A stretch of DNA of 48,867 nucleotides from positions 1 through 48,867 of the forward strand of contig NZ_AWTR02000059.1 in assembly GCF_000469665.2 (NCBI RefSeq), read 5' to 3'. Positions 1 to 48,867 of the stretch are shown here, piece by piece. Source of the stretch: Holospora obtusa F1. Its GTDB lineage: Bacteria; Pseudomonadota; Alphaproteobacteria; Holosporales; Holosporaceae. The first letter of the stretch is position 1. Each line of letters begins with the position of its first letter. The notes under the pieces were generated by a model that saw only the letters and a list, made by a program, of their open reading frames with translations, did no database searches and was not told the origin of the DNA. Position numbers and translations under genes: made by a program.

Positions 1-144
1 TCATTGCATACTGCAAATTAGAATTATTGAAAGTGAAAACCTCATTGAATCATTTTGCAATAAAACAAAAACTATTGTTAAAAGCCAATGTTTTAATGTT
101 CAATGAACTTCAAATTTTGAAAGCTGCTACGTAAGATGAGTTAA
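1..144. other. A/T-rich edge with no recognisable gene
   Basis: I see no convincing reading frame here. It is probably flanking sequence or a decayed 5' part of the IS481-like transposase whose catalytic region becomes readable from about 145. Confidence 0.4.
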
Positions 145-519
145 ATAACGAAAATTCTCACAGATAATTGGGCGCAATTTACCTATGAGCTGCTTGCGCA
201 ACACCTAAAGCCAAAAAACAAAACGCCCCCTTTGATGTGATGTACAAGGAGCATAACATTGAACACAGATTTACCAAATTCAAGCATCCTTGGATCAACG
301 GTCAGGTCGAAATCATCAACAGGATCCTCAAACACTACACAACAAAGGCTTATTTTTACAAAAACCTCGATAAGCTGAAGCGCCATATGATGACTTTTGT
401 GCTTTACTATAATCATCAAATAAAGCTGAAATCATTAAAATATCAGCTCCCTTTTGATATTATCACGTTAGAACTTGAACGTCAAAATTCAAATTTTAAT
501 CATAATCCAAACCACATGT
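145..519 (+). pseudogene. IS481-family transposase remnant (integrase core, C-terminal part)
   Basis: The remnant of a DDE integrase-core transposase. From about 145 one frame reads ITKILTDNWAQFTYELLAQH, the usual segment around the second catalytic Asp (TDN). At the CCCCC run near 226-231 the reading shifts to another frame, which continues as KEHNIEHRFTKFKHPWINGQ and then a YYNHQ..LKSL C-terminal motif typical of IS481 transposases. The N-terminal helix-turn-helix and the first catalytic Asp are not readable upstream, and G is replaced by W in the TDNG motif. It is therefore frameshifted and 5'-truncated, with no plausible activity. The family assignment comes from remembered motif wording. 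The exact ends of the element are not visible. Confidence 0.75.
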
Positions 520-650
520 TGTGGGGACTAAAAATGTTACTTTTTTTGTCTTTTTATCAACAACAATTTGGGTTTTTAAATTCTTCTTTCTCTTTTTCCT
601 GAATAAAATTTTCTTTATTTGTTAGTGCGATTCTTTACGCTTCCTATTAT

Positions 651-1040
651 TTACCCTTTTTTTGGGTGTTCTATAGGCATTTCTGTGGCATATATTAATA
701 TAACATCGTATTTCATATCGCTCTTAAGTAATGCCTTGTGACCAGGTAAAGCAAAATCTAGATCTTGATAGAGCGTCTCTTCAACCCACTTAATTCCTTT
801 GTAGCATGAACTTTTTCTTATTCTATAACTTTGACTAACATGAAAATATATGTGATATTCTCTGATATATTTCAACGCCATTAATAACTAATTTTCCATG
901 CTCAACTTGTTTCTTCTACCTCTTTTCATTTTTTTTATCCGCCTCTTCTAATATTTTTATCATTTTATTAAAGGTACTACGCTTAACTCCTGTTAATCTT
1001 CCGAATAGCTCATCCGATAAAATCTTCACTTGTTGGTATT
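651..1040 (-). pseudogene. IS5-superfamily (DDE_Tnp_4 type) transposase, broken N-terminal half
   Basis: Reading the minus strand from about 1040, the pieces KILSDELFGRLTGVKRSTF, RGRRNKLSM and LMALKYIREYHIYFHVSQSY, ending in the segment around ALPGHKALLKSD, spell the N-terminal HTH and the start of the catalytic domain of a familiar IS5-superfamily transposase. A TAG and at least one frameshift near 910-940 break it. The frame ends at the PIEHPKKG motif around 651, so the catalytic half is missing. The expected ATG position is occupied by TTG. It lies just beyond the terminator of the ribosomal block, and probably marks a rearrangement point. Confidence 0.7.
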
Positions 1041-1124
1041 TCAATTATAAAAACATCATATTTTTATTTTTTGAAAAAAATCTAATGATATTTTCCAAAA
1101 AAATCTATTATAAAAATTTTGAAC

Positions 1125-1171
1125 ACAAAAAAACAATAAAGAATAGAAAAAATAAATTTTTTCTATTCTTT
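1125..1171 (-). terminator. Intrinsic terminator after adk, end of the ribosomal block
   Basis: A perfect 15-bp inverted repeat (arms 1138-1152 and 1157-1171, AAAGAATAGAAAAAA with its complement) encloses a 4-nt loop. On the minus strand it is followed by ATTG and then seven T residues. It starts 17 nt after the adk stop codon, where the long ribosomal transcript should end. The stem is A/T-rich but long. This is seen directly in sequence; function is inferred. Confidence 0.8.
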
Positions 1172-1187
1172 AAATGTGCGCTTCAAT

Positions 1188-1868
1188 TTAAAAAAGAGAT
1201 TTTTCCTGAACTAAAATTTTTACACAAGACAAAACATCCAAATACACTTCCTCAACAGGACGATCTGCCTGAAGTACGTAAAGTTTTTTTTGATTTTGAT
1301 AAAAATCTAAAACATTTCGTATCTTCTCGTTAAACACATGAAGACGTCTAAAAACGGTTTCTTCTGTATCATCAGAACGTTTCGCAAACTTTATAGAACC
1401 ACAATTTTTACACAGAGCAACTTTATAACAATAATCTTTCTGGCATTGGACACAAGACAAACGATTCTGAATACGTTCCCAAATTTTTTCTGGAGGAATC
1501 TTAAGAAAAATTACAGCCTCAATATTCAAAAATGTTACAGAAGCGCATTGCTCTATTGCTTCCGCTTGCTCTATAGAACGAGGAACTCCATCTAATATAA
1601 CCCAAGTATCCAAAATTTTATTAAGTTGTGTTTTCAAAACCTCTATGACGTCTAACGTATTGAGATACTCGCCTTTTTTTAAAAAACACTCAATTTTCTC
1701 GCCTAACTTAGTTTTTTGACTCACTTCAGTTCTCAAAAGTTGCCCCATAGACACCAATGGAATTCTAAATCTATCCGAAAGTAACGCACTTTGTGTTCCT
1801 TTTCCTGATCCGGGAGCACCAAAAAATACAATTCCTTTTTTTAAACTATTTATTTTATCTTTCTTCAT
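1188..1868 (-). CDS. adk: Adenylate kinase
   Basis: Cytosolic nucleoside monophosphate kinase that interconverts ATP + AMP and 2 ADP. The 226-residue protein has the P-loop GAPGSGKGT at residues 17-25, the AMP-binding DGVPR at about 93-97, and a long LID domain. The LID carries four cysteines (C139, C142, C153, C156) in a Cys4 arrangement, so this is the zinc-bearing long form. Its ATG overlaps the secY stop codon in an ATGA junction, indicating translational coupling, and it is the last gene before the terminator. The first ~11 residues (MKKDKINSLKK) are an extra N-terminal tail relative to most family members. A secY-adk order is common in bacteria. Confidence 0.96.
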   Translation of the reverse strand: MKKDKINSLKKGIVFFGAPGSGKGTQSALLSDRFRIPLVSMGQLLRTEVSQKTKLGEKIECFLKKGEYLNTLDVIEVLKTQLNKILDTWVILDGVPRSIEQAEAIEQCASVTFLNIEAVIFLKIPPEKIWERIQNRLSCVQCQKDYCYKVALCKNCGSIKFAKRSDDTEETVFRRLHVFNEKIRNVLDFYQNQKKLYVLQADRPVEEVYLDVLSCVKILVQEKSLF

Positions 1869-3199
1869 AAAATTTTTCTCTTTTGTTTTTTAAATAAATT
1901 ACTATATTGATGAGAAACAATGTGTGAAAAAAATTGAGACGTAGTTTCTAAAGTAACACTAACAGCAATTAATACACTCGTTCCCGATATAGGGAAGGAA
2001 ACATAAAAAATTTTACTTAGTACATCAGGAAGCACAACTACAGAAGCAATATAAATAGACCCAACCACCGTCAATCTATTTAACAAATATGTAAAATAAT
2101 TTGCCGTCATCACTCCAGGTCTAAGTGGATGCACCGAAATATGGCTACTCATTAATTCCTTAGCCTTTTCTTCTGGATTGAAAACAATAGAAGTATAGAA
2201 AAAAGCAAAAAAGATAATTAGTCCAATCCGGACAAAAATAGAAACCACAGGATGAACGAAAAGAAGTTTCAGCAACGGCCCAACAATCCACAAATGATCC
2301 ATAATCTTTAAATTAGATAAAGAATAAAAAAACCCTAACAAAGCCATAGAAAAAATAGGAGGTAAAACGCCAGTTGGATTTAATTTTAATGGGATATACG
2401 GACGCTCAGTACTGTTCCTAGTTCCGATCTCCGGTCGTCGAGAATATTGAACCCCAACTTTGTAATACGCTTTTTCCATAAACGTTATAAAACACACAAA
2501 AGCAGAAATTCCTCCAACCCAAAAGAAAATTTCAAAAAAATTAATTCCGCCTGTTCGTCCCAATTCTAAAAACTGAAATAAACCTTGAGGTAAACTAGCT
2601 ATAATTCCAGCATAAATTAGCATAGAGGACCCGTTACCAATTCCTTTAGCAGTTATACGCTCTCCTAACCACATCAAAAAAAGAGTCGCACCGATAATTG
2701 TCGTTATAGTACTAAAATGAAAAAATAATCCTGGATCTAAAACAAGCCCTGGAATCGAACTTAGCAAGGACGCTAAACCGGCAGCTTGAACTGTCGCTAA
2801 AGCAATAGTCCCATAACGAGTATACTGACTCAATTTTCTTCTTCCAGACTCCCCTTCCTTTTTTAACATAATAAAATTAGGAAAAATTGCAGTCATCAGC
2901 TGAACAATAATACTAGAAGAAATATAAGGCCCTAGATTAAGAGCAAAAATACTCATCCGCTCCAAAGCACCACCAGAGACTATATTAAACATCTTAAGTA
3001 TTCCCTGTGACGCATAATCCCCAGCCAAAACACGCATACTAACAGGGTCAATCCCAGGAAGAGGAATATACGTTCCCAAACGATAAATAACAAAAATCCA
3101 AAGCGTAAAAAAAATTCTCTTATGCAAATCCGAAGCTTTCAGAAAAGCATCAAAACTTAAATATTTTGAGAAATTTTGAAAAAATGAATGTTCCGACAT
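1865..3199 (-). CDS. secY: Preprotein translocase subunit SecY
   Basis: The central channel of the Sec translocon in the inner membrane. The 444-residue protein begins with a short cytosolic helix, then the first membrane segment ending in the typical YRLGTYIPLPGID, followed by a plug region, GNGSSMLIYAGIIASLPQG, the cytosolic loop with YSRRPEIGTRN, and the LKLNPTGVLPPIFS motif. All are hallmarks of SecY, and about ten hydrophobic segments can be counted. It sits between rplO (23 nt upstream) and adk (4-nt overlap), its standard place in the spc operon. Length is normal. Confidence 0.97.
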   Translation of the reverse strand: MSEHSFFQNFSKYLSFDAFLKASDLHKRIFFTLWIFVIYRLGTYIPLPGIDPVSMRVLAGDYASQGILKMFNIVSGGALERMSIFALNLGPYISSSIIVQLMTAIFPNFIMLKKEGESGRRKLSQYTRYGTIALATVQAAGLASLLSSIPGLVLDPGLFFHFSTITTIIGATLFLMWLGERITAKGIGNGSSMLIYAGIIASLPQGLFQFLELGRTGGINFFEIFFWVGGISAFVCFITFMEKAYYKVGVQYSRRPEIGTRNSTERPYIPLKLNPTGVLPPIFSMALLGFFYSLSNLKIMDHLWIVGPLLKLLFVHPVVSIFVRIGLIIFFAFFYTSIVFNPEEKAKELMSSHISVHPLRPGVMTANYFTYLLNRLTVVGSIYIASVVVLPDVLSKIFYVSFPISGTSVLIAVSVTLETTSQFFSHIVSHQYSNLFKKQKRKIL

Positions 3200-3222
3200 A
3201 AAAACTTAAAATCCTATATGTT

Positions 3223-3681
3223 TCAAGAAGATACCAGAGTGCATGTCCCCTTCGCTTCACCTATTTTAAACTTAGCTTGAACTGAAAACGCATCCGCAAC
3301 GATATGAACAGGATGTGAAATAGTTCCTCTCCCTAAAACTTTCAATGGAATTGTCGCTTTCTTACAAAAACCTTTATCCACTAAAACATCAATCGTAATG
3401 CGATTTTTAGAATCTAAAATCCCAGACTCTATAGCATTCTGAATCCTATCTAAATTAATTGAAAAAAAAATTCTTTTTTTTAAAGACACAAAACCTTTTT
3501 TAGGTAAACGACGGCACAAAGGCATCTGCCCACCCTCAAACCCTTTAATACTAACCCCAGATCGTGCGGTCTGCCCCTTCCCCCCTCGAGAAGAAGTTTT
3601 GCCTCTCCCTGAACCGATTCCTCGACCAACTCTTCGAGAAGTTTTTCTGGCACCGAAATTATCTTTTAAATTACTTAACAT
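3223..3681 (-). CDS. rplO: 50S ribosomal protein L15
   Basis: Large-subunit protein L15, 152 residues. The N-terminal glycine/arginine-rich extension that threads into 23S rRNA is clear (GRGIGSGRGKTSSRGGKGQ, residues 19-37), followed by GFEGGQMPLCRRLPKKGF and the globular C-terminal domain with KVLGRGTI. The start codon lies inside the end of rpmD (the rpmD stop is at 3675-3677), so translation is coupled. It is in the canonical position before secY. Confidence 0.97.
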   Translation of the reverse strand: MLSNLKDNFGARKTSRRVGRGIGSGRGKTSSRGGKGQTARSGVSIKGFEGGQMPLCRRLPKKGFVSLKKRIFFSINLDRIQNAIESGILDSKNRITIDVLVDKGFCKKATIPLKVLGRGTISHPVHIVADAFSVQAKFKIGEAKGTCTLVSS

Positions 3682-3854
3682 AACTCCACCTTAACCAAAT
3701 GTTCAACTTTTTTCACCATTCCTAAAACCGAAGGACAATAAAGTAAAACCTTAGATTTTCCCAACTTTTTCATCCCCAAAGCTTTCAAAATTTTCTTTTG
3801 AGTACTAGGAACACGAATAGAGCTCCGATACTGTATACAACGAAAATACTTCAT
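3675..3854 (-). CDS. rpmD: 50S ribosomal protein L30
   Basis: A small 59-residue gene. On the minus strand it reads MKYFRCIQYRSSIRVPSTQK, then ILKALGMKKLGKS and PSVLGMVKKVEHLVKVELC. The segment Q..S.I..P..QK..L..LGL.K is the L30 signature. The ATG overlaps the rpsE stop (ATGA) and the stop overlaps the rplO start, exactly as expected between rpsE and rplO in the spc operon. It is too small to appear in long-ORF searches but context and sequence agree. Confidence 0.95.
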   Translation of the reverse strand: MKYFRCIQYRSSIRVPSTQKKILKALGMKKLGKSKVLLYCPSVLGMVKKVEHLVKVELC

Positions 3855-4408
3855 GAATCATCTCCAGATAAAATCTTGCCCAAATTGTCGCTATTATTTT
3901 TCTTATCTCGTTTTTTCATTACAAGGCGAGGAGTTTCCATATTTTTAAAAGCATCAAAAGTTGCTCGAACAACATTATGCGGATTATTAGATCTCAAAAT
4001 TTTCGACACAACATCTTGAACCCCCATAACATCAAAAATAGCACGCATCGTACCTCCAGCTATGACTCCTTTTCCTTTTTTCGCAGAACGAATAAAAACT
4101 TCTCCCGCTCCATATTTTCCCAATATATCATGAAAGAAAGTCCGTCCTTCCTTCAAAGGAACACGAATAATATTTTTTGATGCTTGATCCGTGGCCTTTT
4201 TAACGGCACTTGCTACTTCCTTTGCCTTTCCAGATCCGAACCCACACCTTCCCTTTCCGTCACCAACTACAACCAAAGCAGAAAAATTAAAACGCTTTCC
4301 CCCTTTGACTACTTTAGATACTCGAGAAACTTTTACTGTTACCTTCATTAACTCTTTCTCTTTATGCCTAAGATTAGAGTACGAATCTTTCTGAACACTT
4401 TCCCTCAT
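3851..4408 (-). CDS. rpsE: 30S ribosomal protein S5
   Basis: Small-subunit protein that helps maintain decoding accuracy. The 185-residue protein has the double-stranded RNA-binding-like N-domain (VSRVSKVVKGGKRFNFSALV) and VVGDGKGRCGFGSGKAKEV, followed by the C-domain with GAGEVFIRSAKKGKGVIAGG. The start at 4408 is preceded by a GGGGGG run about 10 nt upstream. An alternative start, MKVTVKV, lies 20 codons in, but alphaproteobacterial S5 usually has such an N-terminal extension. It overlaps rpmD by 4 nt. Confidence 0.96.
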   Translation of the reverse strand: MRESVQKDSYSNLRHKEKELMKVTVKVSRVSKVVKGGKRFNFSALVVVGDGKGRCGFGSGKAKEVASAVKKATDQASKNIIRVPLKEGRTFFHDILGKYGAGEVFIRSAKKGKGVIAGGTMRAIFDVMGVQDVVSKILRSNNPHNVVRATFDAFKNMETPRLVMKKRDKKNNSDNLGKILSGDDS

Positions 4409-4426
4409 TATATCACGCCCCCCACA

Positions 4427-4789
4427 CTAAAACTCTAACCCAAACGCACGCGCAGAATCCGCCAAAGATTTAATCCTGCCATGAAATTTATAACATCCTC
4501 GATCAAAAACAACTTTTTTGAGCCCATTTTCAACCGCACGTTTAGCAATACACTCCCCAACCCAAGATGCAGCTTTGCAATCATTTCCTTTAAAAGAGTC
4601 CCTATATTCTTTTTCCAAAGACGAAGCACTAACAACAGTACATTGATTAACATCGTCAATAATTTGAGCATAAATATATCGATCGGAACGAAATACAGAA
4701 AGACGATGCCGAAAAATATTTTTTCTATTTTTAAGTTTTTCTCTAATCCGATGCTTTCGCCTTTCTTTCGTAGAAGATTTATACAACAT
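4427..4789 (-). CDS. rplR: 50S ribosomal protein L18
   Basis: Binds 5S rRNA with L5 and L25. I choose the ATG at 4789 (MLYKSSTKERRKHRIREKL), which gives 120 residues, the family norm. An upstream in-frame GTG at 4798 is possible, but an AAGGTGG ribosome-binding site ends about 6 nt before the ATG. Motifs: RLSVFRSDRYIYAQIIDD and the C-terminal FDRGCYKFHGRIKSLADSAR(A)FGLEF. It lies between rplF and rpsE, the standard order. Confidence 0.95.
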   Translation of the reverse strand: MLYKSSTKERRKHRIREKLKNRKNIFRHRLSVFRSDRYIYAQIIDDVNQCTVVSASSLEKEYRDSFKGNDCKAASWVGECIAKRAVENGLKKVVFDRGCYKFHGRIKSLADSARAFGLEF

Positions 4790-4799
4790 ATAGACCACC

Positions 4800-5393
4800 T
4801 TATTTTGTTTTTCCTTGTTTAATACGCACGTATTGCCCCTGAATGCGAATTCCCTTTCCTTTGTAAGGCTCTACTTGACGAATTTTCAAAATATAAGAAA
4901 CTACGTGTCCCAAAAGTACTTTGTTTCTCGAAGAAAGCCTGAATAAATTAGGTTTATCAATAGACAAAGATACACCAGAAGGCAAAGAAAAAATTACATC
5001 GTGACTATACCCCAAGCTAAGTTTCATTCCGCTACCACTAGATTCCACCTTATACCCAACACCAACTAACTCCAAAACTTTAGTAAAAGGCTCTGTAATA
5101 CCACTTATATCTGATTTCAGCAAACTCGAATAAGTTCCTAACTCGCTTATTCTAGTACGTTGCTCTTTTCTTGTCAACACCGAGGTATCTATAGGAGCTA
5201 AAGTCAAAAAAATTTTATCTTCTAAAAGAACAGAAACGACATAATTAGGAACAAATCTTCGAACTTCCTGACCATTACTAGAAAATACTACACTTTCTAA
5301 ATCCCTTCTATATTCCACATTTTTCGGAATCCTAATACCAGAAGCCGCAACCCTAGGAATCTTAACTCGTATTTTTTTTTTAGATTTTTCCAT
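4800..5393 (-). CDS. rplF: 50S ribosomal protein L6
   Basis: Large-subunit protein near the factor-binding site. It is 197 residues, about 20 longer than many homologues because of a lysine-rich N-terminal tail (MEKSKKKIRVKIPRVAASG) and a looser first domain. The second domain is clear: ELVGVGYKVESSGSGMKLSL, GYSHDV, and the L6 signature RQVEPYKGKGIRIQGQYVR near the C-terminus. Neighbours rpsH (6 nt upstream) and rplR are as expected. Confidence 0.95.
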   Translation of the reverse strand: MEKSKKKIRVKIPRVAASGIRIPKNVEYRRDLESVVFSSNGQEVRRFVPNYVVSVLLEDKIFLTLAPIDTSVLTRKEQRTRISELGTYSSLLKSDISGITEPFTKVLELVGVGYKVESSGSGMKLSLGYSHDVIFSLPSGVSLSIDKPNLFRLSSRNKVLLGHVVSYILKIRQVEPYKGKGIRIQGQYVRIKQGKTK

Positions 5394-5399
5394 GATAAA

Positions 5400-5798
5400 T
5401 TACCATACCGTTAATAACACTTTTCCACCAACTCCCAAAGCGCGCGCTTTAACATCCGACATCACTCCAAAAGAAGTCGTCAAAATAGAATTACCCAACC
5501 CAGAAGCAACTCTACTTTTATCTTTCAGCTTACGATAAAAATGAACACTTGGTTTAGAAACTCTTTTAATTTCCTTAATCACAGGGCGAAATCTATAATA
5601 TTTAAGACGCACTTCAAACATCATGCTACTTACAGAACTCCCCTGCTCAGAATAAGAAGAAATATAACCTTCCTGAAGTAAAACCTCTAAAATACTTTTT
5701 TTTAACTTAGAAACAGGTATTAAAACACTTTCTTTTTTTCGTTTTTGCGCATTTCTAATACGCGTTATCATATCCCCAACAGGATCAGTAAAAGACAT
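5400..5798 (-). CDS. rpsH: 30S ribosomal protein S8
   Basis: A primary 16S rRNA-binding assembly protein and, in enterobacteria, a translational regulator of the spc operon. The 132-residue protein opens with MSFTDPVGDMITRIRNAQ, the S8 N-terminal signature, and ends with GLGNSILTTSFGVMSDVKAR then ALGVGGKVLLTVW, corresponding to the usual STS(K/R)G(I/V)(M/L)..AR..GVGGE.L..VW motif. Family length is normal. It lies between rpsN and rplF. Confidence 0.96.
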   Translation of the reverse strand: MSFTDPVGDMITRIRNAQKRKKESVLIPVSKLKKSILEVLLQEGYISSYSEQGSSVSSMMFEVRLKYYRFRPVIKEIKRVSKPSVHFYRKLKDKSRVASGLGNSILTTSFGVMSDVKARALGVGGKVLLTVW

Positions 5799-5816
5799 AA
5801 TTTTTTTTCTCCACCT

Positions 5817-6122
5817 TTACCAACTTGACTTTTTTACACCAGGCAAATCACCTACCAAAGCTAATTCTCTGAACTTGATCCGAGAAAGAGAAAAAAAACG
5901 ATACACCCCCCTAGATCTTCCAGTCAATATACACCTTTCTCTCACACGAACAGCGCTCCCATTTCTCGGCATTTTCGAAAGCTTCAAAACACACCCAAAA
6001 CGCTCTTCTAACGAAATACTTTTATCTCTAATCGTTTTTTTTAACAAAGAGCGTTTTAATTTATCTCTTTGAACGATTCTTTTTTTTCGATGATTACTTT
6101 CTATCAATCCTTTTCTAGCCAT
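5817..6122 (-). CDS. rpsN: 30S ribosomal protein S14 (zinc-free type)
   Basis: The ATG at 6122 ([20 protein letters not shown]) gives 101 residues, the exact length of the C-minus class of S14, and lies 4 nt after the rplE stop. An in-frame GTG or ATG upstream, at 6149, would run back into rplE and is less likely. The conserved tail [20 protein letters not shown] and a terminal KKSSW are present. No paired CxxC motifs occur, so it does not bind zinc, as in most proteobacteria. Confidence 0.95.
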
Positions 6123-6126
6123 AACT

Positions 6127-6654
6127 TTACTCCCTAAACGGCATACCAAACTTTTTTAATAAAGCCAACCCCTCAGCATCAGTGGAAGCGCTAGTAACCA
6201 AAACAACTTGCAAACCTAAGGTCTCCTTTACTTGATCATAATTAATTTCTGGAAAAATTTGTTGCTCTTTAATACCCAAAGAATAATTTCCATTCCCATC
6301 AAAACGCGGCCTCATACCTCGAAAATCTCTCATTCTAGGCATAGCTATATAGATAAATCTACGAAGAAAATCGTACATTCTTTCTCCTCGAAGAGTAACT
6401 TTAAGCCCCAAAGCCATTCCTTCTCTTATTTTAAATCCAGCATTAGATCTACGCGCCCTAGTCAAAAAAGGTTTTTGTCCAGAAACACGACTAAGAGCAA
6501 ATTCTGCTGAGTCAAAAAACGATTGATCCCCCATTTTTCTCCCAAAAGCAGCATTCAAAACTACTTTCTTTAAACACGGAACCTGATGAATATTCGTATA
6601 AGAAAATTCTTTAACTAAAGCTGGTCTTATAATATTCTCATACAATGTCTTCAT
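6127..6654 (-). CDS. rplE: 50S ribosomal protein L5
   Basis: Binds 5S rRNA and contacts the P-site tRNA. The 175-residue protein shows [20 protein letters not shown] near the N-terminus, then [22 protein letters not shown] and the C-terminal [16 protein letters not shown], and ends with a normal GMPF tail. The start codon overlaps the rplX stop region by 4 nt (coupled). Position between rplX and rpsN is canonical. Confidence 0.96.
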
Positions 6655-7013
6655 CTTACCCTCCCAATAATTTCTCCAGAACGCTTCGCATAACGAAATT
6701 TCTCCCCATTCTGATCAAACATAAAACCTATTCGAGTTAAAAACGATCTCGAACAATATTGAAAAGCATCATCTTTGTGCGCAGGATCAACAATCATAAC
6801 ATTAGACCAATGAACCCCCAAATTTTTCTTCAAAATTCCTCCATCTGGAGTCTTAGAAGAAGCTTTAGTATGACGAAAAACTTCCCCCACTCCATCAACC
6901 AAAACTCTTTGACGCGCATAATCTATACCCAACACAATACCCTTAATACCCTTATCTTTTCCGGAAATTAAAACTACAAGATCACCTTTTTTAATTTTAC
7001 ACTTAACTTTCAT
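6651..7013 (-). CDS. rplX: 50S ribosomal protein L24
   Basis: An assembly-initiator protein of the large subunit. The KOW motif is at residues 8-35 (KKGDLVVLISGKDKGIKGIV), followed by GVGEVFRHTKASSKTPDGGI and KNLGVHWSNVMIVDP. At 120 residues it is about 15 longer than typical: the C-terminal half carries an insertion (DAFQYCSRSF) before the standard TRIGF..QNGEKFRYAKRSGE end. One-base overlap with the rplN stop (TAATG) on one side and a 4-nt overlap with rplE on the other. Confidence 0.95.
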   Translation of the reverse strand: MKVKCKIKKGDLVVLISGKDKGIKGIVLGIDYARQRVLVDGVGEVFRHTKASSKTPDGGILKKNLGVHWSNVMIVDPAHKDDAFQYCSRSFLTRIGFMFDQNGEKFRYAKRSGEIIGRVR

Positions 7014-7375
7014 TAATACACCTCAGAAGCTAACGAAACTATCTTAGAATACTTTCCCCGCAACTCTTTACTTACAGGACCAAAAATACGCGTCCCAATA
7101 GGATCTTGATTTTTTAATAATACTGCAGCATTTTCACTAAATACAATAGTAGTCCCATCAGACCTCTTAACAGGACTCTTTACACGAACGATAACTGCCT
7201 GAACTACAGCCCCCGGTGATACTTTAGCTCCCGGAATAGCTGTCTTAACAGAAGCAATCACCACATCGCCCACGTAAGCAAAGCGTCGTTTCGCTCCACC
7301 TAAAACTTTTATACACATTAAAGTCTTTGCACCAGAATTATCTGCTACTTGTAAACGCGTCTGCATCTGAATCAT
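7013..7375 (-). CDS. rplN: 50S ribosomal protein L14
   Basis: Sits at the subunit interface. The start is taken at 7375 ([20 protein letters not shown]), which overlaps the rpsQ stop by one base and gives the normal 120 residues. A longer frame runs 11 codons upstream but lies inside rpsQ. The L14 signature is seen in the segment around residues 55-80, with [20 protein letters not shown], followed by DQDP-like [15 protein letters not shown] and the C-terminal IVSLASEVY. Confidence 0.97.
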
Positions 7376-7617
7376 TACACATTCTCCACCTTCTTTAAAA
7401 CAATCCAACTTTTTCTTTTCGAAAATGGACGACTCTCTTCAATTAGAACTACTTCTCCAACAGAAAATTCATTCTTCTCATCATGCGCCATATATTTTTT
7501 TTTCTTTAACACTTCTTTATGATATAAAGAGTTACGCTGACGTTGATGAACCAAAATCATAACCGTTTTATCTGAAGATTTGTTAACAACTTGCCCAACA
7601 AACTGACGTTTTGCCAT
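7375..7617 (-). CDS. rpsQ: 30S ribosomal protein S17
   Basis: A primary 16S rRNA-binding protein with an OB fold, 80 residues. The start [20 protein letters not shown] and the S17 signature around [20 protein letters not shown] (here with SKRKSW where many have SKTKRW) are clear. It starts 1 nt after the rpmC stop and ends overlapping rplN. Family length is normal. Confidence 0.96.
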
Positions 7618-7618
7618 C

Positions 7619-7831
7619 TTAATTCTCCTTTTTACGTTGCCTCATAACCATCTTTAAACGAGCAACATTTCTTCTCAACAAACGAATGCGATGAGAAGAA
7701 ATTTCTGATTGAGGTTTTTTTCTAGAAAAAGAAAAATTAGCCTTTTGCTTTAAAAGCTCTAAAAGTTCGTCAAAAAGCTCTTTATCAGACATACTCGCAA
7801 GACTCATTAAATACTGTTTACTTTTCATCAT
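7619..7831 (-). CDS. rpmC: 50S ribosomal protein L29
   Basis: A small helical protein near the polypeptide exit tunnel, 70 residues. Reads LASMSDKELFDELLELLKQK, then ANFSFSRKK and IRLLRRNVARLKMVMRQRK, matching the two-helix L29 pattern (S.EEL...L..L..ELF.LR.....G.L.....I...RR.IAR). The start could be either of two adjacent ATGs (7831 or 7828). It overlaps the rplP stop by one base. Confidence 0.94.
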   Translation of the reverse strand: MMKSKQYLMSLASMSDKELFDELLELLKQKANFSFSRKKPQSEISSHRIRLLRRNVARLKMVMRQRKKEN

Positions 7832-8250
7832 TACTCTCCCTGACTAGATCTTTTGACAAAACGCCCACCAACAGAAAGCTTTGCTGCAGCTAACCTTATC
7901 GCTTCTCGAGCAATTTCTTCAGGAACATTGCTAATTTCAAAAAGAATACGCCCAGGAGCAACTCGAAAAATATACCGACTAATACTTCCTTTGCCACTTC
8001 CCATACGCACTTCAGCAGGCTTAGAAGTTACAGGAATACTCGGAAAACAACGAATCCAAATTCTTCCAGCACGACGCATATGCCGCGTCATACTTTTACG
8101 AGCAGCTTCAATCTGACGAGAATCAATACGCCCTGCGGTATCAGCCTTTAAACCATACTCTCCAAATGAAACAGAATTTCCTCCAGTCGCATTACCGTGA
8201 ATTCTTCCTTTAAAAGCTTTTCTAAATTTTGTCTTCTTTGGTACTAACAT
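7831..8250 (-). CDS. rplP: 50S ribosomal protein L16
   Basis: Binds near the A site and the L25/5S region. Starting at the ATG at 8250 gives 139 residues ([20 protein letters not shown]); a GTG one codon earlier is possible. The L16 signatures [20 protein letters not shown] and [20 protein letters not shown] are present. Arginine and glycine content is normal. It starts 6 nt after the rpsC stop and overlaps rpmC by one base. Confidence 0.96.
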
Positions 8251-8256
8251 CACCGA

Positions 8257-8943
8257 TTACCCCACACGATTTATGCACGTTTCACCCAAACGCCGCTCGA
8301 TTAAAGAAGAATTTTTTTCTAAAATATCTCCCCTATAAATCCAAACTTTCACCCCGCACACTCCTGAAGTCGTATGAGCCTCACTACAAGCATAGTCTAT
8401 ATCAGCTCGAAACGAATGTAAAGGAAGCCGCCCCTCTAAACACCACTCAGTACGAGCAATTTCAATACCACCTAAGCGCCCTCCACAACTAATACGAATT
8501 CCTTTCCCCCCCATTTTTAACGCAGAAGCAGAAGACCTTTTCATCGCTCTTTTGTAAGAAACACGTTTTTCCAGTTGACGAGCAATATCATCCGCAACTA
8601 CTTGAGCATACAAATCAGGCTTTCTTAATTCAACAATATTAAAGAAACAAGAAATTCCGTGAAGACTTTTTAGTCGAGACAATAAGTCATCAATACCTGC
8701 ACCCTTTTTGCCGATCACAACACCCGGACGTGCAACATAAACAGTCACATGTGGCTTTTTGTCTAAACGGGAAATAACTACTCTGGAAACACCAGCCCCC
8801 GAAAGTTTTTTTTGAAAAAAAGAACGAATTAGAAGATCTTCCTGAACGTAAGAAGCATATTGTCTTTTATCTGCAAACCAGAGCGCATTCCAACTTCTAT
8901 TAACACCAAGTCGCAAACCAATAGGATTTGTTCGATGTCCCAT
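8257..8943 (-). CDS. rpsC: 30S ribosomal protein S3
   Basis: Forms part of the mRNA entry channel and helicase. The 228-residue protein starts MGHRTNPIGLRLGVNRSWNA, has the KH domain with RPGVVIGKKGAGIDDLLSRL near residues 70-95, and the S3 C-terminal domain with GIRISCGGRLGGIEIARTEW. The rplV stop overlaps the rpsC start by one base. Length and motifs are normal. Confidence 0.97.
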   Translation of the reverse strand: MGHRTNPIGLRLGVNRSWNALWFADKRQYASYVQEDLLIRSFFQKKLSGAGVSRVVISRLDKKPHVTVYVARPGVVIGKKGAGIDDLLSRLKSLHGISCFFNIVELRKPDLYAQVVADDIARQLEKRVSYKRAMKRSSASALKMGGKGIRISCGGRLGGIEIARTEWCLEGRLPLHSFRADIDYACSEAHTTSGVCGVKVWIYRGDILEKNSSLIERRLGETCINRVG

Positions 8944-9287
8944 TATTTTTCCTCCAAAACAACGCGCACTTGACTAAAAGGCTTTCGAATCTCACCAGAA
9001 TGACTCCTTCCACCTATATGTCTTCTACGCAAAACCATATTTTTTCCAACGCTGATCTCAGAAACATGCAGAGCATCTGGGTTGAGTTGAAAATTATTAA
9101 CCGCATTAGATTTTGCAGAAATCAAAAATTTCTTTACATCTGGAGCAATAGATTTTCTCATTCCATCCAAAATTTTAACAGCATTCTTCAAAGATTTCCC
9201 ACGCAAACAAGAAACAATAACCCCCAATTTCTGTGGGCTTATTCGAATCATACGCCAACATGCGTGAACTTTTTTCTTTTCGTCCAT
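8943..9287 (-). CDS. rplV: 50S ribosomal protein L22
   Basis: Lines the exit tunnel. The start at 9287 (MDEKKKVHACWRMIRISPQK) is supported by an AAGGAG ribosome-binding site 7 nt upstream and gives 114 residues, the family size. A longer in-frame extension would run into rpsS and is rejected. The C-terminal hook region is recognisable: ISVGKNMVLRRRHIGGRSHS, then RKPFSQVRVVLEE. Standard place between rpsS and rpsC. Confidence 0.95.
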   Translation of the reverse strand: MDEKKKVHACWRMIRISPQKLGVIVSCLRGKSLKNAVKILDGMRKSIAPDVKKFLISAKSNAVNNFQLNPDALHVSEISVGKNMVLRRRHIGGRSHSGEIRKPFSQVRVVLEEK

Positions 9288-9297
9288 TTTTTTCTCC

Positions 9298-9573
9298 TTA
9301 ACGTTTTGTCTTTTTATCCCCAGAATGCCCATAAAAAGTTCTTGTAGGAGAAAATTCACCAAGCTTATGCCCAAACATTGCTTCCGTTATCAAAACAGGT
9401 ATAAACTTTCTTCCATTATGAACTGCGAACGTCACACCTATCATTTGAGGTAAAATAGTAGAACGCCTAGACCACGTTTTAATAGGGGTATTTCTTCCAG
9501 ATTTTTTCAAATTTTCAACTTTTTTTATAAGATGCAAGTCCACAAAAGGGCCTTTCCAAACTGACCTAGCCAC
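9298..9573 (-). CDS. rpsS: 30S ribosomal protein S19
   Basis: Forms the S13-S19 head complex near the A site. The 91 residues start [20 protein letters not shown]. The S19 signature is present ([20 protein letters not shown]) and it ends with [20 protein letters not shown]. It begins 14 nt after rplB. Confidence 0.97.
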
Positions 9574-9587
9574 AAATTAACTCCTTT

Positions 9588-10436
9588 TTATTTTTTACGA
9601 CGACTAACAATCATTTTCGACGATCTAGATTTTCTTCTAGATCGCGTACGCAATCCCTTAGAATTTTGACCTTTGGGAGAAACCGGGTGTCTTCCACCAG
9701 AAGTACGACCTTCTCCACCACCTAAAGGATGATCTACAGGGTTCATGGCAACTCCACGAACGTGAGGACGACGCCCTAACCATCTGCTACGTCCAGCTTT
9801 TGCCAAACAAATATTTCGATGATCTGCATTAGAGACAACCCCAATCGTTGCCCAACAATTCTTATGAATTTTTCGTACTTCTCCCGAAGGAAGGCGAACT
9901 AATACGTATTCAAGATCTTTTCCCATAACCTGAGCGTAAGTTCCTGCAGAACGCGCAATTTGCGCACCTTTTCCTATCTTTAGCTCAACATTATATACAA
10001 AAGTTCCAGAAGGAATGCGCGCTAACGGCAAAGAATTACCTTCTCTAATTTCACATCCTTCCCCCGAATAAACTACGTTACCAACTTTCATCCCAGAAGA
10101 AGCCACAATATAACTAAGAGGAGCATTCTTCACTTCGCCACTAGAAAGCAACGCAAGAAAAGCACTTCGATTCGGATCATATTCCAACCTTTCTACACGA
10201 GAAGCAACAACACCTTTTCCACCATGATCCCTATTAAAATCAACAATTCTATACAAAGGTCTAGTTCCCCCCCCACGAGAACGACATGTTACACGACCTT
10301 GAAAATTCCTTCCTCCTGTCCTTTTTTTAAAACAAACCAAAGATTTCTCTGGTCTTCCATGCCAAAGCTCTGAACGATCTAAAGAAATCAACCCTCTACG
10401 CCCTGGAGATGTGGGATTATAATATTTTAAACTCAT
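9588..10436 (-). CDS. rplB: 50S ribosomal protein L2
   Basis: A core peptidyl-transferase-centre protein, 282 residues. It shows [20 protein letters not shown] at the start, [20 protein letters not shown] in the N-terminal domain and the diagnostic C-terminal [20 protein letters not shown] (histidine essential for peptidyl transfer in the family), then a lysine/arginine-rich tail. The order rplW-rplB-rpsS is canonical. Confidence 0.98.
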
Positions 10437-10439
10437 AAA

Positions 10440-10781
10440 TTATTCTCCAAAATTAAAGTTCTGATCCAAAGCATACCCATCAGGAAATCGAACAACAGCT
10501 TTTTTATACATAGCTGTTTCTCCTTGACGCCCCTTGAAACGTTTAGATTTTCCTTTTACAAGCAAAGTATTAACAGAAACAACATTAACCCCTAAAACAC
10601 GCTTGAGAACTTCTTTAATCTGAATTTTATTTGCCCAAACAGCTACCTTAAATACACGTTGATTCTTTTTTTGATTTAAAAGAAAAGACTTTTCAGTTAT
10701 AATTTCACAAATTATCACACCTAAAGACTGCGCCTCAGACATTTTTTTTTTTCTATCTCTATTCCAAAAACGATAAATCAT
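10440..10781 (-). CDS. rplW: 50S ribosomal protein L23
   Basis: The exit-tunnel protein that docks trigger factor and SRP. The start at 10781 forms an ATGA overlap with the rplD stop and is preceded by a good GAGGGAAGG site; this gives 113 residues with an extra 13-residue basic leader. An internal ATG at 10742 (MSEAQSLGVIICEIITEKS) would match the usual length but lacks a site. Core motif: ITEKSFLLNQKKNQRVFKVA, then ANKIQIKEVLKRVLGVNVVS and the L23 signature around residues 72-88. Confidence 0.93.
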   Translation of the reverse strand: MIYRFWNRDRKKKMSEAQSLGVIICEIITEKSFLLNQKKNQRVFKVAVWANKIQIKEVLKRVLGVNVVSVNTLLVKGKSKRFKGRQGETAMYKKAVVRFPDGYALDQNFNFGE

Positions 10782-11419
10782 TGCAACCTTCCCTCAATAT
10801 ATGGCAAACTACTTTTAGATATTATCAAAGATTCGTGACGCAAAATATCGTAAACATTTAAGCCATTTTTATGCAAAACATTGCAATTCGGCAAATTGGA
10901 AACCCCACGCTGAATGCTTTCATAAACCGAATCCGATGCAACTATTAATGCGTTCTTAGTTCCGACTTTTTCAAAAAAATGCTGACAATCCTTAGTTTTT
11001 AAAAAAGTTGGAACCGAAGAATCATCAAGGAAAAATAAATTTCCTTGCTCTTTTTTTAAAGAAAGTGCAACTCGAAGACCAAAAGATCGAATCTTTTTAT
11101 TTAAACCATAAGCGTGACTTCGAACAACTGGCCCAAAAATAATCGCACCTCCAACAAATTGAGGAGAACGACGAGACCCCTGACGAGCCTTTCCTGTTCC
11201 TTTTTGGCGATAAGGCTTACGAGTAGTTCCAGAAATTTCACTGATTCCTTTTGTTTTATGATTTCCAGAACGACGCTTTGCAAGCTGCCAAAGAACAACT
11301 CGTGTCAAAATATCTGTACGCAGATCTTGTTGAAAAATATAAGGAACAAGCTCAAGCTCTTCTACTGTTTCCCATTTCCAGTCTAACACCTGACAAAGAC
11401 TTTTTTGATCCATACTCAT
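10778..11419 (-). CDS. rplD: 50S ribosomal protein L4
   Basis: Exit-tunnel protein, and the autoregulator of the S10 operon in enterobacteria. The 213-residue protein has the internal arginine/glycine-rich loop (GTTRKPYRQKGTGKARQGSR followed by RSPQFVGGAIIFGP), which is diagnostic. The C-terminal part ends with the Rossmann-like RHESLIISKSSLPYIEGRL. The ATG overlaps the rplC stop by 4 nt. An ATG two codons further in is an alternative start. Confidence 0.96.
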   Translation of the reverse strand: MSMDQKSLCQVLDWKWETVEELELVPYIFQQDLRTDILTRVVLWQLAKRRSGNHKTKGISEISGTTRKPYRQKGTGKARQGSRRSPQFVGGAIIFGPVVRSHAYGLNKKIRSFGLRVALSLKKEQGNLFFLDDSSVPTFLKTKDCQHFFEKVGTKNALIVASDSVYESIQRGVSNLPNCNVLHKNGLNVYDILRHESLIISKSSLPYIEGRLQ

Positions 11420-12123
11420 ACATTTTCTCCCACAGAAGAAGAGTCTGAAGTGCGCTCTAAGCTCAAGTCAAAAACTCCAGGCCAAATCACCTTATCTGAA
11501 AGAGGAATTTTTATGGAATCCCGAATTTTTATCCAAGACCCATTAGAACCAGGAATTGCCCCAGCGACAACGATTACCCCTTCTTCATCTAAAACATCTA
11601 ATACCTTTAAATTCTGAACCGTAACCGTAGCACAGCCCATGTGACCCGCCATTTTTTTTCCTTTAAACACTTTTCCAGGATCTTTACGATGCCCAGTAGA
11701 ACCATGAGAGCGATGAGAAACCGAAGTTCCATGACTTGCCGGCAACCCTCTAAACCCCCAACGTTTCATCCCTCCAGCAAAACCCTTTCCAACAGAAATT
11801 CCTGTCACATCAACAAATTGGCCAGAAATAAAATGTGAAGCCTTTAAAACAGCTCCCTCTGGCAGCTCACCTTCTTCAGAAACAGAAAATTCACAAAGTT
11901 TTCCAAAAAATGGAACACCATGCTTATTAAAATGCCCCTGAAGTGGCCGAGAAACCTTTTTTTTTACTCCACCACCTATCTGAAGAAAAGTGCGTACACC
12001 TTCTTTTTTACATCGAACAACACAAGAGTCTACTTTCAACAATGTGACAGCTAGTACTCTATTTTTTTCTACAACCCGAGTCATCCCGACTTTTCGGGCC
12101 AACAATCCTACACGCTGCTTCAT
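11416..12123 (-). CDS. rplC: 50S ribosomal protein L3
   Basis: Large-subunit assembly initiator. I place the start at the ATG at 12123 (MKQRVGLLARKVGMTRVVEK); a TTG one codon earlier is less likely. The 235 residues include the L3 signature FAGGMKRWGFRGLPASHGTS, a HRSHGSTGHRKDPGKVFKGK segment, and KMAGHMG, whose glutamine methylation position (Q in GQRxxPG) is altered to H in this reading. It begins 9 nt after the rpsJ stop. Confidence 0.96.
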   Translation of the reverse strand: MKQRVGLLARKVGMTRVVEKNRVLAVTLLKVDSCVVRCKKEGVRTFLQIGGGVKKKVSRPLQGHFNKHGVPFFGKLCEFSVSEEGELPEGAVLKASHFISGQFVDVTGISVGKGFAGGMKRWGFRGLPASHGTSVSHRSHGSTGHRKDPGKVFKGKKMAGHMGCATVTVQNLKVLDVLDEEGVIVVAGAIPGSNGSWIKIRDSIKIPLSDKVIWPGVFDLSLERTSDSSSVGENV

Positions 12124-12132
12124 CAAAAATGC

Positions 12133-12456
12133 TCACCCCGCTTTAATCTGTACATCAACATTTGAACCCAAATCCAAAAGTTTCAACGCCTCTATAACTG
12201 TACTTGAAAACTGCTCAGGAATCTCTAATATCACTAACCTGCAGTAAGAATCAATTTCAAATTGATCTCTTGCTTCTTTGTTAGCAAATGGAGACCTCAA
12301 TACAGTAAACTTTCTCACTCTCTTTGGAAAAGGAATAGGACCGGAAACTTTTGCACCGGAACGAGAAGCAGTCTCAACGATAGAGCTTACCGCACGAGCT
12401 AAAGATGCCGAATCATAACTTCTTAAATACATTGTAATTTTTTGCGAACCCGACAT
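12133..12456 (-). CDS. rpsJ: 30S ribosomal protein S10 (NusE)
   Basis: Ribosomal protein and transcription antitermination factor NusE. The ATG at 12456 is 4 nt after the tuf stop and yields 107 residues; a TTG one codon upstream is an alternative. Motifs: ITMYLRSYDSASLARAVSSI, SGPIPFPKRVRKFTVLRSPF and the S10 signature just after it. The first gene of the S10 operon proper, here continuous with tuf. Confidence 0.96.
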   Translation of the reverse strand: MSGSQKITMYLRSYDSASLARAVSSIVETASRSGAKVSGPIPFPKRVRKFTVLRSPFANKEARDQFEIDSYCRLVILEIPEQFSSTVIEALKLLDLGSNVDVQIKAG

Positions 12457-12460
12457 CAAT

Positions 12461-13648
12461 CTACCCTAATATTTCTGAAATAACACCAGACCCTATAGTC
12501 CTTCCACCTTCTCGAATCGCAAAACGATCCCCTTCTGACATAGCAATAGGAGAAATCAATTCAACAGACAAAGTAACATTATCTCCTGGAACAACCATTT
12601 CACGACCTTCCTCTAATTGAATACTTCCCGTAACATCCGTTGTACGGAAATAAAACTGAGGACGATAATTGCTTAAGAACGGCGTATGCCTTCCCCCTTC
12701 TTCTTTTGTTAAAACATATATCGCGGACTTAAATTTTGTATAAGGCTTAACGCTTCCAGGTTTTGCTAAAACTTGTCCACGCTCAACATCTTCTTTCTTA
12801 ATACCACGCAACAAAACTCCGACGTTGTCCCCCGCAATTCCTTCATCTAAGAGCTTTCGAAACATTTCAACACCTGTAACAATGGATTTTACAGTGTCAC
12901 GCAAACCAATAATTTCGACTTCTTCTCCTACCTTTATTTTTCCGCGCTCTATACGCCCAGTTACCACTGTTCCTCTTCCAGAGATAGAAAACACATCTTC
13001 AACAGAAAGCAAAAAAGGTTTTTGAACATCACGATCAGGTGTGGGAATATACTCATCCACTGCATCTAACAACTCTTTAATACACTGAGAAGATTCAGGA
13101 TTATCTTCCGTCAAACTTTTTGAAGCTGACCCCCTGATAATTGGAGTATTCTCCCCATCAAATCCGTACTGCGTCAAAAGATCCAAAACTTCCATTTCTA
13201 CCAAATCTACAAGTTCCGCGTCTTCCATCAAATCTATTTTATTGATAAAAACAACTATTTTAGGAACTCCAACCTGGCGAGCAAGCAAAATATGCTCCCG
13301 AGTCTGAGGCATAGGACCATCTGTAGCGGAAACGACTAGAATCGCCCCATCCATCTGAGCAGCACCAGTAATCATATTTTTCACATAATCCGCATGCCCC
13401 GGACAATCCACATGAGCGTAATGCCTTTTTTCTGTCTCATATTCTACATGAGCCGCAGAAATCGTAATACCACGAGCGCGTTCTTCAGGAGCAGCATCGA
13501 TTTTATCGTAATCTCTGAACTCTCCTCTCCCATGCTTGCTTGCATATTTCGTAATCGCTGCCGTCAACGTCGTCTTTCCGTGATCAACGTGACCGATTGT
13601 ACCGATATTAACGTGAGGTTTATCACGTTTAAACGTTTCTTTCGACAT
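12461..13648 (-). CDS. tuf: Elongation factor Tu
   Basis: GTPase that delivers aminoacyl-tRNA to the ribosome. The 395-residue protein has G1 GHVDHGKT at 19-26, the RGITI effector segment, G3 DCPGHADY near residue 80, G4 NKID near 135, and domains II and III with [14 protein letters not shown] and the C-terminal GVISEILG. It starts the long minus-strand ribosomal block, with AAGAAGAG about 5 nt upstream of ATG as ribosome-binding site. fusA, usually directly upstream in this group, is absent, so tuf must have its own promoter or be the start of a relocated block. I cannot name a clear promoter in the A/T-rich upstream DNA. Confidence 0.98.
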
Positions 13649-13898
13649 AAAACTCTTCTTTTAACCTGCATTTTTATAACATGTACCATATTTCGTCTAA
13701 TACAATCAAGAGGGATTCTTACAAAAAAAGCATTTATTTTCTTAACACAACAAAACCCGACAAAAAAAAAGTTTATTCTATATCTGAAATTCGAATAAAA
13801 ACAGTAATTAATACGTAGGTTTATCATAAAAAAAAGTAGCAATAATATCTTATACACTCATTGCAGGAAATGCAAAAATTAAATTTTTTAAACTCGTT

Positions 13899-13916
13899 AT
13901 TACGATTAATCGTAAT
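13899..13916. promoter_or_regulatory. 18-bp perfect palindrome, operator-like
   Basis: The sequence ATTACGATTAATCGTAAT is identical to its own reverse complement over 18 bp. It lies about 250 bp upstream of tuf and 300 bp upstream of the MFS gene. No run of T follows, so it is not a terminator; a protein-binding site is possible. Function is not known. Confidence 0.45.
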
Positions 13917-14041
13917 TATTTGTTGTTTTTTCAAACATAGTTGACGTATCTTTAAGGCCTTCAATAGTATTTTTTATTTAAAAAAATAAATTTTTATTTT
14001 GTTTTTTTTGTAAATATTAAGTATTTTTGATTTAATCTGAA

Positions 14042-14065
14042 ATTTTATGATCACGATCATAAAAT
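14042..14065. promoter_or_regulatory. Long perfect inverted repeat, operator-like
   Basis: Arms ATTTTATGATC (14042-14052) and GATCATAAAAT (14055-14065) are perfectly complementary around a 2-nt centre (AC). It ends about 75 bp upstream of the -35 element of the MFS gene. Without a T-run on either side it looks more like a dimeric repressor or activator site than a terminator. Confidence 0.5.
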
Positions 14066-14139
14066 GTTTCACTATGTCGTGAATGATCTCTCGGTATTAT
14101 TTTATTTTTAAAAATACAAGAATCTTAACCCAATTTTTT

Positions 14140-14167
14140 TTGATCTTTTAAGATTTTTTCTTATAAT
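14140..14167 (+). promoter_or_regulatory. Sigma-70 promoter of the MFS transporter gene
   Basis: TTGATC (14140-14145), a 16-bp spacer, and a perfect TATAAT (14162-14167). The likely start of transcription near 14174 leaves a 26-nt leader carrying AAGGAG at 14187-14192, which supports the ATG at 14201. Confidence 0.7.
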
Positions 14168-14200
14168 AGGCCTAGCATGTTGTCAAAAGGAGCGTATAAA

Positions 14201-15523
14201 ATGCAAAAAGATCGTATTTATAAATTTCATTTCTATGCGCTGTGGGTTTGGTTATTTACGAGTTTGTTTTACGGATTTCAATTTTTTTTACGCAGCTCTC
14301 CAAACGCATTGGCTCCGCAACTTATGAAAGAATTTAGCATCGATGCACAAACTCTGGGAATATTTTCTTCTGTATATTATTGGACTTATTCCTCTTTACA
14401 GATTCCCGTTGGCATGTTGTTGGATATGTTGGGGCCAAAAAAAGTTTTAAGAATCGGAATGCTTACTTGTATTTTAGGAGCGTTTTTATTTGGTCTTTCT
14501 CAGAATTTTACTATGGCTCTTTTTGCTCGTGCCCTTATTGGAGCAGGAGCAGCCGTATCCTTTATCGGTAGCGTGCGCATGAATACATTATGGTTTCAAC
14601 CGAGTTACCTAGCTTTCATTGTTGGACTTTTGTCAGCTATTGGAAAAATTGGAGGAGCTTGCGCAAACTTAGGTCTTCCTGTAATGATTCGTTGGGTAAA
14701 TCATTACAGCTATCACAATGTGTGGCAAAAAATAGTTTTAGCACTCAGTGGAATAGGATTGATTTTAGCAATATTGGTATGGATGATAGGAAAAAATGGC
14801 CCAAAAGATATCTTTCTTCCTGCAATATCTCACTGGAATTGGGAAAAAATTCGCGAAGAATTTCTGTGTGTTGCCAAGCAAAAATCTATATGGATCCTTG
14901 GATTTTATGGATACGCTTTGTACCTTACGCTTTCTGTTTTTAGTGATACGTTTTCCATCGGGTTTATTGAACGTTGGTTAAAAATTTCTGCTGAACAAGC
15001 TAGTAAATTGGCTGCATTGGTCGCGATAGGATCCAGTTGCGGCGCTCCATTACTTTCTTTTTTATCAGATTTTTTCAAAAAAAGAGTTTTGTTTTTCAGA
15101 TTATGCGCGGTATGCGTTTTAATATTTTCTGGACTTATATTTTTCGGACCTGCTGTATCATTTTGGAATGCAGCTTTTTATCTGTTTATATTTGGTTTTT
15201 TTTCAGGAGGACAAGTTCTTATCTTTGTTACCGGAGCTGAAAGTGGGCCTAGTCGCCTTGCAGGCGTTTCTGTGGGTACAATAAATGCCATTTTAATGTT
15301 AAGCGGAGCGCTTCACAACCCCATTGTAGGATATTTTATTCAATGGAATTGGGATGGAACGTATCAAGACAACCATCCGTTGTACACATTATCTGATTAT
15401 CAAATTGGATGCCTTGCTATTTATGTATTTTTTGTGATAGCATTCTTCTTGAGTTTTTGTTTAAAGGAGTCACATCCCGGAAGAAAACATAAAGCTAAAA
15501 ATAAAGAAATATTATTATCTTAA
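14201..15523 (+). CDS. Major facilitator superfamily transporter
   Basis: An inner-membrane secondary transporter; the substrate cannot be told from sequence. The ATG at 14201 (MQKDRIYKFHFYALWVWLFT) has an AAGGAG site 8 nt upstream; an in-frame ATG at 14177 would include that site and is less likely. The ~440-residue protein shows about 12 hydrophobic segments, the N-half motif FFLRSSPNALAPQLMKEFSI, GMLLDMLGPKKVLRIG (the MFS motif A between helices 2 and 3) and FARALIGAGAAVSFIGSVRM. The 'F.RSS' opening and motif A resemble transporters common in intracellular Rickettsiales, Holosporales and Legionella, often for nutrient uptake from a host. That comparison is from memory. Confidence 0.85.
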   Translation: MQKDRIYKFHFYALWVWLFTSLFYGFQFFLRSSPNALAPQLMKEFSIDAQTLGIFSSVYYWTYSSLQIPVGMLLDMLGPKKVLRIGMLTCILGAFLFGLSQNFTMALFARALIGAGAAVSFIGSVRMNTLWFQPSYLAFIVGLLSAIGKIGGACANLGLPVMIRWVNHYSYHNVWQKIVLALSGIGLILAILVWMIGKNGPKDIFLPAISHWNWEKIREEFLCVAKQKSIWILGFYGYALYLTLSVFSDTFSIGFIERWLKISAEQASKLAALVAIGSSCGAPLLSFLSDFFKKRVLFFRLCAVCVLIFSGLIFFGPAVSFWNAAFYLFIFGFFSGGQVLIFVTGAESGPSRLAGVSVGTINAILMLSGALHNPIVGYFIQWNWDGTYQDNHPLYTLSDYQIGCLAIYVFFVIAFFLSFCLKESHPGRKHKAKNKEILLS

Positions 15524-15538
15524 ACATGGAAAGTTTGT

Positions 15539-15847
15539 ATGATTTGCCCAAAAAAAACTCAGCGTAAAAAAAAATTAGAACACTTAATTCATCAGGAAAT
15601 TGCTCAAGTTTTACACCATGTCGTGTGCACAGAGCAAAGCGAATCTTCAAGAATGACTGTAATGAAAGTGTGTGCTTCAGAAGATTTAAGAAAAGTTAAT
15701 GTTTTTTTGCACACGAATTCTTCAGAAAAATTTAATGCGCTTCGTCAAAAAAGTGGAAAAATTCGTTTTATTCTTGCAAACCGAATAAATATGCGAAAAA
15801 TACCAGAAATTAATTTGTTACCTTGGATTGACGAACAGATTGTTTAA
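15539..15847 (+). CDS. rbfA: Ribosome-binding factor A
   Basis: A KH-fold cold-shock protein that binds the 30S subunit and helps mature the 5' end of 16S rRNA. The 102-residue product is short for the family (about 115-130). It begins MICPKKTQRKKKLEHLIHQE, continues VTVMKV-like TVMKVCASEDLRKVNVFLHT and ends with the tell-tale IRFILANRINMRKIPEINLL (family pattern lr..la..l..r..P.l.F..D). It starts 15 nt after the MFS stop, with GGAAAG just upstream, suggesting co-transcription. A usual partner, infB or truB, is not adjacent. Confidence 0.85.
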   Translation: MICPKKTQRKKKLEHLIHQEIAQVLHHVVCTEQSESSRMTVMKVCASEDLRKVNVFLHTNSSEKFNALRQKSGKIRFILANRINMRKIPEINLLPWIDEQIV

Positions 15848-15866
15848 TCGAATCTTGCGATGATGA

Positions 15867-15915
15867 TTGATGAATAAAGAATTTGAACAGCGTATTCATC
15901 AAGTAACGTTTTTCT
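15867..15915 (+). terminator. Possible terminator after rbfA
   Basis: Perfect 10-bp arms TTGATGAATA (15867-15876) and TATTCATCAA (15893-15902) with a 16-nt loop, followed by GTAACG and five T. It lies 20 nt after the rbfA stop. The loop is large and the stem A/T-rich, so it is weak; a second TATTCATCA plus seven T occurs at about 15980-15995 and could serve instead. Confidence 0.4.
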
Positions 15916-16698
15916 GAAATATGCCCGAAAAATTTCGATTTTAAGAAGAGTACGCTATAGAACTTCTAAATCGAAGAACTATTCATCATTTTTTTACGTT
16001 ATTTTAACGCAAACTTTTGAAACGTTAATTAAATAGAAAGCTTAGTATATTCATTATCAGTTAAGAATGTTTTAACAAGCTTACAATTTCAATTTTTTTT
16101 AAAGAATGTTTTTCGTTTTTTTTATTCGATTTTTGAAAAAGATTGTATCGTCACACGAGAGGGATTTAACTATCTTCATCCGTAATTCATGTTTTTTTAT
16201 ATTTTTAAACACTAAAAATCCATCAATTTTATTATTTTTAAATAAATTCTAATTTTTTGTAAAAATGCCCGAACTTTTAGATTGAACAGACCCATCCAAA
16301 AAAAAATATACCTTCATTTCTTAGTGTTTACACTCATTATCTAGATATTTTATTTAGATATACACCAAATACTCTATTACAGTTTTTGTTACAAACAAAT
16401 ACGATCTGTGAATTGTACTTTTTTAAATGCACAAAAGTATGTTTAATTAGATTCAGCTTTACGATTAAAAAAACTGATATTAAAGTTCAAAAAATCATTA
16501 AAATTACGCAGAAAGTGTAATTAAATATACGCGTTAGACCGATTGATTAAGGAGTGCCTATAAAAATAGACACAATAGATCAAATACAAAAACAGAAACC
16601 TTGATTCATTACCTTATTTTATTATTTTTAAACACCTCTCCTACCCTCTTCTTTTTTTGTATTTTTTATAGGTTAATTTGTGACGATTTATACCTGTT
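15916..16698. other. A/T-rich spacer, no gene seen
   Basis: About 780 bp rich in T tracts. No ORF resembles a protein family and no tRNA fold is visible. An imperfect inverted repeat lies at roughly 15934-15973 (CGATTTTAAGAAG with CTTCTAAATCG). It is probably decayed intergenic DNA between two genes that end facing each other. Confidence 0.6.
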
Positions 16699-17643
16699 TT
16701 ATAAAATAATTTCTTCAGCACTGCTTAAAATTTTAATTCCCGATAACGCTTCTAAGCCACAAGTGGGGACACTCACTCCAGAAGAAATTGCATTTATAAA
16801 AGCTTCACATTGACGCGTTAAAGGTTGCTTTCTGTAATCGTAAGCAATCGCAACAATTTCTTGAGAAGAAAGAAACGGACGCGTTTTCGAAATATCATGC
16901 TTGACAATATACAGCTCTTCTCCATCGGGTCGCGTATCATCAAATACAACACTCCCCTTGATCCCCGTTACCACACACCGTTGTTCTTTAATTGGATAAC
17001 ACCATGAGCTTGTAATTCGCGCTTGAACCCCCGTTTCAAATTTCAATAGCAACATACCTTGATCCCCGCCTTGCACACAAGATTGGACGTATCTCATCAC
17101 TTTAACTGGAAAACTTTGTAGCATTAATGCAAGAACCAACGAAATATCATGAACTGCAAGACTCCATAAAACATCTTTTTCTTCAGGACATACCCTGCCC
17201 CAATTTTGTCTCACGCAGTCAATATACAAAATGTTTCCAATTTCCCCAGAATGAATTAGAAGTAACATTTTTTCAAAAGCACCATGATACCTAACTACGT
17301 GCCCAACTAAAATCTGTAAATTTTTTTCTTGAGCTAATGCAAAAACGTGTTGAGCATCATTCAAAGTTAGGGCCATAGGTTTTTCAATCCACACATGTTT
17401 TCCTGCATTTAAAACGGCAGAAGCCATCTCTACATGCTTACAAGCAGGAACGCTCAACACAACACCTTTAATGTGTTGGTTTGTAAGAATTTCAGAAAAA
17501 GTTAGAATGGGAACGTGAAATTTTTGAGATACTTGAGCGCATCGCGCAGAATCCGCATCACAAATCGCAGATAAAATTTTCATTTCTGATAATGTACGGA
17601 CTATATTCATTCCCCAAAGCCCACATCCAATAATTGCAATCAT
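16699..17643 (-). CDS. Gfo/Idh/MocA-family NAD(P)-dependent oxidoreductase
   Basis: A 314-residue soluble dehydrogenase. The N-terminal Rossmann fold starts at residue 1 (MIAIIGCGLWGMNIVRTLSE; GxGxxG-like GCGLWG), and the diagnostic EKP (HVWIEKPMALTLNDAQ) lies near residue 93. The C-terminal domain with HDISL carries the usual catalytic His/Asp region (LAVHDISLVL). Members oxidise or reduce sugars or inositols. The SWCYPIKEQR..VTG..G..VFDD and GEEL strings resemble UDP-sugar 3-dehydrogenases of surface polysaccharide pathways (WbpB/WlbA type), but no sugar cluster surrounds it, so the substrate is open. It is a single-gene unit. Confidence 0.88.
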   Translation of the reverse strand: MIAIIGCGLWGMNIVRTLSEMKILSAICDADSARCAQVSQKFHVPILTFSEILTNQHIKGVVLSVPACKHVEMASAVLNAGKHVWIEKPMALTLNDAQHVFALAQEKNLQILVGHVVRYHGAFEKMLLLIHSGEIGNILYIDCVRQNWGRVCPEEKDVLWSLAVHDISLVLALMLQSFPVKVMRYVQSCVQGGDQGMLLLKFETGVQARITSSWCYPIKEQRCVVTGIKGSVVFDDTRPDGEELYIVKHDISKTRPFLSSQEIVAIAYDYRKQPLTRQCEAFINAISSGVSVPTCGLEALSGIKILSSAEEIIL

Positions 17644-17693
17644 CGATTATCCACACCTTAGCGATTAAATTCAATTTTTATATAAGAACGCTT

Positions 17694-17722
17694 ATTATAG
17701 CATTTTTACAAAAATTTTGTAA
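17694..17722 (-). promoter_or_regulatory. Promoter of the oxidoreductase gene overlapping a palindrome
   Basis: On the minus strand: TTACAA (17722-17717), 17-bp spacer, perfect TATAAT (17699-17694), about 50 nt before the start codon. A 17-bp palindrome, TTACAAAA-A-TTTTGTAA (17706-17722), covers the -35 element and spacer, a placement that would suit a repressor. Confidence 0.6.
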
Positions 17723-18288
17723 TAGTGCACAACGCTAAATAAAAAAATTTTCATCATGTTTGATAGGTTTGGGATACTAATCTAACATTTAAGACGAGTG
17801 TAGACGTATTAATTTTAGGAAAATGAGGGAAATTTCAAATCAACGAAATATTTTATGATTAAATTAAGCCCAAATTTGCAAAGATAAGCGTAATTTCTAG
17901 AAGAAAATTCTAAGATCGTACAAATTTATAGCCAAAAATGTCTACCTTAGATCTTTGAGTGTCGTGCTTTTCTTTATTGGCAAAACTCGGCTTAATTTAC
18001 CATATTCGATAAGACACACAAAGATTAGCAAGACTCTCAGAATTTATAAGCGTTACCTCATTTCGTATCATTCCATTCACTACATTGTCAATGATTGCTA
18101 CAAAAACGCGTACTCTAAAATTTAATGATATCACAAGAATCGTGAATATGAATGCTCACTTTGCATAAAAATCGAAAAAAATAAAATTTTTTTGAAGCCC
18201 CCTCACTTGCACAACACATCTACGATAATAGCTATTTATTTTTGTTAGCAAAATTTAAAAAAATATTAATAAAACTTATAAGTTAATG
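17723..18288. other. Spacer without a recognised gene
   Basis: Roughly 560 bp between divergently transcribed genes. Part of it (about 17860-18150) is slightly less A/T-biased and may be a decayed gene, but no frame gives a recognisable family on either strand. Confidence 0.5.
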
Positions 18289-18421
18289 TTGGAAGATTTT
18301 TTCAGTACGTACGAGTTAATGAAAATTAAATTTACAGGTATTCACTAATGCATAAAAAATTACTTTTTATTTTTTCAATTTTTATTTTTCTTACTGGCTG
18401 TGCTGTAAAAAGAGAGCATCA
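18289..18421 (+). repeat. Duplicated 5' head of the lipoprotein gene (copy 1)
   Basis: From TTGGAAG at about 18289 to GCATCAA at 18421 this is a diverged copy of 18449-18587, the promoter region, ribosome-binding site, start and signal peptide of the next gene. It keeps the start region (ACAGGTATTCACTAATG) and encodes a 30-codon peptide, MHKKLLFIFSIFIFLTGCAV plus KREHQIFTDA, at 18348-18440. The -10 region has diverged (TATATA became a different sequence), so it may be silent. A third partial copy of the ATTCACTGATGCATAAAA start region lies at 18425-18442. Confidence 0.75.
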
Positions 18422-18440
18422 AATATTCACTGATGCATAA
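18348..18440 (+). pseudogene. Truncated lipoprotein signal peptide (30 codons)
   Basis: A complete short frame (ATG to TAA) with an almost intact lipoprotein signal: basic MHKK, a hydrophobic stretch and the lipobox LTGC. It then stops ten residues after the cysteine. It is a duplicate of the start of the gene at 18513. If translated it would give a tiny lipopeptide, but a remnant is the simpler reading. Confidence 0.6.
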
Positions 18441-18448
18441 AAACTATA

Positions 18449-18477
18449 TTGGAATTTTTTTTCTTTTAGTGTATATA
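18449..18477 (+). promoter_or_regulatory. Promoter of the BamE-like lipoprotein gene
   Basis: TTGGAA (18449-18454), 17-bp spacer, TATATA (18472-18477), followed by an ACAGGTG ribosome-binding site a few nt before the ATG at 18513. The elements are moderate matches to the sigma-70 consensus. Confidence 0.5.
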
Positions 18478-18512
18478 AAAGTTATGAAGATTAAATTTAC
18501 AGGTGTTCATTA

Positions 18513-18902
18513 ATGCATAAAAAATTACTTTTTATTTTTTCAATCTTTATTTTTCTTACTGGTTGCGCTGTAAAAAGGGGGCATCAATTTTTAGAAGATA
18601 TTAATCATGAAAAAATTTCTCGTCATTTAATTAAAAATAAAACCTCAAAAGATGACGTAAGAAAAAAATTTGGTGATCCCGAAAATGTGAACCTTGCCGT
18701 TGATGGTGGAGAAAGTTGGTTCTATCACTATACACGCACAGAAAGTAAGGGGGTAAATTTTATTCCGGTAGTCGATTGGTTTTATTCTGGAGCAAACCAT
18801 AACACAAGACAATTGAAAATTAAATTTAATCGCTTCGGTTTAGTAGAGCATTTTGCGTTTTCTAATTCTCAAAGCGAAACTAGAACTGGATTACTTCAAT
18901 AA
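18513..18902 (+). CDS. BamE/SmpA-like outer-membrane lipoprotein
   Basis: A 129-residue exported lipoprotein. The signal peptide MHKKLLFIFSIFIFLTGC has its lipobox LTGC with Cys18 as the lipidated residue. The mature part is a SmpA/OmlA (BamE) domain: the helical start ISRHLIKNKTSKDDVRKKFG (family pattern i..G.t..eV...lG.P), then DPENVNLAVDGGESWFYHYT and a final strand LKIKFNRFGLVEHFAFS. In the family this domain helps the BAM complex insert outer-membrane proteins. Length and order fit. I do not assign bamE firmly, since several SmpA-domain lipoproteins exist. Confidence 0.8.
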   Translation: MHKKLLFIFSIFIFLTGCAVKRGHQFLEDINHEKISRHLIKNKTSKDDVRKKFGDPENVNLAVDGGESWFYHYTRTESKGVNFIPVVDWFYSGANHNTRQLKIKFNRFGLVEHFAFSNSQSETRTGLLQ

Positions 18903-19648
18903 TACAGTACGCTCAAATGATGTGTAAACAAAGTGTTAAAACATATACACTTAGGTATGAAATCAGATACATACTTTTCTTCTCAACGATTCAAGCATAC
19001 TTAAAAATGTGTACAACACATCAAAACCACACATCAAGGAGATTCCTCTGCGCACAATATAAACGAACACAGATTATTTCAGAGATATGGGAACGTTTTT
19101 TTAGAATGAGCGTTATCCAGTTTAGTATCATTCTTTACAAAAGAAGAGGAGTGTTTAAGGTTATAAACGTTGTAGTCTTTTCCATCTATTGGCTCTTTCA
19201 GAAGCATTTTTTTATCATACCGTAGATGAACCCAAAAATTTGTGGAATAGAGTGTTAGGGTTTAAATTGGATGCGTTTTTGTTATTTTTGAAAGCAAAAT
19301 TATAAAAAACTCACCTTCTTTTCTCTACTTTCCACTTTTTGAAACATATCTAATTCAAGATAAGTTAACTGTATCAATTTAGGAGTCAAGAATGTGTTCG
19401 TTTAGATTCGGAAACTTTAATCATGGAAATTTTCATTAAATCGTTTTCGATCACTTGGATAAATTTCACTTTCCATGTTGTGTAAAAGCACAAAACATCC
19501 TTCATCAAAAATTTTTAACAGATTTTAAAACGTTTGAGAGATAAAAAAATTTTGAAGACAAACTACAAATTACAATTTTAACAAAATTTCGCACTATCTG
19601 TTTGGATGAAAATAAATAGGCACTCTAGAAATCTGAAATCAATATCTA
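18903..19648. other. Long spacer, no convincing gene
   Basis: An open frame of 102 codons (18917-19225) exists but looks like no family, has no ribosome-binding site and is rich in Phe/Ile from T-rich DNA. I treat it as chance. No RNA gene is seen. Confidence 0.55.
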
Positions 19649-19654
19649 TATAAT
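19626..19654 (+). promoter_or_regulatory. Promoter of lepA
   Basis: TAGAAA (19626-19631), 17-bp spacer, perfect TATAAT (19649-19654). The implied transcript start near 19661 lies just after an upstream in-frame GTG (19658), so translation is more likely to begin at the ATG at 19685. Confidence 0.6.
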
Positions 19655-19684
19655 AGAGTGTGTCATTGTTGTACTGTTGCTTAT

Positions 19685-21490
19685 ATGCATATTAATAAAA
19701 ATTTTATTCGTAACTTTGCAATTATCGCTCACATAGATCACGGGAAATCTACGTTAGCCGATGCATTAATGCGAACATGTGGTGCGTTAGAGCAACGTCA
19801 CGAAAAAGAACAGTTTTTAGATAACATGGACATCGAAAGAGAGCGTGGTATTACTATAAAGGCTCAAACGGTTCGGTTAAGCTTTAAAGCAAAAGATGGT
19901 CAATATTATCAACTTAATTTGATGGACACACCAGGACATGTTGATTTTTCTTATGAAGTTAGTCGATCTTTGTCTGCATGCGAAGGCTCGTTGTTGGTCG
20001 TAGATTCCACTCAAGGTGTTGAAGCTCAAACACTAGCAAATGTTTATCAAGCTGTTGAGCATGATCACACGATTATTCCCGTTCTTAATAAAATGGATTT
20101 ACCTTCTGCTGATCCGCAGAATATTAAAAAACAAATTCAACATCTGATCGGTATCCCAGAAGAAGAGGCCATTGAGGTCTCTGCTAAAAAAGGAATAGGA
20201 ATTGAGGAAGTATTGCAGGCTATCGTTGATCGGTTGCCCTGCCCCAAAGGCAATGAAAACGCTTGCTTAAAGGCTTTATTGGTAGATAGTTGGTATGATG
20301 TATATTTGGGAGTTGTTTTATTAGTTCGCATTATAGACGGCATCATAGAACCTAAAATGAAAATTCGTATGATGGCTGCAGACGCTGTGTACACCGTAGA
20401 ACAAATTGGAGTGTTTACACCGTATCCAAGTCCTGTTTTGCATTTGTCATGCGGTGAAGTGGGATACATCATTGCCAACGTTAAAGCCGTGGGAGATTGT
20501 AGAATAGGTGACACAATAACTTCGGATCAAAAACCCGCCTCTGAAGCTCTCCCTGGATTTAAGCCATGTACTCCGGTCGTTTTTTGTAGTCTTTTCCCGG
20601 TAGAAGCGAGTGATTTTGATAAATTAAGAGAAAGTTTAGCAAAGCTTCACTTAAATGATGCGAGTTTTTCGTATGAAATGGACAGTTCCAATGCATTAGG
20701 CTTTGGTTTTCGTTTAGGATTATTAGGATTATTACACTTAGAAGTTGTTCAAGAACGACTGGAAAGAGAGTTTGATCTGGATTTAATTATCACTGCTCCC
20801 AGTGTAGTATATAAAATTCACCTTCAAAACGGAACTTGGATGGATCTTCACAATCCAGCAGATATGCCATCACCTAATGAAATTTCCGTCATGCTGGAGC
20901 CATGGATTAAGACAACGCTTTTTGTTCCAGAAACTTATGTTGGATCTGTCCTTACGTTGCTCATAGAACGCAGAGGAATTCAGGAAAGTTTAGAATACGT
21001 TACGCCTACGCGGGCATTAATGGTTTATAAGATGCCTTTGAACGAAGTTGCGTTTGATTTTTATGACACATTGAAAAGTTTAAGTCGAGGTCATGCAAGT
21101 TTCGACTATGAGATGGATGGCTATAAAGAAGGAGAGCTCGTGCTATTATCCGTTGTCATAAACGGTGACCCTATTCATGCTCTGTCTTCTATAGTACCGA
21201 AAACTCGAGCTTACGAAAAAGGAAGAGCGATTTGCCAAAAATTAAAGGAAATTTTGCCAAGACAACTTTTTCCCATCGCAATTCAAGCAACAGTAGGTGC
21301 AAAAGTGTTAGCAAGAGAAACGGTTTCTGCACTGCGCAAAAATGTAACAGCTAAATGTTATGGAGGCGATATTACGCGTAAGCGTAAATTGCTAGAAAAA
21401 CAAAAAGAAGGTAAAAAACGTATGCGACAATTTGGAAATATTGAAATTCCGCAAAAAGCATTCATTGAAGTATTGAAAATAGGAAAATAG
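19685..21490 (+). CDS. lepA: Elongation factor 4 (LepA)
   Basis: Ribosome-dependent GTPase, linked in the family to back-translocation and 30S assembly. Starting at the ATG at 19685 ([20 protein letters not shown]) gives 601 residues, the family norm. G1 AHIDHGKS is at about 15-22, the switch [11 protein letters not shown] around 57, G3 DTPGHVDF, and G4 NKMD near 130. The C-terminal LepA-specific domain ends with the conserved [20 protein letters not shown] and [17 protein letters not shown]. The weak ribosome-binding site is the only oddity. It stands alone. Confidence 0.97.
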
Positions 21491-21603
21491 ATATTTTTTG
21501 CAGGATTTCAATAGTTTTTTTAACCTTAAGAACTTGTTAATTTTTTGAAAGATTTAATTTTTTTTATGGGAACAGAATTAAAATAAAAAAATAGTACAAA
21601 AAG

Positions 21604-22143
21604 ATTAGGTCTTGCACTCAATTAAGCTCAACGACAATTAAAGCCAACTGAATGGCGCCTATAAATTTGAAAACATTTTATCATAGCTTGTGGCAATGGC
21701 TTGGTACTGCCTTAAGTTTAACGAAAAAATTCTTAATCAAGTGACGAGAAAACAGAGCGTCCAATAACTTGATTATGCTCTTTTTTTTAGAGCCTGTGCT
21801 GTGTTGATGAGCTCGCACTATCGTTGTATCGATCATCGCGCACCCATGATCATCGTCCTGAGACGAAATTTCAAAGACCTTTTTTATACGTTCTTTCGCT
21901 TCAACGGGTAAAGCGGGTGTGGATGGCTTTAAATCACCAAACTTTTCCGAAAAGACCACGCCAAGAAATTCCCTCACGGAACGGTATAAAACAGTTTCAA
22001 CAAACAAGATATCCTTCTGTCACATCGCCTGATTTTCTAGGTAAACCATCCTTTATCCCATCCCACTATCATCCCTAAACACATAACCTCTCATTTAATA
22101 CACATTTCCTTTGAATTCTTATTAAATTTGAATTAAAGTCTAT
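21604..22143 (-). mobile_element. Decayed IS5-family element with an internal deletion (copy 1)
   Basis: The minus strand carries a defective IS5 (IS1031-like) transposase. The N-terminal part is frameshifted and stop-ridden around 22020-22094 (MRGYVFRDD, then a stop). A readable stretch 22007-21681 has the LYRSVREFLGVVFSEKFGDL and AMIDTTIVRAHQHSTGSKKK motifs with the first catalytic Asp. It then jumps directly to HLIKNFFVKLKA from the far end of the protein, so the middle of the catalytic domain is deleted. The transposase C-terminus reads to an LN stop near 21618. Its terminal repeat (TCAATTAAG-like) is eroded but recognisable against the copies at 31944 and 38141. Confidence 0.75.
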
Positions 22144-22412
22144 TTTCTGAAGAAGCCTAATGTTTGTGCACCTTATTACGTTACGTTTTGTGTGAAAAAA
22201 TAGGATTCGTTACACTATTCACACAAAATATGTTAAAATAACATTAATAATCTGTGATAATATTTATATTTTTTTAAATAAACAAACATTTTGAAAATTT
22301 CTACCCTATGTCTATCTTTTATCAACAGTTAAGGCATTATTTGACCAAGAAGATTATAATCTATAGATTGTATTCTGGATATAAAAATGACAGCACAAAA
22401 ATTATTATTTTA
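22144..22412. other. Short spacer
   Basis: About 270 bp between the IS5 remnant and the stop codon of rlmE. Repeated short motifs of T and A; nothing recognised. Confidence 0.6.
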
Positions 22413-23033
22413 TTAAGAGTGATATCCTTTAGCTAAAATATAAATTTCTTTAGATTCTTTACGACTTGATTTTGGTTTTAAATATTTAACTTCTTTAAAA
22501 TTAAGTTTCCAATTCGCAAGCAACACTTGAATCCCTTGAGTGTGAAACGCTTTCACCAAAAAAAAACCCCCTGGGCGCAGCACAGAATGAGTAACTTCCC
22601 AAACTATTTCTACCATATGCTCAATGCGTATCAAGTCTGTCGCATGATGTCCAGTACTGGAAGGAGCAGCATCGCTCACAACTCCATCAAAAACGCCTTG
22701 CTTGGAAATCCAGGACTTTGCTTCTATATTAGAAAAATCTCCTTGAAAAAAATGAACATTATTCAAAGGCTGCATATCAATAAGGTCTACTCCCCACACC
22801 AAAACTCCAGGAATTTCCGTTAATACTTGACTCCATCCACCAGGAGCACACCCAAGGTCTAGTATCCGATTCCCTTGATAAATTATCCGCTCTTTTTCTT
22901 GTATCTCTTTTAGTTTGAAAGCAGATCTACTACGATACCCAGAAATTTTTGCTTGTTTAATGTAAGGATCTGTTAATTGCCGCAGCAACCATCTTCTGGA
23001 AGAGTCCTTTGTTTTTTTTTTAACGATTTTCAT
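22413..23033 (-). CDS. rlmE: 23S rRNA (uridine-2'-O-)-methyltransferase (RlmE/FtsJ)
   Basis: Methylates the 2'-OH of U2552 in the A loop of 23S rRNA, a late step of 50S assembly. The 206-residue protein shows SGYRSRSAFKLKEIQEKERI (first catalytic Lys), the SAM-binding ILDLGCAPGGWSQVL near residues 58-72, DGVVSDAAPSSTGHHATD (catalytic Asp), FFLVKAFHTQG (Lys) and SRKESKEIYILAKGY (Glu), that is the family K-D-K-E tetrad. The basic N-terminus MKIVKKKTKDSSRRWLLRQL fits. Its start lies 14 nt inside the end of der, so the two are translationally coupled, both acting on 50S maturation. Confidence 0.95.
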   Translation of the reverse strand: MKIVKKKTKDSSRRWLLRQLTDPYIKQAKISGYRSRSAFKLKEIQEKERIIYQGNRILDLGCAPGGWSQVLTEIPGVLVWGVDLIDMQPLNNVHFFQGDFSNIEAKSWISKQGVFDGVVSDAAPSSTGHHATDLIRIEHMVEIVWEVTHSVLRPGGFFLVKAFHTQGIQVLLANWKLNFKEVKYLKPKSSRKESKEIYILAKGYHS

Positions 23034-24573
23034 TGATTTTTTTTAGATCATAGGGATTTTTCGCGGTTTTATACACAATTTTAGGATTAACCCCCTCAAA
23101 ATGAAACGCTTGAACCAAACGATTGAGTAAATATCTTCGATAATTTAAAGGCAATACTTCTACTTGATTTCCAAAAATCACAAAACGTGGGGGGCGCGCT
23201 TTAATTTGAGTGATGTATTTTAACCGAATCATACTCCCTTTAGAAAGAGGGGGAGGTGTATCTTGAAGACATTCAGCCAACCAACGATTCAAAGGGCCTG
23301 TCGTAATATGGCGATTCCAACGAATATAAAGATCCTTTATTCCTAGACACAACTCCCTTAATCCTTGACTTGTCAAAGAAGAAAATGGAAATAACGGAAT
23401 CCAACGTCCTGACGGAATACTTTCATCTAAACATTTTCTTAAACTTTTTAAATACGCTTGAGGTTCCTCTATTTGATCCCATTTCGTTAATCCAACAGCT
23501 ACTGCCCTCCCCTCCTCAATAATCGAATCTAATAAAGTCAAATCTTGCTTTTCTAATCCTTTTGTTCCATCAATGCAAAGCAAAGTAACATGAGAAAAAA
23601 TTAATGCTTTTTTTCCAGAACCCCTCGATAATTGCTCTAAAGTATTTCTTGATTTTGCTTGCTTACGTGCGCCAGCCGTATCAACGAAAATAAAAGAAGA
23701 ATCGTGCATAGATAAGGGAACTTCAATAGCATCTCGCGTTATACCTGCAATAGGCCCAGTTAACAATCGATCTTTCCCTAAACATGCATTAATAAACGTC
23801 GATTTTCCTGCATTAGGCCTACCTACAATCGCTACACGAATTTTGTGATTGAGGGCGGTCGATTCACAATCAGAAGAAAGCAAAGGTGCATCGCAAAAAT
23901 GATTAGGAAAAAGCTGATCACAAAAAACGGAAGAATCTGTATCCACATGGGGAAGATCTGATTTTTTTATTAAATTGTTTTGCAAAAACATACCCGACAA
24001 GGCTTCCTTCAATTCCCACATTCCTTGTCCGTGCAAAGCAGAAATAGGAACAGGAGCCCCTAACCCTAAAGAAGAAAAATCCAAAGATTGAAAAATATAG
24101 GAATCTCTTTCACATTTATTTGCAACTAAAAGAATAGATTTTCCCTGTTTCCTTAACCATCTTAAAATTTCTTGATCCGTTGAGCTTATATTTTGGCGTG
24201 CATCCACCAAAAAAACAACACACTGACAGTGACAGATAAGATCTTCTAAAATTTTCTTAATTTTTGGCTCGTAAGGACTATCTTTGATTCCAAGACCAGG
24301 TGTATCCAGAATAGTAAATTTTAAATCAAAAAGCGTTCCCTCATAAGCTTGCCAATCTCGAGTAACGCCTTCATAATCCGCAGTAATCGCCAACGATCTT
24401 CCTGACATTCTATTAAACAAAGTGGACTTTCCAACGTTTGCTTTTCCAATAATTCCTACGCACGGCAGATTCTTAAAAACAGGAAAAGTATCACCACAAG
24501 AAATCTCTTTTTGATTTTTTATCATTTTTTTATCTTTTTTTAAATTTTCAAAAATTACGGAGTTACGAGCCAT
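23020..24573 (-). CDS. der: GTPase Der (EngA), tandem GTPase for 50S assembly
   Basis: The only bacterial GTPase with two tandem G domains. Domain 1: GKANVGKST at about residues 43-51, DTPGLG, and an NKCE motif (an Asp-to-Glu variant of NKxD typical in alphaproteobacteria). Domain 2: GRPNAGKST, DTAGARKQAK, TKWD. The C-terminal KH-like domain ends with PRFVIFGNQVEVLPLNYRRY. At 517 residues it is longer than the usual ~470, with an N-terminal extension of about 35 residues and a longer acidic/cysteine-containing linker between the G domains (VDTDSSVFCDQLFPNHFCD). The start at 24573 overlaps the end of the bamB-like gene by 19 nt. Confidence 0.95.
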   Translation of the reverse strand: MARNSVIFENLKKDKKMIKNQKEISCGDTFPVFKNLPCVGIIGKANVGKSTLFNRMSGRSLAITADYEGVTRDWQAYEGTLFDLKFTILDTPGLGIKDSPYEPKIKKILEDLICHCQCVVFLVDARQNISSTDQEILRWLRKQGKSILLVANKCERDSYIFQSLDFSSLGLGAPVPISALHGQGMWELKEALSGMFLQNNLIKKSDLPHVDTDSSVFCDQLFPNHFCDAPLLSSDCESTALNHKIRVAIVGRPNAGKSTFINACLGKDRLLTGPIAGITRDAIEVPLSMHDSSFIFVDTAGARKQAKSRNTLEQLSRGSGKKALIFSHVTLLCIDGTKGLEKQDLTLLDSIIEEGRAVAVGLTKWDQIEEPQAYLKSLRKCLDESIPSGRWIPLFPFSSLTSQGLRELCLGIKDLYIRWNRHITTGPLNRWLAECLQDTPPPLSKGSMIRLKYITQIKARPPRFVIFGNQVEVLPLNYRRYLLNRLVQAFHFEGVNPKIVYKTAKNPYDLKKINENR

Positions 24574-25934
24574 GACAAAATTCCCCCATCATCACTATGC
24601 AATACTATACCATCGCGCAACAATACGCCAGAAGCACTTAAGGGATGCCCTAAAGATACCCACGCCTCGATTGCGGATTTTTTTAAATTTTCGCAGTCTT
24701 GCGAATAAAAAAACGGATTCACACAAATCATTAACCCGTCATACCTCCAAAGCAGCAACCGATGATTTATATACCAAGGACCAATCCACACATTCCACTG
24801 CTCTTGAGCATGCTTAGGAAGAATTTGAGTCCAATACACTTCCCCAGTATATCGATTTACACGACTTAACACGCCATTTTGATCGACAAAAAATAAAAAG
24901 TCCCCTAATACAAGCGGAGTGTGGTATCCACCAATAGGCCATTGCCACAAAGTTTCACCGCTTCTTATTCCTAAACATGCCACATTACTATGAGTGACAA
25001 CATAAACTAATTCATCAACACAAACCGGAGAAGCTTTTTGATGAGGAATTTTTTCTCGATTCATTTTGCTTATAGCAAAATTTTGAGTCCAAAGAAGATC
25101 TCCCGTTTTTTCTGCCAACGCCACCACTTGATTAGAGCTATAATGACTGATCACAATTCCTTTTGAAATCGCCGAACTAGACCCTCCCCACAAAGACAGA
25201 TCTTCTACAGCTCCCTGATGCGTCCACAAAAGTGTACCATTTTTTTGATCAAAAGCCAGAGTTTGGTTTCGTCTTGTCACGCAAACGACTATATTTTTGC
25301 CCAAAACTGGAGCTCCTTCTGCAGGAAATTCTAAAGATTTTCTCCACAAAATTTTTCTCTTTTTTAAGCACAAAGAAACTAATTCAGAAGACCCCATAGT
25401 CAAAAACGCAATACCTGATGGAAGAACTGCTATCCCCCCCATACTATCGGGATCCATATCTTGCCTAATTTCAGATAAATCTATTTCATGTAACAAAAAA
25501 AATTTACCTTTTTTTAGGTGCCCTTGGTACAATTTGAGCCCTTTCAAAATATACACACACCCCGACCAGAACACAGGACTGGGCGCAGCCCCTTGGCATG
25601 CAAAATTCTCAACATAAAGTTGATGTACTTTAGGCAGAATTTTACATTGACTATGCCCGCTAAATCCCAATGCAGGAAGTTTATGCTGAGAATTACAATA
25701 ATACTGCAACCACTCACCTGGAACACAAACGGAATACGCAGACATAGGAATCCTCTTTTTTGAATCTACTTTCTGATGTTCCATAGAAAACTCATCTTCT
25801 ACCGTAACGCTTTCACGCTTACCTTTCAAAGGAGGAAGATCTACTTCTGACGTGCACCTCCACAAAAGCATTCCACAAAAAAATCCCAAAAAAAATCGAG
25901 TACCTATTTTTTTTATAACTATTTTTTTTAACAT
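24555..25934 (-). CDS. bamB: BamB-like PQQ-repeat lipoprotein
   Basis: A beta-propeller lipoprotein of the outer-membrane BAM complex. I place the start at 25934 (MLKKIVIKKIGTRFFLGFFC), since this gives a classical signal peptide, LLWRC being the lipobox; a frame 15 codons longer overlaps the upstream gene and adds nothing. The ~459-residue protein then has repeated WxxG/ PQQ-like blades: KILWRKSLEFPAEGAPVLGK, GTLLWTHQGAVEDLSLWGGS, KTGDLLWTQNFAISKM, SGETLWQWPIGGYHTPLVLG, YTGEVYWTQILPKHAQEQWN. The order YfgM-like, bamB, der is conserved in many proteobacteria, supporting the call. Confidence 0.88.
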   Translation of the reverse strand: MLKKIVIKKIGTRFFLGFFCGMLLWRCTSEVDLPPLKGKRESVTVEDEFSMEHQKVDSKKRIPMSAYSVCVPGEWLQYYCNSQHKLPALGFSGHSQCKILPKVHQLYVENFACQGAAPSPVFWSGCVYILKGLKLYQGHLKKGKFFLLHEIDLSEIRQDMDPDSMGGIAVLPSGIAFLTMGSSELVSLCLKKRKILWRKSLEFPAEGAPVLGKNIVVCVTRRNQTLAFDQKNGTLLWTHQGAVEDLSLWGGSSSAISKGIVISHYSSNQVVALAEKTGDLLWTQNFAISKMNREKIPHQKASPVCVDELVYVVTHSNVACLGIRSGETLWQWPIGGYHTPLVLGDFLFFVDQNGVLSRVNRYTGEVYWTQILPKHAQEQWNVWIGPWYINHRLLLWRYDGLMICVNPFFYSQDCENLKKSAIEAWVSLGHPLSASGVLLRDGIVLHSDDGGILSWLVTP

Positions 25935-25938
25935 TTTT

Positions 25939-26676
25939 CTACTGCACTTTAGAACGAGTGCGCGAAAGACCGGCCCCAATCGCGCAGACTCCCGGAATCC
26001 AACTCTGACTGGATTGCTCCCATTGATCTATCAATTTTTGATTCAAAACTCCTTTTTCTAACGCTCTAAGCGCTTGAATCCCATATCCCAATCCTGAAAA
26101 GCTATTTTGGGAACGCGTATACAATCCAACGACATCTTCCTTTGGATCTTCTAAACGCACTTCCATTGCCAAAACCGCTAAAACGAAGCGCGTAAAATGA
26201 TACAAAGAACTTTGAGCACGACTTGTTGGAAACAATTTACCATCTAACTTATGGTAAGCATCATAAATTGAATACCATTCCTTTCTTTTTTCTTCACTTT
26301 TTTTATTTTTCTCAAACTCTAAAATTTTTACAGAGCAGTCCTCTATTTCCAGTAAAGTTTGCATTTCTTTGCAAAGACTAAGCTGAACTCTAAGCTTCTT
26401 AGCATCGTCAAATTTTCCTTGGCGAATCGTTTTAACATATTCGTCGTAGATCAATTCAGAATGAAACAGATTTTGATCTTTCCTGTAAGACCAATAAGAA
26501 TACCCTCCCACAGCACATAACAACACGCATATTCCCAAAACAATAGAAGGAATAATTTGCTTAACCGCCTCTAACATGTCTTCTCGACGCATTTCCTCTT
26601 CATAGGCATTATCAGATTTTTTTTGAAAATACTGAACGACAATTTGAATCACGCGACGAAACAAAGCAAAACCCAT
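25939..26676 (-). CDS. YfgM/TPR_21-like inner-membrane protein
   Basis: A 245-residue protein with a cytosolic N-terminus, one membrane helix at about 45-65 (IIPSIVLGICVLLCAVGGYS) and a periplasmic helical domain rich in Lys/Glu (FEKNKKSEEKRKEW). This matches the TPR_21/YfgM family that sits next to BamB and, in E. coli, binds SecYEG as an ancillary subunit. The ATG at 26676 is preferred to the TTG one codon upstream. It is followed after 4 nt by bamB, and so begins a four-gene unit with bamB, der and rlmE. The link with the translocon is inferred from family and context. Confidence 0.7.
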   Translation of the reverse strand: MGFALFRRVIQIVVQYFQKKSDNAYEEEMRREDMLEAVKQIIPSIVLGICVLLCAVGGYSYWSYRKDQNLFHSELIYDEYVKTIRQGKFDDAKKLRVQLSLCKEMQTLLEIEDCSVKILEFEKNKKSEEKRKEWYSIYDAYHKLDGKLFPTSRAQSSLYHFTRFVLAVLAMEVRLEDPKEDVVGLYTRSQNSFSGLGYGIQALRALEKGVLNQKLIDQWEQSSQSWIPGVCAIGAGLSRTRSKVQ

Positions 26677-26861
26677 CAAAAAAATTTTTTCTAGTCTATC
26701 AAACTATTTTTTCACCGTAAAGAGGGAAGATTTTAGGTTTCCACTTTTCGTTCGAAAAAATATTAAATATTATAAAATTTTAGAGAATTACCCTACGCGT
26801 TTAGTATTTATTTTTGAAAAAATTTAAACATTATTCCTGGATAGAGATAAACATTTTTTAT

Positions 26862-26889
26862 TTGACGATTCCGTAAAAAAGTGTATACT
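26862..26889 (+). promoter_or_regulatory. Strong sigma-70 promoter of tRNA-Thr(CGT) and rapZ
   Basis: TTGACG (26862-26867), 16-bp spacer, TATACT (26884-26889); the tRNA begins 15 nt after the -10 box. No further promoter is seen between the tRNA and rapZ, which start only 9 nt apart. Confidence 0.75.
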
Positions 26890-26903
26890 GTAGACCGTGT
26901 AGC

Positions 26904-26976
26904 GCCGAAGTAGCTCATCTGGTAGAGCAACTGATTCGTAATCAGTAGGTAGGGTGTTCAATTCACCTCTTCGGCA
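26904..26976 (+). tRNA. tRNA-Thr (anticodon CGT)
   Basis: A full cloverleaf. Acceptor GCCGAAG pairs with CTTCGGC, D arm with TAGCTCATCTGGTAGAGC, anticodon arm ACTGA-TTCGTAA-TCAGT (anticodon CGT), T arm GGGTG-TTCAATT-CACCT with one G-U pair, discriminator A. CCA is not encoded. Reads ACG. It is tied directly to the following gene. Confidence 0.95.
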
Positions 26977-26985
26977 CAAAAATTT

Positions 26986-27834
26986 ATGTGTGTGCATCCA
27001 AAAATTTTTATTATTACGGGTCTATCTGGTTCGGGGAAGACTATGGCTTTAAAGCTTTTAGAAGATTTGGGGTGCGAGGTAGTCGACAATATTCCTATCT
27101 CTTTGTGCGCACATTTAATTTCAGAAAAAGCTCCTAAAAAAAATTTAGGTATTGGTCTTGATTTACGCACTCGAGATTTTAGTGTAGAAAAATTTCATGA
27201 TTGCGTAGAAAATATTCGAAAAAACAATACAGTTATTGTCGTCTTTTTGCAGGCCGAAACTTTGGTTTTGTGCGCCCGCTATAGAGAAACTCGTCGAGGA
27301 CATCCCCTTGGTAGCTCTGTATGTATAGAAGATTTAATTGAGGAAGAAAAAAAATTTTTAATTCCCGTCCAAAATCGTTCAGATATTATTTTTGATACTT
27401 CTTGCTTGTCACCACCAGAAATGCGCAGTAAGCTTCAACAACGACTTGAGATCCCTTCTTTTGGATTGTGGGTGTACGTTTTGTCCTTTTCTTTTCGAAG
27501 AGGCGTTCCTTCACAAAGCGACTTTGTTTTTGATATGCGTTTTTTATCCAATCCTCATTATGATTGCGATATGCGCACACGTACGGGTCAACATGAATCG
27601 ATTCAATCTTATTTAGCTCAATGCCAAAATTTTTCCAGTTTTTTCAAAAACATAACCTCAATGTTTACATCTTCCATCTTTCCGTCCTATTCTGACGATC
27701 GACGTTTGAATTGCACAATTAGCTTCGGATGCACAGGCGGAAGACACAGATCAGTTGGGACCGCAGAGATGTTTTCAAAATTTCTCAAAGAAAATCACTC
27801 ACTCAATGTCATCATTTATCACCGAGATCTTTAA
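26986..27834 (+). CDS. rapZ: RNase adapter protein RapZ (YvcJ family)
   Basis: A P-loop protein that in enterobacteria delivers the sRNA GlmZ to RNase E and so governs glucosamine-6-phosphate synthesis. The 282-residue protein has the Walker A GLSGSGKT at residues 12-19, VVDNIP, FLQAETLVLCARYRETRRGH (which resembles the nucleotide-base region), a RPNPHYD-equivalent (SNPHYDCDMRTRTGQ) and the C-terminal SFGCTGGRHRSVGTAEMFSK. The ATG is only 9 nt downstream of the tRNA-Thr 3' end, with no ribosome-binding site; a GTG at codon 3 is another possible start. If the tRNA 3' end is processed, the remaining message would be close to leaderless. In alphaproteobacteria rapZ often lies near hprK/ptsN; those genes are not here. 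Confidence 0.93.
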   Translation: MCVHPKIFIITGLSGSGKTMALKLLEDLGCEVVDNIPISLCAHLISEKAPKKNLGIGLDLRTRDFSVEKFHDCVENIRKNNTVIVVFLQAETLVLCARYRETRRGHPLGSSVCIEDLIEEEKKFLIPVQNRSDIIFDTSCLSPPEMRSKLQQRLEIPSFGLWVYVLSFSFRRGVPSQSDFVFDMRFLSNPHYDCDMRTRTGQHESIQSYLAQCQNFSSFFKNITSMFTSSIFPSYSDDRRLNCTISFGCTGGRHRSVGTAEMFSKFLKENHSLNVIIYHRDL

Positions 27835-27862
27835 GAACACTTTTTTAAAAAAGCGTTCTTAA
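27831..27862. repeat. Inverted repeat containing the rapZ stop codon
   Basis: Arms TTAAGAACACTTTTTT (27831-27846) and AAAAAAGCGTTCTTAA (27847-27862) pair with one mismatch (A-C/G) and no loop in DNA. The TAA stop of rapZ (27832-27834) is inside the left arm. No T-run follows on the plus strand, so a classic terminator is doubtful; it may protect or terminate messages from both sides of a convergent pair. Confidence 0.55.
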
Positions 27863-27996
27863 GTATTCCAATAAAAAAACGAAAAATTAAGAAATGCTCC
27901 CAACAATACCAGAATCGTAAAAACTTAACCAACACTAACTTAACCCAAGATTAAATCATTATACATCGATCAATTTTTCATCACAAAGTCAAAGCC

Positions 27997-28449
27997 CTAC
28001 CCGTTTACCAGAGTTGGAGTAGAATAAACGTTTGTGTTCGAATTTTTTCTTCCTCTTCCAAGCCCATTTCTTTTCGCTAACGTACTGCGCTTTAGGGCGT
28101 AGTTTGGTGCAACCATTGGATAATCAACAGGCAACCCCCAACGTTCTTTATACTGCTCTGGGGACATCTGATAAGTTGTTCTTAGATGCCGTTTCAACAT
28201 TTTCAATTTTTTCCCATCTTCAAGACAAATTAAGTAATCGTCTTGGATAGACTCTTCTTTTGGAACCGTAGGACTGGCACCAACATTATAATATGCTTTG
28301 CAATGTAAATTATTCAAAGTAGAGTATAAACTATGAATTGCTTGAGTAAGCTCAGTTATACTCAGGCTATTGTTTTGAGCGTATCCTCTAACAATTTGCC
28401 CCAGAGCGATCATAATTGCGTCTGATTGAGGTTTGTGATTTGCCAACAT
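27997..28449 (-). CDS. MucR/Ros-family transcriptional regulator
   Basis: A 150-residue regulator of the alphaproteobacterial MucR/Ros family, which controls envelope, virulence and cell-cycle genes. The hallmark DNA-binding region is clear: YLICLEDGKKLKMLKRHLRT, SPEQYKERWGLPVDYPMVAP, NYALKRSTLAKRNGLGRGRK. The zinc-finger ligands are unusual. Relative to Ros (C-x2-C, H, H) the second Cys is Asp (CLED) and the His after RHLRT is replaced (RHLRTTY), leaving Cys and His plus Asp. Some Ros homologues are known to fold without zinc, so function is still possible. The N-terminal half is variable in the family. It is a stand-alone gene convergent with rapZ. Confidence 0.9.
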   Translation of the reverse strand: MLANHKPQSDAIMIALGQIVRGYAQNNSLSITELTQAIHSLYSTLNNLHCKAYYNVGASPTVPKEESIQDDYLICLEDGKKLKMLKRHLRTTYQMSPEQYKERWGLPVDYPMVAPNYALKRSTLAKRNGLGRGRKNSNTNVYSTPTLVNG

Positions 28450-28996
28450 TTGTTTTCTTTTATTAAAATATTTCCTACAATAAGAAATATAATATTTTTA
28501 TAAAAAATGCAATAGGAAATCGTGCAATCAAAATAATTTTTTTAAGAAGCAAGATGATTTTTTAAAATTGATACACGTCTATATGTTTTTTTTTATTGAG
28601 CAACTATTAATTGTCCATTAAAAAATTAGAATTTCGATCCATATATTGAAAATCCCAATTTAATTTATTTTATTTTAATTTTAAAATTCTAAAAATTTTG
28701 AATAATAAACTCCTGTTCTTAAAAATTCACCTAAACTCATTGCGTGAGCGAATCTTCTCCTGCTTCCCCACTTAAAGAACACATTTCTGTTTTGTTTAAA
28801 GAGGAGCATTCTTATCTGTAAAAATTTTTTATAAGATTCTCCCAGAATTACCGTATCCCCTTAAAGCTTTGCGTTTTTATCAAAACAAAGATCATTTAAA
28901 AAAATCTAAACCAATACATTTCTTCTGATTTAATTTTTGTACGCCCTTTGCACGTTCCACTTCTCAGCTGATTTATCGCACATTTTTTGCGCTATT
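28450..28996. other. A/T-rich spacer, no gene seen
   Basis: About 550 bp. A stretch near 28740-28990 is less A/T-rich and may be decayed coding DNA, but I recognise no family. Confidence 0.5.
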
Positions 28997-29238
28997 AAGG
29001 CAATTGAGCGTTGTCATTGTTACGATAATTACATCAACAACCACAACGTCGATACTCTGAATGATGCCCCCTAAAATTGAGCATGCTTACTTTAAAAAAA
29101 TTTCAATCATTTGTCTAAAGGCAATTGAGCGTTGTCATTGTTACGATAATTACATCAACAACCACAACGTCGATACTCTGAATGATGCCCCCTAAAATTG
29201 AGCATGCTTACTTTAAAAAAATTTCAATCATTTGTCTA
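28997..29238. repeat. Perfect 121-bp tandem duplication abutting rpoD
   Basis: Two exact, adjacent copies (28997-29117 and 29118-29238) of a 121-bp unit beginning AAGGCAATTGAGCG and ending TCATTTGTCTA. Identity is complete over the unit. The second copy ends exactly at the rpoD stop codon (CTA at 29236-29238 is the reverse complement of TAG), so copy 1 repeats the downstream region of rpoD. Perfect identity implies a recent duplication. Confidence 0.95.
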
Positions 29239-31452
29239 ATCTTCATCTAAAAAATGAATCAAGGACTTAGAGCGGCTCGGATGGCGCAATTTACGTAATG
29301 CTTTAGCCTCAATTTGACGAATTCGCTCTCGTGTGACGTCAAAACTCTTTCCCACATCTTCTAACGTACGCTCCTCTCTATTCCCACCAATACCAAACCT
29401 TAAACGCAACACCCTTTCTTCTCGTGCCGTTAACAGCGACAAAGCTTCTGATAGAGCATCTCTTAAATCGTTCATAACCGCAGCGTTGATAGGAGAAATA
29501 GCCGTCTCATCTTTTAAAAAATCACCAATATGGCTATCTTCTTCATCCCCCACAGGAGTTTCAAGACTGATCGGTTCTTTAGAGATTTTTAAAATTTTTT
29601 GTATTTTTGCTAAAGAATACCCCATACGTTTTGCAAGATCTTCTGGACTAGGCTCCCTTCCCGTCTCATGCACAAATGCTCTAGAAATTTTTAGCATTTT
29701 ATTGATCGTCTCGATCATGTGCACTGGAATTCGGATAGTGCGCGCCTGATCAGCAACTGATCGAGTAATTGCTTGACGAATCCACCAAGTTGCATAAGTA
29801 GAAAACTTGTACCCACGACGATATTCGAATTTATCTACCGCCTTCATCAGGCCAATATTCCCTTCTTGAATTAAGTCTAAAAATTGCAGTCCACGATTGG
29901 TATATCGTTTTGCAATAGAAATAACTAAGCGAAGATTTGCTTCAATCATTTCTTTTTTGGCTTGCTCTGCGTCATGCTCTCCTGTTTGCACAGTCTTAAT
30001 AATTTGTCTTAACCGTGCAAGAGGCACTCCAGATTTTGTTGAAATCACCTCTATTTCTGAAAGAATCTTCTGAATATCTTCCTTTCCTTTAGAAAGAACA
30101 GCTTTCCATTTGTCTGATGGCGCTTTTTCTTGTAATTTACTCCACCACTGCCAAGGATTATCGCTCGTATACGAGGCTAAAAAATCTTTGACTGAAATAC
30201 CATGAGCTTCGCATAATTTTAAAATTTTAGAGTCACATTTCAATAATGTTTTTTGTAAATCCAAAACAAGAGCAGTCAAATCTTTTATACGACCAGTTTG
30301 TAGACGAAGACTTGAAAAAATTTCAACAATTTCTTTAAGAGCGGTTTCATTTTCAATTCCAGTTTGTATTTTTTCTCTTACAGAACGAAATTTAGTCAAA
30401 GTACCTTCTAGCAAATGACTTTCGTTATCTAAAAAATCATCTTTCTCAATTAACACATCTTCATCTAATTTTTCTTCAGATTCCGAAAGTATCGCCGTTT
30501 CTTCATCATCTGTTTCTTCATCCAATTTTTTTGCAAGAGAAGGTGTCGTACTGGAATCCTCATAAGATAAGGAGGAAGCTTGAGGTGCTGCTAAAATAGA
30601 AGTTTTTTTGCTTAAAATGGATAACGCATCGACTTCTAACAGAGCATCTTTTTCTCCTCCCTCTTCTTCCAAAGCATCCTTTTTTTCTTTTTCCGGATCC
30701 AAATGTTCGTTTAAAACTTCGGTTAAAGCTTCATCCACATTTTGTTCTAAATCTACTAAATAACGTAATGTAATCGCGCCTTCTTCCAAACCTTTAATCC
30801 ATTGATCCAACACCGGAAACAAAATAGGACTGCTGCATAACCCCGAAACAACCATATTTCTTCCCGCTTCTATGCGTTGGGCGATAGCCACTTCTCCTGT
30901 GCGTGACAATAAAGGAACAGAGCCAATCTCTTTGAGATATAGACGAACAGGGTCGTCCATTCCCGGAAGATCAATTTCATCTTCTTTTGCTTCCTCTAGA
31001 GGGCTTAACTCTAATTGCTCAGACAATAACACGTCTTCTAAGGTGATTCCCACTCCCGCATCTTTTAGCAACTGAAGCATAAGTTCTTTTGCTTGAATTG
31101 TAAGATCTTGAACAGAAAACAATTTATTTAAATATTTTTGACTCAGAAAACCTTGTTCTTTACTTTTTACAAGTAACGCTTGAAGCAAATAACACAAACT
31201 GTTTTCCCCTTCGCGCTCCTCCTCTTCATCTAAATCTTTTAATTGATCTAACAAATCTGTATCTAATGTATTAATTGTCAGTAACTCTTGATCAGATTCT
31301 ATGGGATGAAGATCTAAAGAATCAACTCCAGGATCTTCAACCTCCAGGGGATTTATAAAAACTGGATCTCCTAAATTCACAGGACTCAATCCTACTTCCT
31401 CAAAAGAAAGGTCATCTTCTATAATGGGATCTTTATCTTCAATACAAGACAT
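29236..31452 (-). CDS. rpoD: RNA polymerase primary sigma factor RpoD (sigma-70)
   Basis: Directs RNA polymerase to housekeeping promoters. The 738-residue protein opens with an unusual run of about 80 acidic residues before region 1.1 ([20 protein letters not shown]). Region 1.2 is [20 protein letters not shown], and a long acidic non-conserved stretch (residues ~250-360) follows. Region 2 is textbook: [20 protein letters not shown], then [33 protein letters not shown]. Regions 3 and 4 end in [20 protein letters not shown] and the HTH. It has an AAAGGAG site 10 nt upstream of ATG. dnaG, often next to rpoD, is not here. Confidence 0.97.
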
Positions 31453-31943
31453 ACGGCGTTTACTCCTTTCAAACAGTATTCATTTAGGTTCTTCTTACTT
31501 AAGAAAAAAGTCAACAGGCACAATGTAGTTATGAACTTATTAGCAAATTTAAAATGTTACTTAGATCATTAGCAATTTTCAGAAATATTTTCATCTAGGG
31601 GAATCCTAAATAACTGATTTGCAAAATATTAATTTTAAAAAAACGAATATATGAAGTCACAAATTAAAAAAATTTCTTATGTTGTAAGCTACACGGAAAG
31701 TGATGACAATTCAAAGACATATAGACGTTTGTTTTGGATGAGTGCGACCAAATTTGATGTCATTTTTTAAAAAGAAACGAATCGTTTTAGTTTGTAAAAT
31801 GTGTCCCCTAATAATTTAAATTTTGAATTAAATATTTAAAAAAAAACGAGAAAAAGTGTCATTTTTATCATTTTTGAGTAAAGTAATAAATAAGAAAAAA
31901 CATATCTAATTCAATCTAAAATTACAGCTTCGATCATCATCTT
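31453..31943. other. Spacer upstream of rpoD, no gene seen
   Basis: About 490 bp between rpoD and an IS5 derivative. It holds the rpoD ribosome-binding site but I could not assign a clear promoter, and no ORF is family-like. Confidence 0.55.
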
Positions 31944-32612
31944 AGGGCCTTTCCTCAATTAAGTCGAACGAAAATTGAAGCCAAGTGAACGGAACCTAGA
32001 AAATTTGAAGACGTTTGATCGTAGCGTGTGGTAACGGCGAAGTACTGCCTTAAGGTTAGCAAAAAAAAATTTCGATTAAGTGACGGAAAAAGATATTTAT
32101 CATAATTTGAAGACACCAAACAGTTCTTTTTAGGTGGAATCACCGCACTTTTCTTTAAGTTTTAGCCGACCCCTTTCATCGGCATCGTATGCTTTATCGA
32201 AAAGCACTGCATCAGTCTTTACAAAGCAATCCATCAAAGCATCATCCCCCTTCAAATCAAATCATGGTCCTGACCTTGTGTAAGATGAAAAGCGACAGGA
32301 TTTCAAAAACTTTTTCCATACGCCCTTTTGGCTTTAACGGGTAAAGCGAGTGTGGATGGATAAAATCTCCAAACCTCTCCGAAAAAATTAAGCCAAGGAA
32401 TTTCCCCACGGTAACGGTATAAAATAACTTCAACAAACAGGCGATTGTCCTTGGCTGTCCCATCCCCTGGTTTTCCAGGCAAACTTTTCTTTATCCCATT
32501 CCACTGATCATCCCACAACGCACGATATCTCATTTAACACATATTTTCTTTGAATTCTTATTAAATTTTCAAAAAACATCGAAAAAAGTCAACTTAATTC
32601 AGGACGGGCCTT
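31944..32612 (-). mobile_element. IS5-family derivative with internal deletion and frameshifts (copy 2)
   Basis: Both ends are visible: AAGGCCCGTCCTGAATTAAG at the right (minus-strand start) and a related AGGGCCTTTCCTCAATTAAG at the left, giving an element of about 670 bp versus ~850-900 bp for an intact family member. The transposase starts MRYRALWDDQWNGIKKSLPG, shifts frame at FGDF, and jumps from KVFEIL directly to the LTQGQDHDLKGDDALMD region, losing the first catalytic Asp block. It resumes as YDKTSSNFLG-like TRYDQTSSNFLGSVHLASIF and ends at LN. So it cannot make an active protein. Compare the near-identical copy at 38141. Confidence 0.8.
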
Positions 32613-32754
32613 AATAATTATCGCGATTTTTGAAATGAAAAATGGCTTTTGTATAGAAAAAACGAGCGCTCCATTTCAAAAATTGTACACCGATGTGCGC
32701 AGCATTTAAAAAATTATTCATGCCATTTGATATCAGAAAACTCAATAAGGGGGC

Positions 32755-32783
32755 TTGCAATTTCTAAAATTGCGGGATACAAT
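32755..32783 (+). promoter_or_regulatory. Sigma-70 promoter of tRNA-Gln and pdhA
   Basis: TTGCAA (32755-32760), 17-bp spacer, TACAAT (32778-32783). The tRNA begins 12 nt after the -10 box, and no further promoter is seen before pdhA. Confidence 0.7.
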
Positions 32784-32795
32784 AAAAAAGATTTT

Positions 32796-32867
32796 TGGGG
32801 TGTCGCCAAGCGGTAAGGCAGCGGCTTTTGGTGCCGCCATTCCTGGGTTCGAATCCTAGCACCCCAG
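32796..32867 (+). tRNA. tRNA-Gln (anticodon TTG)
   Basis: Acceptor TGGGGTG pairs with CACCCCA, anticodon arm GCGGC-TTTTGGT-GCCGC (anticodon TTG), T arm CCTGG-GTTCGAAT-CCTAG with one G-T pair, discriminator G. The weak U1-A72 pair is typical of tRNA-Gln. CCA is not encoded. The pdhA start follows after 23 nt. Confidence 0.95.
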
Positions 32868-32890
32868 CAAATTTTAAGAGTAAACATTTA

Positions 32891-33913
32891 ATGAAATATA
32901 ATTATGTTAATAACTTTTCAGATGAAATTTTGAGTAACGAGAGTGTTTTTTCTTCTTCTCAGAGTGTTCAGGTATTCTTTGAGATGCTTTTTATTCGCAG
33001 ATTTGAAGAGTATTGTGTGAACTTTTACACTCAAGGAAAAATTAGAGGCTTTTGTCATCTTTGCATAGGGCAAGAAGCGCTTCCTGTTGCTTTGAAGTAT
33101 ACTCGTGATGCTGGAGATAGTGTAATAACCGCATATCGGTGTCATGGTCATATTTTAGCTTGTGGAGCTGACCCTTCCGAAGTTATGCTAGAGTTACTAG
33201 GAATGGAGGGAGGAATTTCGAAAGGAAAAGGTGGCTCTATGCATCTTTTTTCTCCTCAGCATGGGTTTTATGGAGGACATGGAATTGTTGGGGCTTCTTC
33301 TGCTTTAGGTGCGGGGTTGGCTTTTGCGCACAAATATAGATCTGACAAGGGAATATGCATCGCGTGTTTAGGAGACGGTGCAACAAATCAGGGGCAATTT
33401 TTTGAATCTATGAATATGGCAGCTCTTTGGGGGCTTCCGGTTTTATATATTATTGAGAACAATTATTATTCTATGGGAACTTCTGTAGAGCGCGGGTGTG
33501 CTAATGCGGAGTCTTTATGGAGCAGAGGGCAAGCTTTTGGGATTCCTGGATACGTGTGTCATGGGGATGACTTTTTTGAAGTTTTGGATTGCCTTAAACG
33601 CTGTATAGAGGAAGTTCGGCAAAAAAAGAGTCCCGTTTTGTTGGAGATGCGTGCGCATCGATTTAAGGGGCATTCAATGTCTGATCCTGGAAATTATCGA
33701 TCCAAAGAGTCTTTAAAACAAGTTAAGCAGAGCCAAGATCCTATTAAGAATTTAAAGAATGTGTTACAAGAAAAATATGGAGTTTCAGTTGATGAAATAA
33801 GAGCTGAAGAAGTGAAAGTTGAACATATTCTTCAAAATATTTTGCGTGTTACGCAGGAAGCCCATCTGGTTCCTATTAATTGTTTAGACGATCATGTATA
33901 TCGCGAAATTTAA
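32891..33913 (+). CDS. pdhA: Pyruvate dehydrogenase E1 component, alpha subunit
   Basis: Thiamine-diphosphate-dependent decarboxylation of pyruvate in the acetyl-CoA-forming complex. The ATG at 32891 (MKYNYVNNFSDEILSNESVF) gives 340 residues; a longer frame back into the tRNA is rejected. The ThDP motif GDGATNQGQFFESMNMA starts near residue 161 and ends with ENN at about 189-191. Other motifs: GHLCIGQEA-like FCHLCIGQEA, YRCHGHILA, GGSMHLFSPQHGFYGGHGIV and the loop HRFKGHSMSDPGNYRSKESL. The usual partners pdhB, pdhC and lpd are not beside it, so the operon has been split. Confidence 0.96.
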   Translation: MKYNYVNNFSDEILSNESVFSSSQSVQVFFEMLFIRRFEEYCVNFYTQGKIRGFCHLCIGQEALPVALKYTRDAGDSVITAYRCHGHILACGADPSEVMLELLGMEGGISKGKGGSMHLFSPQHGFYGGHGIVGASSALGAGLAFAHKYRSDKGICIACLGDGATNQGQFFESMNMAALWGLPVLYIIENNYYSMGTSVERGCANAESLWSRGQAFGIPGYVCHGDDFFEVLDCLKRCIEEVRQKKSPVLLEMRAHRFKGHSMSDPGNYRSKESLKQVKQSQDPIKNLKNVLQEKYGVSVDEIRAEEVKVEHILQNILRVTQEAHLVPINCLDDHVYREI

Positions 33914-34187
33914 AAATCTAAAGTAGGCTCAAACTTTGAAACACGATATTGCTGATTTTTGAAAAATATGCGATAAGTCAAAGTGATAAGAGTATTTAAA
34001 AAGTTAAAAATTATGTTAATTCGCAAAAGTGTGTGCTTTTTGCAACTAGAGTGTTTTTTTGCGGATATAGCGCTTAATTTTAACTGTATTAATTTTTAAA
34101 ATATATATTTAAGTATTTTATTAAAATTATTCTTACATAAAAAATAATTTTTTTATTTTTATACCAAACAAAAGACAAAATTTTTTG
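33914..34187. other. Short spacer
   Basis: About 270 bp of A/T-rich DNA between pdhA and a convergent tRNA; no gene recognised. Confidence 0.6.
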
Positions 34188-34259
34188 TGCCGTGAGAGAG
34201 AATCGAACTCTCGACCACACCCTTACCAAGGGTGTGCTCTACCTCTGAGCTACCACGGC
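34188..34259 (-). tRNA. tRNA-Thr (anticodon GGT)
   Basis: On the minus strand the acceptor GCCGTGG pairs with TCACGGC (one G-T), the D arm is GCTCAGAGGTAGAGC, the anticodon arm CACCC-TTGGTAA-GGGTG (anticodon GGT), T arm GAGAG-TTCGATT-CTCTC, discriminator A. CCA is not encoded. This is the second threonine tRNA of the window. Confidence 0.95.
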
Positions 34260-34567
34260 CTCTTTCAGGATGCCATTTTTAAAATAAAAAAACAAGTCCC
34301 GTTGAAAAAAAACTGTGAAAAAATTACAAACTAAAACTTAGATTCTGCAAACAAAATTTAAAATTTTAGATGAAAATAATCATTTCTTTATGATAGAAAA
34401 ACAGAATCAGTGTTCATGGAAACGCATATAGTAAATTTAAGTTAACAAGGAGAGAGTTAAAATTTTTTTAATGAAGAGAGGAAGATACCCCAAAATTTCA
34501 GTTCTTGTTCTTTATCACAATGTATATTAGAATGCTATAGTGTGGATAGCGAACAATTTAGAATATT
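34260..34567. other. Spacer upstream of hrcA
   Basis: Contains the leader of hrcA but no CIRCE-type inverted repeat (TTAGCACTC / GAGTGCTAA) that HrcA normally binds. A GTTCTTGTTC / TATAGT region near 34500-34541 might be a promoter with poor spacing. No gene seen. Confidence 0.45.
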
Positions 34568-35572
34568 ATGACCGCCTTTAAGCAAAAAGATTTTGAAATA
34601 TTATGGCACGTCATTGATATTTACTTAGAAATTAGGAGCCCAGTTAGCTCAAAGCGCGTAGCAGAACGAATGGGATTTACCAAATCTTCTGCCACGCTAA
34701 GAGCTGTGATGTCAAAGTTAGAAAAAGAAGGATTTTTGAGTTCGGAGCATTGCTCTTCAGGGCGCATTCCAACATCTGATGCGTTGCGTTTGTATGTTCA
34801 AAGGTTAAGTAAAACTAGTTGTCTTTCTAAGTCCACAGAAGACGCGTTACAAGTTGTTTTTGAATCGTGGGAAGCTCAATTTTGTCCAGATCGCGTCATT
34901 CAAACGATCGCTTCTTTGTGTGGATGCGCGGGATTTGTCTTTATTCGATCAATTCCTGCTTCACACTTAAAGTATTTAGATTTTGTTTATATTTCACCAG
35001 AACGCGCAATGGCTGTGTTGATTTTTGAAAATGAAACCGTATCTCCTTATGCGCTTCAGCTGCCTAAACGAGTAACCCCAGAGCATTTGTATGCGTATCA
35101 TCGTTACTTAAATCCTCATATCGTCACTGATCGCTCGTTAAGTGCTGTGCGTCGATACGTCCTTCATCATGAAAGCCCAGAATATTTATCAGAGTGTTTG
35201 GAAAATTTAGAAGCAAGTGTGATGCTTAAACAAACTTCTTCTCAATATATGTTAATTAAAGGTCAATCTCAGCTCATCGATGGATTATCAGGAACCACAA
35301 CATTATCGACTTTTCAGTCTTTATTACAATGGCTTGAAAAAGAAGACGCGTTAATGCATATTTTATCTCAGTTGCCAGTAGAGCCAGAAGATTTTTATAT
35401 TTTTTTCGGTAGAGAGCACGATACGTTTTCTTTTGAAGGATTTAATTTAGTGTTTAGACCATTTTCCGGTAAAGACGCGCAAGGTGCTATCGGAGCTATT
35501 GGCCCATTTTACATGGATTATCAAAAAGTGATTCCCGTCATAGAAAAAATGACAAAACTCATGAAGGAGTAA
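34568..35572 (+). CDS. hrcA: Heat-inducible transcription repressor HrcA
   Basis: Represses chaperone genes and is released when misfolded protein occupies GroEL. The 334-residue protein has a winged-helix N-terminus (LEIRSPVSSKRVAERMGFTK), ATLRAVMSKLEKEGFLSSEH and SSGRIPTSDALRLYV, the HrcA hallmark, followed by a GAF-like middle domain and the C-terminal GAIGAIGPFYMDYQKVIPVI. grpE follows after 3 nt, the usual hrcA-grpE pair. I see no CIRCE element in front of this operon. Confidence 0.95.
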   Translation: MTAFKQKDFEILWHVIDIYLEIRSPVSSKRVAERMGFTKSSATLRAVMSKLEKEGFLSSEHCSSGRIPTSDALRLYVQRLSKTSCLSKSTEDALQVVFESWEAQFCPDRVIQTIASLCGCAGFVFIRSIPASHLKYLDFVYISPERAMAVLIFENETVSPYALQLPKRVTPEHLYAYHRYLNPHIVTDRSLSAVRRYVLHHESPEYLSECLENLEASVMLKQTSSQYMLIKGQSQLIDGLSGTTTLSTFQSLLQWLEKEDALMHILSQLPVEPEDFYIFFGREHDTFSFEGFNLVFRPFSGKDAQGAIGAIGPFYMDYQKVIPVIEKMTKLMKE

Positions 35573-35575
35573 AAA

Positions 35576-36106
35576 ATGACAGAAGATTTAGAAAAAGAAT
35601 CCCAGCATCTTCATACTGAAAAAGATGAATCTTGCGGGATGTGTGCAAAAGAAGAAGTTAAAATTTTAGAAGAAAAAGTTCAAAATTTAGAAAAAGAAAG
35701 ACTATTGATTATGGCAGAGGCGGAAAATCGTTGTCGTCGTGTAGAAACGTCTAGCAAAGATCGAGAACAGTTTACTCTTTCGTCTTTTGCAAAAGAGTTG
35801 TTGGTTGTTGCAGATAGTTTGCAATGTGCGTTAAGTGGAAAAGAGAGTGAGGAAAATTCTGCGTTTTACAAGGGAATTCAACTTACTTCTTCTCTGTTAC
35901 AGAATGTTTTTGAAAAATTTGGAGTTACTCGAATCACTCCTTTGCATCACGTATTTAACCCCGAGCTTCATCAAGCAATCAAAGAGGTTCCAGATGCTCA
36001 ACACGAGCGAGGCATCGTGATAGAAGTCTTGCAGGAAGGATACACTTTGCATCATAGAGTGTTAAGAGCTGCGCTTGTCGTCGTTTCTTCCGGTAAAGAA
36101 CAGTAA
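35576..36106 (+). CDS. grpE: Nucleotide exchange factor GrpE
   Basis: Releases ADP from DnaK. The 176-residue protein has an acidic, Glu/Lys-rich N-terminus with a long coiled coil (VKILEEKVQNLEKERLLIMA, then EAENRCRRVETSSKDREQF), the dimer region with AKELLVVADSLQCAL and the beta-domain FGVTRITPLHHVFNPELHQA, VLQEGYTLHHRVLRAALVVV. It is the second gene of the hrcA operon. Confidence 0.95.
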   Translation: MTEDLEKESQHLHTEKDESCGMCAKEEVKILEEKVQNLEKERLLIMAEAENRCRRVETSSKDREQFTLSSFAKELLVVADSLQCALSGKESEENSAFYKGIQLTSSLLQNVFEKFGVTRITPLHHVFNPELHQAIKEVPDAQHERGIVIEVLQEGYTLHHRVLRAALVVVSSGKEQ

Positions 36107-36251
36107 GTTTAGTTCTTTATTAAAAAATTTAAATTACATGATCGCAGAAGAACATAATTTATTTTGATCATAAGGAATTTAGGTCTATAAGGTATTTGGC
36201 AACTTTTGATCGATTTTTTTCAAAAAAATCCTAAGAAGCAGTTGCCTTGAC

Positions 36252-36280
36252 TTGACGAATGATGCATTAGTTGTTAGACT
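36252..36280 (+). promoter_or_regulatory. Sigma-70 promoter of tRNA-His
   Basis: TTGACG (36252-36257), 17-bp spacer, TAGACT (36275-36280); the tRNA begins 9 nt after the -10 box. Confidence 0.75.
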
Positions 36281-36289
36281 GAAATTCAT

Positions 36290-36364
36290 GGCGAGTGTAG
36301 CTCAGTTGGTTAGAGCGCTAGGTTGTGGTTCTAGAGGTCGCCGGTTCGAGACCGGTCATTCGCC
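36290..36364 (+). tRNA. tRNA-His (anticodon GTG)
   Basis: The G at 36290 is the extra G-1 expected for tRNA-His, pairing with the C discriminator at 36364. Acceptor GCGAGTG pairs with CATTCGC, anticodon arm CTAGG-TTGTGGT-TCTAG (anticodon GTG), T arm CCGGT-TCGAGAC-CGG type. CCA is not encoded. Confidence 0.95.
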
Positions 36365-36539
36365 CCTCTTTTTGTTTTATTTCAACGAATGTTCTGTTTT
36401 TGATAAAAAATAAAAAAACGCAATGGTTTGTTTTTTTAATATTTTTTTAACATATAAAAGTTGAGTTTTTAAGTTTAGGCTTAAAAATTGTTTTTTCTTT
36501 TCATTTTTTAGGTTTTTGAAAAAAGGAAAACAAAAAGTT

Positions 36540-37886
36540 ATGAAAAAATTTGTTTACTTGTGCCAAAGCTGTGGTCTTCAGCATGTAAAATGGAAAGGAA
36601 AATGTGATTGCGGGGAATGGAATACGTTGATCGCTCAAGATCCTCAAGCCTTGCATAAAACATCTTGTCACTCTAAAATTGTCGTTGAATCTCTTCAAAA
36701 ATCAGAAGATACAAAATTTTCTAGAATTTTAACTCATATTAAAGAATTTGATCGTACTTGCGGAGAAGGAATTGTAGCCGGGTCCGTCACATTGTTAGCC
36801 GGAGATCCTGGAATAGGAAAATCTACACTTTTGCTGAAAGTTGCCGCAGCTTTATCCGAACGTATCCCTGTCATTTATGTGTCTGGAGAAGAGTCTGCTG
36901 CTCAAATACGATTTCGAGCACATCGTATGAATATTCAAAATGCTCCTATCCATCTTATTGCAACTCACGATTTGGATGGAGTTTTATCGAATATTTCATC
37001 GTTATTAACTTCCACAGATCAGGGAGTAAAAGGCTATATCATCATCGATTCTATTCAAACTTTAGTATCTTCAGAGGTGTCTTCTACCGCAGGTACATTG
37101 ACGCAAATCCGTCATTGTATGCAACTTTTAATCACGCTGGCCAAACACACAGGTCTTTCTATCATGGTGGTGGGACATATTACAAAAGATGGAATGATTG
37201 CAGGACCTAAAGTTTTAGAACATATGGTCGATACAGTGCTTTATTTTGAAGGAGAAAAAACTCACCCTTACCGATTATTACGTACTGTAAAAAATCGTTT
37301 TGGTCCTACGCAAGAAATTGGCGTGTTTGATATGAATGCAAAAGGATTAGAAGAAGTTACGCATCCTTCCCGTTTATTCTTAAGTCAAAAATCTCATTTG
37401 ATTCCAGGATCTTGCATTTTTTCTGGAATGGAGGGGTCTCGTCCGCTGTTGTTAGAAATTCAAGCGCTATCTGTTTCTTCATTTTTACCAAGTCCAAGGC
37501 GATCTGTTGTAGGGTGGGATCATAATCGATTGTCTATGATTTTAGCAGTTTTAGAAGCACGATGCCAAATTCAATTTTCGAATAAAGATGTTTTTTTGAC
37601 AGTTTTAGGAGGAATTCGAATTAATGAGCCTGCTGCAGATTTGTGTGTTGCGCTTGCATTGCTTTCTTGCTTAAAAAAGAAACCCGTTCCTCAAGGAGCT
37701 ATCGCTTTTGGAGAAATAGGATTAACAGGAGAAGTAAGGCCAGTACCTTATAGCACACAACGCCTGAAAGAGGCTGAGCAATTAGGATTAACTTCGGTAT
37801 TTATGGCTCCTTCTTCAGTATCAACGTCTTTAACTACGTATCCCATCCACCACACTCAAGATATTTTACAGTACTTTTTGAAATAA
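36540..37886 (+). CDS. radA: DNA repair protein RadA
   Basis: A RecA-like branch-migration helicase that aids recombination. The ATG at 36540 (MKKFVYLCQSCGLQHVKWKG) has AAAGGAAA upstream and gives 448 residues; the TTG eight codons upstream is not preferred. Walker A GDPGIGKST is at about 87-95, followed by VSGEESAAQIRFRAHRM, the RadA-specific KNRFGPTQEIGVF, and a Lon-protease-like C-terminal domain (LGGIRINEPAADLCVALAL, then ALLSCLKKKPVPQGAIAFGE). The N-terminal zinc finger is C8-x2-C11...C22-x-C24, so the second pair is one residue shorter than the usual CxxC. It is a single-gene unit. Confidence 0.94.
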   Translation: MKKFVYLCQSCGLQHVKWKGKCDCGEWNTLIAQDPQALHKTSCHSKIVVESLQKSEDTKFSRILTHIKEFDRTCGEGIVAGSVTLLAGDPGIGKSTLLLKVAAALSERIPVIYVSGEESAAQIRFRAHRMNIQNAPIHLIATHDLDGVLSNISSLLTSTDQGVKGYIIIDSIQTLVSSEVSSTAGTLTQIRHCMQLLITLAKHTGLSIMVVGHITKDGMIAGPKVLEHMVDTVLYFEGEKTHPYRLLRTVKNRFGPTQEIGVFDMNAKGLEEVTHPSRLFLSQKSHLIPGSCIFSGMEGSRPLLLEIQALSVSSFLPSPRRSVVGWDHNRLSMILAVLEARCQIQFSNKDVFLTVLGGIRINEPAADLCVALALLSCLKKKPVPQGAIAFGEIGLTGEVRPVPYSTQRLKEAEQLGLTSVFMAPSSVSTSLTTYPIHHTQDILQYFLK

Positions 37887-38140
37887 TATTAAAAAATCCT
37901 TCATTTAGATTAATCTAATTGAATTGACTAATTTTTTTTTGAACTTTCATTCTGATATTTTTTTAATTTGACCACACCATAATAAATTAAGTTTAAATTG
38001 AGTGAAAAATTTTGAACAAAAGAAAGTTTCTAAATCCTTAATGGATTTATGGAATGCAGCGCTATTCATCATCCATATTCAGTTTTAAGGTCTTTAATCA
38101 AAAATTTTTCTACCCAAATTTCAAATCTTTTTGTAGTATA
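37887..38140. other. Short spacer before an IS5 derivative
   Basis: About 250 bp of A/T-rich DNA. A perfect 14-bp palindrome TTAGATTAATCTAA lies near 37907-37921. No gene recognised. Confidence 0.5.
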
Positions 38141-38656
38141 GGGACCGTCCTGAATTAAGTTGACTTTTTTCGATGTTTTTTGAGAATTTAATAAGAATTC
38201 AAAGAAAATATGTGTTTAAATGAGATATCGTGCGTTGTGGGATGATCAGTGGATGGGACAGCCAAGGACAATCGCCTGTTTGTTGAAGTTATTTTATACC
38301 GTTACCGTGAGGAAATTCCTTGGCTTAATTTTTTCGGAGAGATTTGGAGATTTTAAATCCATCCACACTCGCTTTACCCGTTAAAGCCAAAAAGGCGTAT
38401 GGAAAAAGTTTTTGAAATCCTGTCGCTTTTCATCTTACACAAGGTCAGGACCATGATTTGAAGGGGGATGATGCTTTGATGGATTGCTTTGTGAAGGCTG
38501 ATACGGTGCTTTTTGATAAAGCGTACGATGCCGATGAAAGGGGTCGGCTAAAACTTAAAGAAAAGTGCGGTGATTCCACCTAAAAAGAACTGTTTGGTGT
38601 CTTCAAATTATGATAAATATCTTTTTCCGTCACTTAATCGAGATTTTTTTTGCTAA
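38141..38656 (+). mobile_element. IS5-family derivative, internally deleted (copy 3)
   Basis: Starts GGGACCGTCCTGAATTAAG, the same terminal repeat as the copy at 31944-32612, and is nearly identical to it along its length, including the same catalytic-domain deletion (KVFEIL joined to the QGQDHDL region). It lacks a further ~36 bp near the start of the gene, apparently by recombination between short repeats (GGAATGGGA and GGATGGGA). The 3' end stops at TTTTTTTTGCTAA and the terminal repeat there is missing, so the copy is truncated. Confidence 0.8.
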
Positions 38657-39363
38657 ACTCAAGATGCTATGGTGATAATTTCCTTTATCTCTATGACTTT
38701 TTTCGAAAATTTTGACTATATAAGACTAATATTTTTTTAAATACGTTATTTGTTCATAACGCTTAACTTCAATTTACGATATGCCAAAAACTCATGGATG
38801 TATTGCTATACAAAGTAAGAGAAGCTATACAAGCACACAATTAGGGAGCGAAAAGAAGAAGTAATGCGGAGCGTTAGCTGGCAGTGCTTTAATCACCATA
38901 GGTTACTCACAGGTTTAAATCAATACAATATTTATTGTTTTATCGATAAAATCTTTAATATTCATTTAACATGACATAACTTTTTTTACACTATTTTAGC
39001 GATATACTCACTCAAAATTTTTCTGTAGCTTATTTAAAGCTCATATCTTTATTTTTTTTGACCTAATTTTTTAGCTTTTCTAAACATTGTCTTTCTTTCT
39101 GACCCACCACGCTTCTTGAGAAAATAATTACTCTCCTACGTGATACCTGAATCTACGCGCTCTATCACAGGTTGTCTTAAATCGTTAATGTAATTTTTTA
39201 TCATTTTTCTTTCACTATCACAAAAAAATTACATCTAATTCAACTTAAATTATTCTGGCTTAAGGCTAAAAAAGTTCTTAATATTAGGTGTATTTTGATT
39301 ATGTTTTCGTGAGCACGGGTTAAGAAATATTCATAAGTGTGATTTTATATGACACACTGCACC
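38657..39363. other. Spacer with a possible IS630 remnant
   Basis: About 700 bp. On the minus strand near 39060-39190 a stop-broken frame reads NYINDLRQPVIERVDSGIT and later FLKKRGGSERKT, vaguely like the N-terminal HTH of an IS630 transposase. A locally G/C-richer patch at 38855-38905 is unexplained. No intact gene. Confidence 0.35.
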
Positions 39364-39393
39364 TTGAATACATACAAGAAGTTCGCTTATAAT
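39364..39393 (+). promoter_or_regulatory. Promoter of alr
   Basis: TTGAAT (39364-39369), 18-bp spacer, perfect TATAAT (39388-39393), 27 nt before the start codon. This makes a short leader. Confidence 0.65.
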
Positions 39394-39420
39394 TAATAAA
39401 AAAAACATAAAACTTTTTCA

Positions 39421-40497
39421 ATGGCTCGCCCAACGCAAATTATTCTCTCTAGTCAAAATTTATTACATAATTTGTCCGTTGTTCGTGCGCGGCACCCTGT
39501 ATGCAAAGTAATGGCTATGGTCAAAGCTAATGCGTACGGTCACGGAATACGAGGTGTTGCGCGTATTTTAGATGATCACGTAGAGTATTTCGGAGTTGCC
39601 AGTATTGATGAAGCCTTGGCTCTTCGTGATGCTGGAATTAAAACTTCAATTGTTTTAATAGAAGGCGTATTTTGTGCTTCTGAGTTTTCTTTAATACATC
39701 AACACAATATTTCAGTAGTCTTTCAGTCTTTAGAGCAGTGGCAGTGGTTTCAGCAGGCTCCTGTTCCTTTAAAAGCCTGGTTAAAAATTGATACGGGAAT
39801 GGGAAGACTTGGATTTGATCTTCTACAAGCCGAATTGGTATACAAAGAGATGCTTCAACATAATGCTATCGAAAAACCTCTGGGGATCATGTCACATTTT
39901 GCCTGTGCAGATATTTTAGGACATCCTTTGAATACGCTTCAATATCAAGCTTTTTCCGAATTTGTGTCACAAAAAAGCGTAATAAAAAGTTTAGAAAACT
40001 CTTCTGCTATCTTGATCTCCGAGGACAGAACCATAAGCGACGTTCTACGTCCTGGATTAGTTTTATATGGATGCAGTCCATTTCCTGAATACAGCGCTGA
40101 TTTTTTTGGATTAAAACCCGTTATGTCTTTGAAAAGCAAACTCATCCGAGTGTTTATGGGAAAGGCAAAGCAAACTTTGGGATATGGTGGAAGATACGTA
40201 TGTAAGCATTCAATTCCTATTGGAGTGGTTGCTGTAGGATATGGAGATGGTTATCCCATTACTGTTCGTGACGGTGCACCTGTTTTGGTAAACAATGTTT
40301 TATGTGAAATTGCTGGACGTATTTCTATGGATATGCTAACCATTGATTTGCGAGCGATGAGTTCTGCCAAAGTCGGAGATCCTGTTACGTTGTGGGGAGA
40401 AGGATTACCCTTAGAAGAATTAGCTCAGTATACTCAGCAGCATGTGTGGAGCATTTTGACAGGCATTCAAAATCGTCCTAAAAGTATATGGTTTTGA
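39421..40497 (+). CDS. alr: Alanine racemase
   Basis: PLP-dependent conversion of L- to D-alanine for peptidoglycan. The 358-residue protein has the PLP lysine in MVKANAYGHG (Lys35) and the second catalytic base Tyr255 in LGYGGRYV. Other motifs: WLKIDTGMGRLGF, GIMSHFACAD, RPGLVLYGCSP and the C-terminal AGRISMDMLTIDLR. Length is normal. The start follows a well-placed promoter. Presence of alr indicates that a cell wall, or at least D-Ala synthesis, is retained in this reduced genome. Confidence 0.96.
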   Translation: MARPTQIILSSQNLLHNLSVVRARHPVCKVMAMVKANAYGHGIRGVARILDDHVEYFGVASIDEALALRDAGIKTSIVLIEGVFCASEFSLIHQHNISVVFQSLEQWQWFQQAPVPLKAWLKIDTGMGRLGFDLLQAELVYKEMLQHNAIEKPLGIMSHFACADILGHPLNTLQYQAFSEFVSQKSVIKSLENSSAILISEDRTISDVLRPGLVLYGCSPFPEYSADFFGLKPVMSLKSKLIRVFMGKAKQTLGYGGRYVCKHSIPIGVVAVGYGDGYPITVRDGAPVLVNNVLCEIAGRISMDMLTIDLRAMSSAKVGDPVTLWGEGLPLEELAQYTQQHVWSILTGIQNRPKSIWF

Positions 40498-40768
40498 ATA
40501 TGTTCATCGTGTTGAATGGGGGGTAATTAAAATTTATAACACTTAAAGCACAAGACGATGGGGTTTTTGATAATAATAGTGTTACAACTTTGAAATCAAA
40601 AAGCACACTGCTTTTTTTAACACACACATAATGAAACACTTAATGCTATATTTTTTTTCAAGAAATCTAAAGTTTTTTAAGCTCTCAAAAGGCTGTTTAG
40701 CCCCCTCCTCTCTCTTTGACTACACAGGTAAGCAAATTTTTTTTAAGTAAAAGCGTGGCTGTATATTG
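40498..40768. other. Spacer
   Basis: About 270 bp, no recognisable gene, ends at a short mobile element. Confidence 0.5.
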
Positions 40769-40909
40769 TATAGTAAATTAAATTGAGATTTGTGAATGCT
40801 TAAAACACGCCACTCAGTTAATCAAAGGTAAAGATTCTCTACTATATGTATTAAAATCTCCTTTTAGAAATAATGCTTATCTTCTTAAATTTCAACTTAA
40901 TTTACTATA
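40769..40909. mobile_element. MITE-like element with TA ends (copy 1)
   Basis: 141 bp with terminal inverted repeats TATAGTAAATTAAATTGAGA (left) and TATAGTAAATTAAGTTGAAA (right, read inwards on the minus strand), each starting with TA, the target of IS630/Tc1-type transposases. It has no coding capacity. A homologous copy lies at 43611. Confidence 0.8.
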
Positions 40910-41011
40910 TTCTATTACCAGGATAAAACACAGAACCCAAATGATCTTAAAAAGATTTATTTTTTTTCTAAATTCTCGTATCATTAAAGCTAAGACCCAG
41001 TACTTATAGCA
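40910..41011. other. Short spacer before pgsA
   Basis: About 100 bp, no features beyond A/T-rich DNA. Confidence 0.5.
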
Positions 41012-41569
41012 GTGTTAAGAAAAATTTTAAGAAAATCTTGGGGGCCTAATGTTTTAACAGGTGCTCGATGTTTTATGGGATTTTGGGTGGGAATGCGTTT
41101 ACGCAATACTTTAGATTGGACGCTAATGATCGCTTTGTTGTGCATCATGCTTACTGATGTTTTAGACGGATGGTGGGCAAGGTCTTATCAGCTAACCTCA
41201 AAATTGGGAAGTGTATTAGATCCTTTAGCAGATAAAGTAATGATTATCAGTGTGTTATTTGGACTTACAAAGCACGAAGTCTTACCCGCATGGTTTTTTT
41301 ATTTAGCTTTGATCAAGGAAATAATATTAATTTTTGGAAGCATATACGGGCTGCGATGGTATAAACGTTTACCATTGAATGCTGTTCGATGGGGAAAAAT
41401 AGCTATGTTGGCTCAGTGTATTTTAATTTTGCTATCTACAAGTCGGATCCTTTATCCCTGGTATCACATCGGGTATGATCTGTGTCTTTGGACGGTAACA
41501 TTATTGATGAGTGTGGCCTTAGTCACATATATCGTGAAATCTAGGGAATTTTACTGTGAAAAAATTTGA
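41012..41569 (+). CDS. pgsA: CDP-diacylglycerol-glycerol-3-phosphate 3-phosphatidyltransferase
   Basis: Integral membrane enzyme for phosphatidylglycerol-phosphate, the first step of acidic phospholipids. The 185-residue protein has the CDP-alcohol phosphotransferase motif DVLDGWWARSYQLTSKLGSV, then LDPLAD (D-x2-DG-x2-AR-x8-G-x3-D-x3-D), with membrane helices on either side. The start is GTG (41012) with no good ribosome-binding site; inside starts would cut the first helix. Its stop lies 14 nt inside the next gene, so the trio pgsA, AI-2E permease and ruvB is probably one operon. Confidence 0.93.
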   Translation: MLRKILRKSWGPNVLTGARCFMGFWVGMRLRNTLDWTLMIALLCIMLTDVLDGWWARSYQLTSKLGSVLDPLADKVMIISVLFGLTKHEVLPAWFFYLALIKEIILIFGSIYGLRWYKRLPLNAVRWGKIAMLAQCILILLSTSRILYPWYHIGYDLCLWTVTLLMSVALVTYIVKSREFYCEKI

Positions 41570-42608
41570 AAAACAGGTTCTAATCTTGTGTTTTTTGGGG
41601 GGAATCTGTGCGTGTGTGTACTGGAGTTTTGGCGCGTTAATTCCATTTATCGTGGGATTTGTATGGGCATACCTTTGGCGACCTGTTATCTTTAAAGCGC
41701 AACATTACAATATATCAGCTGGTGTAAGCGCGTTTTGTATTACTCTTTTGACCTATTGTATTTTAGGAACAGGATGTATAGTATTAATTCCTTCTATAAA
41801 GCATCTCTTAATTTTTTTATTTCAAAACCTTTCTGTGGGGAAAGAAGAAATTTTAAATATGGTTTCCCTTGTGTTAAAAAAAATGCACATTCCTCAACAA
41901 AATGAGTATTGGGTAAAATGCACTTTGGAGAATGCTCTTTCTATTACAACCGAAAAATTAAGAGAAATCGTATTTTACGTGTTTCAAAGAGGATGGAATG
42001 TAGCAAAATTTTTAACAATTATCGCTATGGCACCGTTTTTGAGCTTTTATATTATGAAAGATTGGGCCTTTTTTATGGAAAATTTAATCAAACTTATCCC
42101 AATGCCGTATCGAGCCTCTGTGTTAAAAGGAAGCCAAAGTATCCATTTAACTTTTTCTGCATATTTAAGAGGACAAGCATTGGTGTGTATGAGTTTGTGT
42201 GGATATTATGGAATTTCTCTTAAATATTCCGGTCTAAGATTTGGGTGGTTGATCGGAATTTTAATGGGAGTTTTTGCGTTTATCCCCTATTTGAGTATAT
42301 TTTTGGGAATATGCGTATCATTTTTGATTGCGCTTTTAACTTCTATTCCGGTTAGTTTTAAAATTTTGAGTGTTATTTTTTTTGTAGGATACGGATTAGA
42401 AGCGTTGTTTTTAACGCCTTTTTTGATTGGAAAAAGAATTGGCGTACCCCCTATTGTTGTCTTATTAGCTATTTTTGCTTTAGGACACAGCATGGGATTT
42501 TTAGGAATTTTACTTTCTACTCCATTAACTGCCATCGTTGTTGCAGTCTGGAGATTGATTGCAGAATATTATGTTAATAGTCAATTTTATCAAGGAAAAT
42601 CGTCATGA
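41556..42608 (+). CDS. AI-2E family permease (PerM-like)
   Basis: A 350-residue inner-membrane protein of the AI-2E/PerM/YdiK family. It has a GTG start (41556) overlapping pgsA by 14 nt. About eight hydrophobic segments: CVYWSFGALIPFIVGFVWAY, ISAGVSAFCITLLTYCILGT, then a central soluble domain (QNEYWVKCTLENALSITTEK), FLSFYIMKDWAFFMENLIKL, YSGLRFGWLIGILMGVFAFI and the typical AI-2E end GKRIGVPPIVVLLAIFALGH. Family members are poorly defined permeases; I do not infer a substrate. It runs into ruvB. Confidence 0.85.
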   Translation: MKKFEKQVLILCFLGGICACVYWSFGALIPFIVGFVWAYLWRPVIFKAQHYNISAGVSAFCITLLTYCILGTGCIVLIPSIKHLLIFLFQNLSVGKEEILNMVSLVLKKMHIPQQNEYWVKCTLENALSITTEKLREIVFYVFQRGWNVAKFLTIIAMAPFLSFYIMKDWAFFMENLIKLIPMPYRASVLKGSQSIHLTFSAYLRGQALVCMSLCGYYGISLKYSGLRFGWLIGILMGVFAFIPYLSIFLGICVSFLIALLTSIPVSFKILSVIFFVGYGLEALFLTPFLIGKRIGVPPIVVLLAIFALGHSMGFLGILLSTPLTAIVVAVWRLIAEYYVNSQFYQGKSS

Positions 42609-43609
42609 AAGATATTCCATTAGATCCTCAACAACAGCCTTTAGATCTCTCATTAAGACCGAATTCTTTTTCGGGATTCATTGGGCAAATTCAGTGCGTT
42701 AAAAATTTAAAAATTTTTTTAAAAGCGGCAAAACATAGAAAAGAATCTCTAGATCATGTTTTGCTGCACGGTCCACCAGGGCTTGGAAAAACTACATTGG
42801 CACATTTAATTGCCAAAGATTGTGAAAGTCAACTTAAAATAACTTCAGCCCCTGTGCTAACAAAAACGGGAGATTTAGCTGCATTATTAACAGGGTTACA
42901 AAAGCATGATGTGTTGTTTATTGATGAGATTCATCGTCTTCCCATTACAATAGAAGAGTCTCTTTATAGCGCCATGGAAGATCGAAGGTTGGATATTATT
43001 TTAGGAGAAGGGCCTCATGCGCAATCTATGCGTCTTTCTCTAGAACCTTTTACTCTGATTGGAGCAACAACGCGTATTGGGATGTTGAGTTCTCCTTTGA
43101 AGGATCGTTTTGGTATTACCTTGTCATTAGGATTTTATACAGTATCTGAAATGCAAGCTATTATTTTTCAAGGAGAGCAAACATTAAATATGCAGTTAAC
43201 AAAAGAAGCAAGGCATGCTATCGCGTTGCGTTCACGAGAAACCCCTCGAATTGGTCTGCGATTATTGCGTCGCATTCGAGATTTTGCAGACGCTTGGAGT
43301 GTTTCTCTGATTGATGAACCGTTGGTGTTAAACGCATTAAATGCTCTAGGAATTAATGCATTAGGATTGGATAGCTTAGATCAGCGTTATTTATTTGCAC
43401 TAGGTTATCTATTTCACTCAGGACCAACAGGAATTGAAACATTGTCAGCAACGTTAAATGAAACAAAAGACACGTTAGAAGATGTCGTAGAGCCTTATCT
43501 TTTGCAAAAAGCTCTTATTCAACGAACCCCCAGAGGACGTATCTTAACGGACATAGGAAAGGAGGTGCTTCCGTCATGTCAGTCTAATGAGCATTTTTTT
43601 ACGAGATAA
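42605..43609 (+). CDS. ruvB: Holliday junction branch-migration ATPase RuvB
   Basis: AAA+ motor that drives branch migration with RuvA. The 334-residue protein has Walker A GPPGLGKT at 56-63, Walker B LFIDEIHR, the sensor GATTRIGMLSSPLKDRFG, and the winged-helix C-terminus with GPTGIETLSATLNETKDTLE and RTPRGRILTD. The start overlaps the permease stop by 4 nt (ATGA). ruvA and ruvC, usually upstream, are absent, while a phospholipid gene and a permease precede it instead. Confidence 0.95.
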   Translation: MKDIPLDPQQQPLDLSLRPNSFSGFIGQIQCVKNLKIFLKAAKHRKESLDHVLLHGPPGLGKTTLAHLIAKDCESQLKITSAPVLTKTGDLAALLTGLQKHDVLFIDEIHRLPITIEESLYSAMEDRRLDIILGEGPHAQSMRLSLEPFTLIGATTRIGMLSSPLKDRFGITLSLGFYTVSEMQAIIFQGEQTLNMQLTKEARHAIALRSRETPRIGLRLLRRIRDFADAWSVSLIDEPLVLNALNALGINALGLDSLDQRYLFALGYLFHSGPTGIETLSATLNETKDTLEDVVEPYLLQKALIQRTPRGRILTDIGKEVLPSCQSNEHFFTR

Positions 43610-43610
43610 C

Positions 43611-43755
43611 TATAGTAAATTAATCTGAGGTTTGCGGATAAGAATAAAACACAACACTCAATGATCGAAGATAGACTTTTGCGGCTATATGGCCATATGA
43701 GCTTAGAATCTTTTTTCTGAAAATCATACTTATCTTTACAAACCTCAATTTGAGA
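43611..43755. mobile_element. MITE-like element with one eroded end (copy 2)
   Basis: Begins TATAGTAAATTAATCTGAGG and ends inwards with CAAACCTCAATTTG, a homologue of the 40769-40909 element (shared internal AAAACAC, CACTCA, TTATCTT blocks). The last ~10 bp of the right repeat is lost. The left TA is directly after the ruvB stop. Confidence 0.7.
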
Positions 43756-43784
43756 GTTTTGACGTTTAGATAATTTTATATCAA

Positions 43785-43806
43785 AATACGACTATAGTGT
43801 CGTATT
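43785..43806. repeat. Perfect inverted repeat at the edge of the IS1-like element
   Basis: Arms AATACGAC and GTCGTATT flank TATAGT. It lies about 90 bp before the readable IS1-like frame and might be the remains of an element's end or a binding site. No further support. Confidence 0.35.
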
Positions 43807-43896
43807 AAGGTCATAAGCAATGCATTCAAGAAGTGTAATTCCGAAAACTGCATAAGGAACGGTATAGTACGCAAGGTTCAGAGCTATAAGTGAAGG

Positions 43897-44536
43897 AATG
43901 AAGTTATAACTTTGTTGAAGGTGACAAGAGGGGCAAAAGGGAAAACGGCTGTCAAAAAAGCCTTATACGTCATTTTATACTCTTTAGCTAAGGCATCTTT
44001 TAACATGATGGGTAAAATTCTTGGACATTCTTCTTCTATTATATACAGAGTGGGTGGTGAAAGAGATGGAAAAAATACAAGGATCTTCGGTTTCAGGTCA
44101 CATTCAAACAGTGAAATTTGATGAAATGTGGCATTTTTTTCAAAAAAAGAAGTCAAAAACTCTGGATTATCAAAGCCGTTGATCGTAGCACACGCAGAAC
44201 TGTTGCCTGGGTTACAGGGAATCGTGATGCTGCAACATTCACACGACTTTACGAAAAAGTCAAACACAAACATCTGAAAAATTGCACATTTTATACTGAT
44301 GACTGGGATGCTTTCTCTAAAGTCTCTACCAAAAAATCGCCATAGTATTGGAAAATCAGGCACTGTATAGAGCAAGATCATAGTAATACAAGACATCACC
44401 TAGGACGCATGACGAGACCTACTAAAGTCGTTTCCAAGAAGGAATTTATGGTATACGGATCAATCAAGCTTTGGTGTGCGCTTACGACACCAGAAATCTT
44501 TAATCACTATCAAAAAACACTGCTATCTATCTTTAG
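43897..44536 (+). pseudogene. IS1-family transposase, broken by frameshifts
   Basis: Successive frames give the readings LAKASFNMMGKILGHSSSII, VKFDEMWHFF, KLWIIKAVDRSTRRTVAWVT, DAATFTRLYEKVKHKHLKNC and FYTDDWDAFSKV, and the C-terminal SNTRHHLGRMTRPTKVVSKK, EIFNHYQKTLLSIFR. These are the standard IS1 motifs including TDDWDAF. Several frameshifts interrupt it. The start may be at 43897 (ATG) or earlier. Confidence 0.75.
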
Positions 44537-44710
44537 ATAAAAACTCTCCAAAATTATTTAAAGTTAGTGTATCAGAGATGGGTGAGAAGGATAGGAACTA
44601 CAAGCAAAAAGAAAATGATTTTCCAAAAAAAGAGGTGGGTCGGTAAAAAAGATTGATTGACAAAAGCTAGAACATTATGTCAAAAACAAGCTGCTAAAAA
44701 ATGTGAAGCA

Positions 44711-45647
44711 TATAGTAAAAGCAGTTAAATTATGATAAAATAAAAAAGCACTAATTGACTGACATAAGCCCTGGAAGAGCTCAATTTTCTGCCTAATCAT
44801 CGCTCCATATGTGCCCAAAATTTCTCGATTATATTTAAATCAGGTGAATAAGGTGGTAAAAAAACAACCTTACAACCGGCAGATTCAAGTAATTCTTTGG
44901 TTCTTTGAGAGTTATGAAATGAAGCATTATCCGTGATTACAATCTGTACGGGTTTTAATTCTTTTATCAAAAATTGCTTTACCCAAGCTTCGAATAATTG
45001 TGTGTTACAGGAACCGTTAAAAATCATCAAAGCGAGCAATCGCTTTATTATTTATTAAACTCTCTACAGTATGAGTTTTTTCGTAATTTATCGCTCTTTT
45101 TACCAACAAGTTTTTCACTTTTTTTGCCTCATTTTCTATTTTTGCAAATGGTTATCTCGATCCCGCTTTCGCTAATGCACACAAGGCTTTCAGCTGATAT
45201 ATTTTTATCGCTTCTTGGTGTGTATTTCGTTTTTCTTTACTTGCTTCCACATAGGTGAAGGCTTTTTTTTATAACTAAAGCCTACGCGCCTTAACCAATA
45301 ACGTGCCCCACTGGCACTTATGCCAAATTCACGAGCAATATCTTCTGATCTAGCATCTGGATGATTAGTTACATATTGAATAAAAGACTCTTTTTCTATA
45401 GTTGGCTTTGCCCCCAAACGTATCTTTGGGTGAAAATGTCCTTCACTTTTGTAACGTAAATGCCATCTGTTGATTGTCATTTTGTTTATTCCAAAAACTC
45501 TCGATGCTTCTTTTTGACTGTTACCTGCTTTAATAAAATTTATAACCTTTTCTCTTAAATCTATACTATATGGACTCGTGGACATTATCTATCCTTTTAG
45601 ATGAAATATAGCATATCTCGAATTGCAATTCAACTGTTTTCACTATA
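44711..45647 (-). mobile_element. IS630-family element A with both ends
   Basis: Ends TATAGTAAAAGCAGTTAAAT (left) and TATAGTGAAAACAGTTGAAT (right, read inwards), about 20 of 26 positions matching, each beginning with TA. The element is 937 bp and holds one transposase gene on the minus strand, now split (next entry). Confidence 0.85.
44797..45585 (-). pseudogene. IS630-family transposase, frameshifted
   Basis: The N-terminal part (from 45585) has MSTSPYSIDLREKVINFIKA, the HTH KEASRVFGINKMTINRWHLR and IREFGISASGARYWLRRVGF-like sequence. It stops near 45205. The C-terminal part (45039 to 44797) has IVITDNASFHNSQRTKELLE and LPPYSPDLNIIEKFWAHMER, i.e. the second Asp and the Glu of the DDE triad. 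The first catalytic Asp, expected in a SLVYIDESGIE block between the parts, reads CISESGIE (Ser in place of Asp). Three frames and at least one stop are needed, so it is dead, not a programmed frameshift. Confidence 0.8.
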
Positions 45648-45822
45648 CGTTTTTACGCTGTACAGGGGAAAAATTTTACAACGATCAGCTGAATAGACTT
45701 ACCGCGTAAATAGAACTTTCTAGAGAAATTCGTGTAAAATATATAAAAATTTATGAATTAAAGCAAAACGTTTATATCCGAAATGACTTATTTCTTCTAT
45801 TTTAGCTTTATTTTTTAAAGAA

Positions 45823-46552
45823 TATAGTAATTTAGAATGAAAATGGGATTTAAAAAAATGCTGAAATAGCCTCGTAAAGTTTATCAAACTGATTAATTTG
45901 GTTCTTAACCCATACAACCTATAGATTTGATCAACTCTTTCGTTCTTTGTGATCTATGAAATGCAGCTTTATCCATTATTACAATTTTCCCAGGTTCTGA
46001 TTCTATAACTTTTTTACCCAAGCTTCAAATAATTTTGTATGACAACAGCCATTAAATGCCATATTTGTCCGCTGCTAACAGTTACCGCTCTTTTTAGCAG
46101 CAAGCTTTTTCCCCTTTCTGCCCTATCATCTGTTCTTCACAAATGGTCATCTCAATACTGCTTTCATCAATATATATAAGATTTTTTGATGGTATGCCTT
46201 TTATTAGTTTTTTTATAGCTAAAGTCTAGCTTCTTTAAGCGTCGATACACAGAAAACACATATTAGCATTAAATAGTTTTGTTATCTTCTGCTCATTTTT
46301 TATCTTCATTGGACTTTGACATAAATCCTTAGCTTCTCTGAGTCTATTTTGCTCTTGCTGCCTAAGCGTGGCCTGCTTCTTGGTAACCTGATCACCACCT
46401 ATTTAAGCTATTTCTTGAATGTCGTGTTTTGAGTGTTACCAAGCTTAATATATTCTATTACTTTCTCCCTTAGATTTAAGCTGTAGTGTTTCTTTGTCAT
46501 TTTCTCTTAAAAATACTATCTCCTTGTCCCGTTTTCAAAATAAATTACTATA
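45823..46552 (-). mobile_element. IS630-family element B, degenerate, both ends intact
   Basis: Ends TATAGTAATTTA and TAAATTACTATA form a perfect 12-bp inverted repeat (45823-45834 and 46541-46552). The inner reading on the minus strand starts MTKKHYSLNLREKVIEYIKL and continues with scattered IS630 fragments and stops. At 730 bp it is shorter than element A, so it has lost internal sequence. It differs in family subgroup from A by the terminal repeat. Confidence 0.75.
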
Positions 46553-46750
46553 GTATTAAATTTGGGTCACACTCATTCTCAAAAAATGCTTGCATACCCT
46601 TGCTACTAAGATTTCGTTTATCTCGTCGATTCAGAAAAAACTATTGATATATAGCATTTTTCCAAAACTGATCTTTCTGAAGTTGGGCTATTTATGTACC
46701 ACACTATGACTTAATTTTCATCCGTCCGAAATCAATACTATTTTAAATAT
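46553..46750. other. Short spacer
   Basis: About 200 bp between IS630 element B and the gltX stop, nothing recognised. Confidence 0.5.
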
Positions 46751-48148
46751 TCATTCCTCGTCAGCTTTATATGAAAGAGAACTAAGGCACTCAACTCTAT
46801 CTTTCAAAGCAGAATAGATACGTTTTTGAATCCAAAGTGGGCCTAAAACTTCTAACATATGATAAAGCCCAACTGAAGAAGTTTTCCCCAAAAGCATCAC
46901 CCGAAGACTTTTTCCAAATTCTGAAAGTTTAATTGCTTTCTGCTCAACAAAATTTTTTACAAAACTCTCCACTTCTCCGAAGTTCTCAGGAAATGAATCG
47001 GCAAAATTTTTTAACAATTCACAATGTTTTGGAAGGATGTTCCTGAGCATCTCACAAGAAATTTTTGGAATCTCCTCATGCACATAAAGATTTAAATGTT
47101 CTTTTAAATCTATCAACGTTTTTGCACGTTTTTGCAATTCTGAAAGAACTTTAAAGCCTCGAATTTTATCTCCTTTCATTTCTAAGATATTCCATAAATT
47201 TTCCAGATCATAATGACAAATATAAAACTTGTTAAGATCTATCAATTTTTCTTCATCAAACCTTCCAGGAGAAGGGGATAAACCTGAAAAATCAAACCAT
47301 TTTAGTGCGTTTGTTCTAGAAATTTTTTCTTCATTTCCATGGGCCCATCCTAAACGCAACAAAACACTCTCGACTGCTTCTGGTAAAAATCCCTCACTTT
47401 TGTAATGTTGAACATCAACTGCTCCGTGACGCTTTGATAGTTTCGCTCCATCTATACCATAAATCAGAGGAATGTGGGTCATTTCTGGTAAATTCCATCC
47501 CAAAGCATGATACAAGTTTGCTTGCCGAAATGCATTCGTTAAGTGATCATCTCCACGGATGATATGGGTAATTTTCATATCGTGATCATCTACAACAACG
47601 GCTAACATGTAAGTTGGTGAACCATCGCTGCGCAACAATATCATGTCATCTAATGCGTCACATTTTAATGATAATTCCCCCTTTAAATGATCAAAAAGAT
47701 GCACACTTCCTGTTAGCGGTGCTTTGAGTCGTAAAGTAGAAACTCCGGGTTCTTCAGAAAGATTTAGATCGCGACAATGTCGATCATAACCAATTACTCG
47801 TCCTTGAGATTTTTCTATTTCTCTAAGAGCCTGAAGGCGATCTTGAGAGCAGTGACACCAATACGCCATTCCTTTTTCAAAAAGACTTTGACCCACTTCT
47901 TTATGACGCTGTTGACGTTTTGATTGAAAAACTACTGGCTCGTCCCAATCTAAACGAAGCCACCGTAAAGCATCAAAAATTTGCTGAACCGCTTCAGGAG
48001 TAGATCGAAGCAAATCCGTATCTTCAATACGCAAAAAAAATGTTCCAGAATGTTTGCGTGCGTACAGATAATTAAACAAAGCAGTACGAGCAGATCCCAA
48101 ATGAAGCCAGCCTGTGGGTGAAGGCGCAAAACGGGTAACGACTTGCAT
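46751..48148 (-). CDS. gltX: Glutamyl-tRNA synthetase
   Basis: Charges tRNA-Glu (and in many bacteria tRNA-Gln). The ATG at 48148 (MQVVTRFAPSPTGWLHLGSA) gives 465 residues; an upstream TTG is less likely because the putative promoter places transcription start near it. The class I motif HLGS (variant of HIGH) is at residues 16-19 and KLSKRHG near 240. Cysteines in YWCHCSQDRLQ and in RHCRDL could make the partial zinc site known in the family. The anticodon domain at the C-terminus is variable. Confidence 0.95.
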   Translation of the reverse strand: MQVVTRFAPSPTGWLHLGSARTALFNYLYARKHSGTFFLRIEDTDLLRSTPEAVQQIFDALRWLRLDWDEPVVFQSKRQQRHKEVGQSLFEKGMAYWCHCSQDRLQALREIEKSQGRVIGYDRHCRDLNLSEEPGVSTLRLKAPLTGSVHLFDHLKGELSLKCDALDDMILLRSDGSPTYMLAVVVDDHDMKITHIIRGDDHLTNAFRQANLYHALGWNLPEMTHIPLIYGIDGAKLSKRHGAVDVQHYKSEGFLPEAVESVLLRLGWAHGNEEKISRTNALKWFDFSGLSPSPGRFDEEKLIDLNKFYICHYDLENLWNILEMKGDKIRGFKVLSELQKRAKTLIDLKEHLNLYVHEEIPKISCEMLRNILPKHCELLKNFADSFPENFGEVESFVKNFVEQKAIKLSEFGKSLRVMLLGKTSSVGLYHMLEVLGPLWIQKRIYSALKDRVECLSSLSYKADEE

Positions 48149-48176
48149 AAGCACACTGTAAAGAGTCAATTTTTTT

Positions 48177-48204
48177 ATTGTATCTTATTTCTCCTTTTTG
48201 TCTA
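48177..48204 (-). promoter_or_regulatory. Probable promoter of gltX
   Basis: On the minus strand TAGACA (48204-48199), 16-bp spacer, TACAAT (48182-48177). Transcription would begin near 48170, 22 nt before the ATG. An AAGGAG in the spacer would then be upstream of the transcript and not a ribosome-binding site. Confidence 0.6.
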
Positions 48205-48210
48205 TAGTGG

Positions 48211-48385
48211 TTATTTTTTCTGAATCCCCGTAAGACGAAGAGATAAGCGCGTTCTATTAGACCTGCTGCCTTCTGCGTAAGCAGTAGACGCTAATTTTTT
48301 CTGGGTTTTTTGCTCTAATGTGCGTTTTTCGAGCTCCTTACCCGTTTTAAATACACGACACCTGAGATTCTGTTAAGAGCTTTAC
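48211..48385 (-). pseudogene. Unrecognised reading frame without a start (possible gene remnant)
   Basis: On the minus strand one frame runs open from about 48380 to a TAA at 48211-48213 and reads RVFKTGKELEKRTLEQKTQK, then KLASTAYAEGSRSNRTRLSL, RLTGIQKK. There is no ATG, GTG or TTG at its beginning; a stop precedes it. The base composition is clearly less A/T-rich than the spacers around it, so it may be the 3' end of a gene whose 5' part is gone. I do not recognise the family. A T-rich, hairpin-containing stretch (48270-48310) lies on its other strand. Confidence 0.3.
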
Positions 48386-48469
48386 GTTGTAATGTGTGTT
48401 ATGGTAGTTGACTAGACACGCTTTTAAATGTTTTGATGTCTTGAAATATAGGGCCATTAAACCGCGTTG

Positions 48470-48760
48470 TATGGTAATTTAGCGTGAAAATGGAATTTGA
48501 AAAAATGCGGAAATAGCTTCGTAAAGTTTATTAACCTGGTTAATTTGGTTCTTAACCCATCTTTTTATATTAGCCCAAAATTTCTCTATTGGATTCCAAT
48601 CGGGTGAGTATGGCGGTAAAAAGAGTAGTTAAGAACCTACAAATTCGATCAACTCTTTCGTTCTTTGTGATCTATGAAATGCAGCATTATCCAATTTGCC
48701 CAGGTTCTAATTCCATAACTTTTTACCCAAGCTTCAAATAATTTACTGATGTTACGCAGC
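48470..48760 (-). mobile_element. IS630-family fragment C
   Basis: Begins TATGGTAATTTAGCGTGAAA, a variant of the IS630 B terminal repeat, followed by transposase pieces on the minus strand homologous to element B (GWVKNQI..., LPPYSPD, FHRSQRTKEL readable in broken frames). Its other end is not visible: similarity ends near 48750 and the window stops at 48867. Confidence 0.65.
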
Positions 48761-48867
48761 AATAGTTGATTTTTGCTTGAAATAATCATATTTTTCGTTC
48801 GTAAGTTTTTAAGGACAAAAAATGAAACTGGATCTTCTTGATATTTATAGCGACTATTTGATAAGTC

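Follow-up and report, generated by a model that had tools for sequence, protein, structure and literature searches.

Short IS630-type repeats around the pgsA–permease–ruvB genes of Holospora obtusa F1: a decayed MITE family with a candidate parent in a sister species

The three genes pgsA, a permease gene and ruvB of Holospora obtusa F1 stand between two short repeats, which raises the question of whether these repeats brought the genes together. The preliminary description of this DNA had suggested this as a possibility, regarding the repeats as MITEs with IS630-type ends that could have joined the trio as a composite unit, which would explain the presence of ruvB without ruvA or ruvC. The window, that is, the whole stretch of 48,867 nucleotides that was analysed, contains the following features relevant to the question:

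17854..18004, − strand: MITE copy 3, complete, 151 bp, intergenic (covariance-model match, E 4.0e-14)
40769..40909, + strand: MITE copy 1, complete, 141 bp, non-coding, between alr and pgsA (covariance-model match, E 3.5e-19, positions 1–143 of 143)
40769..40796, + strand: left terminal inverted repeat of copy 1, from the pairing of the inverted arms
40882..40909, − strand: right terminal inverted repeat of copy 1, from the same pairing, with the outer 18 bp being the exact consensus end
41012..41569, + strand: pgsA-like CDP-alcohol phosphatidyltransferase gene (PF01066, E 1.6e-24)
41556..42608, + strand: AI-2E family permease gene (PF01594, E 2.5e-40)
42605..43609, + strand: ruvB (PF05496, E 7.1e-72; PF05491, E 2.9e-24)
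43611..43751, + strand: MITE copy 2, starting 2 bp past the ruvB stop codon, its outer right end gone at an IS1-family element
43752..44548, + strand: decayed IS1-family element cutting copy 2 (NF033558 on one frame piece; recurrent ends)

The presence of two short non-coding copies on both sides of the trio was confirmed, as were the matching terminal repeats of copy 1, whose arms are 28 bp long each and 86% complementary; the claim of matching ends did not hold fully for copy 2, which lacks about its last 11–14 bp. Copy 2 lies in the same orientation as copy 1, keeps 29 bp of the copy 1 start at 83% and has the inner right arm, and its outer right end is absent because the IS1-family element starts at about position 43752. 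The covariance-model match of copy 2 (43611–43762, E 1.2e-11) extends with its final bases into the IS1 element, and none of the missing bases were seen beyond the far side of this element. The NF033558 match of the latter (E 2.8e-14) scored 53.5 bits, under the curated cut-off of 100, and no matching target duplication was seen around it. Copies 1 and 3 are both 82% identical to the family consensus, and copy 3 is not overlapped by any ORF of at least 100 aa. A loose scan of the window alone with an 11-mer (up to two mismatches) found 41 places against a mean of 47.4 in shuffled sequences, which is not above chance, so the evidence for the family comes from the whole element and from its genome-wide occurrence. 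Another repeated element of the window, insertion-sequence-like and decayed, has copies at 21604–22140, 31942–32603 and 38149–38660, and at about 18320–18560 there are two near-identical stretches, each containing the start of a short frame that looked lipoprotein-like by eye.

The assembly of H. obtusa F1 (1,334,837 bases in 91 contigs, 89% complete) contains the motif TATAGTAAATT exactly 31 times, compared with two occurrences of a reversed-pattern control, and the 18-bp end with up to three mismatches was found at 149 places versus 10 for the control. At E ≤ 0.01 a covariance model built from 20 copies gave at least 83 matches, with some copies matched on both strands; at E ≤ 1e-4 it gave at least 65 places. 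Out of 2751 candidates from a first look, 150 were scored in this genome, and 150 in each relative, so the MITE counts may be lower bounds. With 150 candidates scored in each, nine other genomes of the order gave no match at E ≤ 1e-4. The only thing that the model found in the sister species G002 was a single match at E 0.006, the end of an IS630-like element that is considered below as a candidate parent. The end motif with up to two mismatches occurs 62 times in H. obtusa F1, 46 times in the same-genus genome G001, 11 times in G002 and five times in G005, and it was found in none of the other six genomes of the order. In G005, two inverted MITE-like ends lie 828 bp apart (C5:893–1720), perhaps delimiting another IS630 element.

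The consensus was derived from 43 of the 65 copies, picked by hand with the omission of 22 that were truncated, weaker or uncertain at their ends. It is 142 bp long with 28% G+C and has perfect 18-bp inverted ends TATAGTAAATTAAGTTGA. The 43 aligned copies are 119–154 bp long, too short for a transposase gene. Their identity to the consensus averages 79.8%, and the pairwise identity averages 68.9% with a maximum of 87.1%. Since the copies are only about 80% identical to the consensus and no fresh pair exists among them, we read the amplification as an old burst of a family that has probably long been silent. TA is common at both extremities of the consensus (T in 86% and A in 93% of copies on the left; T in 85% and A in 80% on the right). 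Later insertions were also seen: IS630-B and IS630-A ends abut the right halves of MITEs on contigs C18 and C78, and on C26 another repeat lies between two MITE-like ends that are 938 bp from each other. On C39, three MITE-like places (8431, 9952 and 10080) resemble a short tandem array in sharing a nearly identical left flank.

The copies tested for placement are all intergenic. None of these 64 overlapped an ORF of at least 100 aa, with a 20-bp overlap permitted at each end, whereas 10,037 of 17,145 placements drawn at random within the fetched stretches did so; the tested set consisted of the 65 model places without the partial C78:5855 and C22:18491 and with C8:6460 (E 1.1e-4) added. The preliminary description was right in regarding the repeats as a MITE-type family; many more copies occur in the genome, and one that it had not noticed, copy 3, lies in the window itself. 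Taking the length, ends, placement and decay together with the IS630 comparisons given below, we estimate at about 0.85 the probability that the repeats form a decayed, non-autonomous MITE family that is of the IS630 type in general.

The spread of such a family can be pictured as follows. An IS630-type transposase would bind the 18-bp ends and move the MITE in trans into TA sites, copies that landed outside genes would be those that survived, and after the old amplification the copies decayed and were struck by other insertion sequences. The TA-joined flanks of 57 copies were compared with fetched stretches of the H. obtusa genome, and the three spanning matches obtained corresponded to self or tandem contexts; for one locus sought in two same-genus genomes, the flanking genes sit on different contigs there. 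As no empty site was recovered, the duplication of TA is something we infer from the ends of the copies, and the transposition itself is likewise presumed.

IS630 elements are abundant in this genome and heavily damaged. DDE_3 matched at 86 places, one lying within the IS1 element of the window; 64 of the matches contain internal stop codons, and the longest open frame among them is 166 aa. Two recurrent types were distinguished, type A with the ends TATAGTAAAARCAGTTGAATT and type B with the ends TATAGTAATTTAGCWTGAAAA, both with TATAGT. Each is represented by a remnant in the window, and both remnants start with TATAGT as had been described:

44711..45647, − strand: decayed IS630 of type A, ends TATAGTAAAAGCAGTT and TATAGTGAAAACAGTT (DDE_3, E 2.6e-23, at 44788–45039)
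45823..46552, − strand: decayed IS630 of type B, ends TATAGTAATTTA (blastn to type B, 77.9% over 706 columns)

The gltX gene is flanked on both sides by decayed IS630 remnants (45823–46552 and 48470–48694). An IS630 element with the MITE ends was sought in H. obtusa at 14 sites and 20 loci of end-like places among the matches listed, and none was found; those examined, which the model had not hit, had the appearance of isolated decayed ends, ends of IS630 A or B, or MITE ends around another insertion sequence. The search for an IS630 sharing the MITE ends therefore gave nothing in the examined stretches of H. obtusa itself, and it succeeded in G002, where an element with one end identical over all 18 bp bears out the assignment of the ends to the IS630 type.

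This element (G002:C103:14244–15065) is a decayed IS630-like element of 822 bp, whose two ends are identical to the MITE end at 18 and 15 of 18 positions; two further ends in G002 match at 17 of 18. It was similar in blastn to type A (E 1.8e-12), type B (E 1.0e-8) and type D of G001 (E 3.1e-9). Its start piece matched HTH_Tnp_IS630 at E 6e-4 with 20.3 bits, just below the cut-off of 21.3, and no NCBIfam model; its catalytic piece, with X at the stops, matched no Pfam family. An nhmmer match of the MITE to the element had an E of 1.7e-5, but its score of 21.1 carried a bias of 20.4 bits. Inward of the 18-bp end, the right half of the MITE resembled the transposase side of the element to a degree reached by only one of 2000 shuffles. 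The left half showed no match to it (1087 of 2000 shuffles as good; 107 of 2000 against a second G002 end), and the resemblance of the right half to a second G002 copy was weak (139 of 2000).

On these comparisons, the mobiliser of the MITE was probably an IS630 type that is known here only as decayed copies in G002. As the right half of the MITE resembles the transposase-proximal end of this type, the MITE may derive from it by internal deletion. The alternative is that the MITE does not derive from the G002 type by deletion and owes its movement to cross-mobilisation by type A or B of H. obtusa or by type D of G001. In their consensus ends, A and B agree with the MITE at 14–15 of 18 positions (our own count), the single copies compared share 14 and 14 (type A) and 15 and 13 (type B), and a type D copy shares 16; in the shuffled window, nine of 12,213 TATAGT sites match at nine or more of the following 12 positions. 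Type A also comes closest to the left half of the MITE past its end, with 24 of 2000 shuffles scoring as well, and H. obtusa retains at least two exact type D ends. Against this stand the 18, 17, 17 and 15 identities at the four G002 ends and the fact that past the right end the G002 type alone stands out, the right half giving 598, 353 and 617 of 2000 shuffles as good for types A, B and D, respectively. Cross-mobilisation by A, B or D was consequently judged rather unlikely, and the G002 type is retained as the favoured mobiliser.

In tblastn of fetched H. obtusa stretches, which were chosen to include the DDE_3 matches, 172 bins, some of them overlapping, comprised 90 for type A, 74 for B, eight for D and none for the G002 type; with the assembly being 89% complete, absence of the type from H. 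obtusa is unproven. It can tentatively be proposed, at slightly less than even odds, that an IS630 lineage left a deletion derivative of itself at about 65 places in a single species of the genus and then disappeared from it, while the decayed parent type persisted in the sister species. If true, the orphan family would be a natural case of a transposon parasite outliving its host element.

There remains the origin of the trio, for which the composite unit would mean that the two flanking copies carried pgsA, the permease gene and ruvB as a block. Apart from the flanking position of the copies, the surroundings of the trio speak for it, being other than in G001 and G002; in the stretches read of these two, alr was not found beside the trio. 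However, the three genes are contiguous in both of these genomes and in G004, a member of another genus of the family in which they come after a nucleoside diphosphate kinase gene, and blastn, the covariance model and nhmmer detected no MITE at the trio in any of the three, an N-run in G002 beginning some hundreds of bases past ruvB. The trio itself thus occurs in relatives without the repeats, which the preliminary description had named as speaking against its proposal, though not demonstrably in the same place, alr not having been found beside it in G001 or G002. A flanking pair is also unremarkable in a genome with about 65 copies, copy 2 has no outer end, and copies 1 and 2, identical at 91 of 129 positions (70.5%), are an ordinary diverged pair for a family with the mean pairwise identity reported above. 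A RuvB match was found in 30 of the 31 genomes searched, and ruvB follows ruvA in G005, G008 and G009. RuvC is present in all eight genomes of the family, H. obtusa included. Seven of them also gave ruvB, and in these ruvC is located about 105 kb from it in G004 and on a different contig in the others. That ruvB and ruvC stand apart therefore appears to be common to the family rather than brought about by the MITE, contrary to what had been suggested. The carriage of the genes as a composite unit was considered extremely improbable; the MITE most likely did not assemble the trio.

The repeats could instead be retained for a function in RNA, as a terminator, processing hairpin or attenuator, and not be selfish DNA. 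Both strands of copy 1 and copy 2 fold better than shuffled sequences (z −3.3, −4.2 and −3.5), and the exclusively intergenic position of the tested copies would suit such a role, but the folding follows from the terminal repeats, and the fold of the alignment retains six pairs, its covariation term being −0.1 kcal/mol. No terminator-like or promoter-like site was found in copy 1 (scan of 40480–41030), no Rfam match at E ≤ 1 occurred within 40400–44000, and the copies have diverged to a mean pairwise identity of 69%. Retention for an RNA function is hence very improbable, and the repeats are best regarded as members of the decayed MITE family. The tempting story of a trio assembled by MITEs is replaced by that of a repeat family occupying the intergenic space of a genome crowded with broken insertion sequences.

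A comparable element within the genus is type D of G001 (IS630 at C146:2973–3868), whose ends TATAGTAATTTAGGTTGA agree with the MITE end at the 16 positions mentioned and which has a 153-bp derivative with the same ends (G001:C98:3747–3899). The end TATAGTAATTTAGGTTGA is exact at 40 of the 46 places in G001. Type D shows no notable subterminal match to the MITE, on the left as on the right (642 and the above 617 of 2000 shuffles as good). Among elements of other bacteria, the Correia repeat enclosed elements of Neisseria, according to the consulted part of a 2007 review, are non-coding, about 107–155 bp long and have terminal repeats and TA ends (PMC2229807), all of which the present family has in common with them; that part of the review gives no parent IS. 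One variant of the Correia repeat printed in another source starts tatagtggattaaatttaaa (PMC5039591), and by our own count of the printed end repeats 14 of 18 positions are the same as in the MITE end. In contrast to Correia elements, copy 1, the one copy scanned, has no promoter-like site.

In the consulted parts of the literature, including PMC2229807, PMC10969869 and PMC5039591, no mention of this 142-bp family was noticed; to that extent the family is new, which is not a claim that it is unpublished, and small TA-ended elements attributed to IS630 are already known. RUP of Streptococcus pneumoniae, as treated in the same part of the review, is 107 bp long, intergenic and present in 108 copies, and IS630-Spn1 was proposed as its mover because the ends match and the target is TA (PMC2229807). 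The H. obtusa family is likewise small, intergenic, TA-ended and attributed to IS630, but differs from RUP in that its best-matching IS630 lies in a sister species and was not found in the examined H. obtusa stretches, which do contain IS630 A and B. The link to the sister-species type would make it a modest example of small bacterial elements losing their mobiliser. With RUP attributed to IS630-Spn1 and with ends like those of the Correia repeat, the family of H. obtusa takes its place within a known kind of element.
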